Notes under the pieces: model-generated
Database searches by the model: none
Told to the model about the DNA's origin: nothing
Seen by the model: the letters and a program-made list of their open reading frames with translations, nothing else
Translations under genes and position numbers: made by a program
Shown: positions 1-49,936 of the stretch, piece by piece
How the letters are laid out: each line of letters opens with the position of its first letter
How positions within the stretch are numbered: position 1 is the first letter of the stretch
DNA from: Acuticoccus mangrovi
GTDB taxonomy: Bacteria; Pseudomonadota; Alphaproteobacteria; Rhizobiales; Amorphaceae
Direction of reading: 5' to 3'
Assembly: GCF_016411865.1 (NCBI RefSeq)
Contig: NZ_JAEKJA010000008.1
Location: 1 to 49,936 of the forward strand
DNA length: 49,936 nucleotides

Positions 1-93
1 TCCCTCCGGAGCCCCGTGGCCGAGACCGGAGCGTGGGGCTTTCGCCGGGTGTCGGTGGTCGCTAAACAGGCGCACGCGGCGAAGGAGTGGGGC

Positions 94-1206
94 GTGCGCA
101 TCAGGCTCGGAATGGTCGGCGGCGGCGAAGGCTCGTTGATCGGGGCGGTGCATCGGCTCGCCGCGCGGATGGACGATCGCTTCGAGCTCGTCGCCGGCGC
201 CCTCTCCGCCGATCCGGCGCGGGGGCGGGCCTCGGCCGAGGCGATCGGCCTCGCGCCGGAGCGCACCTACGCGACCTATGCCGAGATGGCGAGGGCGGAG
301 GCGGCGCGGGCCGACGGCATCGAGGCCGTCGCCATCGTGACGCCGAATCACCTCCATTTCGACCCCGCCATGCGCTTTCTCGACGCCGGCATCCACGTGA
401 TCTGCGACAAGCCGATGACCACCTCGCTCGCCGATGCCGAGGCTCTCGCCGCCAGGGTCGCCGAGACCGGGCTCGTCTTCGCCCTGACGCACAACTATTC
501 GGGCTATCCGATGGTGCGCCAAGCGCGCGCCATGGTGGCGGCGGGCGAGATCGGCACCGTGCGCGTCGTCGCCGCCGAATATGTCCAGGACTGGCTCGCC
601 GAGCCGGTCGAGGCCACCGGCATGAAGCAGGCCGAGTGGCGTACCGATCCCGCCCGCTCCGGCGCCGGCGGGTCGGTCGGCGACATCGGCACCCACGCCT
701 ACCATCTGACCGGCTTCGTCACCGGGCTCGCCTGGGAGGTGGCGGCGGCCGAGCTCTCCACCTTCGTGCCCGGCCGCCGGCTCGACGACAACGCCTTCGT
801 CCTCCTGAAGGCGGGCGAGGCGCGCGCCATGCTGTGGGCGAGCCAGGTGGCGCCGGGCAACCGGAACGCCCTCTCGCTGCGCGTCTACGGCGACAGGGGC
901 GGGCTCGAATGGCGCCAGGAGGCGCCGGAGGAACTGTGGTTCAGCCCGCTCGGGAAGGAGAGACGCCTCCTCACCCGCGGCGGTCCGGGGACGGGGGAGG
1001 CGGCGCGCCGGGTGACGCGCCTGCCGCCCGGCCACCCGGAGGGTTATTTCGAGGCGTTCGCCACCCTCTATGGCGAGGCGGCGGACGCCATCGAGGCCCA
1101 TCGGGCCGGACAGCCGCGGCCCGCCGACTGTCTCGTTCCGACCGTCGAGGACGGGGTCGCCGGGGTCGCCTTCATTGAGGCGGCCGTGCGCCTCGCAGGC
1201 CGCTGA
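94..1206 (+). CDS. Gfo/Idh/MocA family NAD(P)-dependent oxidoreductase
   Basis: Predicted cytoplasmic sugar or polyol dehydrogenase of about 370 residues. The N-terminus gives a Rossmann nucleotide-binding motif (LGMVGGGEG), followed by the family's VTPNHLHF stretch and the catalytic-type CDKPM motif with its lysine. The C-terminal alpha/beta domain contains GDIGTHAYH, which matches the substrate-pocket histidines of this family. I chose the GTG at 94 because GAAGGAG lies 6 bases upstream and the Rossmann fold starts at once. An in-frame GTG at 16 would add 26 residues that do not look like the family. Its stop lies 53 bases before ureD on the same strand. No link to urea metabolism is evident, so co-transcription may be incidental. 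The substrate cannot be read from the sequence. Confidence 0.88.
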
Positions 1207-1259
1207 GCGCGGACCCGGCGGGCGCCCCGCCCCCGGCCGACCAGCGCTCGAGGGGCGAG

Positions 1260-2039
1260 GTGCGCGTCGGGCTGGGCGACCGGGACGGGCGGCCGCGGCT
1301 TCTGGCGTCCTACCAGCAGGGCTCGGGCAAATTGCGCTTCCCCTCCGTGCCGGTGGGGGTGGAGGCGATGGTGCTCAACACCGCCGGCGGCCTCGCCTCG
1401 GGCGACGTGTTCACCGTCACGAGCCGCGCCGAGGCGCACGGGCTGACGGTGTCGACGCAGGCGTGCGAGCGCGTCTACCGCGCCGAGGGGCCGCCCGCGC
1501 GGGTGCGCCAGAGCCTCTCCGTCGCCGCCGGCGCCAGCCTGCGCCACCTGCCGCAGCCGACCATCCTCTACGACGGCTCGCGGCTCGATCGGCTGACCCG
1601 CGTCGACATCGAGGAGGGAGGCGCCCTGACGCTGGTGGAAGGGCTGGTGCTCGGCCGTGCCGCGATGGGCGAGGACGTCACCGCGCTCGCTCTCGCCGAC
1701 CGGGTCGAGGTGCGCCTCGGCGGCCGGCTCGCCTTCGTCGATGCGCTGCGCCTCGACGATGCGGCGCTGGCGCGGGCGCGCCAGCCGGCGGGCATCGGCG
1801 CGGCGCGCGGGATCGGCATCGTCATCCACCGCGCGGCGGGGCCCGGCTCGATGGGCGATACGCTCGAGGCGCTGCGCGAGGCGCTCGCCGGCACGGCGGT
1901 GGTGGCGGGGGCGAGCCTCCTCAACGGGCTTCTCGTGGCGCGCATGCTTGCGCCGACGCACACCACGCTTCAGGATGCGCTCGCAAAGGCCGTGTGGACG
2001 CTGACCGAAGGTGCGCCGCCGCGGGCCTGGGCGCTCTGA
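1260..2039 (+). CDS. ureD: Urease accessory protein UreD
   Basis: UreD acts with UreF and UreG as the scaffold that delivers nickel to the urease apoprotein. Family features are clear: [12 protein letters not shown] near the start, [11 protein letters not shown] around residues 40-50, and the TQACERVYR stretch. The 259 residues are slightly short for UreD because the GTG at 1260 is the first conventional start after an in-frame stop at 1176-1178. CTG at 1203 is the only upstream alternative I see, so a few N-terminal residues may be missed. It heads the urease operon, and ureA begins 17 bases after its stop. Confidence 0.93.
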
Positions 2040-2056
2040 TCGGCAGGAAGGCATCG

Positions 2057-2359
2057 ATGAATCTATCGCCGCGTGAGAAGGATAAGCTCTTGATTGCGAT
2101 GGCGGCCGAGGTGGCGCGCCGCCGCCGCGAGCGTGGCGTCAAGCTCAACTATCCGGAGGCCATCGCCCTCATCAGCGACTTCGTGATGGAGGGCGCGCGC
2201 GACGGTCGCTCGGTCGCCGAGCTGATGGAGGCGGGCGCCCACGTCGTCGGCCGCGACATGGTGATGGAGGGGGTCGCCGAGATAATCCACGACGTGCAGG
2301 TGGAGGCGACCTTTCCCGACGGCACGAAGCTCGTGACCGTGCACGATCCGATCCGCTGA
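2057..2359 (+). CDS. ureA: Urease subunit gamma
   Basis: The 100-residue gamma subunit of the nickel urease that hydrolyses urea to ammonia and carbamate. It matches the family along its whole length: [13 protein letters not shown] at the start, the [15 protein letters not shown] stretch, and VHDPIR at the C-terminus. The ATG at 2057 follows AGGAAG (2045-2050). Gamma and beta are separate genes here rather than fused, as in most proteobacteria. A 17-codon ORF lies between ureA and ureB. Confidence 0.97.
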
Positions 2360-2369
2360 AGGAGCCGCT

Positions 2370-2423
2370 ATGCTGAACTTCTGCCCCAACTGTATGCATC
2401 GCGGCGCGACGGTGCGGCGATGA
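2370..2423 (+). CDS. 17-codon ORF coupled to ureB ([17 protein letters not shown])
   Basis: A short frame that opens at an ATG with GGAG 5 bases upstream (GAAGGAGCCGCT) and ends in a TGA overlapping the ureB ATG (bases 2420-2423, ATGA). The product would be 17 residues with a CPNC metal-binding-like motif near its N-terminus. UreB has little Shine-Dalgarno sequence of its own immediately upstream, so this ORF may exist to couple ureB translation to ureA. It could also be the remnant of a longer zinc-ribbon protein. No function can be assigned. The good ribosome site and exact overlap argue against chance. Confidence 0.5.
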
Positions 2424-2728
2424 TCCCGGGCGAGATCGTCACCGCCGAGGGAGAGATCGAGCTCAACGCCGGGGCCGACGTGGTGGAGATCGCCGTGGCG
2501 AACACCGGCGACCGGCCGGTGCAGGTTGGCTCGCACTATCATTTCTACGAGACCAACCCGGCGCTCCGCTTCGACCGCGAGGCGGCGCGGGGGCGCCGGC
2601 TCGACATTCCCGCCGGCTCGGCGACGCGGTTCGAGCCGGGGCAGGAGCGCACCGTGCGGCTGATCCCGCTGTTGGGCGCGCGCATCGTTTATGGCTTCAA
2701 CGCGAAGGTCGCCGGAAAGCTCGACTGA
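2420..2728 (+). CDS. ureB: Urease subunit beta
   Basis: The 102-residue beta subunit of urease. Hallmarks are MIPGEI at the start, the [19 protein letters not shown] block around residues 33-51, [16 protein letters not shown], and [13 protein letters not shown] at the end. The start overlaps the stop of the preceding 17-codon ORF by ATGA. UreB is normally followed directly by ureC, but here a cyclase-family gene begins 30 bases downstream and ureC starts only 1 kb later. Confidence 0.97.
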
Positions 2729-2758
2729 GGCGGCCTTCCCTCACGAGGGAGAGAGCCG

Positions 2759-3580
2759 ATGTGTGGTCACGACGTCATCGCGAGTGTGCGCGCCCAGGTG
2801 CTCAGTCGGCGCCACCTCCTGTTGGGAGGCGCGGCCGCGGGCGCTGCCGTCACGGCGGCGAGCCTTGCCCCGCCGCGGGCCGCCGCGCAGACCGCGGGCG
2901 GCACCATCCGCGACCTTACCCACACCCTGTCGCCCGACTTCCCGACCTTCTTCGGCGAGCCGCAGTTCGCGATCGAGCAGCTCTTCCACTTCGACAAGGA
3001 CGGCTTCAATCTCTTCAAGTACACCGTCAACGAGCACACCGGCACCCATGTCGACGCGCCGTTGCACTTCTCGGCCGACGGGCAGTCGGTGGACGAGATC
3101 CCCGTCGACAATCTGATGGCGCCGCTCGCGGTGGTGGACATTGCCGCGAAGGCCGCCGAGGACCCCGACGCGCAGGTGACGCCGGACGACCTCAAGGCCT
3201 GGATCGCGGCGAACGGCGACATCCCGGAGCGCGCCTGCGTGGCGCTCTATTCGGGCTGGGAGCGGTTCGTGTCGAGCGACAAGTTCCGCAACGTCGGCGA
3301 CGACGGGAAGATGCACTTCCCCGGCTTCCACGTGGAGGCGGCGCAGATGCTGATCGAGGAGACGAGCGCGGTGGGGATCGCGGTCGACACCCTGTCGCTC
3401 GACTACGGCCCGTCGCCGGACTTCGCCACCCACTATAAGTGGCTGCCCACCAATCGGTGGGGTGTCGAGTGCGTCGCGGGGCTCGGCGAGCTGCCGCCGA
3501 CGGGGGCGACGATCATCCTCGGCGCGCCGAAGCATGCCGGGGGATCGGGCGGCCCGGCCCGCGTCTTCGCCCTGGTCTGA
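2759..3580 (+). CDS. Tat-exported cyclase-family metal-dependent hydrolase
   Basis: A 273-residue protein with a twin-arginine signal (SRRHLLLGG, residues 16-24, then an alanine-rich stretch ending near AAAQ) and a cyclase/kynurenine-formamidase-type domain (PF04199). The metal motif HTGTHVDAPLHF spans residues 93-104 and gives H93, H97, D99 and H103. Known relatives hydrolyse amides or lactams such as N-formylkynurenine or isatin. It sits between ureB and ureC, so it is probably co-transcribed with urease. A periplasmic amidohydrolase feeding nitrogen to urease is an inference, not shown. The ATG follows GAGGGAGAGAG. Confidence 0.85.
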   Translation: MCGHDVIASVRAQVLSRRHLLLGGAAAGAAVTAASLAPPRAAAQTAGGTIRDLTHTLSPDFPTFFGEPQFAIEQLFHFDKDGFNLFKYTVNEHTGTHVDAPLHFSADGQSVDEIPVDNLMAPLAVVDIAAKAAEDPDAQVTPDDLKAWIAANGDIPERACVALYSGWERFVSSDKFRNVGDDGKMHFPGFHVEAAQMLIEETSAVGIAVDTLSLDYGPSPDFATHYKWLPTNRWGVECVAGLGELPPTGATIILGAPKHAGGSGGPARVFALV

Positions 3581-3675
3581 GGCGGGGGGACGGCGCGCCG
3601 GGTGCGGGCTCGCCTTCGGGCGGGCACCCCTCGGCGGCGTCACAGTGGTGTGCGGCGAAAACGCGGTCGGAGGGC

Positions 3676-3715
3676 CATTCATGCGCCGCCAAGCGATTGC
3701 TGCGGCGCATGGATG
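3676..3715 (+). promoter_or_regulatory. Strong inverted repeat upstream of ureC
   Basis: Arms CATTCATGCGCCGC (3676-3689) and GCGGCGCATGGATG (3702-3715) can pair over 14 positions with a single G-U, around a 12-base loop. It stands in the 179-base gap between the cyclase gene and ureC. No T-run follows, so a simple intrinsic terminator is unlikely. An mRNA-processing or stability hairpin, or a protein-binding dyad, is possible. Confidence 0.45.
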
Positions 3716-3759
3716 TGCAATGATGGGCCCGTCTCGTTCGACCCATCCTCGGAGGACCG

Positions 3760-5457
<1,698 letters not shown>

Positions 5458-5467
5458 CGCATCCGCG

Positions 5468-5923
5468 ATGGGCGCGATGGCGTTCGTTCCGCTCGTCCTC
5501 TACGTCATTGCCTTAGTCCTCGGCATCGCCGGGGTGGGGCTGCCGGGTCAGGGCGCGGACCTCTCGCCGCTCGCCGCGTGGATGCTGTTGGTCTCGCTCG
5601 GCCTCAACAGCCTCTGGGCGGCGCTCGGCCATCTGATGAAGTCGGAGGAGGTGGCGGCCTCCATCGGCTGGGCGACGAGCCCGTTTCAGAAGGAGGTCGG
5701 GGCGGCCAATCTCGGCATCGGCCTCGCCGCCGTCGCCGCGGCCTTCCTCGGCGCGGGGGCGGGCTGGGCGGTGTTTCTCGTCGCGGCCGGCTTCCTGTGG
5801 GGCGCGGCGACGGTCCACCTGCTCGACATGGTCCGTGCGAGGAATTTCGCGATCAACAACGCCGGCCCGATCTTCTGGTGGGACATCCTGACACCGCTCA
5901 CCATTCTGATCGCCCTCCTATGA
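5468..5923 (+). CDS. Small four-helix membrane protein, DUF6790-like
   Basis: A 151-residue integral membrane protein with about four hydrophobic segments (roughly residues 5-25, 35-55, 75-118 as two helices, and the C-terminus). The pattern ATSPFQKEVGAANLGIG with NNAGPIFWWD near the end resembles proteins I know as DUF6790. It follows ureC by 10 bases and belongs to the urease transcript. No biochemical role is known to me. A link to transport of urea, ammonia or nickel is speculation. Confidence 0.72.
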   Translation: MGAMAFVPLVLYVIALVLGIAGVGLPGQGADLSPLAAWMLLVSLGLNSLWAALGHLMKSEEVAASIGWATSPFQKEVGAANLGIGLAAVAAAFLGAGAGWAVFLVAAGFLWGAATVHLLDMVRARNFAINNAGPIFWWDILTPLTILIALL

Positions 5924-5995
5924 GTGTGCTAGCCTCCGGCGCGGCTGGAGATGCTGCGGGGCGAGGGCGCTCCGCCTGCACGATGGAGCAAAGCG

Positions 5996-6148
5996 ATGGC
6001 CAACGATCCGCGCGACAAGAAAAAGCCCGAAGAGACCGAGGAAAGCGACGCCGATGAGGCTCTGGACGAGGCGCTGGAGGAGAGCTTCCCGGCGAGCGAC
6101 CCTCTGCCGGAGCCGTCGGTTCCCGGCCGCGGCGATCACAAGGACTAG
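5996..6148 (+). CDS. Small acidic protein with EESFPASDPLPEP motif
   Basis: A 50-residue, highly charged hydrophilic protein: a lysine-rich start, then a glutamate/aspartate-rich helix, then the motif EESFPASDPLPEPSVPG. The SFPASDP motif recurs in many small uncharacterised alphaproteobacterial proteins. I chose the ATG at 5996, which has GGAG 7 bases upstream. An in-frame ATG at 5951 would add residues unlike the family. The role is unknown. Confidence 0.65.
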   Translation: MANDPRDKKKPEETEESDADEALDEALEESFPASDPLPEPSVPGRGDHKD

Positions 6149-6211
6149 GCCGACGCGCGCGGGCTTCGCTCGTCGATCGGGCGTCGGCGGTCCGGCGGGC
6201 GAGGCGCGCGC

Positions 6212-7051
6212 ATGATGCGTCTCCTCGCGGCGGTGGCGGCCGTGCTCGGCGGCGTCGTCACCGCGAGCGCCTGCGGCGGGCCGGAGGACGCCTGCGCCAC
6301 GCCGCTCGGCACCTACCACATCAGCCTGCCGGAGGGTGTGACGGGTCCCGTGCCGGCGTTCGTCTATTTTCACGGCGCGGGCCGCAGCGGCGCGCCGGTG
6401 GGGCAGATGCCGTTCGCCGCGGCGCTGCGGGCCCGCGGCTACGCGGTGATCGCACCCAACGGGCGGATGCGGCCCGGCAGCCGCTTCGGCCCCGGCTGGT
6501 TCTTCCGCGACGGGGCCGACGGGCCGCGCGACGAGCTCGCCTTCACGCGCGAGGTGATCGCCGACGCCGCTTCCCATCACGGCGTCGATCCTGCCCGCAT
6601 CGTGCTCTCGGGCTTTTCCATCGGCGGCTCGCTGGTGTGGTATCTCGCCTGCCGCGACTCCCATCTCGCCGCGGCCTACACCGCCTACGCCGGCGGCTTC
6701 TGGGAGCCGATGCCGCCGACCTGCGACGGTCCCGTCCATCTCCTCCACACCCATGGCTGGCGCGACCAGACGGTGCCGCTCGAAGGTCGCCCGCTGCGCG
6801 GCGGCGCGATCTATCAGGGCGACATCTTCGAGGGGCTGAAGCGCTGGCGCGTCTCAAACGGCTGCGATCTCTTGCGCGCCGACGCATTCGACACCCATGG
6901 TCGCTATTGGCGCCGCAGCTATACGAGCTGCGCACCCGGCACGGCGCTGGAGCTCGCCCTCTGGCCGGGCGGTCACGTCACCCCCGACGCCGAGTGGGCG
7001 GCCCTCGCGGCCGACTGGGTGGAGGCGGTCCTTCCGGAGATCAAGCCATGA
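6212..7051 (+). CDS. Secreted alpha/beta hydrolase, polyhydroxybutyrate-depolymerase/esterase-like
   Basis: A 279-residue alpha/beta hydrolase with an N-terminal signal peptide (about residues 1-20, ending ASA-CGG, so a lipoprotein cysteine is also possible). Catalytic features: oxyanion stretch YFHGAGRSG, nucleophile S136 in GFSIGGS, likely acid D185 (GWRDQTVP) and histidine H255 (PGGH). Fold and motifs resemble LpqC/PHB depolymerase-type esterases. It lies inside the urease operon, and its stop overlaps the ureE ATG by ATGA. The substrate is unknown. ATGATG at 6212/6215 leaves the exact start open by one codon. Confidence 0.82.
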   Translation: MMRLLAAVAAVLGGVVTASACGGPEDACATPLGTYHISLPEGVTGPVPAFVYFHGAGRSGAPVGQMPFAAALRARGYAVIAPNGRMRPGSRFGPGWFFRDGADGPRDELAFTREVIADAASHHGVDPARIVLSGFSIGGSLVWYLACRDSHLAAAYTAYAGGFWEPMPPTCDGPVHLLHTHGWRDQTVPLEGRPLRGGAIYQGDIFEGLKRWRVSNGCDLLRADAFDTHGRYWRRSYTSCAPGTALELALWPGGHVTPDAEWAALAADWVEAVLPEIKP

Positions 7052-7593
7052 TACGCGCCCACACCCTCCTCGCCGCCGACGCCCCGAGCGGTCCTCTCGT
7101 CACCGCGCGTCTCGGCTACGACGACCGCCACCGCCGCCGCCTCGCCGTGTCGACCGACGGCGGGGAGCGCGTGTTGATCGATCTCGCGGAGGCGACGCGG
7201 CTGCGCGACGGCGACCGCATCGCGATGGACGACGGCCGCATCCTCGCGATCGTCGCCGAGCCGGAGGACGTCGCCGACATCTTCGCCGCCGACGCGCCCG
7301 CGCTGACGCGGCTCGCCTGGCACCTCGGCAACCGCCATACGCCGACGGCCGTGCTCGCCGACCGGCTGCGCATCCGCCGTGACCACGTGCTGGAGGCGAT
7401 GGTGGAGCGCCTCGGCGGGCGCGTCGAGGCGAAGCTGGCGCCGTTCGATCCGGAGGTGGGCGCCTATCACGACGGCGGCGGCCACGGCCATCACCACGAC
7501 GAGCACGAGCACGATCACGCCCATGCTCACGGGCACGACCATCATCAGGGCGCGCACACGCACCGTCATGGGCACCATGACCATCACGAGTGA
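7048..7593 (+). CDS. ureE: Urease accessory nickel metallochaperone UreE
   Basis: A 181-residue UreE, which donates nickel to the UreDFG complex. The N-terminal beta domain is followed by the metal-binding domain containing LAWHLGNRHTP, whose histidine is the dimer-interface nickel ligand. The last 25 or so residues form an extreme histidine-rich tail (GHGHHHDEHEHDHAHAHG and on), a nickel store seen in some family members. The ATG overlaps the stop of the upstream hydrolase, and the tail region overlaps the ureF start. Confidence 0.95.
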   Translation: MIRAHTLLAADAPSGPLVTARLGYDDRHRRRLAVSTDGGERVLIDLAEATRLRDGDRIAMDDGRILAIVAEPEDVADIFAADAPALTRLAWHLGNRHTPTAVLADRLRIRRDHVLEAMVERLGGRVEAKLAPFDPEVGAYHDGGGHGHHHDEHEHDHAHAHGHDHHQGAHTHRHGHHDHHE

Positions 7594-8263
7594 GGCGCTC
7601 GACGCGCGCACGCTCGCCCTCGTGATGGCGTGGTTCTCGCCGGCCTGCCCCATCGGCGCCTTCAGCTATTCGCACGGGGTGGAGCGGCTCAACGAGGACG
7701 GCGTCGTCGCCGACCGGCCGGGCGCCGAGGCGGCGATCCGCCTCGCCCTCACCGACGGCAGCGGCCGGTCCGATGCGATCCTCCTCGCCCACGCCTATCG
7801 GGCGGTGGCGGGTGACGACGAGGCCGCGTTTCACGAGGTGCGCACCCTCGCTCTCGCCCTCGTTCCCTCCATGGAGCGGCGCGAGGAGACCGTCTATCAG
7901 GGCAACGCGTTCGCGACCATCGTCGACGCGGCGTGGCCCGGCGCTGGCGCGCTGTCGGGCGACGACGTGCCGCTGCCGGTCGCCGTCGGCGCCGCGGGCG
8001 CGCTCCACGGCGTGCCGCTTGTGCCGCTCGCGCAAGCCTTTCTCGGCGCCTTCGCGGCGAACCTCGTGTCTGCCGCCGTCCGCCTGGTGCCGCTCGGGCA
8101 GACCGACGGGCAGCGCCTCACCGCGACGCTCGCGCCGGTGGCGGCGGCGGTGGCCGTCGAGGCCGTGGCGCTGCCGCTCGACGCGGTCGGCGGTGCCGCG
8201 ATCGGGTTGGATCTTGCCTCCATGCGGCACGAGTGTCAGGAGGTTCGATTGTTTCGATCATGA
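7577..8263 (+). CDS. ureF: Urease accessory protein UreF
   Basis: A UreF of about 228 residues, the GTPase-regulating member of the UreDFG maturation complex. Family features: [18 protein letters not shown] near the N-terminus, [15 protein letters not shown] in the middle, and the [14 protein letters not shown]-terminus with the conserved ending H-E-x-Q-x-x-R-L-F-R. The start lies within the 3' end of ureE. ATG 7577 and ATG 7568 are both in frame and neither has a clear ribosome site, so translational coupling to ureE is likely. Confidence 0.93.
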
Positions 8264-8274
8264 GGGGGCAAGGA

Positions 8275-8895
8275 ATGTCGCGCACCGAGAACGGTCCGCT
8301 CCGGGTGGGGATCGGCGGTCCCGTCGGATCGGGCAAGACGATGTTGATGGAACGCCTCTGCAAGGCGCTGCGCGACAGGATCGACATCGTCGCGATCACC
8401 AACGACATCTACACCAAGGAGGATGCGCTGATCCTCGCCCGCGCCGAGGCGCTGGCGGTGGAGCGCATCATGGGGGTGGAGACGGGCGGCTGTCCGCACA
8501 CCGCGATCCGCGAGGACGCCTCGATCAATCTCGCCGCCATCAAGGAGATGCGGGGTAAGTTCCCGAATGTCGACCTGGTGCTGGTGGAATCGGGCGGCGA
8601 CAATCTCGCGGCGACCTTCTCGCCGGAGCTCGCCGACATCACGATCTACGTGATCGACGTCGCCGCCGGAGAGAAAATCCCCCGCAAGGGCGGCCCCGGC
8701 ATCACCCGCTCCGACCTTCTCATCATCAACAAGGTGGACCTCGCGCCGTTCGTGGGCGCTTCGCTGGAGGTGATGCACGCCGATGCCACGCGCATGCGTG
8801 GCGAGCGGCCGTTCCTGATGACCAACCTCAAGGCCGGCGACGGGGTGGACGACGTCATCGCCTTCCTGCGCGACACCGGCGGGCTCGACGTCTGA
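8275..8895 (+). CDS. ureG: Urease accessory GTPase UreG
   Basis: A 206-residue SIMIBI-class GTPase that powers nickel insertion. The P-loop GGPVGSGKT spans residues 14-22, the metal-binding CPH motif is at residues 73-75 ([15 protein letters not shown]), the ESGGDNL switch is present, and NKVDL gives guanine specificity. I chose ATG 8275, with a GAGGGGG stretch 6 bases upstream. ATG 8260 overlaps the ureF stop (ATGA) and would add five residues. It is the last urease gene. The adenylate cyclase gene starts only 4 bases later. Confidence 0.97.
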
Positions 8896-8899
8896 CCTG

Positions 8900-10198
8900 A
8901 TGACCGACTTCGGCCAGCGCGACGCTCTGATCTCCGAACGCATTCTGGAATCGATGCGCGACGGGGTGGTGAGTATCGACCTCACCGGCCGCATCATCAC
9001 CTTCAACGGCGCGGCGGGCCGCATCCTCGGCAAGAAGCCGGAGGACGTGCTCGGTCGCTCCTTCGCCGAGGAATTCCTCGCCGAGGAGAGCTTCGACGAC
9101 TTCAACGAGGTGGTGTTCAAGGCTGTGTACGAGGCGGCGACCACCCACTCGATCGAGATCGCCCTCAAGGTGGATGGTCAGCGCACCGACCTCGTCGTCG
9201 CCTCGAGCTTCCTGACGATGGAGGGCGAGGACGGCGAGGAGCAGCGCTTCGGCGTGGTGGTGGTGTTCTCCGACACCACGGAGGAGCGCAAGCGGCGCAA
9301 GATCAAGCGGCTCTTCGGCGAATATGTCGATCCGCGCATCGTCGACCGGATCCTGTCGAGCGAGGAGGCCTCGCGGTCGCGGCGCGGCGACATGACGATC
9401 TCGTTCGCCGACATGCGCGACTTCACCGGTTGGTCGGAGCGGCTCGACGCGGACGCGCTCGTCGACCTCCTCAACCGCTTCCTGACGGCGATGACGGAGC
9501 CCATCGGAGCCGCCGGCGGCATCACCGACAAATATATCGGCGACGCGGTGATGGCCTGCTGGGGTCCGCCCTTCACCGACGACGCGGGGCAGGCGCGGGA
9601 CGCGCTCAACGCCGCCCTCGGTCAGATGGAGGCGATCGCGCCGCTGCGGGCCGAGCTCGCCGCGGAAGGGGTGGCGGGAGCGGAGCGGATGGACGCCGTC
9701 GTGGGCGTTGCGACGGGCGACGTCCTCTCCGGCGACATCGGCCCGCCGTCGAGCCGCAACTTCACCGTCATCGGCAACGCGGTGAACCTTGCGGCGCGGC
9801 TGCAAGAGGCGGCGAAGCTCTACGGCCAGCACATTCTCGTCGCCGACGACACCGCCGAGCGGGCGGGCTCCGGCTTCGTGTTCCGTGAGATCGACCGCAT
9901 CACCGTGCGCGGCTCGCACCGGCCGGTGCGCGTCTATGCGCTGCTCGGCCGGCAGGGCGATGTCGCCGCGCCCGCCGTGGAGCTCGCCGCGCGCTACGGC
10001 GAGGCGCTCGCCGCTCTGCAGGCGCGCGACCTCGACGCGGCCGACGCCGGTTTCGCCGCCTGTCTGGAGATGGCGCCCGACGACCGGCCCGCCGCGCTGA
10101 TGCGGGGCCGCATCGCCGCCTATCGGCTCGACCCGCCGCCGGAGGACTGGGACGGGGTGTGGCGCGGGGCCGGGATGGCTCAGGCGGCGCGGAAGTAG
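8900..10198 (+). CDS. PAS domain-containing class III adenylate cyclase
   Basis: A 432-residue soluble protein: PAS domain (about 10-130), a short linker (TTEERKRRKIKRLFGEYVDPRIV), class III cyclase domain (about 160-345) and a C-terminal helical tail of about 75 residues that may be TPR-like. The catalytic set looks complete: metal aspartates D171 (FADMRD) and D215 (KYIGD), base-selecting K211 with T289, and transition-state N296 and R300 (NAVNLAARL). K/T favours ATP over GTP, so cAMP is the likely product. It begins 4 bases after ureG and may be read from the urease transcript. Its 3' end overlaps the convergent phosphatase gene by 19 bases. Confidence 0.9.
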   Translation: MTDFGQRDALISERILESMRDGVVSIDLTGRIITFNGAAGRILGKKPEDVLGRSFAEEFLAEESFDDFNEVVFKAVYEAATTHSIEIALKVDGQRTDLVVASSFLTMEGEDGEEQRFGVVVVFSDTTEERKRRKIKRLFGEYVDPRIVDRILSSEEASRSRRGDMTISFADMRDFTGWSERLDADALVDLLNRFLTAMTEPIGAAGGITDKYIGDAVMACWGPPFTDDAGQARDALNAALGQMEAIAPLRAELAAEGVAGAERMDAVVGVATGDVLSGDIGPPSSRNFTVIGNAVNLAARLQEAAKLYGQHILVADDTAERAGSGFVFREIDRITVRGSHRPVRVYALLGRQGDVAAPAVELAARYGEALAALQARDLDAADAGFAACLEMAPDDRPAALMRGRIAAYRLDPPPEDWDGVWRGAGMAQAARK

Positions 10199-12249
10199 CG
10201 CAGCGTCAGACAGGTGAGGTCGTCCGCCCGCTCCGCGCCCTTCTCGAAGGCGACCACGGCGTCGCGCACCGCCTCGTCGAGGGCGGCGGCGTCGTCGGTA
10301 TGGTGAAGCGCGACGGTGTCGACGAGCCGCGCGTCGCCGAACGCCTGGCTGTCGGCGTTGAAGGCCTCGGTCACGCCGTCGGTGAAGAGGAACAGCGTGT
10401 CGTCCGGGTGGAGGGTGACCGTCGCCTCGGTGAACTCGAAATCCTCGATCACGGCGAGGGCGGGGTCGCCGGCGCGCGGCAGCTCCGACACGGCGCCGGT
10501 CGTGCCGTTGGCGAGGAGCGGCGGGTTGTGGCCGGCGTTCACGAAGGTGAGCGAGCCGGTGTCGAGGTCGAGCACGCCGTGGAAGAGGGTCACGAACATC
10601 ATCTGCTCGTTGTCGGCGGCGAGGAAGGTGTTGACCTCGGTGACCGTCGCGGCGGGTGAGGGGGCCGACTGCGCCGTCGCCTTGATGAGGGTGCGGGTGA
10701 TCGCCATGAAGAGCGCCGCGGCGACGCCCTTGCCCGAGACGTCGGCGACGACGATGCCGAGCCGCCGATCGTCGATCATGAAGTAGTCGTAAAAGTCGCC
10801 GCCGACCTCCTTGGCCGTCTCCATCAGCCCGTAGATGCGGAAGGCGGGGTGCTCGGGAAGCGGGCGGGGGAGGAAGGAGCGCTGCAGCTCGCGGGCGATC
10901 TCGAGCTCCTGCTCCAGTCCGGCGAGGCGGGCGCGGGTGATGATCGCGTCCTGCAGCTCGCGGATGAGCTCGGTCAGCCGGCGGTGCTGGTCGGTGATCC
11001 GCTGGCTCATACCCTGGAGCACGGTGGCGAGCACGGCGAGCGCCTCGGTGGGGCGCTCGGCCGCGGCGGCGGTGGCGGCGGGGTCCGGCTTCGGCTCGGC
11101 CATCACGCGGCGCAGATCGGACAGGATCTCCTTGCGCCCGTCCTCGTCGAGGGTGCCGGCGAGGCGTTCGAGCTGGCGGCGGATGATGCGTTCCTGCCGC
11201 TGGCGCTGGCGGGCGATCGCTTCCTCCTGTTCCAGCAGTTGCAACGCGTTGCGGCGGAACACGGCGAGCGCCTCGCCGATGCGGCGGATCTCGCCGGTAC
11301 CGCTCACGGGCGTGGAGGGTTGGAGGTTCCCCTCCGACAGCTCGTGCAGCGTTTCGATGGCGCTCTCGAGCGGCATGAAGGCCTGCCGCAGGAAGACGTA
11401 GAGGCCGATGATCATGACGAGGCTGCCGAGGCCCACGGCGACGAGCCCGGTGCGCTCCAGCCGCCGCGTGGCGCTGAGGCTGTCGGTGGCGTCGCGCAGG
11501 GTGACGAGGGTCCCCGCGACGCCGCCCATCATCTCGTCCACCGGCGCGGCGGCGGCGAAGTAGAGACGACCGTCGGCGGACAGAAGCTCCGCCGCCGCGG
11601 TGCGGCGGGGCAAGGTGGGCGACACCTTCTCCCACAGGGTGGGATTGGTGCCGGCGATCATCCGGCCGCGCAGCGACATCAGATAGCTCGGCTCGCCGAG
11701 CCGGTCCGTCAGCTCCTGGAGGACTTCCTCGGCGTCGATCGCGAGGCTGAGGACGGCGCGCGGAACGCCGCTGATCGAGACCGCGCGGGCGGCGGTGATC
11801 ACGTAGCGGTCGGGCCGCTCCTGGCGCAGTCCGCCCACCGTCGCCGTGCCGGAGGTCAGCGCATCGATGGCGGGAGCGCCGAGGATGGGGCGGGCGCGGA
11901 AGACGGGCGCGTTGGCGGCGAGGAGCTCGCCGTCGAGGTCCAGAACCTGCACCATGATGCCCGGCGTGATGAGATCGGGCGAGTTGAGGATGACCTCGGT
12001 GATCTCCGCCGGGGTGAGGTTGGGTGCGGCGACCGAAAGGCGCGCGGCGAGCTCGGCGGCCGGCACCTCGAGATCGTCGGTCCGCTCGATGACGAGGCTC
12101 GACCAGAACGAGCGCTGGGCGCCGATGGCGATCTCGGCGAGGCGGTCCTGTTCGAGGCGGGCGCGCACGGTGCCGACGGCGACGAGGCTCCCGATGACGA
12201 CCACCAGGGCGATGGACAGGAGGAGGGTGATGCGGGTGCGCAGCAGCAT
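10180..12249 (-). CDS. Membrane sensor SpoIIE-type PP2C serine/threonine phosphatase (RsbU-like)
   Basis: A 689-residue protein. TM1 is at about residues 7-27, a periplasmic sensor region at 30-265, TM2 at about 268-288, HAMP at about 289-340, a long coiled coil at about 340-460 and a SpoIIE/PP2C domain at about 475-689. Catalytic metal ligands are present: D485 (GGDFYDYF), D503 (VADVSGKG), D624 (FTDGVTE), and D676/D677 (ADDLT). Such phosphatases dephosphorylate STAS anti-anti-sigma proteins, and one is encoded at 19456-19806. It is the last gene of the leftward sensor operon, 2 bases after the sensor-permease. The ATG lies just beyond the preceding gene's stop. Confidence 0.92.
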   Translation of the reverse strand: MLLRTRITLLLSIALVVVIGSLVAVGTVRARLEQDRLAEIAIGAQRSFWSSLVIERTDDLEVPAAELAARLSVAAPNLTPAEITEVILNSPDLITPGIMVQVLDLDGELLAANAPVFRARPILGAPAIDALTSGTATVGGLRQERPDRYVITAARAVSISGVPRAVLSLAIDAEEVLQELTDRLGEPSYLMSLRGRMIAGTNPTLWEKVSPTLPRRTAAAELLSADGRLYFAAAAPVDEMMGGVAGTLVTLRDATDSLSATRRLERTGLVAVGLGSLVMIIGLYVFLRQAFMPLESAIETLHELSEGNLQPSTPVSGTGEIRRIGEALAVFRRNALQLLEQEEAIARQRQRQERIIRRQLERLAGTLDEDGRKEILSDLRRVMAEPKPDPAATAAAAERPTEALAVLATVLQGMSQRITDQHRRLTELIRELQDAIITRARLAGLEQELEIARELQRSFLPRPLPEHPAFRIYGLMETAKEVGGDFYDYFMIDDRRLGIVVADVSGKGVAAALFMAITRTLIKATAQSAPSPAATVTEVNTFLAADNEQMMFVTLFHGVLDLDTGSLTFVNAGHNPPLLANGTTGAVSELPRAGDPALAVIEDFEFTEATVTLHPDDTLFLFTDGVTEAFNADSQAFGDARLVDTVALHHTDDAAALDEAVRDAVVAFEKGAERADDLTCLTLRYFRAA

Positions 12250-12251
12250 CG

Positions 12252-14141
12252 TCAGCGCCTCCGGCGCCGGCCGGCCGGCCGGATCGCGGCGAGAAGGCTC
12301 GCCCCGCCGAGGACCGCGGCCGCGAGGGTGGCCGAGCCGATGGAGGAGAGGCCCGTCAGATAGGTGGTGGCGTGGGAGGCCGCGGAGAGCACCATGGCGA
12401 AGGCGATCGTCATGGCGGCGGGCGGCGCGAAGGCACGGGCTCCGAGGGAGAGCATCGTAAGCCCGAGGCCGAGCCCGACGGCGATGGAGGTGATCGGGGC
12501 GGGCAGCGCGACGAGGCAGGCGCCGGCGAGGGCGAGGGCGCCGAGCGCCGCACCGACGGCGGGCGCCGCTCGCACGGCGAGTGCCGGCGCGAGCAGCGAG
12601 GCGACGCCGACGAGGCCGAATTGGAGCCCGATCGTCGCATAGTTCTCGCGCATGGCGATGCCGGACGTCTGGATGTCGGCCCAGGCGAAGACCGGGAAGG
12701 CGGCCGCGACGAGGGTGATCGCCTCGGCGAGGGCGAGCGCACCGGGGCTGGACGGCGCGAGGAGGTCGAGCCGCGTCCTGACGCGCTGCGGCGTGCGCGA
12801 GGCGCTGGCGATCGAGGCGAGTCCGACGATCACCACCACGACGCCGATGGTGGCGAAGGCCATGCGCCGTCCCTCCGCCTCGGCGAGGAGGGAGCCGACG
12901 ATCGGCCCCGCCGCCCCCGCCGCGAGAAACACGAGGGCGGCCCGCCAGGGCCGGCGTGCCGCCGCCCCTTCGGCGAGGAGCACCGTCCACACCGCCGTCC
13001 AGAGGCCGAAGCCGGTGACGAACACGATGAGGGCGAACGGCATCGCGTCGTGGACGAAATAGGTGGCGCCGAGCGCGACCCCGGCCGCGCTCATCGCGAA
13101 GAGGGTGATCGCCTTCGACCAGCGGCCGCCGAGGAGGAGGGCGAGGAGGAGCCCGAGGATCGCGCCGAGCCCGTCGGCGGCGACCGCCCCGGCGGCGGCG
13201 ATGGTGCTGAGGGGAGCGTCGCCGATCCGGTCGATGGCGAAGTTGGCGACGAGCGGGCGCGAAGCCTCCGCCGCCGCCATCGCCAGGAAGGGCCATGCGA
13301 GGCCCGCCCCCTCGCGCTCGATGCGGCGCACGAAGAGCCGGTTGAAGCGGTAGGCCCGGAGCGGGCGCATCGCCGCGTCGATGCGGCCGTGGAGGAGGTT
13401 GCTGGTGTCGAGGGCGCGCACCTCGTCCACCACCAGGAGGAGGCGGCGGTAGCTGCGTCGCAGCGGGCCGATGAGGCGCGCCGCGGCGGCGCCGAGCGGA
13501 GTGAGCGGCCCCGGCGGCGGCGGCGTGAAGTCGGCGAAGACGCCGCGGGCCACGCTGCGGCCGCCGGCGACGAAGCGGGCGCGCGGCAGGTCCACCCGCT
13601 CGAGCAGGGCGAAGCGCAGCGCGAGGCCCACCGCGAGGCCGGCGAGAAGGGCGACAGCGAGGGCGCTCGCGAGGATGTGCTCGCGGACGGCCTCGACCAC
13701 GTAGAGCGAGGGCCGCACGAGCACGGCGCCGCGCGTCTCGCCGACGCTGATCGGGGCGCGCATGTGCGTGGCCGCGTCGAACACCTGTCCCGGCTCGACG
13801 GCGTAGAGCACGTCCTCCGCCTCGTCGAGGATCGCGATGCCGGCAATCGACGGATTGGCGGCGAGCATGGCCTGCAGATGGGGCTCGACGCCGCGCATCT
13901 TGTCGAGCGGGATCCCGAGCGCCACGGCGTGCTCGATCTCCTCGGCGACGGCCTCGCCGATGGCGAGCGCCACCTCGTCGGACTTGATGGCGAGATCGTC
14001 GAAGGCGTTGCCGAAGGATCGCTCGATGGCGAGGAAGGCCGCGAGGAGGGCGAGGAGGCCGACGAGGGTGCCGACGAGCAGCGCGAGAAGGTCGGACCGC
14101 TCGGCCCGGCTCGCGTGCGAGGATCGAGGAGGTTGCGCCAC
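12252..14141 (-). CDS. Sensor-domain/MFS-like membrane chimera (leftward copy)
   Basis: A 629-residue membrane protein. TM1 is at about 18-39, then an extracytoplasmic domain with LGIPLDKM at 75-82, TM2 at about 157-181, a cytoplasmic linker, and from about residue 285 a ten-to-twelve-helix domain. That domain aligns by eye with the MFS domain of the protein at 15745-17742 (shared E-x-x-R-P-L/F start), but its MFS motif A is eroded. It may act as a receptor rather than a transporter. The GTG at 14141 is forced, because an in-frame stop (the upstream gene's TGA) lies 3 bases before it. It is tightly coupled to both neighbours. Confidence 0.82.
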   Translation of the reverse strand: MAQPPRSSHASRAERSDLLALLVGTLVGLLALLAAFLAIERSFGNAFDDLAIKSDEVALAIGEAVAEEIEHAVALGIPLDKMRGVEPHLQAMLAANPSIAGIAILDEAEDVLYAVEPGQVFDAATHMRAPISVGETRGAVLVRPSLYVVEAVREHILASALAVALLAGLAVGLALRFALLERVDLPRARFVAGGRSVARGVFADFTPPPPGPLTPLGAAAARLIGPLRRSYRRLLLVVDEVRALDTSNLLHGRIDAAMRPLRAYRFNRLFVRRIEREGAGLAWPFLAMAAAEASRPLVANFAIDRIGDAPLSTIAAAGAVAADGLGAILGLLLALLLGGRWSKAITLFAMSAAGVALGATYFVHDAMPFALIVFVTGFGLWTAVWTVLLAEGAAARRPWRAALVFLAAGAAGPIVGSLLAEAEGRRMAFATIGVVVVIVGLASIASASRTPQRVRTRLDLLAPSSPGALALAEAITLVAAAFPVFAWADIQTSGIAMRENYATIGLQFGLVGVASLLAPALAVRAAPAVGAALGALALAGACLVALPAPITSIAVGLGLGLTMLSLGARAFAPPAAMTIAFAMVLSAASHATTYLTGLSSIGSATLAAAVLGGASLLAAIRPAGRRRRR

Positions 14142-14144
14142 TTC

Positions 14145-14897
14145 TCAGACCTCCGCGTCGAGGCGGCGCAGCTCTTCGGCCGCCGTCTCGAGGGTGCGGG
14201 TGGCGGCGAGGGCGGTGACGACGGCCTCGTTGGAGGAGCTGCCGAGCGGCGTTGCGGGATCCGCGATCGGCTCGTGCCGGCTGATCGCGGCGAGCGCGCC
14301 CTCCATGTCGTGGTCGCGCCGCCGCATGACGAGGAAGCCGATGATGCCGGCGATCACGCTCGCCCCGAGCGTGATCGGGGCGGCGGCGACGAGGAGCGTC
14401 GGCACGCGCGTTAGCGGCAGCACCAGCGCGTCCTTGTCGATGATGAGAGCGACCCAGCCTTCGGTCTGGTCGAAGTCGTTGATGAGGGGACCGCCGAGGG
14501 TGATCGTCTCGGGCTCGGTGGCCCGCCACCGCGCGGCGCCGCGGCGGTTGCCGATGGCCTCGAGCCAGGGCGGCGGCACCGGCTCGCCGACGGCTCCGCG
14601 GTCGGTGGAAAAGAGCGTGATGCCGGTCTGGGAAAACACGTCGACGGCGAGGAGGCCCGGGGTGGACGCGAGCACCTCCTCGAGCAGCGGTTCGATCTGC
14701 TGCAGCTCGGCGAGCGGTAGGCCGAGCTGCAGGTTGCGCTCGATGGTCTCGTCCATGTCGCCGAGCACGAAGTCGAGCTTGGCCTCGGCGAGCCGCGCGT
14801 CGCCCTGCTCCACGACGCGGGCGGCCACCACCACGAAGGCGAGCAGCGCGGCGAGGGTCGCCAGACTGAGGAGGATCACGCCGCCGGTGCGTCCCAT
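14145..14897 (-). CDS. Two-TM extracytoplasmic sensor protein (leftward operon, first gene)
   Basis: A 250-residue protein with TM1 at about 7-29, a periplasmic Cache-like domain at about 30-165, TM2 at about 167-191 and a short cytoplasmic tail of about 55 residues without an enzymatic domain. The sensor domain carries LQLGLPLAELQQIEPLLEEVL and VDVFSQTGITLF, a pattern shared with three other proteins of this cluster. It is the first gene of the leftward operon, and the sensor-MFS gene follows 3 bases after its stop. It presumably signals through contact with the neighbouring chimera or phosphatase (inference). The family is unassigned. Confidence 0.75.
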   Translation of the reverse strand: MGRTGGVILLSLATLAALLAFVVVAARVVEQGDARLAEAKLDFVLGDMDETIERNLQLGLPLAELQQIEPLLEEVLASTPGLLAVDVFSQTGITLFSTDRGAVGEPVPPPWLEAIGNRRGAARWRATEPETITLGGPLINDFDQTEGWVALIIDKDALVLPLTRVPTLLVAAAPITLGASVIAGIIGFLVMRRRDHDMEGALAAISRHEPIADPATPLGSSSNEAVVTALAATRTLETAAEELRRLDAEV

Positions 14898-15053
14898 GGG
14901 GTCCGTCTATCTGGGTGAGGGGCCGAGGTCTGTAATCAAGTCCCGGCGAGCCCGTGTCAATTTCGTGTCCATCTCTTAGCGTGAAATTGGCAAGCAGCGT
15001 TGTGAGTGTCGCGCAGTGGCACTAGGCTGCGCCCGTAACGCGACACGAGGCCC
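14898..15053 (+). promoter_or_regulatory. Divergent promoter region of the two sensor operons
   Basis: 156 bases between two divergently transcribed sensor genes. It is less GC-rich than its surroundings. On the plus strand TTGTGA (15000-15005), 17 bases, then TAGGCT (15023-15028) could be a weak sigma-70 type promoter about 25 bases before the ATG at 15054. GAGG at 15047-15050 is the ribosome site. I see no clear operator. Confidence 0.4.
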
Positions 15054-15740
15054 ATGGGCAAACTCAGCCTGACCCTTCTTGTGGTTTTGTTCCCGCTGCT
15101 GGCCGCGTCGCTGGCGCTCGGCGCCTATCTCAACTACGCGAGCGTGCGCAACAGCTATATCGAGATGGTGGGCACGCGGATGCAGACCGTGGCGCGCCGC
15201 GTCGCGTCCGACGCGCAGGTCGCGCTGTCGATGGGCATGCCGCTCGCCGGGCAGAACGCGCTGGAGCGCCTGTTGACGCGCGAGGCCGCCGCCGACCCGA
15301 TGATTCGCTCGGTGGACGTCGTCGCCGCCGACGGCACCGTGCTCTTCTCCAGCGACCCGGTTCGCCGCGGGACGCGCGAGCAGGAGAGCGACCCGATGGC
15401 GGAGCGGCGGATGGCGTCGATCGTGTCGGCCTTCGACACCACCGAGGGGTTGGTGGTGACGCGCGCCTCCCGCCCCGCGCTCGACGCAGCGCTGGCGCGT
15501 GCGGGCGGTGGTATATTGACGGTCGCCGTCGCCGCACTCTCGTTGGCCGCGCTGGCTATTGCCATCGTCGTGGTGTTGGCGGTACGGGGCCTTACGCGGC
15601 GGCTGACCGACCGTGCGGCCACCGCCGCCGGTGAGGAGGTGCCGGCAGAGATGGTTCCGGTGATTGCCGAGATCGACGAGGCCCATGCCGCCATTCGCAG
15701 CCGCTGGGCCGCAAGCCGGCCGCCGGCCACGGGGAGCTGA
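15054..15740 (+). CDS. Two-TM extracytoplasmic sensor protein (rightward operon, first gene)
   Basis: A 228-residue protein with TM1 at about 5-27, a periplasmic domain at about 28-150, TM2 at about 154-177 and a short cytoplasmic tail of about 50 residues that may hold a partial HAMP. The domain carries LSMGMPLAGQNALERLL (59-74) and VDVVAADGTVLFSSD (87-101), the same layout as the leftward sensor at 14145-14897. There is no output domain. It stands 4 bases before the rightward sensor-MFS gene. The ATG has GAGG 3 bases upstream. It probably works as a signalling partner of the chimera (inference). Confidence 0.75.
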   Translation: MGKLSLTLLVVLFPLLAASLALGAYLNYASVRNSYIEMVGTRMQTVARRVASDAQVALSMGMPLAGQNALERLLTREAAADPMIRSVDVVAADGTVLFSSDPVRRGTREQESDPMAERRMASIVSAFDTTEGLVVTRASRPALDAALARAGGGILTVAVAALSLAALAIAIVVVLAVRGLTRRLTDRAATAAGEEVPAEMVPVIAEIDEAHAAIRSRWAASRPPATGS

Positions 15741-15744
15741 ACGG

Positions 15745-17742
15745 ATGCGTCGCTTCGATGGGGCTATTCTGCTGTGCGTCACCGCCATCCTGATGGCGGG
15801 GCTCGCCGCCATCTCGTGGCAGACGGTGCGCAGCGCCGAAGCGATCCTCCTGCCGGCGCTGGAACAGAAGGCCGACACGGTCGCCCGCTCCCTCTCGAGC
15901 CTCGTCGCCGAGGCGGTGGACTACGGCATTCCCCTCGACCGCATGGTGCGTGCCGACGAGGTGCTGAAGGACGCGATCGCCGAGAATGGCGACTTCGCCT
16001 ACATCGCGGTGGACGACAAGAGCGGCCGGACCCTCGCCTTCGCCGCAGCCGACGCCTACGCCGACATCCGCGGCGAGGACGACGCGGCGATGCGCACCGT
16101 GACGGCGCCGATCGAGCGGAACGGCCAGACGATCGCCGTCGTGGTGGTCGGCACGCCCGACGAGGTGGCGCGCACGGTGGTGCGAGAGCTGTGGCTCGAC
16201 GTGGCGGTGCTCCTGGTGGTGGCGCTCCTCGTCGCGCTGGAGCTCATCACCTTCGCCTTCTCGATCCCCTCCGCGGTGATGATGCGGGGCCTCGCCCAGC
16301 GGCTCGATGCGCTGCGGCGGGGCGACTTCCGGCCTCACCTGCCGCTTGCCGGCAGCGGTCCCCTCGCCGACGAGGTGACGGCCGTCGACACCGCCATCGC
16401 ACGCACGCGCGAGGATCACCGCCTGTTGCGCGAGGAGGCGATGGAGCGGGGCGACGAGGCGGCGCTCGAGGAGCTCGACCGGCTCGCCGCCCGCCATCAG
16501 CTCGAGGTGGCGCGGCACGAACCGCCGGTGAGCCTCGTCGCCGTGCGGGCCCCGGTGTTCCTCTTCTACCTCGCCGAGGAGATGACGCGGCCCTTCCTGC
16601 CGAGCTACATCGAGAGCATGGCGCGGCCCATCGCCGGACTGTCGGTGGAGTTCGTCATCGCGCTGCCGATCATCCTGTTCATGGCGCTGGTCGCCTTCCT
16701 GCAACCCTCGCTCAACGGCTGGACGGAGCGGATCGGCCGAGCGCGCTCGCTCAGAGGCGGGGCGGTGATCGCCCTCTTCGGCTATCTCGGCACGGCCGGG
16801 GCGACCGACATGAGCCAGTTGATCCTCTGCCGCGCCATCACCGCCATCGGCTTCGCCACGGTGTTCGTGTCGGCGCAGGGCTTCATCGTCGACCGCACGG
16901 GGGCGGAGAGCCGGGCGCGAGGCATCGGCCTCTTCGTCTCGGCGATCATGGCGGCGATGCTGTGCGGCCCGCCGATCGGCGGCATCGTGGCCGATCGGCT
17001 CGGCGTCAGCGCCGCCTTCGTCATGTCCGCGGCGATGGCGCTGATCGCCTATCTGTGCGCTCTCGTCGCCCTGCAGCGCGATCCGAAGCGCACGACGCCG
17101 CCCGCCCGCGCCGTCCGCATGTCCGACGTGATGGCGGTGCTGCGACAACCGGTGCTCTTCCTGCTCCTCATCGGCTGTGCGCTGCCGTCCAAGATGATCC
17201 TCATCGGCGTGTGCTTCTACTTCCTGCCGCTCGACCTCGCGGCGGACGGCTTCCAGCCCGCCGTCATCGGCCGCGTCCTGATGCTCTACGGCCTCGCCAT
17301 GCTGATCCTGGTGCCGATGATCTCGCGCGTTTCGGACGAGCGCAGCAAGCGCGTGCCCTACGTGGTGTTCGGCGGCGTCCTGTCGGGGCTCGCGGTCGCC
17401 CACCTCTTCCTGTGGCCGCAGCCTTGGGGGGGCGCGCTGATGGTGCTCCAGATCGGCCTCGCCCAGGGCATCTCCACCACGCCCCAGTCGGCGCTGGTGG
17501 GTGAGCTCGGCCGCCTGCACCTGCCGGAACTGTCCGAGGGGGGCATCTACGGCGTCTTCCGTCTGATCGAGCGCACCGGCACGGCGGTGGGACCGGCGAT
17601 GGTGGCGCTGATCTGGGGCGCGGCCTCCGGCGAGGCGGCCGTGGTGGCGATGGGCGTGCTTCTCGTCGTCGGAGCGCTGCTCTTCGGGCTCGCCTCGACG
17701 GGCCTCGGCGAGCGCACCGCTGCGGCGGGAGCGGGTAAATGA
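15745..17742 (+). CDS. Sensor-HAMP-MFS chimera (rightward copy)
   Basis: A 665-residue protein. TM1 is at about 7-25, then a periplasmic domain with YGIPLDRM (60-67), TM2 at about 150-172, a HAMP-like and coiled-coil linker to about 265 (RLDALRRGDFRPHLPLAGSG), then a twelve-helix MFS domain to about 655. The MFS part begins FYLAEEMTRPFLPSY and contains recognisable loop motifs (DRTGAESRARGIGLF, GGIVADRLG), so transport activity is plausible. Fusion of a chemoreceptor-type input to an MFS carrier is unusual. Its stop overlaps the ATG of the substrate-binding-protein gene (ATGA). GGGGAG precedes the ATG. Confidence 0.88.
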   Translation: MRRFDGAILLCVTAILMAGLAAISWQTVRSAEAILLPALEQKADTVARSLSSLVAEAVDYGIPLDRMVRADEVLKDAIAENGDFAYIAVDDKSGRTLAFAAADAYADIRGEDDAAMRTVTAPIERNGQTIAVVVVGTPDEVARTVVRELWLDVAVLLVVALLVALELITFAFSIPSAVMMRGLAQRLDALRRGDFRPHLPLAGSGPLADEVTAVDTAIARTREDHRLLREEAMERGDEAALEELDRLAARHQLEVARHEPPVSLVAVRAPVFLFYLAEEMTRPFLPSYIESMARPIAGLSVEFVIALPIILFMALVAFLQPSLNGWTERIGRARSLRGGAVIALFGYLGTAGATDMSQLILCRAITAIGFATVFVSAQGFIVDRTGAESRARGIGLFVSAIMAAMLCGPPIGGIVADRLGVSAAFVMSAAMALIAYLCALVALQRDPKRTTPPARAVRMSDVMAVLRQPVLFLLLIGCALPSKMILIGVCFYFLPLDLAADGFQPAVIGRVLMLYGLAMLILVPMISRVSDERSKRVPYVVFGGVLSGLAVAHLFLWPQPWGGALMVLQIGLAQGISTTPQSALVGELGRLHLPELSEGGIYGVFRLIERTGTAVGPAMVALIWGAASGEAAVVAMGVLLVVGALLFGLASTGLGERTAAAGAGK

Positions 17743-18743
17743 CGTCGACCTTCACCCGTCGGGCGACGCTGAAGCTCGCCGCCGGCCTCGCGGCGGTGCC
17801 GGTGGTCGGCCGCGCGCAGGGGCGCCCCTTCAAGATCTTCCAGATCACCTATCGCGGCGACACCGACGTGGAGCGCGGCTTCCGCGACTATTTCGATCAG
17901 CGCGGCATCCCGGTGGAGATCATCTCGAGGAGCGCCGAGCTCGACCCTTCGCGGGTGCCGGAGATCCTGAAGGAGGTGCGGGCCGAGAAGCCGGACCTCG
18001 TCTACACCTGGGGCACTCCGGTGACGATCGCCACCTTCGGCAAGGCGGGGGAGACGGACTCGGAGCGCTACATCACCGACATTCCGGGCGTCTTCACCAT
18101 GGTGTCGGCGCCGGAGAGCTCGGGCGTGGTGCCCTCGCGCGCATCCTCGGGGCGCAACATCACCGGCACGTCCCACGTGGTGCCGCCCGAGCCGCAGCTG
18201 CGGGCGATGGAAGCCTACCTGCCGTTCACCAAGCTCGGCGTGCTCTATACGCCCACGGAGCAGAACTCCATCGCCATTCTCGCGGCGCTGCGCGAACTCA
18301 CCAAGCCGATGGGCTTCACCCTGCTGGAGCGGACCTTCCACCTCGACGAGGCCGGCAAGCCCACCACCGAGGGGGCGGCCGATCTCGTGGCGGAGCTCGC
18401 CGAGGAAGGGGCGCAGTGGCTCTACTATCTGCCCGACACCTTCCTCTCCACCAACATCGACAAGGTGGCGCCGGTCGCGACGAGCCTCGACCTGCCCGGC
18501 TTCTCGGCGACCGAGCTCTTGCATCGCGACGCGCTGATCAGCCTCATCAGCCGCTACTATTCGCTCGGACAGCTCACCGCCTACAAGGCGGAGCAGATCC
18601 TCCTGCGGGGCGTCGATCCCGCCGACATTCCGATCGAGACGCTGAAGCGTTTCGCCCTCATCATCAACATGCCGCTGGCGCGCGAGCTGCAGCTCTACCC
18701 GCCTCTCGGAATGCTGAACTACGCCAATATCATCACCGACTAG
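17739..18743 (+). CDS. Orphan substrate-binding protein, ABC_sub_bind (TrpX-like) type
   Basis: A 334-residue periplasmic binding protein with a Tat-like signal (TRRATLKLAAGLA, residues 6-18, cleavage near GRAQG). The fold signature of PF04392 is visible: TWGTPVTIATFGKAG, then SSGRNITGTSHVVPPEPQL and KLGVLYTPTEQNS. No ABC permease or ATPase gene is near, which suggests ligand presentation to the adjacent sensor domains rather than uptake (inference). It is translationally coupled to the sensor-MFS gene, and a GNAT gene follows after 10 bases. Confidence 0.85.
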   Translation: MTSTFTRRATLKLAAGLAAVPVVGRAQGRPFKIFQITYRGDTDVERGFRDYFDQRGIPVEIISRSAELDPSRVPEILKEVRAEKPDLVYTWGTPVTIATFGKAGETDSERYITDIPGVFTMVSAPESSGVVPSRASSGRNITGTSHVVPPEPQLRAMEAYLPFTKLGVLYTPTEQNSIAILAALRELTKPMGFTLLERTFHLDEAGKPTTEGAADLVAELAEEGAQWLYYLPDTFLSTNIDKVAPVATSLDLPGFSATELLHRDALISLISRYYSLGQLTAYKAEQILLRGVDPADIPIETLKRFALIINMPLARELQLYPPLGMLNYANIITD

Positions 18744-18753
18744 GCGGCCTGAC

Positions 18754-19446
18754 ATGACGATCGCCCCTCCAACGTGGGCCGCCACCGACTTCCACACCGT
18801 CGATCTGTCCGTCGACGACGTTCCAGCGGTGTTCGCGCTCTACGCCGAATCGCTCGCGGCGGTGCCCGACCCGGCCGCGGTGCGGGCCGACGCGCCGTCC
18901 TTCTTCGAGAAGATCTTCGCCGTGGGCGGGGAGATCATCGGCCTGTTCGACGGGCTGGTGATGATCGGCTACGGCGTGATCAGGCCGGAGCTCGAGGAAG
19001 AGCACGACCGGGTCGGCCTCGACCGCGTGGTGCCCGCCGACGCGCCGATGCGGGTGCTCGACGGGTCGGCCGTGCGTCCCGCCTACTGGCGCCACGGGCT
19101 GCAGCGCACGACGATCGACGCCCGCATCGCCCGCGCGGCCGAGCTTGGCGCCACGCACGTGATCGCCAAGGCCTCGCCGGGCAACGTGCCGTCGATGCGC
19201 AACCTCACCAAGCAGGGCTTCCATATCCTGGGACGGGTGATGAAGCCCTATGGCTGGCGCTACGTGCATCATCGGCCGGTGCATCTCACCGCGGCCGAGC
19301 CCATCGAGGGGGAGTGGTATCCGGCCCATGACGTCGACGGCGCCGAGGCGATGTTCCGCGAGGGTCGTGCCGCCTTCGCCGCTAAGCGGGACGACGCCGG
19401 CGAGCCCATGCTGAAGTTCACGCTGGGGCCGGACGCCCCGCGCTGA
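18754..19446 (+). CDS. GNAT family N-acetyltransferase
   Basis: A 230-residue cytoplasmic protein with a GNAT fold. The acetyl-CoA region corresponds to VRPAYWRHGLQRTTIDARIARAAELG, followed by the GNVPSMRNLTKQGF stretch typical of motif B. The C-terminal part (PYGWRYVHHRPV onward) is less familiar. It is the last gene of the rightward sensor operon. The acceptor may be a small molecule or a protein of the signalling system, and the sequence does not decide. Confidence 0.8.
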   Translation: MTIAPPTWAATDFHTVDLSVDDVPAVFALYAESLAAVPDPAAVRADAPSFFEKIFAVGGEIIGLFDGLVMIGYGVIRPELEEEHDRVGLDRVVPADAPMRVLDGSAVRPAYWRHGLQRTTIDARIARAAELGATHVIAKASPGNVPSMRNLTKQGFHILGRVMKPYGWRYVHHRPVHLTAAEPIEGEWYPAHDVDGAEAMFREGRAAFAAKRDDAGEPMLKFTLGPDAPR

Positions 19447-19455
19447 GCGGCCGCC

Positions 19456-19806
19456 TCAGGCGGCGCGGGCGACGGAGACCGCCTCGGTCCGCGTCGGCGT
19501 CACCTCGAAGAGGCGCAGGAAGCCGGAGATCTCGAACACGTCGCGGATCGCGGGCTGCAGCGTGCACAGCACGATCGCGCCGCCGCCCGCCTTCGCCTTC
19601 TTGCCGCCGAGGAGGATGACGCGCAGTCCCGCGCTCGAGATGTACTCCACCTTGGCGAGGTCGATGACGATGCGCGCGACCCCCTGACCGAGGCGGCCGA
19701 GGATCTCGGTCTCGAGCGTCTTCGCCGTCGCCGAATCGATGCGTCCGCTGAGGACGAGCACGAGGACGGGCCCCACCTCTTCGTGTTGGATCGCAAGTTC
19801 GCTCAC
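19456..19806 (-). CDS. STAS domain anti-sigma factor antagonist (SpoIIAA/RsbV-like)
   Basis: A 116-residue single STAS domain. The conserved turn VEYISSAGLRVIL places the phosphorylatable serine at S58, equivalent to the regulatory serine of SpoIIAA. It starts with GTG at 19806, 3 bases after the stop of the RsbW-like gene, so the two are co-translated. By family precedent it is phosphorylated by the adjacent kinase and dephosphorylated by a SpoIIE-type phosphatase such as the one at 10180-12249. No sigma factor gene is in the window, so the final target is unknown. Confidence 0.92.
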   Translation of the reverse strand: MSELAIQHEEVGPVLVLVLSGRIDSATAKTLETEILGRLGQGVARIVIDLAKVEYISSAGLRVILLGGKKAKAGGGAIVLCTLQPAIRDVFEISGFLRLFEVTPTRTEAVSVARAA

Positions 19807-19809
19807 CAG

Positions 19810-20235
19810 TCAGCCTTTCTCGATCGCGAGGACGAAGCGCGTCACGTTGTGGGCGTCGTCCCGCCGGTAGGATAGGTCCCGCGTCAGCGTCCGCACGAGG
19901 TGCACGCCGAGGCCGCCGATGGGGCGCTCGTCGAGGGGCATCGTGACGTCCGGCGCGGGGCGGGAGAGGGGGTCGAAGGCGATGCCGTTGTCGCGCACTT
20001 CGCCGACGATGTCCGCGCCGTCGCGCGACACACTCACGGCGACGCGAGGCCCCCCGGGCGCCGCACCGTGGTTGATCACGTTGGCGATGAGCTCCTCCAG
20101 GATAAGGTTGAGGTGCATCACCGTCGCCATGGGAAGTTGTTGCGTCTCGCCGAAAGCCTCGACGGCCTCGACCATCCGATCGAGGTCGTCCATCGTCGTC
20201 AGTATGAGGTCGATGGCTTTGTCCACCTCGTCCAT
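19810..20235 (-). CDS. RsbW/SpoIIAB-like serine kinase, HATPase_c domain
   Basis: A 141-residue GHKL ATPase. The N-box LEELIANVINHG gives E48, N52 and H56, the G1 box is DNGIAFDP (82-89) and the G2 box is IGGLGVHLVRT. The domain is complete. RsbW-type proteins bind and phosphorylate STAS antagonists and sequester a sigma factor or another effector. The ATG at 20235 is the first plausible start for the domain. The gene pairs with the STAS gene 3 bases downstream and runs antiparallel to the sensor operon ending at 19446. Confidence 0.9.
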   Translation of the reverse strand: MDEVDKAIDLILTTMDDLDRMVEAVEAFGETQQLPMATVMHLNLILEELIANVINHGAAPGGPRVAVSVSRDGADIVGEVRDNGIAFDPLSRPAPDVTMPLDERPIGGLGVHLVRTLTRDLSYRRDDAHNVTRFVLAIEKG

Positions 20236-20342
20236 CAGGTCGGCGCGACGGCGATCGCCGGAGCGCGAGGGAATGCGGCACGGAGGCCGCCGATAGGGTC
20301 CCCCATTATACGGGCCGGAGCAATGTGCAAAGGCCGTCACGC

Positions 20343-21203
20343 TCAGCGTGGCGGCAGCGTGCGCAGCCACGCGACGATGGCGCCGACGTCCTCGGGCGTC
20401 ATGCCGGCATAGTAGCCGAAGCCCATCGGCGGCTTGAGGCGGCTGCCGTCGCGCGACACGCCGGTGGTGATCGCGCGGGCGATCTCCTCGTCGCTCCAGC
20501 CGCCGAGGCCGTGCTCCGGGTGGGAGGTGATGTTGGAGGCGACCGACACGCCCCACGGGCCCGGAAATTCGCGGCCGCCGGCACCGAGACCGTTGACGGG
20601 ATCGGGTCCGGTCGGCGTCCAGGCCACGTGGCACTCCATGCAGTGGGCGATGGTCGCGAGATAGAAGCCGTTGCGCACGACGTCCGCGGCGCGCTCCGCC
20701 TCCGGGATCGGCGCCTCGGCACCGGGGAAGGGGTGCGCCTCGGGCAGCGCCGAGAAGCTGCGCGGCGGCGTTGTCGCCTCCACCGCGGGCACGGTGCGCA
20801 GATAGGCGACGATGGCGTCGAGGTCGTCCCCGGTGAGGACCTGGTAGAAGGTCGTCGGCATGACGGGCGCGAGCAGCGCGCCGTCGGGCCGCACCCCTTC
20901 CACGATGGCGCGCTTGATCTCCGCGTCGCTCCAGCCGCCGATCCCCGTCGCCGCGTCCTGGGTGATGTTGGGGGCGTGGACGGTGAAGTCGGGCGTTTCG
21001 AAGCGCAGACCGCCGGAGAGGGCGCGCTCCATCATCGGCCCGTTCGGTCCCACCGGCGTGTGGCAGTTGCCACAGGCCATCACGGTATTGACGAGATAGT
21101 CGCCCCGCTCGGCCGAGCTTTCGGCCGCCGCGCCGCCGGCCGGCAGACCGCCGGCCGCAACGGCGAGCGCCACGCCCAGCCCCACCATCCTTCGACGTTC
21201 CAT
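20343..21203 (-). CDS. Periplasmic diheme cytochrome c
   Basis: A 286-residue secreted protein with a signal peptide (about 1-27, ending GGAAA) and two c-type heme motifs, CGNCH at 44-48 and CMECH at 188-192. Each domain ends in a methionine-containing loop that could be the sixth ligand (LAPVMPTTFY; LKPPMGFGYYAGM). The internal duplication (IGGWSDAEIKRAI and LGGWSDEEIARAI) shows two homologous halves. It resembles cytochrome subunits of membrane-bound alcohol or aldehyde dehydrogenases, but no dehydrogenase gene is adjacent. It is divergent from the gene at 21381. Confidence 0.9.
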   Translation of the reverse strand: MERRRMVGLGVALAVAAGGLPAGGAAAESSAERGDYLVNTVMACGNCHTPVGPNGPMMERALSGGLRFETPDFTVHAPNITQDAATGIGGWSDAEIKRAIVEGVRPDGALLAPVMPTTFYQVLTGDDLDAIVAYLRTVPAVEATTPPRSFSALPEAHPFPGAEAPIPEAERAADVVRNGFYLATIAHCMECHVAWTPTGPDPVNGLGAGGREFPGPWGVSVASNITSHPEHGLGGWSDEEIARAITTGVSRDGSRLKPPMGFGYYAGMTPEDVGAIVAWLRTLPPR

Positions 21204-21282
21204 GTCCCACCCGTTCGGTGTCGTTATTTTGTCTTAGTCTAAACTGGAGTCACGCGCCGGAGAATGGGGCGGCGTGGGGGAT

Positions 21283-21296
21283 GCACCGATCGGTGC
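21283..21296 (+). promoter_or_regulatory. Perfect 14-base palindrome in divergent gap
   Basis: GCACCGATCGGTGC lies in the 177-base region between the divergent cytochrome c (-) and adenylate-forming enzyme (+) genes. It could be an operator for a dimeric regulator. CGATCGGT recurs partially at 21299-21309. In such GC-rich DNA some palindromes arise by chance, so this is tentative. Confidence 0.3.
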
Positions 21297-21380
21297 GGCG
21301 ACGATCGGTCGGGTCGGGCTGCTTGCCGCGCCATTCCCGCACGCCTAGGAGGGAAGAAAACGAACGCCAGGGAGGCGGCG

Positions 21381-22607
21381 ATGGGCGAGCACTACGACGG
21401 GAAGGAAACGCGTCGGCCGGAGGAGCGGGAGAGGGCGCTGTTCGCCGCGCTGCCGGGCATGATCGCAGGTCTTCTGGCGGCGCCCGCCTGGGCGCGGCGG
21501 CTCGACGGCGTCGACCCTGCGGCCGTCACCTCGCCCGAAGCGCTCGCCGGCCTTCCGGTGCTGCGCAAGAGCGAGCTGATGGAGGCCCAGCGCGACGCCC
21601 CGCCCTTCGGCGGCTTCGTGGCAGCGCCCACCGCGACGCTCGCGCGGGTGTTCGTGTCGCCGGGGCCGGTGTTCGTGCCGCAAGGGACTGAGAGCGACGC
21701 CTGGGGCGCGGCGCGGGCGCTCCATGCCGCCGGTGTGCGGCCCGGCGACCTCGCGGTCAACACCTTCGGCTACCACGTGACGCCCGGCGCGTTCATTCTG
21801 GAGAGCGGGCTCGCGGCGCTCGGCTGCCCGGTGTTCGCCGCCGGTCCCGGCCGGCCGGAGGAGGTCGTGCCGCTTCTCGCCGCGCTGCGCCCGTCGGTCT
21901 ATTGCGGCGTGCCCGATTTCCTCAACATCCTCCTCGACCGGGCGGAGGCGGCGGCAGCCGATCTCTCCTCGCTCCGGGCGGCGCTCGTGTCGGGCGCGGC
22001 GCTTCCCGGCGATCTGCGCCAGCGCATCGAGGCGCGGGGCGTCCACGTCGCCCAGTGCTACGCGACCGCCGACCTCGGCGTCATCGCCTACGAGAGCCGG
22101 GCCCGCGAGGGGCTGATCGTCAACGAGGACGTGATCCTCGAAATCGTCCGTCCCGGCACCGGCGACCCGGTCGCCGAGGGTGAGGTGGGCGAGGTCGTGG
22201 TGACGCGTCTCTGCGAGGGCTACCCGCTGCTGCGCTTCGCCACCGGCGACCTCTCGGCGATCCTGCCGGGGGAGAGCCCCTGCGGGCGCACCAATCGCCG
22301 CATCCGCGGTTGGATGGGCCGGGCCGACCAGCGTACCAAGGTGAAGGGGATGTTCGTGGACCCGGCGCAGATCGCCGAAGTGCGGCGGCGTCATCCCGAA
22401 ATCGTCCGGGCCCGGCTGGTGGTGAGCCGCGCCGACCACGTCGATCAGATGGTGCTGATGGTGGAGGCGCCCGCCGCGGCGGAAGCGGCGATCGGGGCGA
22501 CGCTGAAGGCCGTCACCAATCTCTCCGGCAGCGTCGAGGCCGTGCCGGAGGGGGCGCTTCCCAACGACGGCAAAGTGATCGCCGACGAGCGCCCGGTGGA
22601 GGGTTGA
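21381..22607 (+). CDS. Phenylacetate-CoA ligase-like adenylate-forming protein, atypical P-loop
   Basis: A 408-residue ANL-superfamily protein resembling PaaK. The order of elements is right: N-terminal ALFAALPGM, the GVRPGDLAVNTFGYH region, the CYATADLGVIAYES stretch at the usual Y-G-x-T-E position, and the hinge FATGDLSAIL with GRADQRTKVKGMFV. The ATP P-loop normally read as SSGTTGKP is replaced by VSPGPVFVPQG (92-102). It may use another acid or have lost ligase activity. The ATG follows GGGAGGCGGCG. There is no operon partner on this strand. Confidence 0.8.
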   Translation: MGEHYDGKETRRPEERERALFAALPGMIAGLLAAPAWARRLDGVDPAAVTSPEALAGLPVLRKSELMEAQRDAPPFGGFVAAPTATLARVFVSPGPVFVPQGTESDAWGAARALHAAGVRPGDLAVNTFGYHVTPGAFILESGLAALGCPVFAAGPGRPEEVVPLLAALRPSVYCGVPDFLNILLDRAEAAAADLSSLRAALVSGAALPGDLRQRIEARGVHVAQCYATADLGVIAYESRAREGLIVNEDVILEIVRPGTGDPVAEGEVGEVVVTRLCEGYPLLRFATGDLSAILPGESPCGRTNRRIRGWMGRADQRTKVKGMFVDPAQIAEVRRRHPEIVRARLVVSRADHVDQMVLMVEAPAAAEAAIGATLKAVTNLSGSVEAVPEGALPNDGKVIADERPVEG

Positions 22608-22738
22608 GCCGAAACCACGGCTGAAATAGAGATCCAACCCTCGACAAGCGGGCCGCGAGACACTATTCAAGCGGCCTGGCATTTCTTATGCGATATGACG
22701 CAACACGCTGCGGCGGCAGCGTGACGGGATCCGACGAC

Positions 22739-23122
22739 ATGAACATCATCGACGAGCTCAACCGCGAGCAGATGGCCGCGATCGAGGAAAAGCGCACCCT
22801 TCCGGCGTTCCAGCCGGGCGACACCGTCCGGGTGAACGTGCGCGTGACCGAGGGGACCCGCACCCGCGTGCAGGCCTACGAGGGCGTGTGCATCGCCCGC
22901 TCGGGCGCCGGCCTCAACGAGAATTTCACCGTGCGCAAGCTCTCCTACGGCGAGGGCGTGGAGCGCGTCTTCCCCGTGTACTCGCCCATGCTCGAGTCCG
23001 TCGAGGTGGTGCGCCGGGGCAAGGTTCGCCGCGCCAAGCTCTACTACCTGCGTGGGCGCACGGGTAAGGCCGCCCGCATCGCCGAGCGCAAGGAAAAGCG
23101 CCCGACTGCCGCCAACGCCTAA
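22739..23122 (+). CDS. rplS: 50S ribosomal protein L19
   Basis: A 127-residue L19 at the 30S-50S interface. Clear family blocks are [58 protein letters not shown] and the basic [20 protein letters not shown]. The ATG at 22739 fits the family start ([11 protein letters not shown]). An upstream in-frame ATG at 22688 would add 17 residues not seen in L19. The gene is usually next to trmD, but here trmD lies about 25 kb away at 48270. The 131-base leader contains a GGCCGC/GCGGCC hairpin (22651-22676). Confidence 0.97.
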
Positions 23123-23233
23123 GCTATCGACCCCGCCTCGATGCCGCGCGACCGGGACCGGTCGAGTCGGCTCGCGGCACGGCCGTCGGATCGCTTCCCT
23201 TCCTACCGCCGCGGGCGTGCCCACGGCGGCGTG

Positions 23234-24007
23234 ATGGCACGCGTCACGCTGGCTGCGACGCTGCTCGTCGCCGCGGTCATGCTGGTGGCTGCGGCCTGGC
23301 TCTTCACCGGACAGGGCGAGCCCGGAGCTTCGCCGGGGACTGGTCCGGCGCGCGTCACCGCCACGCCGCGCGCCGCTTCGACCGCCGCGCCGGCTCCCTC
23401 CGCCGCGAGCCCGGCGTCGGCCGCTGCATCGCCGGCCGATGCTCCCCCGCCCGAGGAAGAGACCGACTCCGATATCCGCTATGTCGAGGAGAACGGCATC
23501 GCCTCGCCTCGGCCCACGGGGCCGCTGGTACGCGACACCCGGCCGATCGAACCGCCGGAGCCGGAGGCGCCCCGGCCGCCCCAGCCCGAGCGCTACCGCC
23601 TGGTGGTGGTCGAAAGCGCCGGGCTGATCGACGCCCGCACCCACTTCATCAAGCTCGCCCACATCGAGGCGCCCGCCGCCGACGCGAGCTGCAGCCATGC
23701 CGACGGGGCGAAGTGGCCGTGCGGCCGTCGCGCCCGCACGGCACTGCGGCGCCTGGTGCGGCGCCGCGCCATCGACTGCCTCGACCTTGCCGCCGTCGCC
23801 GCGCAGCAGGCCGGCAAGCCGCTGCCGGCGCCCACTCGCGAGGAGACGCGAGCCGAGACGTGCACGGTCGCCGGCACCGACCTTGCCGAATGGCTGGTGG
23901 AGCAGGGATGGGCGACCCCCACGGCGGACGCGCCGGAGGGCTGGCAGGCCATGCATCGCACGGCGGTCGAGGAGGAGCGCGGCCTCTACGCCGCCGACGC
24001 CCGATAG
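23234..24007 (+). CDS. Membrane-anchored thermonuclease-like (SNase fold) protein
   Basis: A protein of about 257 residues: one N-terminal TM (LAATLLVAAVMLVAAAWLF), then about 70 residues of alanine/proline-rich low complexity, then a domain with SNase-like features (HFIKLAHIEAP, WPCGRRARTALRRLV, CTVAGTDLAEWLVEQGWA). The active-site arginine normally before L-x-G-I-D-x-P-E is a lysine here, so nuclease activity is doubtful. The start is uncertain: ATG 23234 sits right before the TM, and ATG 23141 would add 31 residues. No ribosome site is clear at either. Confidence 0.68.
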   Translation: MARVTLAATLLVAAVMLVAAAWLFTGQGEPGASPGTGPARVTATPRAASTAAPAPSAASPASAAASPADAPPPEEETDSDIRYVEENGIASPRPTGPLVRDTRPIEPPEPEAPRPPQPERYRLVVVESAGLIDARTHFIKLAHIEAPAADASCSHADGAKWPCGRRARTALRRLVRRRAIDCLDLAAVAAQQAGKPLPAPTREETRAETCTVAGTDLAEWLVEQGWATPTADAPEGWQAMHRTAVEEERGLYAADAR

Positions 24008-24023
24008 GGCGCGCGCGGCTCTC

Positions 24024-24473
24024 TCAGCGCTGCAGCTTGTCGGACAGGTTGCCGATCTCGCCCATGAACGTCGCCGCGCGGCTCGCGATCATCGCCTGCA
24101 GGCGGCGGGCGGCATCCGGATATTCTTCGAGGATCCTCAGCATCTGGCTGCGCGGCAGCACGAGAAGCTCGCACGTCGTCTGCGCCGCGGCGCTGGAGCC
24201 CCGCGTGATCGGCACGATGAGGGCGAGCTCGTCGATGAGCTGACCGACGCCGGCGACCCTTGGAGAGAGACTTTCGCTCGCCGGGGTCAGCCGAAGCTGT
24301 CCGCCGAGCACGAGGATGGCACTGTCGGCCTGTTCCCCGGCCTCGAACAGCGCTTGCCGAGGCTTGAGGGTGACAGGCTCGCTGCCGAAGGCGAGCAGTT
24401 TGAGCGCGTCCTCGTTCAACACTTTGAGGAACGGGGCATTGCGCATCACCGCCATGTGACGGGCGAGACTCAC
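24024..24473 (-). CDS. Cyclic nucleotide-binding (CNB) domain protein without DNA-binding domain
   Basis: A 149-residue protein made of one CRP-type CNB domain (FLKVLNEDALKLLAFGSEPVTLK, LFEAGEQADSAILVLGG, DELALIVPITRGSSA) and a C-terminal helix. No helix-turn-helix follows, unlike Crp/Fnr regulators. The GTG at 24473 begins 1 base after the stop of the response-regulator gene, so the two are coupled. It may modulate the partner regulator in response to a nucleotide. Ligand binding is not certain, because the phosphate-binding cassette is only partly conserved. Confidence 0.82.
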   Translation of the reverse strand: MSLARHMAVMRNAPFLKVLNEDALKLLAFGSEPVTLKPRQALFEAGEQADSAILVLGGQLRLTPASESLSPRVAGVGQLIDELALIVPITRGSSAAAQTTCELLVLPRSQMLRILEEYPDAARRLQAMIASRAATFMGEIGNLSDKLQR

Positions 24474-24474
24474 G

Positions 24475-25176
24475 TTAGATGTTCGCCGCCCGCGGCATGA
24501 GCTTGTAGCCGCCACCTTCGGTGACGAGCAGCTCGGCTGCGGCCGGGTTCTTCTCCATTTTTTGGCGTAGTCGGTAGATGTGGGTTTCGAGGGTGTGGGT
24601 GGTCACGCCGGAGTTGTAGCCCCAAACCTCGTGCAGGAGAACGTCCCGCGTGATCGGCCTCTCGCCGGCGCGGTAGAGGAACTTCAAGATGGCCGTCTCC
24701 TTCTCGGTGAGGCGCACGCGGCGGCCGTCCGGCTGGAGCAGGGCCTTGGCGGCCGGCTTGAAGGTGTAGTGGCCGATGACGAAGGTCGCGTCCTCGCTCT
24801 GGTCGAACTGCCTCAGGTGCGCGCGGATGCGGGCGAGGAGCACGGCGAAGCGGAACGGCTTCGTCACATAGTCGTTGGCGCCGGCCTCGAGACCGACGAT
24901 GGCGTCGGCGTCGGTGGTGTGGCCGGTCAGCATGATGATCGGCGCCTTGAACCCCGCCGAGCGCATCAGCCGCACCGCTTCGCGCCCATCGAGGTCGGGC
25001 AAGCCCACGTCGACGATGGCGAGCGCGATGTCGCCGGCCTTTGCGGCGGCGACGCCTTTGGTGGCACTGTCGGTGGCGATGACGGCGAACTCGTCGTAAA
25101 GTTCGATCTGCTCGCGCAGACCTTCACGCAGGTCCTCGTCGTCGTCGATGATCAGGATGGTCCGCTTGGTCACCAC
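24475..25176 (-). CDS. OmpR-type response regulator transcription factor
   Basis: A 233-residue regulator. The receiver domain (1-120) has the acidic pocket DDDED (11-15), phospho-acceptor D56 (VDVGLPD), T84 and K106 (TKPF). The C-terminal winged helix contains LTEKETAILKFLYRAGERPITRDVLLHEVWGY and THTLETHIYRLRQKM. There is no histidine kinase gene beside it, so the cognate kinase must lie elsewhere. The gene starts with GTG (25176 or 25173) and is followed by the CNB-domain gene. Confidence 0.93.
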   Translation of the reverse strand: MVTKRTILIIDDDEDLREGLREQIELYDEFAVIATDSATKGVAAAKAGDIALAIVDVGLPDLDGREAVRLMRSAGFKAPIIMLTGHTTDADAIVGLEAGANDYVTKPFRFAVLLARIRAHLRQFDQSEDATFVIGHYTFKPAAKALLQPDGRRVRLTEKETAILKFLYRAGERPITRDVLLHEVWGYNSGVTTHTLETHIYRLRQKMEKNPAAAELLVTEGGGYKLMPRAANI

Positions 25177-25211
25177 TCACTCCCTTCGGTCGACACTCTT
25201 GCCCGAGCCTA

Positions 25212-25868
25212 GTGTGGTGTGTCACCCGCCTTCAAACGAGCATCAGCAAGTTGGAAAAAGCAAAATTTCTGGTGAACGTCGCTCGGATCGACGGTCCTTT
25301 CGTGGCTTCGCGGCCGGTGCGGGTCGCAAAAGGGCGCCGAACCGGCGGGCCGCGGCGCCCGGCGCTGGTGCGTCCGCGCCCCGGTCGGCCGAGCGAGGCG
25401 CTGGTGAGCGTGGGCGGCCGCACGCTTCGCGCCGCCATCGGCCGCAGCGGCATTCGCACGCTGAAGCGGGAGGGCGACGGGGCGAGCCCGCGAGCGCGCA
25501 TCGCCCCGGTGGCGCTTCTCACCCGCGGCCGCTGGGCCGCCGCGGTGCCGACACGCCGCCTCAGGGTGCGGGATGGTTGGTGTGACGATGTCACAAGCTC
25601 CGCCTACAACCGACATTGCCGGCGACCATGCCCCGCCTCCCATGAAAGAATGGTGCGCAACGACCATCTTTATGACTATGTCATGGTGATGGATCACAAC
25701 CAGATGCCGCGCGTGAGAGGCGGCGGGTCGGCGATTTTCGTGCACGTGGCCCGCAGCGGATTCGGCGCGACAGAAGGCTGCATCGCCTTTCCTTCCGCAG
25801 CGTGGCGGCGGCAGGTGGTGCCGATGGGACCCTATCTCGTGGGTGTGGAGGCAAGACCGGCGCGATGA
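25212..25868 (+). CDS. YkuD-type L,D-transpeptidase family protein
   Basis: A protein of up to 218 residues whose second half matches an alphaproteobacterial L,D-transpeptidase family: LGRSGI-type block (AAIGRSGIRTLKREGDGASP), DGWCDD, AYNR, SHERMVRNDHLYDYVMVMDHNQ, then the catalytic SAIFVHVARSGFGATEGCIAF with H178 and C190. It would form or edit peptidoglycan cross-links. The start is unclear: GTG 25212 is the longest, GTG 25272 is more family-like. The stop overlaps the dapF ATG (ATGA). DapF makes meso-diaminopimelate, a component of the substrate peptide, so the pairing is functionally sensible. Confidence 0.8.
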   Translation: MWCVTRLQTSISKLEKAKFLVNVARIDGPFVASRPVRVAKGRRTGGPRRPALVRPRPGRPSEALVSVGGRTLRAAIGRSGIRTLKREGDGASPRARIAPVALLTRGRWAAAVPTRRLRVRDGWCDDVTSSAYNRHCRRPCPASHERMVRNDHLYDYVMVMDHNQMPRVRGGGSAIFVHVARSGFGATEGCIAFPSAAWRRQVVPMGPYLVGVEARPAR

Positions 25869-26722
25869 TCGCATTCCGCAAGATGAACGGACTGGGCAAC
25901 GATTTCGTGGTGGTCGACGCCCGTCACCACGCCGTCGACATCTCCGCCGACACGATCCGGGCGCTCGGCGACCGCGAGAATGGCGTCGGCTTCGACCAGT
26001 TCATCCTCATCGAGCCGGCGGCAGAGCCGGCGGACGCGACGATGCGCATCTTCAATCCCGACGGCGGGGAGGTGGGGGCGTGCGGGAATGCGGCCCGCTG
26101 CGTCGCCGCGCTGCTTCTCGACGAGCGGGCGATGCCGGAGGTCCTCATCGCGAGCGCCGGCGGCCCGATGCGGGGCTGGCGGGAGGCGGACGGGCGCATC
26201 GCCATCGACATGGGTGAGCCGCGCTTTGCCGGGCCCGCCATCCCGCTCGCGAGCGAGGCGGGCGATTCCTGGTGCGTGCGCTTTCCCGAGCCCGAGCTCG
26301 CGAGCTACGGCGCGGCGGCCTGCGTCAACGTGGGCAATCCCCACGCCGTCTTCTTCGTGCCCGACGTCGGGGTCGTGCCCCTCACCGACATCGGGCCAAA
26401 GTTCGAAAATCACCGCTTTTTCCCCGAGCGCGCCAACATCTCCTTCGTGACCGTGCACGGCCCGGACCGGGTCGAGGCGCGGGTGTGGGAGCGCGGGGCG
26501 GGGGCGACGCTCGCCTGCGGGACGGCGGCGTGCGCCATCGTCTCGGTCGGCCACCGGGCCGGCATTCTGGGCGAGCGGGTGGAGGTCGTGTTGCCGGGCG
26601 GCCCGCTCGCGATCGCCCTCACGGCGGGGCGGATCGTCATGGTCGGGCCCTACATGCTCGATTGGACCGGCGCCATCACACGCGACGGGTTCGTGCGCGA
26701 CCCGCTGCCGACCTCGGTCTGA
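25865..26722 (+). CDS. dapF: Diaminopimelate epimerase
   Basis: A 285-residue cytoplasmic epimerase converting L,L- to meso-diaminopimelate for lysine and peptidoglycan synthesis. The start MNGLGNDFVVVD is diagnostic. The catalytic cysteine pair is C73 (GACGNAARC) and C218 (LACGTAAC), with VNVGNPHAVFF and ERANISFV also present. The ATG overlaps the stop of the L,D-transpeptidase gene. In many Rhizobiales dapF leads towards ffh. Here 17 kb of accessory genes lies between them. Confidence 0.97.
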   Translation: MIAFRKMNGLGNDFVVVDARHHAVDISADTIRALGDRENGVGFDQFILIEPAAEPADATMRIFNPDGGEVGACGNAARCVAALLLDERAMPEVLIASAGGPMRGWREADGRIAIDMGEPRFAGPAIPLASEAGDSWCVRFPEPELASYGAAACVNVGNPHAVFFVPDVGVVPLTDIGPKFENHRFFPERANISFVTVHGPDRVEARVWERGAGATLACGTAACAIVSVGHRAGILGERVEVVLPGGPLAIALTAGRIVMVGPYMLDWTGAITRDGFVRDPLPTSV

Positions 26723-26731
26723 GCCGCCGCG

Positions 26732-27181
26732 TCAGCCGATCCGCGCCGCGTCCGGGTCGGGGTGCTCTTCGGCGCACAGGCCGTGATCGGCGAGCGTTTC
26801 CACGATCCGGCAGTCCGCGACCGACCCCGTTCCGCACGCTTCGATCATGCCGGCGAGGGAGCGGCGCAGGGCGGTGAGCCGGCGCAGCCGCTCGTCCACG
26901 GCCTCGAGCTGGCGGCGGGCGATCTCGTCGACCCGGTCGCAGGGCTGGTCGGGCTGATCGGCGAGTGCCAGCAGCTCGCGCACGGCCTCGAGCGGAAAGC
27001 CGAGCTGGCGGGCATGGCGGATGAAGACGAGGCGACGCCGTGCCGCCTCGTCGTAGCGCCGCTGGTTGCCGGTGGTGCGCGCCGGCTCCGGCAGAATGCC
27101 GATCTGCTCGTAGTAGCGGACCGTCTGCACCTTGATGCCGACCTCGCGGGCGAGGTCGCCGATGGTGAGCGGATGGCTCAT
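26732..27181 (-). CDS. MerR-family metal-responsive regulator (ZntR/CadR-like)
   Basis: A 149-residue regulator. The winged-HTH is at the N-terminus (LTIGDLAREVGIKVQTVRYYEQIGIL), followed by a dimerisation helix and metal-site cysteines C81 (QPC), C116 and C124 (ACGTGSVADC), plus a C-terminal H133/C136. This spacing fits the zinc/cadmium/lead branch of MerR proteins. It is divergent from a CDF transporter with a MerR-style promoter between them (27203-27233). Zinc, cadmium or lead are likely inducers, and the exact metal cannot be told. Confidence 0.92.
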   Translation of the reverse strand: MSHPLTIGDLAREVGIKVQTVRYYEQIGILPEPARTTGNQRRYDEAARRRLVFIRHARQLGFPLEAVRELLALADQPDQPCDRVDEIARRQLEAVDERLRRLTALRRSLAGMIEACGTGSVADCRIVETLADHGLCAEEHPDPDAARIG

Positions 27182-27202
27182 GAATTCGCTTCTCCGAGAC
27201 CC

Positions 27203-27233
27203 TTGAAGCTATAGCGACTGTAGAGAGTAGGTT
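27203..27233 (+). promoter_or_regulatory. MerR-type promoter with 19-base spacer and dyad operator
   Basis: TTGAAG (27203-27208) and TAGGTT (27228-27233) are separated by 19 bases, the over-long spacing typical of MerR-activated promoters. Inside lies the dyad CTATAG-CGA-CTGTAG (27209-27223), which resembles CadR/ZntR operators. It drives the CDF gene, whose ATG at 27266 lies about 25 bases after the expected transcript start. This rules out the TTG at 27233 as a start codon. Confidence 0.72.
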
Positions 27234-27265
27234 TGTCCCCGAGCGAGTGCAAATGCGGGGACGTC

Positions 27266-27919
27266 ATGAGCGGATGTTGCGGGTCGAAGGCGCGCTTCGA
27301 CGGGGCTTCGAAGGGCTTCAGGCGGGCGCTGTGGGCGGTCATCGCCTTGAACGCGACCATGTTCGTGGTCGAGATCGTCGCCGGCGAGATCGCCGGGTCG
27401 CAGGCGCTGAAGGCCGACGCGCTCGACTTCGCCGGCGACACCCTCACCTACGGGATCAGCCTCGCGGTGATCGGCATGTCGCTGCGCCGGCGCGCCGTCG
27501 CCGCGCTCGCCAAGGGCGTGAGCCTCTCGTTGATGGGGCTGTGGGTGATGGGGAGCACTCTCTGGCGGGTGTTCGCCGCGGGCGTTCCCGAGGCGGAGGT
27601 GATGGGGATCGTCGGCGTCCTGGCCCTCGCCGCCAACCTCGCCTCCGTCGTCATCCTGATGAGCTACCGGGACGGCGACGCCAACGTGCGCTCGGTGTGG
27701 CTCTGCTCGCGCAACGACGCGGTGGGCAACGTGGCGGTGATGATCGCGGCGCTCGGCGTGTTCGGCTCCGCCAGCGCCTGGCCCGACCTCTTGGTGGCGG
27801 GGGTGATGTCGGCGCTCTTCCTCTCGTCCTCCGTGCAGATCCTGCGGCAGGGGATCGCCGAATATCGGGCGGGCGACGAGCACGACCACGCCGTGGCGGG
27901 CGCCCACGCGGCACGCTGA
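27266..27919 (+). CDS. Cation diffusion facilitator-type metal efflux transporter
   Basis: A 217-residue inner-membrane protein with about five to six TM helices. The N-terminus MSGCCGSK can bind metal. The membrane sites correspond to QALKADALDFAGD (D-x-x-D) and SRNDAVGNVAVM. It lacks the long cytoplasmic domain of larger CDF proteins, as is usual for the short cation transporter subgroup linked to CadR-like regulators. It is controlled by the divergent MerR protein. Expected role: export of zinc, cadmium or a related ion. Confidence 0.85.
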   Translation: MSGCCGSKARFDGASKGFRRALWAVIALNATMFVVEIVAGEIAGSQALKADALDFAGDTLTYGISLAVIGMSLRRRAVAALAKGVSLSLMGLWVMGSTLWRVFAAGVPEAEVMGIVGVLALAANLASVVILMSYRDGDANVRSVWLCSRNDAVGNVAVMIAALGVFGSASAWPDLLVAGVMSALFLSSSVQILRQGIAEYRAGDEHDHAVAGAHAAR

Positions 27920-27955
27920 GGGCGGAATGGGGAGTGCGGCCGGCGGCGGGGTGCC

Positions 27956-28996
27956 TCAGCGTGCCGCGCCGCAGCTCTCGCGCACGACGAGGCGAGGGGT
28001 GACGAGGCGCATCGGAGCGCTCGCATCGGCGGCCGCGTCCATCCGCTCCAGCAGCACCTCCACCGCCACCGCGCCGAGCGTGTCGATGGGGTGATCCATG
28101 GTGGTGAGGCGCGGGATCGAGAAGGCGGCCTCCTTGATGTTGTCGTAGCCCACCACCGCGAGCTCGCCGGGCATCGCGATCCGCAGGTCCGCCGCCGCCC
28201 GCAGCACCGAGAGGGCGGCGATGTCGTTGCCGGCGAAGATCGCGGTGGGCGGCGCCTCCGACAGCAGCGTCATGGCGAGCGCGTAGGTGCTTTCGAAGTC
28301 GAACTCGGCGCTGTGGTGGAGCTCGGGGGCGAGGTCGGCCTCGCGCATCGCCGTCTCGTAGCCGCGGGCGCGGCTGTTGCCGAGGCGGGCGGGGCCCGTG
28401 AGGGCGACGACGCGCCGGTGGCCGAGCCCGATCAGATGCTCGGTCGCGATGCGCCCGCCGGTGAGGTTGTCGGTGGCGACCAGCGAGATGTCGCCGCTGT
28501 AGTTCACGCTGCGGTCGAGGAGCACGGCGGGCACCTCCATCTCGCGGGCGAGAGCCTGCAGCTCGTGCGAGGTGCTGCCGGAGATGAGGAGCACGCCGTC
28601 GACGCGCCGGTCGACGAGGGCGCGGATATAGGCGATCTCGCGCGCGGAATCCTGCCGCGTGTTGCACAGGATCAGCGAGTAGCCGCGGGCGTCGGCGACC
28701 GCCTCGATGACCCGCGCGAGCTCGGCGTAGAACGGGTTCGAGATGTCGGGCAGCACGAGCCCGATCACGTGCGAGCGCTGCCCGCGGAGCGCCTGGGCGA
28801 GGCGGTTCGGCCGATAGCCGAGCTCGGCGATCGCCCTCAGCACCTTCTCGCGGGTCTCCGCCGCGACGGGGCGGGGGCCGTTGTTGATGACGTAGCTCAC
28901 CACCGCCGTGGAGGTGCCGACGTGGCGCGCCACGTCGGCACGCGTCACCGCCGTCGGGCGGCCGCGCCGGGTGTCGTCCGAACCGTCACGCTGCAT
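27956..28996 (-). CDS. LacI family transcriptional regulator
   Basis: A 346-residue repressor. The HTH is at about 18-40 (TRADVARHVGTSTAVVSYVINNG), followed by the hinge helix NRLAQALRG, then a periplasmic-binding-protein-like sensor domain (VIGLVLPDISNPFYAELAR; ATDNLTGGRIATEHLIGLGHRRV; VVGYDNIKEAAF). It is the last gene of the leftward island that encodes a CUT1 transporter and probably represses it. A candidate operator is GGTATCGATACC at 34334-34345. The inducer is probably a nucleoside or sugar (inference from neighbours). Confidence 0.93.
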   Translation of the reverse strand: MQRDGSDDTRRGRPTAVTRADVARHVGTSTAVVSYVINNGPRPVAAETREKVLRAIAELGYRPNRLAQALRGQRSHVIGLVLPDISNPFYAELARVIEAVADARGYSLILCNTRQDSAREIAYIRALVDRRVDGVLLISGSTSHELQALAREMEVPAVLLDRSVNYSGDISLVATDNLTGGRIATEHLIGLGHRRVVALTGPARLGNSRARGYETAMREADLAPELHHSAEFDFESTYALAMTLLSEAPPTAIFAGNDIAALSVLRAAADLRIAMPGELAVVGYDNIKEAAFSIPRLTTMDHPIDTLGAVAVEVLLERMDAAADASAPMRLVTPRLVVRESCGAAR

Positions 28997-29009
28997 GGCG
29001 TCCGCTCCC

Positions 29010-29091
29010 TAGAGCGTCCTGCGCTCTATCTCGTTGAATGCGAGAACGTCTTTCCCGCTCGAGCGACTCGATTCGAGCGGGACATGCTCTA
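29010..29091 (+). repeat. Dispersed palindromic repeat, copy A
   Basis: An 82-base element bounded by CTAGAGC on both ends in inverted orientation. It contains two hairpins: AGAGCG/CGCTCT (29011-29027) and CCCGCTCGA/TCGAGCGGG (29054-29081). Read on the minus strand it starts TAGAGCATGTCCCGCTC, almost identical to TAGAGCACGTCCCGCTC at 49789. Its first bases give the TAG stop codon of the hydrolase gene at 29089-29973. It is likely a non-autonomous intergenic repeat of this genome. Confidence 0.75.
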
Positions 29092-29973
29092 GCGAAAGCA
29101 GCTCTCCATGTGGGCGACCACCTTGCGGCAGAACTCGCTCGACGGGTCGGCGAAGCCGCTCGTCGCGGTATGATGGTTGCAGCCCTCCTGCGGCACCAGC
29201 TCCATCGAGTTTCCCGCCGCCGCCCAGACCGCGCCGAAGTCCTCCGACTGGCGCCAGAACTCGCCGCTTTCCAGCGCACCCCACGAGATCAGCAGCGGGC
29301 AGAGCCCTTCGTGAACGAGGAACTGCGGCGAGTTGCGGGCGATCTGCTGGCCGTTGAACTGGATCTTCGGCTGCAGCCAGGTGTACTGGAACGGCGCGAG
29401 GTCGAAGAGGCCGCTGATCGGGGCGCCGCCCTTCACGAGATCGGCGGGGAGCGCGTAGTCGGCCTCCCACTCCGTCACCGCCATCATCGCGGTGAGGTGG
29501 CCGCCCGCCGAGTTGCCGGTGACGTAGATCTTCTCCGGATCACCGCCATAGTCGGCGATGTTCTTGTAGGTCCAGGCGAGGGCGGCGCGGCAGGCGCGGG
29601 TGATCTCGTCGATCGTGACCTTGGGGCAGACCTCGTATTCGATGATCACCGTGGTGGCGCCGTTGCCGTGGAAGCCTTCGGCGATCCAGGAATAGTTCTC
29701 CTTCACCAGACGCGCGTCGAACCAGTAGCCGCCGTGGATGAACACGACGACCGGCGCCCCCGGCTCGGCGGCGGGGTAGATGTCGAGCTTCTCCTTGACG
29801 GTCGGCCCGTAGGCGATGCCGGCGTGGTGGGGCAGGTGCTCGCGCGCCGCGGCCGCCATCGCCTTGCGCTCGGCGATCACCTTGTTGAGCGCCTCGGGGT
29901 CGGAGATGCGCGCCTCGGGCCGATACTCGTCGTCGAGCTCTTCCTGGGTGGTGAAGTTGCGGTAGAGGGGCAA
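29089..29973 (-). CDS. Alpha/beta hydrolase, arylformamidase/esterase-like
   Basis: A 294-residue cytoplasmic enzyme. Oxyanion motif HGGYW is at 80-84, nucleophile S155 in GNSAGGH, and the C-terminal NHHT supplies the histidine. The acid position is WGALESGEF, with glutamate as in kynurenine formamidases. The TTG start at 29973 is supported by AAGGA 6-7 bases upstream. There is no ATG that keeps the family N-terminus (PLYRNFTTQEELDDEY). It is the last gene after the two permeases of the CUT1 transporter, and its stop codon is supplied by repeat copy A. It may release the transported compound from an ester or amide. Confidence 0.88.
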   Translation of the reverse strand: MPLYRNFTTQEELDDEYRPEARISDPEALNKVIAERKAMAAAAREHLPHHAGIAYGPTVKEKLDIYPAAEPGAPVVVFIHGGYWFDARLVKENYSWIAEGFHGNGATTVIIEYEVCPKVTIDEITRACRAALAWTYKNIADYGGDPEKIYVTGNSAGGHLTAMMAVTEWEADYALPADLVKGGAPISGLFDLAPFQYTWLQPKIQFNGQQIARNSPQFLVHEGLCPLLISWGALESGEFWRQSEDFGAVWAAAGNSMELVPQEGCNHHTATSGFADPSSEFCRKVVAHMESCFR

Positions 29974-29993
29974 GAGAGGTCCTTCCGTCAAGA

Positions 29994-30836
29994 TCAGCCC
30001 GTCATGCCGCTGCGCGACACGGAGCTGACGAAGTAGCGCTGGAGCCAGAGCATCAGACCGGCTGGAACGATGGAAAGGAAGAGGGCACCGGCGAACATCT
30101 GGCTGAAATCGATCACGCCCGACAGGCTGACGAGGCCGGCGAGGGCGACCGGGCCCACCTGCATCTTGGGGTCGGTGGCGACGAGCAGCGGCCACAGATA
30201 GGCCTGCCACTGGAAGACGAAGAGGGTGAGCCCCGCGGCGATGATCGGCCCCTTGGCGAGCGGGAGATAGACCGACCAGAGGACGCGCAGCCAGCTCGCC
30301 CCGTCGAGCCGGGCCGCCTCGGCGAGGGAACGGGGAATGCCGAGGAAGAACTGGCGCAGCAGATAGATGGCGAAGCCGTTGCCGAGGCCGGCGAGGGCGA
30401 GGCCGAAGAAGGAGTTGGTGAGGCCGACCTCGCGCACCTGTGCCGACAGCGGCACGGCGACGGCGTCGAACGGCACGCTGAAGCCCACCACGAAGAAGGC
30501 GAAGAGGACGTTGCGCCCCGGAAAGGTGAGCACCGAGACCGCGAAGCCCGCCATGATCGCCATCACCAGCCCGAGCGTGGTGGTGATGACCGTGACGATC
30601 AGCGAGTTGAGCAGCGAGCGGCCGAAGCCGGTGCCGAGGAGGCCGACGATGTTCGACAGGGTCCACGTCTCCGGCACGATGCTCTGCCAGGTGAGCGGGG
30701 AGAAGTGGGCGAAGATCTCGGCGTTGGGCCGCAGGCTGCTCGTCAGCATCCAGATGACCGGCAGCATGAAGAGGAGGGCGACGCAGATCCCCGCGATGGT
30801 GAAGAGGACGGTGGCGAAGCGCGGAATGGCACCCAC
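29994..30836 (-). CDS. CUT1 ABC transporter permease (MalG-like)
   Basis: A 280-residue inner-membrane permease with six TM helices and the ABC coupling motif EAARLDGASWLRVLWSVYLPLAKGP. The N-terminal MLPVIWMLTSSLRPNAEIF is typical of the MalG/UgpE side of carbohydrate transporters. The GTG start at 30836 is 3 bases past the stop of the partner permease gene. It forms the channel with the protein of 30840-31733. Confidence 0.94.
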   Translation of the reverse strand: MGAIPRFATVLFTIAGICVALLFMLPVIWMLTSSLRPNAEIFAHFSPLTWQSIVPETWTLSNIVGLLGTGFGRSLLNSLIVTVITTTLGLVMAIMAGFAVSVLTFPGRNVLFAFFVVGFSVPFDAVAVPLSAQVREVGLTNSFFGLALAGLGNGFAIYLLRQFFLGIPRSLAEAARLDGASWLRVLWSVYLPLAKGPIIAAGLTLFVFQWQAYLWPLLVATDPKMQVGPVALAGLVSLSGVIDFSQMFAGALFLSIVPAGLMLWLQRYFVSSVSRSGMTG

Positions 30837-30839
30837 GGC

Positions 30840-31733
30840 CTACTCCTTGGAACGCAAGAGGCGGAACTGCAGCGCGACGATCGCGAGCAGCACGATGAGC
30901 ACGAGGACGATCTGCGCGTCGGCGAGCGACACGTCGCCCTGCACGTAGGCCTGGGTGTAGATCTCGTACATGACGAAGCGAGTGGAGTTCTCCGGGCCGC
31001 CTTGGGTGAGGATCGCGGCGGGCACGAACTGCAGGAAGTTCGCCACCGTGTTCGCCACCACCACGAAGGCGAGGGGGCGCTTCAAGAGCGGCAGGGTGAT
31101 CGAGAAGAAGGTGCGCAGCGGGCCGGCGCCGTCGAGGGCGGCGGCGTCCTTCACGTCGTCGGGAATGTCGCGCAGGCCGGCGATCAGGAACACCATCCAG
31201 TAGCCGACGCCGATCCAGGAGGCGATGATCACCACCGACCACAGCGCCTGATCGCTGGAGGCGAGGAAGGGCTGGGCCGGGATGCCGATGCGTTCGAGCG
31301 CGGCGTTGATGATGCCGTCGCCGCGCATCGCGGTGCCCCACACCACCGCCGACACCGCGACGGGGATGGTGATCGGCAGGAAGACGAGGGTGCGCCAGAA
31401 CGACATGCCCCAGCCGCGCTGGGTGAAGAGAAGTGCGAGCATGAGCGCCACCACCGTCTGCACCGCCACGGTCACCGTCACGAACACGAGAGTGACGAGC
31501 ATCGACTTCAGGAAGGTGGGGGAGGTGGTGAACAGAAAGACGAAATTGTCGAGCCCGACGAACATCTTCTCGTCCGGATTGAAGAACGAGCGCTGATGCA
31601 GGCTCTCCCAGACCGCGATGCCGGCGGGGATCACGCGCAGGAAGAGGAGGGCGAGGAAGGCCGGCACGATGAGCAGCAGGCCGACGAGCCATTCCTGCGA
31701 CTTCGCGCCGAAGATCGCAAAGCGGTCGCGCAC
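30840..31733 (-). CDS. CUT1 ABC transporter permease (MalF/UgpA-like)
   Basis: A permease of about 297 residues with six TM helices and the coupling loop DAAALDGAGPLRTFFSITLPLLKRP. GTG 31733 is the first standard start but has no good ribosome site. An in-frame CTG at 31757 has AGGAG 7 bases upstream and would add TPPITPP-type residues, so the true start may be a rare CTG. It pairs with the permease at 29994-30836. The binding-protein gene precedes it by 107 bases. Confidence 0.93.
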   Translation of the reverse strand: MRDRFAIFGAKSQEWLVGLLLIVPAFLALLFLRVIPAGIAVWESLHQRSFFNPDEKMFVGLDNFVFLFTTSPTFLKSMLVTLVFVTVTVAVQTVVALMLALLFTQRGWGMSFWRTLVFLPITIPVAVSAVVWGTAMRGDGIINAALERIGIPAQPFLASSDQALWSVVIIASWIGVGYWMVFLIAGLRDIPDDVKDAAALDGAGPLRTFFSITLPLLKRPLAFVVVANTVANFLQFVPAAILTQGGPENSTRFVMYEIYTQAYVQGDVSLADAQIVLVLIVLLAIVALQFRLLRSKE

Positions 31734-31840
31734 GGGGGGCGTGATGGGGGGCGTCAGAACCGGTCTCCTGCGGGTGGCGGCCCGCCGCTGGGGCGGGGCC
31801 GCGGTGCGGATGGGCCGCCCGAAGGCGGCCCGCTATGGCA

Positions 31841-33145
31841 TCAGCGGATGCGCGAGAGGGCAACCTCGAGCTGGGACTGCATCTGGTCGAGACGCGAGGA
31901 GGCGTCGGCGCCGTTGATGATGTCCATGTTCGCCTGGAGGAACTCGGTCTCGAACTGGACGTAGCCGACGGAGGCCGGGCGGTGGGCGCAGGTCTTGTCT
32001 GTCTCGTACTCGATGAGCTCCTTGAGGCCGTCGAGATTGTCGCTCGCCGCTTCCATCTCATCGCTGACCTTGTTCATGACGAGGAGGTTGGCCGGCACGT
32101 TGGGCGACTGGGCCGCCGCGGCGAAGCCGCCTTCCTCGGTGGTGCCGAGCCAGGTGAGAAACTCCACGGCCTGCGCCTGATGCTGGCCGAACGGGTTCAC
32201 CGCGAGGGCGAAGCTGTCGCACGGGGTGTAGGCCTCGCCGCCCTCCATGTAGGGGAAGGCCGCCACGGCGAAGGGAACGCCCTGGTTCTGGAACTCACGC
32301 ACGCGGTCGGTGGTGGTGGCGAGGAAGGGCAGCTGGCCGGAGGTGTAGAGCGCGTCCATCTGCGGGAACGGCACGCCGCGCGGGGCGAGACCGTCGGCAT
32401 AGAGGCTGCCGTACCAGCCCATCGCCTCCTTCCAAGCGTCGCCGTTCACCTCGGGCGTCAGCATGTTGTCGCCGGTAAGGCCGACGCCGCCGCCGGCCGA
32501 CATGATGATCGGCTGGAGCTGATAGAAGGTGTGGCCTTGCGAGAAGGCGATGCCGTAGGGCAGGTCGAGCGCCTCCTTCACGGTCTTCGCCTTCTCGATG
32601 ATCTCCTGCCAGGTGGCGCGCTCGGCGGGATCGATGGAGGGCGGCTCGACGCCGGCTTCCTTCAGCATCTCCGGGTTGTAGATGAGGATCTGCGTCGAGT
32701 TGAACACCGGCACGGCGTAGAGGTGGTCGCGGTAGGTCACCGCCTCGAGCGACTCGGCGTTGGTGGTCTTGGCGAGCTTCTCGCCGAGCACGTCGGTGAG
32801 GTCGAGCACGAAGCGGCGCGCGGCGAAGGAGGCGGTGCGCGGCGGGTCGAGGATCAGGATGTCGAAGGTGGTGTCCTTGGCGCGGATGCGCGACTCCAGG
32901 ATGTCGTTGAGCTGGGCGAAGGGGATCACCTCCTGCTCGATCTGGATGTCCGGATTCTTGGCGTTCCACTGTTCCACCGACGGGCCGAAATAGGTCGGCT
33001 TGCAGCAGGACACGAGGTTGAGCTCGACGGGGCCGGTGTCGCCGGCGCCGGTCAGCGTCTGGGCGCCCGCGGGGGCGATCAGCGCCGCCAATGCCGCAGC
33101 GGCGCCGAGCGCCTTGAGGGGGTGGGTCAGTCTGGATCGCATCAT
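31841..33145 (-). CDS. CUT1 ABC transporter substrate-binding protein
   Basis: A 434-residue periplasmic binding protein (family 1, sugar type) with a Sec signal (LKALGAAAALAALIAPAGAQT). The body shows the usual cluster: VEQWNAKNPDIQIEQEVIPF, DILILDPPRTASF, YAVPVFNSTQILIYNPEMLKEAG, and a cysteine pair CC in LVSCCKPTYF. I chose ATG 33145 (MMRSRLTH), preceded by AGGTGATCCC. A start at 33184 would put a non-signal stretch ahead. The ligand is inferred to be a nucleoside or sugar because nucleoside hydrolase genes lie nearby. Confidence 0.93.
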   Translation of the reverse strand: MMRSRLTHPLKALGAAAALAALIAPAGAQTLTGAGDTGPVELNLVSCCKPTYFGPSVEQWNAKNPDIQIEQEVIPFAQLNDILESRIRAKDTTFDILILDPPRTASFAARRFVLDLTDVLGEKLAKTTNAESLEAVTYRDHLYAVPVFNSTQILIYNPEMLKEAGVEPPSIDPAERATWQEIIEKAKTVKEALDLPYGIAFSQGHTFYQLQPIIMSAGGGVGLTGDNMLTPEVNGDAWKEAMGWYGSLYADGLAPRGVPFPQMDALYTSGQLPFLATTTDRVREFQNQGVPFAVAAFPYMEGGEAYTPCDSFALAVNPFGQHQAQAVEFLTWLGTTEEGGFAAAAQSPNVPANLLVMNKVSDEMEAASDNLDGLKELIEYETDKTCAHRPASVGYVQFETEFLQANMDIINGADASSRLDQMQSQLEVALSRIR

Positions 33146-33192
33146 GGGATCACCTGGCTTCTTGGCACGTGGCGGAAGGGTCATACGGCGCG

Positions 33193-34239
33193 CTACGGGG
33201 TGGCGATGCGCTTCCCCGTTTCGCGATCGAAGAGGTGGAGCCTGTCCGGATCGAAGCGCACGTGGAGCGTGCTTCCCGGCGCGTCGGCGATGCGCTCGCG
33301 GAAGACGCCCGTCAGCTTGTGGCCGGCGAGGTCGAGGTGGACTTGGGTCTCGGCGCCCGTCGGCTCCACCAGCGCCACGGTCGCGGCATGGCCCTCGGGA
33401 TCGAGAATGAGATGCTCCGGGCGCACGCCGAGGATTGCGGGGCCTGTGGCGCGCGCCCGGACCGGGACGGTCAGCGGGCCTGCCGTGAAGCCGTCGGGGC
33501 TGAGCGTCCCTTCGATGAGGTTCATCGCGGGAGAGCCGATGAAACCTGCCACGAAGACGCTTTCGGGATGATCGTAGAGGGTGAGGGGAGCGCCTTCCTG
33601 CTCCACCTCGCCGACGTTCATGACGACGATGCGGTCGGCCATCGTCATCGCCTCGATCTGGTCGTGGGTGACGTAGATCGTGGTGGTGCCGAGACGCTGG
33701 TGCAGCGACTTGATCTCGCTGCGCATCTGGACGCGCAGCTTGGCGTCGAGATTGGACAGCGGCTCGTCGAACAGGAAGGCGGCGGGGTGGCGGACGATGG
33801 CGCGGGCCATCGCCACGCGTTGTCGCTGGCCGCCGGAGAGCTGGCGGGGCAACCGGTCGAGATAGTCGCCGAGGCCGACGACGTCGGCCGCCTGGCGGAC
33901 CTGGGTGGCGATCTCGGCCTTGGGCAGCCCCTTGATGCGGAGCGAGAAGCCCATGTTCTCGGCGACCGTCATGTGCGGATAGAGGGCGTAGTTCTGGAAC
34001 ACCATGGCGATGTTCCGCCGCTTGGCGGCGACGGCGTTCATCCGCCGCCCGTCGATCATCAGATCACCGCCGGAGATGTCCTCGAGCCCCGCGATCATCC
34101 GCAAGAGGGTCGACTTGCCGCAGCCCGAGGGGCCGACCAGCGAGACGAACTCGCCGTTCGCGATGTCGAGCGAGACGCCCTTCACGACCCGTGTCGAGCC
34201 GAACCGCTTTTCGATGCTCCGAAGGGTGACCTGAGCCAA
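33193..34239 (-). CDS. CUT1 ABC transporter ATP-binding protein (UgpC/MalK-like)
   Basis: A 348-residue ATPase. Walker A is GPSGCGKST (36-44), the Q-loop is [10 protein letters not shown], the signature is LSGGQRQR (134-141), Walker B is FLFDEP (155-160) with H-loop THDQ, and a C-terminal TOBE/MalK regulatory domain (VRPEHL) follows. The TTG start at 34239 is the family-consistent one ([13 protein letters not shown]). It is the first gene of the leftward transporter operon and divergent from the GATase-like gene. The shared 188-base region holds a LacI-type palindrome. Confidence 0.95.
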
Positions 34240-34333
34240 ATCCCGCCCCGCTTCCTCACGCTGATAGGTGCCCGCAGCCTGGAAGACGGCGGCGCCGATG
34301 CGCTTGCATCAACGATCTACTCGTGTAGATAAA

Positions 34334-34345
34334 GGTATCGATACC
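34334..34345 (+). promoter_or_regulatory. LacI-type operator candidate GGTATCGATACC
   Basis: A perfect 12-base palindrome with the central CG typical of LacI-family operators, in the 188-base gap between the divergent ABC ATPase (-) and GATase-like (+) genes. It is well placed to control both directions. The LacI regulator of this island (27956-28996) is the obvious candidate ligand. Confidence 0.55.
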
Positions 34346-34427
34346 AACTCGTGGGGGGCCTGTAAAGGCACTCTGCCGCCGCTTCGGCAGCCCCCCAGTC
34401 CGCCAACTTCGAGCCGAAGGAGCTTCG

Positions 34428-35186
34428 ATGTCCGCACAAATTAAGGTTCTCATCGTCGGGGAAACGTGGCTGACGACGGCGACCCACACGAAGGGCTTCG
34501 ATTCGTTCGTCACGAGCAGCTACGGCGAGGGATACTCGTTTCTGAAGCGGGCGCTCGAAGAGGGCGGCTACAGCGTGGAGGTGATGCCCAACGAGACCGC
34601 GGCGCTCACCTTCCCCGACAATCTCGAGGCGCTGAAGGCCTACGACGTGGTGGTGCTGAGCGACATCGGGGCGAACACGCTCCTCTTGACGCCGACTACC
34701 TGGAAGCAGTCGAAGAAGACCACCAATCGCCTGCAGCTGATCCGCGACTATGTCGAGGGGGGCGGCGGCCTGGTGATGATCGGCGGCTACCTGACCTTCA
34801 CCGGCATCGAGGCGAAGGGCTTCTGGAAGGACACCCCCGTCGAGGCGTCGCTTCCCGTCCGCCTGATGGCGACCGACGACCGCTCCGAGCATCCCGAAGG
34901 GGTGAGCGCGACGGTGGTGAAGGCGGACCATCCGCTCCTCGCCGGCGTCGAGGGCGCGTGGCCGGCGATGCTCGGCTACAACCGGGTGAGCCTTGCCGAG
35001 GGGGCGGAGCTCGTCGCCACGGTGGGCGAGGATCCGCTTCTTGCGGCCACCACCTGCGGCGCCGGACGCACCGTGGCCTTCATGTCCGACTGCAGCCCCC
35101 ATTGGCTGCCGCCCGAGTTCTTGAGCTGGGCCGGCTACGCCCCGCTCTTCTGCAACATCTGCGGGTGGGCGGCCGGGCGCGCGTGA
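34428..35186 (+). CDS. Glutamine amidotransferase-like (GATase1/ThuA-like) protein
   Basis: A 252-residue cytoplasmic protein of the class I GATase-like fold: VLIVGETWLTT at the start, YDVVVLSDIGANTLLL, YVEGGGGLVMIGGY, and HPLLAGVEG. It resembles PF07090/ThuA-type proteins found in sugar-catabolic operons. No classical catalytic cysteine nucleophile is evident at the elbow (the glycine-rich MIGGY takes its place). GAAGGAG precedes the ATG. Its stop overlaps the GTG start of the nucleoside hydrolase. Confidence 0.78.
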   Translation: MSAQIKVLIVGETWLTTATHTKGFDSFVTSSYGEGYSFLKRALEEGGYSVEVMPNETAALTFPDNLEALKAYDVVVLSDIGANTLLLTPTTWKQSKKTTNRLQLIRDYVEGGGGLVMIGGYLTFTGIEAKGFWKDTPVEASLPVRLMATDDRSEHPEGVSATVVKADHPLLAGVEGAWPAMLGYNRVSLAEGAELVATVGEDPLLAATTCGAGRTVAFMSDCSPHWLPPEFLSWAGYAPLFCNICGWAAGRA

Positions 35187-36115
35187 GCCGTATCGACGTC
35201 GTCCACGACTGCGATCCCGGCAACGACGACGCCGTCGCGATCCTCGCCGCGATCGGCCATCCGGGGATCGCGCTGCGGGCGGTGACCACCACCTACGGCC
35301 ATCTCGCCGGGGACCGCACCGCGCGCAACGCGGCGATCGCGGTCGCCGCGGCGGGCGCCGACGTGCCGGTCCACGCCGGGGCATCGGCGCCGCTCGTGCG
35401 CGAGCGGCTGATCGCCCGGCTCCTCGACTTCGACAGCGGCCTCGATGCGCCGCGGCCGCAGCTTGCGGCGGTGCCGCTCGCCGTGGGCGACAGCGTCAGC
35501 GCCCTGCGGGCGGCGGTGGAGGCCCATCCGGGCCTCACCATCGTCGCCACCGGGCCGCTCACCAACCTCGCCCGTCTTCTGACCGATCACCCGGAGACGG
35601 CCGCCGGCATCGGCCGCATCGTGACGCTCGGCGCCGCCTGGGGCCTCGGCACCAAGACGCCGTCGGCGGAGTGGAACGTTGTGAGCGATCCCGACGCCGC
35701 GGCGATCGTCTACGCCGCGCCGGTGCCGGTCACCATCGTCCCCGTCGACGCCTCGGCGACGGTGCCGATCGACGCCGACCTCGTCGCCGCGGTGGCCGGA
35801 CGGCCCGGGCCCGGCGCGGCGCTCGCGGCCGAGCTTCTCGCCTCGCTGGAGGGGCTCCACACGCCGCCGGTGGTCGGCCCGCCCGGCTGCCCGCTCCACG
35901 ATCCCTGCGCCATTCTCGTCGCCGCGGATGCCTCGCTCGCCACCGTCGCCCCGGCGCAGGTGGAGGTGGACCTTCGCCCGGGGCTCACGTATGGGCGGAC
36001 CGTGTTCAACTTCCGCCCCGACGCCCACAATCCCGCCAACGTCGACGTGGTCGTCACGCTCGACCCGGCCCGCACCCGCGCGGCGCTGGTCGATGCGCTC
36101 GCCGGCCTCTCCTGA
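35183..36115 (+). CDS. Nucleoside hydrolase (IU-NH family), copy 1
   Basis: A 310-residue enzyme splitting nucleosides into base and ribose. The calcium-binding motif DCDPGNDD is at residues 9-16 (D9, D11, D15, D16). The family's ATGPLTNLA and GLTYGRTVF blocks are present, and HDPCA carries a conserved metal-side aspartate. The GTG start at 35183 overlaps the stop of the GATase-like gene (GTGA). A second hydrolase gene follows after 27 bases, and the two differ substantially (probably different base specificity). Confidence 0.92.
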   Translation: MSRIDVVHDCDPGNDDAVAILAAIGHPGIALRAVTTTYGHLAGDRTARNAAIAVAAAGADVPVHAGASAPLVRERLIARLLDFDSGLDAPRPQLAAVPLAVGDSVSALRAAVEAHPGLTIVATGPLTNLARLLTDHPETAAGIGRIVTLGAAWGLGTKTPSAEWNVVSDPDAAAIVYAAPVPVTIVPVDASATVPIDADLVAAVAGRPGPGAALAAELLASLEGLHTPPVVGPPGCPLHDPCAILVAADASLATVAPAQVEVDLRPGLTYGRTVFNFRPDAHNPANVDVVVTLDPARTRAALVDALAGLS

Positions 36116-36142
36116 CCGAACCCCCGAAGGCAAGGCGCTCCC

Positions 36143-37054
36143 ATGACCGGTGACCCCCTCATCATCGACTGCGACCCCGGTATCGACGATGCCCTCGCGA
36201 TCTTCCTGGCGCTGGGCTCGCCGGAGCTCGATCTCGTCGGCGTCACCACGGTGGCGGGCAACCGGCCGCTCGACCAGGTGACGCGAAACGCGCTGGCGCT
36301 CCTCGCGATCGCCGGGCGTAGCGACGTGCCGGTCCATGCGGGCTGCGCGAGGGGGCTGCTGCCGCGCAACATCCGGAACGCCTTCGCCCATGGCGAGGAC
36401 GGGCTCGGCGGGCTCCCCCATCCGGAGGGGATCGCCGAGCCCGTCGGCCACGCGGTGGACTATCTGGTGGAGACCATCATGGCGGCCGAGCCGGGCACGG
36501 TGACGCTCGCCGCGATCGGGCCGTTGACCAACGTCGCGACCGCCTTCACCCGCGAGCCGCGGCTTGCGGAGCGCCTCAAGCGGCTCGTCGTGATGGGCGG
36601 CGCGGTGGGGGTGCCGGGCAACATCACTCCGACGGCCGAGTTCAACTTCATGCACGACCCGGCCGCCGCGCACATCGTCCTGTCGAGCGGCGCGGCGATC
36701 GACCTCTTCGGCCTCAACCTGACGCGGCAGGTGCGCGTCACGGCTGGCTTCGTCGACGGGATCGCCGCCAGCGGCACGCGCACCTCCACCGCCGTCGCGG
36801 CGATGACGCGCGCCTACGTCACGAAGGACAGCGCGATGCACGACCCGTGCGTCGTCGCCAAGCTGATCGCGCCACAGCTCTTCGGCGGCACGATGGCACG
36901 GGTGATCGTCGACTATCGCCCGGGGCCGACCGACGGCACGTCGCTGCTCGACCCGACCGATACCGACGAGAGGCTGTTCGTCAACGTCGTCGAGACGGTC
37001 GACAGCGACGGCGTGCGCGCCCTCCTCACCGAGCGCATCGCGCGCCTGCCCTGA
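36143..37054 (+). CDS. Nucleoside hydrolase (IU-NH family), copy 2
   Basis: A 303-residue nucleoside hydrolase with the canonical DCDPGIDDA motif (9-17), VTTVAGNRPLDQVTRNAL, AIGPLTNVA, the catalytic-site FNFMHDPAAAHIV stretch and MHDPCVVAKL. It is closer to the classical inosine-uridine hydrolase pattern than copy 1. It is probably co-transcribed with copy 1 and the GATase-like gene, facing the convergent tctA at 37067. Confidence 0.94.
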   Translation: MTGDPLIIDCDPGIDDALAIFLALGSPELDLVGVTTVAGNRPLDQVTRNALALLAIAGRSDVPVHAGCARGLLPRNIRNAFAHGEDGLGGLPHPEGIAEPVGHAVDYLVETIMAAEPGTVTLAAIGPLTNVATAFTREPRLAERLKRLVVMGGAVGVPGNITPTAEFNFMHDPAAAHIVLSSGAAIDLFGLNLTRQVRVTAGFVDGIAASGTRTSTAVAAMTRAYVTKDSAMHDPCVVAKLIAPQLFGGTMARVIVDYRPGPTDGTSLLDPTDTDERLFVNVVETVDSDGVRALLTERIARLP

Positions 37055-37066
37055 GCCTTCCCTCCG

Positions 37067-38566
37067 TCAGTCGTCGATCGGCGGGGAGATCGCGGAGGGG
37101 CGCAGGAACACCACGCCGGCGACGACGGCGGCGATCAGGAAGCCCAGCGCGATCGGATGGTCGAGCACCTTCGAGACGTCGTGGTTGGTGACGATCAGCG
37201 CCTGCCGCAGCGACAATTCGAACAGCGGCCCGACGACGAAGCCGATCAGGAAGGTGACGACCGAGTAGCCGTAGCGCTGCATCACGTAGCCGAGCACGCC
37301 GAGGCCGAGCATCGCGAAGACGCCGAACACCGTGTCGCGCTCCAGGTAGGCGCCGATGACGCAGAACAGCACCACCATCGGGATGATCAGCCGGATCGGC
37401 ACCCGCGTCACCTGCGCGAAGAGGTTGAGGCCGACGCGTCCGACGAGGAGCATGAAGACGCTCGCGATCAGCATCGAGACGTAGATGCCGTAGATCAGGC
37501 GGGGGTGCTGCTCGAATACCAGCGGCCCCGGCTGCACCCCGTGCAGCATGAATGCCGACACGAGGATCGCCGCCGACACGCTGCCCGGCAGGCCGATCGC
37601 GAAGAGCGGGATGAGGCTCGCCGGCAGGACGGCGTTGTCGGCCGCCTCGGTGGCGGCGACGCCCTTGAGGTCGCCCTTGCCGTACTGGTCGCCCGGTTTC
37701 GCGAGGCGCTTGTTGATGGCGTAGGAGAGGAAGGCGCCGATGGTGGGGCCGAGCCCCGGAATGATGCCGGCGCCGATGCCGATGCCCGTCGCCGTCAGCG
37801 TGGTGGGGAAGACGCGGCGGATGTCCGGCCAGCGGATCGCCTTGTCGGTCTCCACCGGGAAGGCCGCCTGGGCGGCGCCGGATCGGCGGCGCTCGGCGAA
37901 GAGCTGCGCCTGGAGGAGCATTTCGGTGAAGGCGAGCATGCCGATGGTAGCGGCCGTCAGCGGAATGCCGTCGAACAGCTCCACCATGCCGAAGGTCATG
38001 CGCGGGGTGGCGCTTTCCGGATCGAGGCCGACGGTGGCGAGAAACAGGCCGAGCACGCCGGAGATGAGCCCGCGCGGCAGCGACGCGCCGGAAAGGGCGG
38101 CGATGAAGGTGAGGGCGAAGATCATCACCGCCGTCATCTCCACCGGCCCCATGCGCAGCGCGAAGGCGGCGAGCGGGGCGGCGAGGCCGATGAGCACGAG
38201 CGTCGCCACCATGTCGCCGAAGACGGAGGCGAAGAGGGCGACCTTGAGCGCCCGCGTCGCCTCGCCCTTGCGGGCGAGGGGGTAGCCGTCGAAGCAGGTG
38301 GCGGCCGAGCTCGGCTCGCCGGGGGTGTTGAGCAGGATCGCGCTCGTCGCCCCGCCCGCGGCGCTCGCCTTGGTCACGCCGACGAGGAAGGCGATCGCCG
38401 CGATGGGCGACATCGAATAGGTGATCGGCACGGCGACGGAGAGGGCGGCGGGCCGGCTGAGGCCGGGCAGCACCCCGACGATGTAGCCGAGCAGAATCCC
38501 GCCGAAGACCGACACGAGGGCCGCCGGGGTGAAGGCGTCCTGGGCGGCGAGAAGGAAGGTTTCCAT
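37067..38566 (-). CDS. tctA: Tripartite tricarboxylate transporter, large permease TctA
   Basis: A 499-residue membrane protein with about eleven to twelve helices. Hallmarks: GYIVGVLPGLSRPAAL near the N-terminus, the SAILLNTPGEPSSAATCFDGYPLARKG segment, and GAGIIPGLGPTIGAFLSY. It uses an ion gradient and a periplasmic binding protein (TctC) for uptake of carboxylates. I chose ATG 38566 (METFLLAAQDAF). The ORF could begin at 38626, but that part reads as unrelated. It follows tctB by 4 bases. The substrate is unknown. Confidence 0.94.
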   Translation of the reverse strand: METFLLAAQDAFTPAALVSVFGGILLGYIVGVLPGLSRPAALSVAVPITYSMSPIAAIAFLVGVTKASAAGGATSAILLNTPGEPSSAATCFDGYPLARKGEATRALKVALFASVFGDMVATLVLIGLAAPLAAFALRMGPVEMTAVMIFALTFIAALSGASLPRGLISGVLGLFLATVGLDPESATPRMTFGMVELFDGIPLTAATIGMLAFTEMLLQAQLFAERRRSGAAQAAFPVETDKAIRWPDIRRVFPTTLTATGIGIGAGIIPGLGPTIGAFLSYAINKRLAKPGDQYGKGDLKGVAATEAADNAVLPASLIPLFAIGLPGSVSAAILVSAFMLHGVQPGPLVFEQHPRLIYGIYVSMLIASVFMLLVGRVGLNLFAQVTRVPIRLIIPMVVLFCVIGAYLERDTVFGVFAMLGLGVLGYVMQRYGYSVVTFLIGFVVGPLFELSLRQALIVTNHDVSKVLDHPIALGFLIAAVVAGVVFLRPSAISPPIDD

Positions 38567-38570
38567 CAGT

Positions 38571-39035
38571 TCACAGTCCGGACCAGTCCACCAGATAGAG
38601 GAGCGCGAGGCTGGTGGCGCCGACACCGAGAAGGCGCAGCGGATGCCGCTCGCCGATGCTGAGGCTGACGAGAAGGCTCAGCACCGTGCCGCCGACGATG
38701 AGGCCGGCGCGATCCACCACCGCCACCCCCACGACGCTGGCAAGGATGAGGGCGACGACGGTCGGCAGTCCGTGGAGGGATTGCGCCGCCGCGACGGTTG
38801 CGGGGCGGAGGAGGCCGGCCACGAGGTTGATCGCGGCGAGCCCGAGGATCAGCGCCGCGGAGACGGTCGGCACCATGCGGGGCGAGAGGCCCCAGTTCGC
38901 GGTCGCCATCGTCTCGTTGGGGATGAGGTAGAAGATGACGAAGAGGCTCGCCCCACCCACGATGGCGAACTCGACCAGCGGCCGCACCAGGGGGCGCGGC
39001 CGCCGTACGGCATCGCCGTCGGTCGGGTCGGTCAT
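38571..39035 (-). CDS. tctB: Tripartite tricarboxylate transporter, small permease TctB
   Basis: A 154-residue protein with four TM helices, the size and layout of the TctB subunit (PF07331). Typical are a short N-terminal cytoplasmic stretch, FAIVGGASLFVIFYLIP, and WGLSPRMVP. Its ATG overlaps the stop of tctC by ATGA and tctA follows after 4 bases, so the three genes form one unit. Confidence 0.9.
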   Translation of the reverse strand: MTDPTDGDAVRRPRPLVRPLVEFAIVGGASLFVIFYLIPNETMATANWGLSPRMVPTVSAALILGLAAINLVAGLLRPATVAAAQSLHGLPTVVALILASVVGVAVVDRAGLIVGGTVLSLLVSLSIGERHPLRLLGVGATSLALLYLVDWSGL

Positions 39036-39973
39036 TTCTTGACCGCGGCTCCGAACTGGTCGCTCTGCTTGTGGATCAGCTCGCTGAACGCGTCGCCGGT
39101 GATCGTGAAGCTGCCCATGTTGCGCTTCTTCAGGATCTCGAGCACCGCGGGCGACTTCGCCGCCGCGTCGAACGCGGCCACCAGCTTGGCCTTGACGTCG
39201 TCCGGCAGGCCGGCGGGAGCGGCGAAGATCACCATGTTCACGCTGGAGATCGGGTAGCCGAGCGAGGTGAGCGTCGGCGCGTCCTCGAAGCCGGGGACGG
39301 GATCGGTGCCGAGGCCGGCGAGCACCATCAGCTCACCCGCCTTCGCCTGCGGGTAGTAGGTGCCGGAGCTGTAGGCGAAGTCCACGTGGCCGCCGAGCGT
39401 CTGGGCCACCGCCTCGGCGCCGCCCTTGGTCGGGACGGGCTTGATGGTGATGCCTTCCTTGTCGGCGACGGAGGCCATCACCACGCGGTCGAGCGAGGTG
39501 GTCGAGGCGTAGGTGAGGCCGTCGGGTGCGGTCTTCGCCTCTTCCACCACGTCGGCGAAGCTCTTCCAGCCGCGCGAGGGGAGGGCGACGAGGGCCTCGG
39601 GGAACACGCCGAAGGCCCCGATGAAGTCGAAGTCGTCGATGGTGTAGGCGAGGCTCGTGGTGTGCGGGTCGAAGGACACGGTGGTGGAGATCGCCGCCGC
39701 GAGGTTGTAGCCGTCGGCGGGCTTCGCCTTCAGCGCAGTGAGGGCGAGAGCGCCGCCGGCACCCGGCTGGTTCTCCACCACGATCGGCTGGCCGAGGGAC
39801 TGCGACAGCGCATCGGCGGCCGCCCGAGTGATGGTGTCGACGCCGCCACCGGGACCGAATCCGACGGTGATCGTCACCGGCTCTTCCGGAAACTCGGCGA
39901 AAGCGGGAAGCGGCGCCAGGGCCACGCAGGCGACGACGCCGAGAAGGCGAAGGCCAAATGAAGATTGCTGCAT
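39032..39973 (-). CDS. tctC: Tripartite tricarboxylate transporter, binding protein TctC (Bug family)
   Basis: A 313-residue periplasmic protein with a Sec signal (LLGVVACVALAPLPAFA). Bug-family motifs are clear: EEPVTITVGFGPGGGVDTITRA and VVENQPGAGGALALTALKAKPADGY. I chose ATG 39973, because the upstream ATG at 40048 would bury the signal peptide. It is the first gene of the operon, divergent from the LysE gene across 192 bases that hold the promoters. Confidence 0.94.
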   Translation of the reverse strand: MQQSSFGLRLLGVVACVALAPLPAFAEFPEEPVTITVGFGPGGGVDTITRAAADALSQSLGQPIVVENQPGAGGALALTALKAKPADGYNLAAAISTTVSFDPHTTSLAYTIDDFDFIGAFGVFPEALVALPSRGWKSFADVVEEAKTAPDGLTYASTTSLDRVVMASVADKEGITIKPVPTKGGAEAVAQTLGGHVDFAYSSGTYYPQAKAGELMVLAGLGTDPVPGFEDAPTLTSLGYPISSVNMVIFAAPAGLPDDVKAKLVAAFDAAAKSPAVLEILKKRNMGSFTITGDAFSELIHKQSDQFGAAVKK

Positions 39974-40165
39974 AATTTTGCCTCTGAGCAGGCTCGGAAC
40001 GGTGACGGATCTCCCTGAGCCCTCGTAATTGTGCCCCCAGAGAACCAACTCCGTGCGGCACCGTCAAACGCTATCCCGCTGATGGCAAAGGATTTTGGCT
40101 GCCGCTATGGAGCGGACTATGCGATCCTTTCTCAGGATAGGCGTTAGCGATAGTTCGAGGGATTT

Positions 40166-40828
40166 ATGCACGTCGAGACGATTGCGCTGTTCGCGCTGAC
40201 CGAGGTCCTCCTGTCGTTGACGCCGGGGCCGGCGGTCCTCCTCGTCGTCGGGCTGTCGCTGCGGCAGGGGCTCCCGGCGGGGCTTGCGGCGACGGCGGGG
40301 GTGCTGGCGACCAACGCCGTCTATTTCAGCCTCTCCGCACTCGGGGTGGGGGCGTTGATCCTCGCCTCGGCGACGCTCTTCACCGTGCTGAAGTGGATGG
40401 GGGCGGCCTATCTCGTCTGGCTCGGGGTCGCGATGATGCGGCCGCTCCTGCGCCATTGGCGCGAGGGGGAGGCGGGGGGCGCTGCCGTCGATCTCGAGGC
40501 GGCCCACCGCGCCGCGCCGGCGGGCGGCCTGCGAAAGGCCGTGTGGCGCGGCTTCGCGCTGCAGGGCTCCAACCCCAAGAACCTCGCCTTCTTCGTGGCG
40601 ATCCTGCCGCAGTTCGTCTCCGCCGACGCGGCGCTCGGCATGCAGATGGTGGTGCTCGGCGTCGTGTCCGTGCTCCTCGAGGCGCCGATCCTCATCGCCT
40701 ATGCGCTCGCCGCCTCGCTCTCGGCGCGGCTGATGCGCCAGCGCCTGGTGACGCTCCTGGAGGCGATCGGCGGCGGCGTCCTCGTGGGGCTCGGGGCCGC
40801 GCTCGCGGCCTCCTCCCGCAGCGACTGA
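40166..40828 (+). CDS. LysE/RhtB family amino-acid exporter
   Basis: A 220-residue inner-membrane exporter with six TM helices. The diagnostic LLSLTPGPAVLLVVGLSLRQG is at the N-terminus and the FALQGSNPKNLAFFVAILPQF segment is in the middle. Typical length for the family is about 205-210. The substrate is likely an amino acid or homoserine lactone type compound, not readable here. It is convergent with the acyl-CoA ligase gene, whose stop lies 2 bases away. Confidence 0.92.
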   Translation: MHVETIALFALTEVLLSLTPGPAVLLVVGLSLRQGLPAGLAATAGVLATNAVYFSLSALGVGALILASATLFTVLKWMGAAYLVWLGVAMMRPLLRHWREGEAGGAAVDLEAAHRAAPAGGLRKAVWRGFALQGSNPKNLAFFVAILPQFVSADAALGMQMVVLGVVSVLLEAPILIAYALAASLSARLMRQRLVTLLEAIGGGVLVGLGAALAASSRSD

Positions 40829-40830
40829 GC

Positions 40831-42813
40831 CTATTCGGCCGCCTGCGGCACCGCGACGGGCTCGGTCTTCGCGTCGTGGATCGCCACGGTCGCCTCGATG
40901 AGGCCCTTGCGGCCGTCCTCGAACGTCACCTCGGTGGCGATGAAGCAGGAGGAGCGGCCGTCGTAGAGCGCGTCGACGAGCGGGGCATAGCGCTCGGCGA
41001 CGAACGAGCGGCGGACCTTCTGGGTGCGCGTCAGCTCGCCGTCGTCGGCGTCGAGCTCCTTGTGGAGCACGAGGAAGCGGTGGACCTGCATGCCCGCCAT
41101 CAGCGGCTCCTCGGCGAGCGCCCGGTTGGTGGCGGCGACGTGGTCGGCGAGGATCGCGGCGACGCGGGGGTGCTGCGCGAGCTCCTGGTAGGAAGCGTAG
41201 GAGATGTTGTTGCGCTCGGCCCAGTTGCCGACGGCGACGAGGTCGATGTTGAGCATCGCGACCACGAACGGCCGATCGTGCCCGTAGGTCACGGCCTCGC
41301 GGATCTCCGGGAAGAACTTCAGCTTGTTTTCCAGATATTTGGGGGCGAACAGGGCTCCTCCATGGAGCTTGCCGACGTCCTTGGCGCGGTCGATGATCTT
41401 GAGCTGGCCGTCCGGCTCGAAGAGGCCGGCGTCGCCGGTCTTGATGTAGCCGTCCTCGGTCATCACCTCGGCGGTCGTCTCGGGGGCCTTGTAATAGGCG
41501 ATGAACATGCCGGGCGACTTGAAGAGCACCTCGCCGTTCTCGGCGAGCTTCAGCGTGACGCCTGTCATCGCCGGCCCCACCGTGTCGGAGCGCACGGCGC
41601 CGTCGGCCTGGGCGGTGATGTAGAGGAACGCCTCCGTCTGGCCGTAGAGCTGCTTCAGGTTGATGCCGAGGGAGCGGAAGAAGGAGAAAAGGTCGGGGCC
41701 GATCGCTTCCCCGGCGGTGTAGGCGGTGCGGATGCGGCTGAAGCCGAGCACGTTCTTGAGCGGGCCGTAGACGAGGATCTCGCCGAGCCCGTAGGCGAGG
41801 CGGCCGGTCAGCGGCACGGGCTCGCCGTCGAGGATCGCCTCGCCGTAGCGCTTGGCGACGGCCATGAAGTGGTGGAACATCCGCCGCTTCAGCGCCCCGG
41901 CGTCCTCCATGCGGATGAGGACGCGGGTGAGCAGGCTCTCGAACACCCGCGGCGGGGCGAAGTAGAAGCTCGGGCCGATCTCGCGCAGGTCCTGCTGCAC
42001 CGTGTCGGGACTTTCGGGGCACGCCATGGCGAAGCCCGCGACGAGGCCCTGGGCGTAGTTCAGATAGTGGTCGCCGACCCAGGCGAGGGGGAGGTAGGCG
42101 AGCACCTCGTCGCTCTCGCGCAGATGGTCGAAGGCGGCGGTGTCGCGGGCGGCCTGCACGGCGCCGGCGGCCTTCAGCACCACCCCTTTCGATTGGCCGG
42201 TGGTGCCGGAGGTGTAGAGGATGGTGGACGGGTCCTCGCCCGAGGCGGCCATGATGCGGGCCTGCCAGCGCTCGGCGAGGGCGGGGTCCCTCGCAAGGCG
42301 CGCGTCCCCCATCGCCTGCACGTTGGTGAACGCCTTCACGTGGTCGTGGCCGTAGTCGCGCAGCCCGCGCGGTTCGTCGTAGATGATGTTCTTCAGCTTC
42401 GGCAGGCGGTCGGACTCGCCGAGGCACTTGTCGACCTGCTCCTGGTCCTGACAGACGGCGATGGCGATGTCGGCATGGTCGAGCACGAAGGCCATCTCCT
42501 CGGCCACCGCGTCGGCATAGACGGGCACCGGGATCGCCTGGAGCGATTGGGCGGCGAGAAAGGTCCAGTAGAGGCGGGGGCGATTGCCGCCGATGATCGC
42601 CACGGTGTCGCCGGGCGCCACGCCCATCGCTTCGAGGCCGAGGGCGAAGCGCATCACCTCGTCGGCCATCTCCGCCCAGGTCCAGGTGATCCAGATACCG
42701 CGGTCCTTGAGGCGCATCGCCGGACGCGCGCCGCGGCGGCGCACGTTGTCGAGGAGAAGCTTCGGGAACGTGTCGCCCTCGGCCTGACCCGAGGGCGCCC
42801 TGTCGGTTGCCAT
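40831..42813 (-). CDS. Long-chain acyl-CoA synthetase / AMP-binding enzyme
   Basis: A 660-residue adenylate-forming ligase. The P-loop YTSGTTGQSKG is intact at about 200-210, the LYGQTE motif follows (IYGQTE equivalent), then TGDAGLF, and KIIDRAKDVGKLHGG carries the hinge. The size and MRLKDRGIWITWTWAEMADEV start fit the long-chain fatty acid branch. The ATG at 42813 has AGGGAGA upstream. It activates a fatty or aromatic acid to its CoA ester. No beta-oxidation genes are adjacent. Confidence 0.92.
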   Translation of the reverse strand: MATDRAPSGQAEGDTFPKLLLDNVRRRGARPAMRLKDRGIWITWTWAEMADEVMRFALGLEAMGVAPGDTVAIIGGNRPRLYWTFLAAQSLQAIPVPVYADAVAEEMAFVLDHADIAIAVCQDQEQVDKCLGESDRLPKLKNIIYDEPRGLRDYGHDHVKAFTNVQAMGDARLARDPALAERWQARIMAASGEDPSTILYTSGTTGQSKGVVLKAAGAVQAARDTAAFDHLRESDEVLAYLPLAWVGDHYLNYAQGLVAGFAMACPESPDTVQQDLREIGPSFYFAPPRVFESLLTRVLIRMEDAGALKRRMFHHFMAVAKRYGEAILDGEPVPLTGRLAYGLGEILVYGPLKNVLGFSRIRTAYTAGEAIGPDLFSFFRSLGINLKQLYGQTEAFLYITAQADGAVRSDTVGPAMTGVTLKLAENGEVLFKSPGMFIAYYKAPETTAEVMTEDGYIKTGDAGLFEPDGQLKIIDRAKDVGKLHGGALFAPKYLENKLKFFPEIREAVTYGHDRPFVVAMLNIDLVAVGNWAERNNISYASYQELAQHPRVAAILADHVAATNRALAEEPLMAGMQVHRFLVLHKELDADDGELTRTQKVRRSFVAERYAPLVDALYDGRSSCFIATEVTFEDGRKGLIEATVAIHDAKTEPVAVPQAAE

Positions 42814-42950
42814 TGGCGTTCTCCCTGGGGCGTCGCACCCCTTGCGCTTGTTGTTCGGCGCCGCGGCGCCGTGTCGGTCACGCTTTGCAGGGATGAGAAC
42901 GCGAGTTGGAGTGACAATCAAGCCTGACGCCGCGGCCCGTGGCGTCGGCG

Positions 42951-43400
42951 TCAGTCGGCGACCCGGTCGCGCCACGCCTCGTAGGCGTCGAGACCGGTCT
43001 CAAGCAGGCTCGGGAACAGCTCGATCTCGAAGAGAGCCTCGTCGGCGGGTCCCTCGGCGTTGGCCTTCGCGTCGCGCACGGCGGCCTCGATCTCGGAGGG
43101 CTCGTAGTCGCCGCGCCCGATGGCGGTGAGGGCGACGAGCTCGGCCTGCTCGTCGACGTTGAGCGAGGAGATCATCGCCTTCGCCTCCTCGAGGGTGCCG
43201 TCCTCGGCATTCTCCTCGGCGAGCTGGGCGGGGTCGTCGCGCTCCAGACTGGTGCCGGCGTCGAGCTCCGTCTCTTCCTCCATCTCGCCGGCCTCGGCGT
43301 CCGGCATCTCGAAGAGCGCCGCCCGCGCCTTGACGATGATGATGCGCACGAGCTCGGTGTCGATGTTGAGCTCGGTGGCGCTCTCTTCGCGCGTGCTCAT
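42951..43400 (-). CDS. DUF3775 domain protein
   Basis: A 149-residue acidic protein. An acidic linker (EAGEMEEETELDAG) is followed by the DUF3775 hallmark MISSLNVDEQAELVALTAIGRGDY and a C-terminal helix ending EAWRDRVAD. The function is unknown. It is translated in tight coupling with the small gene upstream (4-base overlap at 43397-43400). There is no signal peptide, so it is cytoplasmic. Confidence 0.85.
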   Translation of the reverse strand: MSTREESATELNIDTELVRIIIVKARAALFEMPDAEAGEMEEETELDAGTSLERDDPAQLAEENAEDGTLEEAKAMISSLNVDEQAELVALTAIGRGDYEPSEIEAAVRDAKANAEGPADEALFEIELFPSLLETGLDAYEAWRDRVAD

Positions 43401-43654
43401 CGCCGATCCCCCTTGGCACGGTTGCCTTTGCCGAGCTCGGCGCGGGCGCGGGCGTCTTTATCGAGCATCTCGGCGCTCTCCACCGGGTTGGCATCGGCCT
43501 CCTGTTTAGCGTCGGGCACGGCGTGGCGCTCGTTGTGCACGTTCCGCTGGTCGTCGCCCTGGAGCGCGTTCCTGCCCATGATGTCGCTCGCGAGGTCGGT
43601 TTCAGAGAGCGGCGCGCTGCGGTCGTCGCGGGGCGTTTTGGCGGTGTCGGCCAT
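43397..43654 (-). CDS. Small hydrophilic protein of unknown function
   Basis: An 85-residue, strongly charged, probably disordered protein (MADTAKTPRDDRSAPLSETDLASDIMG, then NPVESAEMLDKDARARAELGKGNRAKGDRR). ATGA overlap with the DUF3775 gene and consistent reading in a compact operon support it. I do not recognise a family. Stress-related or nucleic-acid association is guesswork. Confidence 0.65.
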   Translation of the reverse strand: MADTAKTPRDDRSAPLSETDLASDIMGRNALQGDDQRNVHNERHAVPDAKQEADANPVESAEMLDKDARARAELGKGNRAKGDRR

Positions 43655-43840
43655 GATCTGCTCCTCAGCTATTTCTAGCCTCCCAACCCGTGACGGGGAC
43701 GGAAGGTTTCAGCCGGTGGGGCGGCATCGGGACGCGCCGGCGCGACGGGCGGCCAATCGCGGCGCGACGGCTTGACGGCGGGCGGGCGAAGGCGTAGCTG
43801 AGGCCCTGCGGGTCAGCCCGCAACCCGTCCGCCAGCGCGT

Positions 43841-43860
43841 CGCGCCCGCGGGCGCGTTTT
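43841..43860 (+). terminator. GC palindrome followed by TTTT upstream of ffh
   Basis: CGCGCCCGCGGGCGCG (43841-43856) is a perfect palindrome followed by TTTT, about 55 bases before the ffh start codon. It could form a six-base-pair stem with a four-base loop and act as a terminator or attenuator. A second hairpin TGCGGG-TCAG-CCCGCA stands at 43807-43822. The T-run is short, so this is tentative. Confidence 0.35.
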
Positions 43861-43915
43861 GCGTTGCTTAGGTCTCGGCGCTCGTGCCAATGCCTACCTA
43901 CGACGGGTGAGCGTG

Positions 43916-45478
43916 ATGTTCGACAGTCTTTCCGAACGCCTTTCCGGCATCTTCGACAAGCTGACGCGGCGCGGCGCCTTGTCGGAGGGTGACGTCGACC
44001 TCGCCTTGCGCGAGGTCCGCCGCGCGCTGCTCGAAGCCGACGTGGCGCTTCCCGTGGTCCGCCAGTTCGTCGACCGGGTCAGGGAGAAGGCCGTCGGCGT
44101 CGAGGTGGTGAAGTCCGTCACCCCCGGCCAGATGGTGGTGAAGATCGTCCACGACGAGCTCGTGGCGATGCTCGGCGAGACGGCCGAGCCGATCGACCTC
44201 AACGCCGCCCCGCCGCTCGCCATCATGATGGTGGGCCTGCAGGGCTCGGGCAAGACGACGACGTCGGCCAAGATCGGCCGCCGGCTGCAGGCGCGCGACA
44301 AGAAGCGCGTGCTGATGGCCTCGCTCGACACCCGCCGCCCGGCCGCGCAGGAGCAGCTGCGCGTGCTCGGCGAGGAGAACGACATCGAGACGCTGAAGAT
44401 CGTGGCCGGCCAGTCGCCGACCCAGATCGCCGAGCGCGCCATGACCGCCGCCCGTCTCGGCGGCTACGACGTGGTGATCCTCGATACCGCCGGCCGCCTC
44501 CACGTCGACGAGCCGCTGATGCACGAGATGGCGGAGATCAAGCGGGTGACGCGCCCGCACGAGATCCTCCTCGTGGTCGACGCGCTGACCGGCCAGGACG
44601 CCGTCAACGTGGCGAAGGCCTTCGACGAGCGGGTGGGCGTGACCGGCACGGTGCTGACCCGCGTCGACGGCGACGGGCGCGGCGGCGCGGCGCTCGCGAT
44701 GCGCGCCGTCACCGGCAAGCCGATCAAGCTGATCGGCGTCGGCGAGAAGGCCGACGCGCTGGAGGAATTCCACCCCGCCCGCGTCGCCGACCGTATCCTC
44801 GGCATGGGCGACATCGTCTCGCTGGTGGAGAAGGCCGCCGAGCACGTCGACGCCGAGAAGGCGCAGGCGATGGCCAAGAAGATGGCCAAGGGGGGCTTCG
44901 ACCTCAACGATCTCAAAGAGCAGCTCGGCCAGATGGAGAAGATGGGCGGGCTCGGCGGGCTGATGGGCATGATGCCCGGCGTCGGCAAGATGAAGAAGCA
45001 GATGGACGCGGCCGGCATCGACGACCGGATCATCAAGCGCCAGGTCGCCATCATCAACTCGATGACGAAGCAGGAGCGCAAGAAGCCCGACCTCCTCAAG
45101 GCGAGTCGCAAGAAGCGCGTCGCCGCCGGCTCCGGCACCAAGGTGGAGGAGGTGAACAAGCTCCTCAAGATGCACCGCCAGATGTCCGACATGATGAAGA
45201 TGATGGGCAAGCGGAAGGGCGGCCTGATGGGCGGCCTCGGCGCCATGATGGGCGGCGGCATGCCCAAGATGCCCGAAGGCGGCCTCGGCGACATGGATCC
45301 GGCCGAGCTCGAGAAGCTGGCCAAGCAGATGCCGCAAGGCGGCCTGCCGGGCGGTCTCGGCGGCATGCCCGGCGGGCTGCCCGGGCTCGGCGGTGCGGGC
45401 GGGCTTCCCGGCCTCGGCGGCATGCCGAACCTCGGCGGCGCCGGACGCGGCAAGCGCCAGAAGGGCAAGCGCAAGTGA
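43916..45478 (+). CDS. ffh: Signal recognition particle protein Ffh
   Basis: A 520-residue SRP54 homologue that binds signal sequences of nascent membrane proteins. The N domain is at about 1-100, then the G domain with P-loop GLQGSGKTT (107-115), DTAGR and TRVDGDGRGG, then the methionine-rich M domain and a Gly/Met/Pro-rich C-terminal tail ending GRGKRQKGKRK, usual in alphaproteobacteria. I chose ATG 43916 (MFDSLSERLSGIFDKL). The stop overlaps the GTG start of the first GNAT gene. It heads the ffh-GNAT-rpsP-rimM-trmD operon. Confidence 0.97.
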   Translation: MFDSLSERLSGIFDKLTRRGALSEGDVDLALREVRRALLEADVALPVVRQFVDRVREKAVGVEVVKSVTPGQMVVKIVHDELVAMLGETAEPIDLNAAPPLAIMMVGLQGSGKTTTSAKIGRRLQARDKKRVLMASLDTRRPAAQEQLRVLGEENDIETLKIVAGQSPTQIAERAMTAARLGGYDVVILDTAGRLHVDEPLMHEMAEIKRVTRPHEILLVVDALTGQDAVNVAKAFDERVGVTGTVLTRVDGDGRGGAALAMRAVTGKPIKLIGVGEKADALEEFHPARVADRILGMGDIVSLVEKAAEHVDAEKAQAMAKKMAKGGFDLNDLKEQLGQMEKMGGLGGLMGMMPGVGKMKKQMDAAGIDDRIIKRQVAIINSMTKQERKKPDLLKASRKKRVAAGSGTKVEEVNKLLKMHRQMSDMMKMMGKRKGGLMGGLGAMMGGGMPKMPEGGLGDMDPAELEKLAKQMPQGGLPGGLGGMPGGLPGLGGAGGLPGLGGMPNLGGAGRGKRQKGKRK

Positions 45479-46077
45479 GCGGCGCGGCCATCCCGCGCGA
45501 TCCGCGCGCCGTGGCGGCGGCGGAGGGCGGGTTCGTCATGCCCGAGCGCCTCTACTCCGCCCGCCTCGTGCTGGAGCGGCTGGGGCCGGAGCATTTCGAC
45601 CTCTTCGCCAGCCTGTGGGGCGATGCCGAGACGGCGCGCTTCATCGGCGGCCAGCGCGACCCGGCGGGAGCGTGGACCTTCCTCGCGATCTTCGCCGGCC
45701 AGTGGGCGCTCTACGGCTTCGGCCACTATGCGATCGCCGAGCGGAACGGGCGCTATCTCGGCTTTGCCGGCCTCTGGTTTCCGGTCGACTGGCCCGAGAT
45801 CGAGATCGGCTACGGCCTGTTGCCGGACGCGCGCGGCATCGGCTACGCCCGCGAGGCGGTGCAGACCGTGCGCGACGCCGCCTTCGTCGCCGGCGCGCCG
45901 GGCCTCGTCAGCTACATCGCGCCGCAGAACCTTCCCTCGCAGCGCGTCGCCCAATCGGTGGGCGCGGTGCACGAGGCGACCATCGCGCTGCGCGGCCTGC
46001 CGGCGATGGTGATGCGCCATGCGACGCCCGGCGCCGGATCGCGCGCGTCGAACCTTTCCGAGGGAGCGGTCGCATGA
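45475..46077 (+). CDS. GNAT acetyltransferase (RimJ/RimL-like), tandem copy 1
   Basis: A 200-residue acetyltransferase of the RimJ/RimL type. Motifs: RLVLERLGPEHFDLF, WALYGFGHYAI, DWPEIEIGYGLLPDARGIGYAREAVQTV (acetyl-CoA region). GTG 45475 overlaps the ffh stop. ATG 45538 (MPERLYSARL) is a family-like alternative start and may be the real one. It is the first of three adjacent paralogues chained by 4-base overlaps. The substrate is unknown. Confidence 0.86.
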   Translation: MSGAAIPRDPRAVAAAEGGFVMPERLYSARLVLERLGPEHFDLFASLWGDAETARFIGGQRDPAGAWTFLAIFAGQWALYGFGHYAIAERNGRYLGFAGLWFPVDWPEIEIGYGLLPDARGIGYAREAVQTVRDAAFVAGAPGLVSYIAPQNLPSQRVAQSVGAVHEATIALRGLPAMVMRHATPGAGSRASNLSEGAVA

Positions 46078-46619
46078 ACGCCGTTCCGCACCGCCCGGCG
46101 ATGCCCCCCGCCCTCGCCACCCAGCGCCTGGCGCTGGTGCCGTGGCGGGAGGACCATTGCGCCCGCCTCGCGGTCCTCGCGGCCGAGGAGGGGATGACGC
46201 GGCGTCAGCTCGCGAGCGGCCGGCCGGATCTCGGCTGCGCCTGGCGCCTCCTCGCCGCGATCGTCGGCCACTGGGCGCTGACGGGCTTCGGCCTCTACGC
46301 GGTGGAGCATCGCGGCGTCCTCGCCGGCTATGTCGGGCTGATCGAGCCCATCGGCTGGCCGGAGCCCGAGCTCTGCTATGCTGTGTGCGTCGACTGCCGG
46401 GGCAAGGGGTTCGTCGCCGAGAGCGTGCGTGCGGTGGTGACGGCGGCGGCCGGCGCGGGCTTCGCCCCGCTCGCGAGCTTCGTCGCCGTCGACAACGCCC
46501 CCTCGCGTCGCGTGCTGGAGCGCCTCGGTGCCGCCTATGAGGGCGACAGCGTGCTCGGCGGCGCCGTGCGGGCGGTCTACCGTCATCCCCATCCCGCCGA
46601 GGAGCGGATGACGGGATGA
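46074..46619 (+). CDS. GNAT acetyltransferase (RimJ/RimL-like), tandem copy 2
   Basis: A 181-residue paralogue. Motifs: ATQRLALVPWREDHCARL, HWALTGFGLYAVEHRGVLAGYVGLI, WPEPELCYAVCVDCRGKGFVAESVRAV. The P-loop-like RGKGFVAES is retained. It is cysteine-richer than its neighbours near the CoA site (CYAVCVDC). The ATG overlaps the stop of copy 1, and its stop overlaps the start of copy 3. Confidence 0.86.
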   Translation: MNAVPHRPAMPPALATQRLALVPWREDHCARLAVLAAEEGMTRRQLASGRPDLGCAWRLLAAIVGHWALTGFGLYAVEHRGVLAGYVGLIEPIGWPEPELCYAVCVDCRGKGFVAESVRAVVTAAAGAGFAPLASFVAVDNAPSRRVLERLGAAYEGDSVLGGAVRAVYRHPHPAEERMTG

Positions 46620-47197
46620 ACACGATTCTTGCGACGCCTGCCTCCTTGACGCTCCCCCCGTTCACGATGCCGAGCACCATCGCGACGCGGCGGCTGCGCC
46701 TCGTGCCCTGGCGCAGCGACCACTTCCCGCGCGTCGCCGTCTTCAATCGCGATCCGCGGGCGACGCGCTTCCTCGGCGGGGCGTCGACCGACGACGGCGC
46801 CGCCTGGCGCGCCTTCGCCGCCATCGCCGGCCATTGGACGCTGCGCGGCTATGGGCTCTATGCGGTGGAGGAGGAGAGCGGTCTCCTCGTCGGCGGTGTC
46901 GGCCTCTACCATCCGCAGGACTGGCCGGAGCCGGAGCTCGGCTACCTGCTCCTGCCGGACCGCCAGGGCCGCGGCTACGCCACCGAAGCCGCGCGCGCCG
47001 TGCGCGACGCCGCGATGGCCCGCGGCCTCGTCCGACTCGCAAGCTTCATCCATCCCGAAAATCGGGCCTCGATCCGCCTTGCCGAACGCCTCGGCGCTCG
47101 GGCGGAGGGGACCCGCGACCTCTATGGCACGACCTTCGTGCGGTATTGCCATGACATGGCCGGCGCGGCCCACGCGTCATCCTCAACCTTGCACTGA
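46616..47197 (+). CDS. GNAT acetyltransferase (RimJ/RimL-like), tandem copy 3
   Basis: A 193-residue paralogue with IATRRLRLVPWRSDHFPRVA, HWTLRGYGLYAVEEES, DWPEPELGYLLLPDRQGRGYATEAARAV (Q-x-x-G-x-A/G signature), and HPENRASIRLAERLGA. This is the most canonical of the three. It begins with ATG overlapping the copy 2 stop, and rpsP follows after 16 bases. Alternative ATG 46667 (MPSTIATRRL) is possible. Confidence 0.88.
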   Translation: MNTILATPASLTLPPFTMPSTIATRRLRLVPWRSDHFPRVAVFNRDPRATRFLGGASTDDGAAWRAFAAIAGHWTLRGYGLYAVEEESGLLVGGVGLYHPQDWPEPELGYLLLPDRQGRGYATEAARAVRDAAMARGLVRLASFIHPENRASIRLAERLGARAEGTRDLYGTTFVRYCHDMAGAAHASSSTLH

Positions 47198-47213
47198 ATC
47201 TCAGGAGAACTGA

Positions 47214-47591
47214 ATGTCGACCCGTATTCGTCTCGCCCGTGGCGGATCCAAGAAGCGCCCCTACTACCGGATCGTGGTGGCCGATGTCCGTGCGCCGCGC
47301 GACGGCCGCTTCATCGAGAAGGTGGGCAGCTACAACCCGATGCTCGCCAAGGACCATCCGGAGCGGGTGACGCTCGTCGAAGAGCGCATCCGTCACTGGC
47401 TCGGCCTCGGCGCCCAGCCGACCGACCGCGTGCTGCGCTTCCTCGACCAGGCCGGCATCGCCTCCCGTCCGGTCCGCAGCAACCCGAAGAAGGCCGAGCC
47501 GGGCAAGAAGGCTCAGGAGCGCGCCGAGGCTCGCCGTCAGGCCGAGGCCGACAAGGCCGAAGCGGCCGCCACCGCCGAAGCCGAGGCGTGA
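47214..47591 (+). CDS. rpsP: 30S ribosomal protein S16
   Basis: A 125-residue S16: [43 protein letters not shown] is diagnostic, followed by [20 protein letters not shown] and a basic/alanine-glutamate tail common in alphaproteobacteria. CAGGAGA stands ahead of the ATG. rimM follows after 49 bases that contain a strong hairpin. Confidence 0.98.
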
Positions 47592-47597
47592 TCCGAC

Positions 47598-47620
47598 CGG
47601 CCGGGCGGTGCGCCCGGCCG
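47598..47620 (+). promoter_or_regulatory. Ten-base-pair GC hairpin between rpsP and rimM
   Basis: CGGCCGGGCG, loop GTG, CGCCCGGCCG form a perfect stem 7 bases after the rpsP stop. No T-run follows, so it may stabilise the rpsP message or partly attenuate read-through to rimM-trmD, whose products are needed in far smaller amount than S16. Confidence 0.55.
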
Positions 47621-47640
47621 TCCGAAGGATGGGCGAGGCC

Positions 47641-48273
47641 ATGAGTGACGAGCGTCGCGTCGTGATGGCGAGCATCGGCGCGCCCCACGGGGTGCGTGGC
47701 GCCGTGCGCCTCACCGTCTTCGCCGAAGATCCCCTGTCGCTGCGCCGCTACAACCCGTTCGAAGCACCGGACGGGCGCCGCCTGAAGCTCACCTCGGTGC
47801 GGCAGGTGGGCAAGAGCGTGGTCGCCGAGATCGAAGGGGTGGCCGACCGCGATGCCGCCGAGGCGCTGCGGGGCATCGACCTCGCCGTGCCGCGCCGACG
47901 TCTGCCGCGGCCCGACGAGGACGAGTTCTACCACATCGATCTCGTGGGGCTGGAGGCGCGGCTTGCCGACGGCACGGTGCTCGGCCGAGTGTTCGGCGTC
48001 GCCGATTTCGGCGCCGGCGACGTGCTCGACGTGAGGGGGCCGCACGGCGCGTTGGTGCCGTTCACCCGGGCGGTGGTGCCCGAGGTGAGGATCGGCGAGG
48101 GCTATCTGGTGGTCGACCCGCCGCCGGGCCTCCTCACCGACGAGAGCGACGAGCCGGGCGAGAACGACGAGCCAGGCGAGAACGAAGAGCCGGGCGAGGG
48201 GGACGATGCGGGCGGTGACGCGCCGGCGGACGCACGCGCCACCACGGCGCCCGGCGAGCCCGACCCGGCGTGA
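47641..48273 (+). CDS. rimM: Ribosome maturation factor RimM
   Basis: A 210-residue factor that binds S19 during 30S assembly. Typical blocks are [25 protein letters not shown] at the start and [25 protein letters not shown] in the PRC-barrel, then [11 protein letters not shown]. The last ~45 residues are an acidic, repeat-rich tail (DEPGEN repeats) not needed in the family. I chose ATG 47641 ([13 protein letters not shown]). ATG 47629 is possible. The stop overlaps the trmD GTG start. Confidence 0.95.
48148..48198 (+). repeat. 18-base tandem repeat in the rimM tail
   Basis: Units GACGAGCCGGGCGAGAAC, GACGAGCCAGGCGAGAAC and a third partial GAAGAGCCGGGCGAG encode the DEPGEN repeats of the RimM C-terminus. 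This is about 2.8 copies in frame, a likely site of slippage-driven length variation. Confidence 0.8.
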
Positions 48274-48953
48274 CCTTTTCCGCCCGCGTCCTGACGCTCT
48301 ACCCTGACATGTTTCCCGGGCCGCTCGGCGCCGCCCTCGCCGGGCGGGCGCTGCGCGAGGGCCTGTGGCGGCTCGACGCGGTGAACATCCGCGACTTCGC
48401 CACCGACCGGCACCGCTCCGTGGACGACACGCCCGCCGGCGGCGGCCCCGGCATGGTGATGCGGGCCGACGTGATGGCCGCCGCCATCGATGCCGCGCCC
48501 ACCGTCGGCCCGCGCCTGTTGATGAGCCCGCGCGGCCGTCCCTTCTCGCAACGGATGGCCGAAGAGCTCGCCGCAGGGGAGGGGGCGACCTTGGTGTGCG
48601 GCCGGTTCGAGGGCGTCGACGAGCGCGTGATCGAGGCGCGCGGCCTCACCGAGGTCTCGATCGGCGACTACGTGCTGTCGGGCGGTGAGGTGGCGGCGCT
48701 CGTGATCCTCGACGCCGTCGTGCGCCTCCTGCCGGGGGTGATGGGCAACGCCCAATCGGCGAGTGAGGAGAGCTTCTCCGACGGCCTGCTGGAGCATCCC
48801 CAATATACCCGCCCGGCCATCTGGGAAGGGCGGGCGATCCCCGACGTCCTGACGAGCGGCGACCACGCGCGGGTGGCGCAGTGGCGCCGCGCCGCGCGCG
48901 AACGCCTCACCGCCGAGCGCAGGCCCGACCTGATACGCAAGCCGCGCAATTAA
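48270..48953 (+). CDS. trmD: tRNA (guanine-N1-)-methyltransferase TrmD
   Basis: A 227-residue SPOUT methyltransferase making m1G37 in tRNA. Family blocks: [74 protein letters not shown] and the [20 protein letters not shown] stretch. The trefoil-knot motif is intact. The GTG start at 48270 overlaps the rimM stop. rplS, usually next, is absent here and lies at 22739. Confidence 0.97.
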
Positions 48954-49063
48954 CAGGCAGCGACAGCTCCTGCTTGCGCTCCGGGCAGTCCATGCCAATA
49001 TCAGGAAGCGGGAGGGTGCCCGATGGGCCCTCTCGACGGTCGCTTGTTGCAAGGACTGCTAGA

Positions 49064-49498
49064 ATGACTCGAATGACCCCTCTCTCGAGCCCGCTGCTTC
49101 TGGGCTTTGAAGAGATCGAGCGCGTTCTGGAGCGCGTGTCGAAGAGCGGGAGCGATGGCTACCCGCCCTACAACATCGAACGGATCGTGACGGGAAACGA
49201 CGATCGCCTGCGGATCACGCTGGCGGTGGCCGGCTTCACGAAAGATCAGCTTTCGGTGACCGTGGAGGACAATCAGCTCGTCATCCGCGGTGCGCAATCT
49301 CCAGACGCGGATCGTGACCGACACTTCCTCCACAGGGGTATCGCGGCCCGGCAGTTCCAACGCGCCTTCGTGCTGGCGGAGGGGATCGAGATCCTCAGCG
49401 CCTCACTCGCCGACGGGCTGTTGTCCATCGACCTGGTGCGTCCCGAACCCGAGCGGACGGTTCGAACCATCGAGATCGGCGCCGAACCGGCACCGTAG
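49064..49498 (+). CDS. Small heat-shock protein, Hsp20 family
   Basis: A 144-residue alpha-crystallin-type chaperone. It starts MTRMTPLSSPLLLGFEEIERVLERV and has the core YNIERIVTGNDDRLRITLAVAGFTKDQLSVTVEDNQLVIRG, then FQRAFVLAEGIEILSASLADGLLSIDLVRP. The ATG at 49064 has AAGGA 8 bases upstream. The DUF1150 gene follows after 20 bases, a frequent pairing in alphaproteobacteria. It belongs to the IbpA-like class and binds unfolding proteins. Confidence 0.94.
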   Translation: MTRMTPLSSPLLLGFEEIERVLERVSKSGSDGYPPYNIERIVTGNDDRLRITLAVAGFTKDQLSVTVEDNQLVIRGAQSPDADRDRHFLHRGIAARQFQRAFVLAEGIEILSASLADGLLSIDLVRPEPERTVRTIEIGAEPAP

Positions 49499-49518
49499 TA
49501 AAGGAGTTGAGTCGGACT

Positions 49519-49791
49519 ATGACTGAGATCGAAAAGGCTTCGGCCGACACCAATCCGGCGATCACCACCGAAATGCTGGCGACGTTGGGCACGGGCCAGG
49601 TGGCCTATGTGCGGGCGTTCCGCTCCGAGGAAGTGACGGCTCTCTTTCCGAACGTTCCTCACCTGACGCCGGGCCAGCGTCTGTGGGCACTGCTGTCGGC
49701 CGATGGGACCCCCATCGTTCTGGCGGACACGCCCCAGGCCGTGCTCGCCAACGCCATGGAAAACAACCTCGTGACGGTCAGCCGCCACTAG
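49519..49791 (+). CDS. DUF1150 family protein
   Basis: A 90-residue protein with YVRAFRSEEVTALFPNVPHLTPGQRLWALLSADGTPIVLADTPQAVLANA, the DUF1150 core. The function is not known, but the partner Hsp20 suggests a heat or envelope stress context. The ribosome site AAGGAG stands 12 bases before the ATG. The stop codon TAG is the first three bases of repeat copy B. Confidence 0.88.
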   Translation: MTEIEKASADTNPAITTEMLATLGTGQVAYVRAFRSEEVTALFPNVPHLTPGQRLWALLSADGTPIVLADTPQAVLANAMENNLVTVSRH

Positions 49792-49904
49792 AGCACGTCC
49801 CGCTCAACCTCGATCGGGTTGAGGGGAAAAGCGTGCTCGCTCTCAAGATCTGGCGCGATTGCTCTTCGCTCAGGTTGATCCAACCTGAGCGGCAGGCGCG
49901 CTAG
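49788..49904 (+). repeat. Dispersed palindromic repeat, copy B, with terminator-like hairpin
   Basis: Begins CTAGAGCACGTCCCGCTC, matching the reverse complement of copy A at 29010-29091, and ends near CTAG at 49901-49904. Internal hairpins: CTCAACC/GGTTGAG (about 49802-49820) and an 11-base stem, CGCTCAGGTTG-ATC-CAACCTGAGCG (49867-49891). The latter may end the hsp20-DUF1150 transcript. The remaining bases to 49936 show no gene. Confidence 0.72.
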
Positions 49905-49936
49905 GCTCCGGCCCTAACCATTTCCTTACCGTTCTC

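Follow-up and report, generated by a model that had tools for sequence, protein, structure and literature searches.

Several described systems resemble parts of the locus reported here. In UhpABC and other transporter-like sensors, an MFS receptor lies beside a signaling enzyme, a histidine kinase. Partner switches of the SpoIIA/Rsb type consist of a phosphatase (SpoIIE or RsbU), a kinase (SpoIIAB or RsbW), and an antagonist (SpoIIAA or RsbV). As described for SiaABCD of Pseudomonas aeruginosa, a membrane PP2C phosphatase, a kinase, and a STAS-like protein can also partner-switch a second-messenger (diguanylate) cyclase rather than a sigma factor (PMC7647112, PMC8457831), and RbaV/RbaW of Rhodobacter capsulatus is an alphaproteobacterial partner switch for which, in the account given in PMC3999984, a sigma target was not found.

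We analyzed a window of 49,936 nucleotides from Acuticoccus mangrovi (the whole stretch of DNA under study), in which a ten-gene cassette occupies positions 8900-20235. Both end coordinates hold to the base, with the cyclase gene beginning at 8900 on the forward strand and the HATPase gene at 20235 on the reverse strand. A first-pass annotation had named ten genes here at near-zero spacing; all ten were present, most of them with agreeing Pfam domains, and neighbors were separated by 2-10-base gaps or short overlaps, the sole exception being one 156-base divergent gap. The cassette is laid out as follows.

8900..10198, forward: soluble PAS plus class III adenylate cyclase, 432 aa (Pfam PAS 1.6e-13, Guanylate_cyc 1.2e-17)
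10180..12249, reverse: SpoIIE-type PP2C phosphatase with a periplasmic dCache-like plus HAMP transducer half, 689 aa (PF07228 3.5e-48, weak HAMP 0.004)
12252..14141, reverse: MFS2, sensor plus degenerate MFS, 629 aa (hhalign against MFS1, structure model; key charges lost)
14145..14897, reverse: SEN2, short two-TM sensor, 250 aa (hhalign against SEN1; position conserved in relatives)
14898..15053, no strand: divergent intergenic region, 156 bases, presumed from the gene layout to hold both promoters
15054..15740, forward: SEN1, short two-TM sensor, 228 aa (dCache_1 4e-5, weak and under the cut-off)
15745..17742, forward: MFS1, sCache-like sensor plus HAMP-like linker plus 12-TM MFS, 665 aa (MFS_1 4.8e-36, residues 272-617)
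17739..18743, forward: periplasmic binding protein, PF04392, TrpX-like (ABC_sub_bind 1.9e-23)
18754..19446, forward: GNAT-family acetyltransferase, 230 aa (Pfam 4.3e-6 and 6e-6; in 42 of 59 loci)
19456..19806, reverse: stand-alone STAS protein of anti-sigma-antagonist type, 116 aa (Pfam STAS 1.3e-19)
19810..20235, reverse: RsbW/SpoIIAB-like HATPase kinase, 141 aa (HATPase_c_2 3.5e-20)

Scanning the divergent gap (14898-15053) with the sigma-70 consensus returned no sigma-70-like site. A tRNA-Gly call at 11593-11677 lay inside the SpoIIE gene on the opposite strand and was probably spurious.

The claim that the cassette holds the three parts of a SpoIIA/Rsb switch was borne out, and judged by sequence the catalytic residues of all three appear intact. 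In the phosphatase, aspartates D485, D503, D624, D676, and D677, which we take to be the metal-binding aspartates of PP2C, were invariant in 31 sequences; in the kinase, E48, N52, D82, G107, G108, and G110, presumably the N and G boxes of the HATPase, were invariant in 19 sequences; and in the STAS protein S57 and S58 were invariant in 16 sequences, either being a candidate phosphorylatable serine. The STAS protein also scored above the cut-off of the anti-sigma-antagonist model TIGR00377 (79.8 bits). Within the source genome the cassette SpoIIE was the single SpoIIE match, the cassette STAS was the only one of four matches to lie in a short reading frame (117 aa, against 393-606 aa for the other three), and the cassette kinase was by far the best of 14 HATPase_c_2 matches (1.3e-19 against 3.1e-9). 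Like SpoIIA/Rsb, the three parts are inherited together. Unlike SpoIIA/Rsb, no sigma factor was found among the window and neighboring ORFs scanned (part of the ORFs in the 50 kb), as the first-pass annotation had also noted, the input would be a sensor-MFS/binding-protein complex, and a cyclase can stand in for the phosphatase's output half (see below). The transducer half of SpoIIE was homologous to a dCache_3-HAMP cyclase. Against the SiaA model NF038263, SpoIIE scored 40.3 bits over its PP2C part, under the cut-off of 700.

Profile comparisons indicated that all four sensors are homologous: SEN2 aligned with SEN1 (hhalign E 6.3e-29), SEN1 with the N-terminus of MFS1 (E 1.9e-12), and MFS2 with MFS1 over the full length (probability 100, E 5.7e-39, 525 columns). 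No Pfam match was returned for MFS2 or SEN2, and SEN1 had no match by sequence among solved structures. The predicted structure of MFS1 (pLDDT 87.3, pTM 0.80) retrieved VMAT2 as the best Foldseek hit (5.3e-12), followed by MdfA and NorA, and the MFS2 model (pLDDT 85.4) matched MdfA and NorA at E about 2e-6. Both proteins thus have the MFS fold, and two sensor-MFS chimeras are indeed present, but the second looks like a dead permease: eight charged membrane residues kept by MFS1 in 35/35 sequences are mostly lost in MFS2. MFS1 is probably a working, transport-coupled sensor and MFS2 probably a pseudo-permease that does not transport. In contrast to UhpABC, with which the cassette shares an MFS protein adjoining a signaling enzyme, the MFS protein here comes with a periplasmic sensor and a HAMP-like linker of its own, and a PP2C, a cyclase, or a Ser/Thr kinase serves as the output.

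The solved structures nearest to the binding protein were 6hni, 3lkv, and 3lft, TrpX-type PF04392 proteins that belong to the same fold family along almost the full length of the chain. Unlike the TrpX type, the cassette protein has no adjoining ABC permease or ATPase and scored 76.5 bits against the TrpX model NF041285, under its cut-off of 390. Other genes recurring at 59 loci (defined below) were alanine racemase (20), Na/Pi cotransporter (8), and alpha/beta hydrolase (4), associations that suggest a ligand chemistry of amino acid, amine, or phosphate; the binding protein and sensors would recognize some small molecule, which may be an amino acid or an amine.

The first-pass annotation had held that its proposal would fall if the chimera genes of related genomes were unlinked to SpoIIE, STAS, and RsbW genes. 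A neighborhood search found linkage instead: among 101 genomes searched, source genome included, a SpoIIE gene lay at most 5.2 kb away in 14/14 chimera-bearing genomes and was the sole SpoIIE match of the genome in 10 of these 14. SpoIIE was not exclusive to chimera genomes, since 53/101 genomes gave a match and six chimera-less genomes a strong one (E 1e-40 or better). Gene order and divergent layout repeated in relatives, so the clustering is not due to chance, and the cassette was found in many genera of three proteobacterial classes, going by record titles.

For locus counts, L080 and L138 were removed from 78 rows with a full MFS1, and 59 of the remaining 76 had flanks of at least 7.5 kb on each side. 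Left out of this count were judged copies (L039-L042, of L018, L021, L023, and L022, respectively), further copies (L080 of L030, MFS1 100% identical; L093 of L069; L122 of L051), loci with no full MFS1 (L064, L082) or with a sensor-less MFS (L103, L138), and L121 (3.5 kb). Three of 12 plasmid matches were examined. At the 59 distinct loci we found the binding protein 58 times, SpoIIE 43, the kinase 39, and STAS 34. None of the 16 loci lacking SpoIIE carried a kinase or STAS gene, and kinase and SpoIIE were associated at a Fisher value of 4e-11, which assumes independent loci, as these are not. When loci were drawn more evenly across the class (21 non-own matches, of which two were already in the set and G800, at a contig end, was left out, so that 18 were taken), SpoIIE was rarer and linked in 4/9 full-flank loci.

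The genes of the proposed chimera-switch wiring therefore belong together, but SpoIIE itself is not an obligatory partner of the chimera. A sensor, a sensor-HAMP-MFS protein, and the PF04392 binding protein make up the core; SpoIIE, kinase, and STAS are one of several outputs. At two loci (L124 and L126) SpoIIE residues 1-419 (E about 1e-95) were fused to an adenylate cyclase (E about 1e-91 or better), and the fusion occupied the place of SpoIIE after SEN2-MFS2, with MFS1 retained and no kinase or STAS gene near it. Elsewhere, sensors were fused to SpoIIE (L074, L133, L134), SEN1 to MFS1 (L074), and an RsbW-like HATPase to SEN1-MFS1 (L083). At some loci the core was partnered by a dCache-HAMP cyclase or a dCache-HAMP Ser/Thr kinase, and some cores sat within type VI secretion clusters, on contigs that also carried a Ser/Thr kinase gene. 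One weak apparent SpoIIE match (L079, score 21) fell on the dCache portion of a Ser/Thr kinase and is excluded from the SpoIIE counts. Type VI secretion was discarded as an output in the source organism, whose genome gave no match to VipB/TssC (PF05943). Finding the same sensing parts beside other outputs suggests a plug-and-play means, apparently undescribed, of relaying an external chemical cue into the cell; in agreement with the earlier remark that no such combination was known from the literature, an open-access literature search found none.

Full-length relatives of the PAS-cyclase (55-75%) occurred in 10 of the 101 genomes, its own included, and only beside the cassette, with SpoIIE adjoining in all ten. 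In a 36-row tree, its catalytic domain was nearest to that of the transducer-cyclase fusion, with moderate support (89/86); the nearest ordinary relative, from G043, had no other cassette gene within 19 kb. In the window the cyclase starts 4 bases past UreG and so may be cotranscribed with the urease operon. A role as a mere urease neighbor was rejected: UreG adjoined in 2/9 of the relatives' cyclase loci and SpoIIE in 9/9. Adenylate cyclases were present in 16/59 loci, up to three of them (L061 and L132 named) neither PAS-cyclase nor transducer fusion; the cyclase near the switch at L132, CHASE2-like as read from its sequence, grouped with the relatives' ordinary cyclases and was thus not counted as support. 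Outside the window's clade, most SpoIIE loci had no cyclase within reach, so another target must exist there. The PAS-cyclase is a clade-specific member, and we infer that it is the likeliest switch target within the clade.

We judge it somewhat probable that the cassette encodes modular envelope-to-cytoplasm signaling, in which a transceptor complex that reads a ligand operates a partner switch lacking a local sigma factor, adenylate cyclase being the likeliest output in the clade. The binding protein, SEN1/SEN2, and the MFS1/MFS2 chimeras would read a small molecule and, through putative direct contacts, control which state the dCache-HAMP half of SpoIIE adopts. The RsbW-like kinase would phosphorylate STAS and the PP2C domain dephosphorylate it; partner exchange between kinase and STAS, in a presumed direction, would constitute the switch. 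The neighboring PAS-cyclase would be the output in the clade, in which case the ligand would set cAMP. More tentatively, and at somewhat less than even confidence, the core may represent a so far undescribed class of input complex for bacterial signaling that plugs into interchangeable effectors, here a partner switch targeting adenylate cyclase as a cAMP counterpart of SiaABCD. The likeness to SiaABCD lies in a membrane PP2C, a kinase, and a STAS protein that would partner-switch a nucleotide cyclase rather than a sigma factor; unlike SiaABCD as described in PMC7647112 and PMC8457831, the adjoining cyclase is adenylate rather than diguanylate, and an MFS protein and a binding protein are present.

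It is unlikely, though credible, that the kinase instead serves as the anti-sigma partner of a sigma factor whose gene lies elsewhere, with the cyclase a neighbor that has its own job. The TIGR00377 match and the anti-sigma type of the kinase fit such a classical switch, and a partner can be unlinked in known switches (PMC3999984); the lack of a sigma gene in the neighboring ORFs scanned, the direct transducer-cyclase fusions (L124, L126), and cyclase linkage in 10/10 genomes having it argue against it. RbaV/RbaW is likewise an alphaproteobacterial switch without a sigma target found; unlike the cassette, the words MFS, transporter, and HAMP are absent from the main text of PMC3999984. Still less probable is a transport role, in which STAS and kinase, acting on MFS1 via its HAMP linker, would let the ligand or an acetylated product cross the membrane once the binding protein is loaded, with wider signaling secondary. 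The charges kept by MFS1 and mostly not by MFS2, the metabolic side suggested by GNAT, alanine racemase, and Na/Pi cotransporter genes, and the HATPase fusion at L083 would suit it, but the two cyclase-fusion loci retain MFS1 without kinase or STAS, and cores also occur within type VI clusters and beside Ser/Thr kinases. That a urease operon, cyclase, transporter operon, and stress switch merely adjoin is very improbable and was rejected, because despite the closeness of cyclase and UreG the set recurs across genera and classes, its parts are fused to one another, and linkage in relatives (14/14 genomes and the 59-locus counts) is strong.

If the signaling reading holds, permease-like receptors gain a route into Ser/Thr phospho-signaling and cAMP, the orphan PF04392 protein without an ABC transporter is explained, and what sigma-less partner switches act on becomes directly testable, the transducer-cyclase fusions naming a concrete candidate target. 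The location of cores in type VI clusters would likewise make them candidate environmental sensors for those systems. Finally, as a point against the main reading, in two genus-mates STAS and kinase were absent from the locus, and both genomes carried a STAS relative elsewhere.

Ten ORFs of the window occupy 8900-20235, and this layout confirmed the ten-gene cluster reported in the first-pass annotation; spacing inside each gene run is 2-10 bases, or the genes overlap.

8900-10198, +, PAS-adenylate cyclase
10180-12249, -, SpoIIE
12252-14141, -, MFS2 (sensor-MFS chimera)
14145-14897, -, SEN2 (short two-TM sensor)
divergent gap of 156 bases between SEN2 (-) and SEN1 (+)
15054-15740, +, SEN1 (short two-TM sensor)
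15745-17742, +, MFS1 (sensor-MFS chimera)
17739-18743, +, binding protein
18754-19446, +, GNAT
19456-19806, -, STAS
19810-20235, -, HATPase

A urease operon (UreD, urease alpha, UreF and UreG, the last assigned from a cobW/HypB/UreG family match in Pfam) lies upstream of the cassette, and cytochrome c and other housekeeping genes lie downstream. The host genome is 97% complete, with 5.46 Mb in 65 contigs. It contains a single SpoIIE match and a single chimera of the MFS1 kind; the cassette STAS is its sole short-frame STAS and the cassette HATPase its best HATPase_c_2 match. The nearest relative, G004, is of the same genus (MFS1 71% identical). An ARAGORN tRNA-Gly call at 11593-11677 (+), inside the SpoIIE gene on the opposite strand, is probably spurious.

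The proposed linkage of chimera and SpoIIE was borne out by a neighbourhood search of 101 genomes: the chimera was present in 14 (own included), a strong SpoIIE lay within 5.2 kb of it in all 14, and in 10 of these it was the genome's only SpoIIE match. SpoIIE matches occurred in 53 of the 101 genomes, and six without a chimera (G010, G019, G042, G046, G058, G084) had SpoIIE at E 1e-40 or better, which argues against an exclusive pairing. No chimera, SpoIIE or full-length cyclase was found in the genus-mate G001 (89% complete). Scanning genome contigs turned up 45 loci, whose record titles point to Alpha-, Beta- and Gammaproteobacteria, and the chimera was present in 9/398 genomes of an even phylum draw and 22/385 of an even class draw (own included in each).

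Profile HMMs were built from the window and loci L018-L030 and run on these and further loci. The sample, collected by likeness to MFS1, held 76 distinct loci with a full chimera including its sensor, 59 of them flanked by 7.5 kb or more on each side; nine of the related loci belong to the genus or family of the window or to a near clade. Among the 59, the binding protein was present at 58, SpoIIE at 43, GNAT at 42, the kinase at 39, STAS at 34, alanine racemase at 20, a cyclase at 16, a Na/Pi cotransporter at 8 and an alpha/beta hydrolase at 4. SpoIIE was present at all 39 kinase loci and all 34 STAS loci, and neither kinase nor STAS was found at the 16 SpoIIE-less loci; Fisher's test (SpoIIE vs kinase 4e-11, vs STAS 2e-8) is only a rough guide because the loci are related to each other. 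Of the new loci from the class draw, nine have full flanks: the binding protein was present at eight of them, SpoIIE was linked at four and the kinase at three; the core (sensor, chimera and PF04392 binding protein) is constant across these loci, but the switch (SpoIIE, kinase and STAS) is not. SpoIIE lacked a nearby kinase at four loci (L018, L022, L047, L133), and a STAS relative lies elsewhere in the genomes of L018 (G004, 69% identical) and L022 (G006, 60%, with one internal TGA). We have very little doubt that the genes of the cassette function as a unit.

Alanine racemase, absent from the window cassette, sits between GNAT and STAS/HATPase in L045, L060 and others, and the Na/Pi cotransporter lies near kinase and STAS genes in L055-L063, L067, L074 and L095.

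The switch proteins keep the PP2C aspartates of SpoIIE (31/31 sequences), the N- and G-box residues of the HATPase (19/19) and S57 and S58 of the STAS protein (16/16), residues whose roles are known from their families. The SpoIIE N-terminal half alone gave a weak HAMP match only; it aligned with the dCache-HAMP halves of Ser/Thr kinases and of a cyclase (hhalign probability 91, E 1.1e-6), and it matched the first 427 residues of a protein at L124 (E ~1e-95) that scores above Pfam's thresholds for both dCache_3 and HAMP. The HATPase gene of L048 (15129-15671, -) and the SpoIIE gene of L059 (5700-7660, -) are each split over two frames, through a broken gene or sequencing error.

On the input side, SEN1 is homologous to SEN2 (hhalign E 6.3e-29) and to the MFS1 N-terminus (E 1.9e-12), and MFS2, despite having no Pfam match, aligns as a homologue of MFS1 along 525 columns that extend through the sensor part; by these homologies the cassette holds four copies of one predicted sensor. 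The AlphaFold2 model of MFS1 (alignment of 35 sequences; pLDDT 87.3, pTM 0.80) starts with a long helix, followed by a small four-strand domain (86-138) and another membrane helix (139-171); a helical stretch (175-235) then occupies the expected place of a HAMP-like linker, ahead of an MFS body with VMAT1/2, MdfA and NorA as Foldseek neighbours; the MFS2 model is also MFS-type. Eight charged residues of MFS1 are invariant (35/35), and their retention in MFS2 is E278 0/17, E279 3/17, R282 6/17, R363 12/17, K483 0/17, R606 1/17, E609 0/17 and R610 0/17. In eight Aquabacter/Azorhizobium-type loci (L055, L056, L057, L059, L060, L062, L063, L067) the MFS2 match stops near profile position 260/626, in frames of 276-360 aa, from which the permease part is gone. 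Given these invariant and mostly lost charges and the missing permease parts, MFS1 seems to be a sensor competent for transport, and MFS2 a sensor whose pseudo-permease is dispensable. In sequence the binding protein comes closest to the solved PF04392 proteins 6hni, 3lkv and 3lft, which include aromatic amino acid binders; GNAT, alanine racemase and the VMAT-like permease body hint weakly at an amino acid or amine as ligand.

Fusions join parts of the system within single frames: an MFS2-type sensor with complete SpoIIE (999 aa) and a SEN1-like sensor with MFS1 (804 aa) at L074, HATPase, SEN1 and MFS1 at L083 (1161 aa; HATPase_c_2 and MFS_1 confirmed by Pfam), and sensor with SpoIIE at L133 and L134 (987 and 973 aa). 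These predicted proteins, mostly from metagenome assemblies, put sensors in physical connection with the phosphatase and with a kinase-type domain.

The signalling interpretation, sensor-permease chimeras wired to a SpoIIA/Rsb partner switch, was partly supported, as SpoIIE, kinase and STAS are conserved together, but it had to be extended, as the core also lies beside other outputs. L124 and L126 (two species, one genus) carry, in SpoIIE's place after SEN2-MFS2, a 729-aa protein in which a match to positions 1-419 of the SpoIIE profile is followed by an adenylate cyclase matching positions 123-422 of the window's cyclase profile, each half at E ~1e-90 or better; kinase and STAS were not found within ~9 kb at either locus. 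L061 has a dCache-HAMP-cyclase upstream, and L077, L079 (Pfam) and L081 (tblastn) a divergent Ser/Thr kinase-dCache-HAMP protein ~40% identical to it in the dCache-HAMP part. The L061 record is a metagenome bin under the title Bordetella parapertussis, a name that may not fit the DNA. Type VI secretion clusters house the core in five gammaproteobacterial loci: by Pfam, L097 (ClpV-like ATPase, TssF, TssG, VasE/TssK, DotU, IcmF and T6SS FHA protein) and L094 (VgrG-type protein, DUF6931 and ImpA), and further L098, L096 and L102, assigned by likeness to these and partly confirmed by Pfam. A Ser/Thr kinase gene lies 9-25 kb away on the same contig in the four T6SS-locus genomes examined (G190, G342, G421, G249), and VipB had no match in the window's genome. 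A Vibrio plasmid is among these T6SS-embedded loci. No output was found among the neighbours scanned, a part of the total, at L066, L099, L101, L129, L130 and L136.

In the open-access literature, with subscription papers mostly outside its scope, we found no description of SpoIIE/STAS with an MFS sensor and binding protein, and the first-pass annotation likewise knew of no published system of such composition. PMC7647112 and PMC8457831 treat SiaABCD; passages of PMC8256260, on STAS-only proteins, gave no match for MFS or adenylate cyclase. PMC3999984 describes RbaVW, for which a sigma partner was not found, and states that such systems can control enzymes; the relevant passages of PMC4822843 name serine phosphatases, cyclases and Ser/Thr kinases among Cache-domain outputs and leave MFS unmentioned. 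The switch is of a known kind; the input core, and the exchange of outputs around it, appear not to have been described before.

Full-length relatives of the window PAS-cyclase, with 55-75% identity and coverage of 96% or more, occurred in nine other genomes of the 101, and in all ten genomes with this form it adjoins SpoIIE; the next best cyclase matches were at most 41% identical. None was found in the four other chimera genomes (G013, G063, G079, G099), and L043 and L044 gave two further linked cases. Cyclase domains were compared in a 36-row tree: the 12 linked PAS-cyclases group together (support 100/99), the two transducer-fused cyclases sit next to them with moderate support (89/86), and all fall inside a 15-row group (99/98), which also takes in one HAMP-cyclase from an unrelated place. 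This linkage and tree placing lead us to propose cAMP as the output: sensing would set cAMP directly through the transducer-cyclase fusion of L124/L126, and through the partner switch at loci with SpoIIE. For the window's clade, our tentative reading is that the partner switch targets the cyclase, a claim whose odds we place slightly short of even. About 4 kb from the HATPase gene, at 24024-25176 (-), a stand-alone cyclic-nucleotide-binding protein adjoins an OmpR-type response regulator and is a possible candidate cAMP reader.
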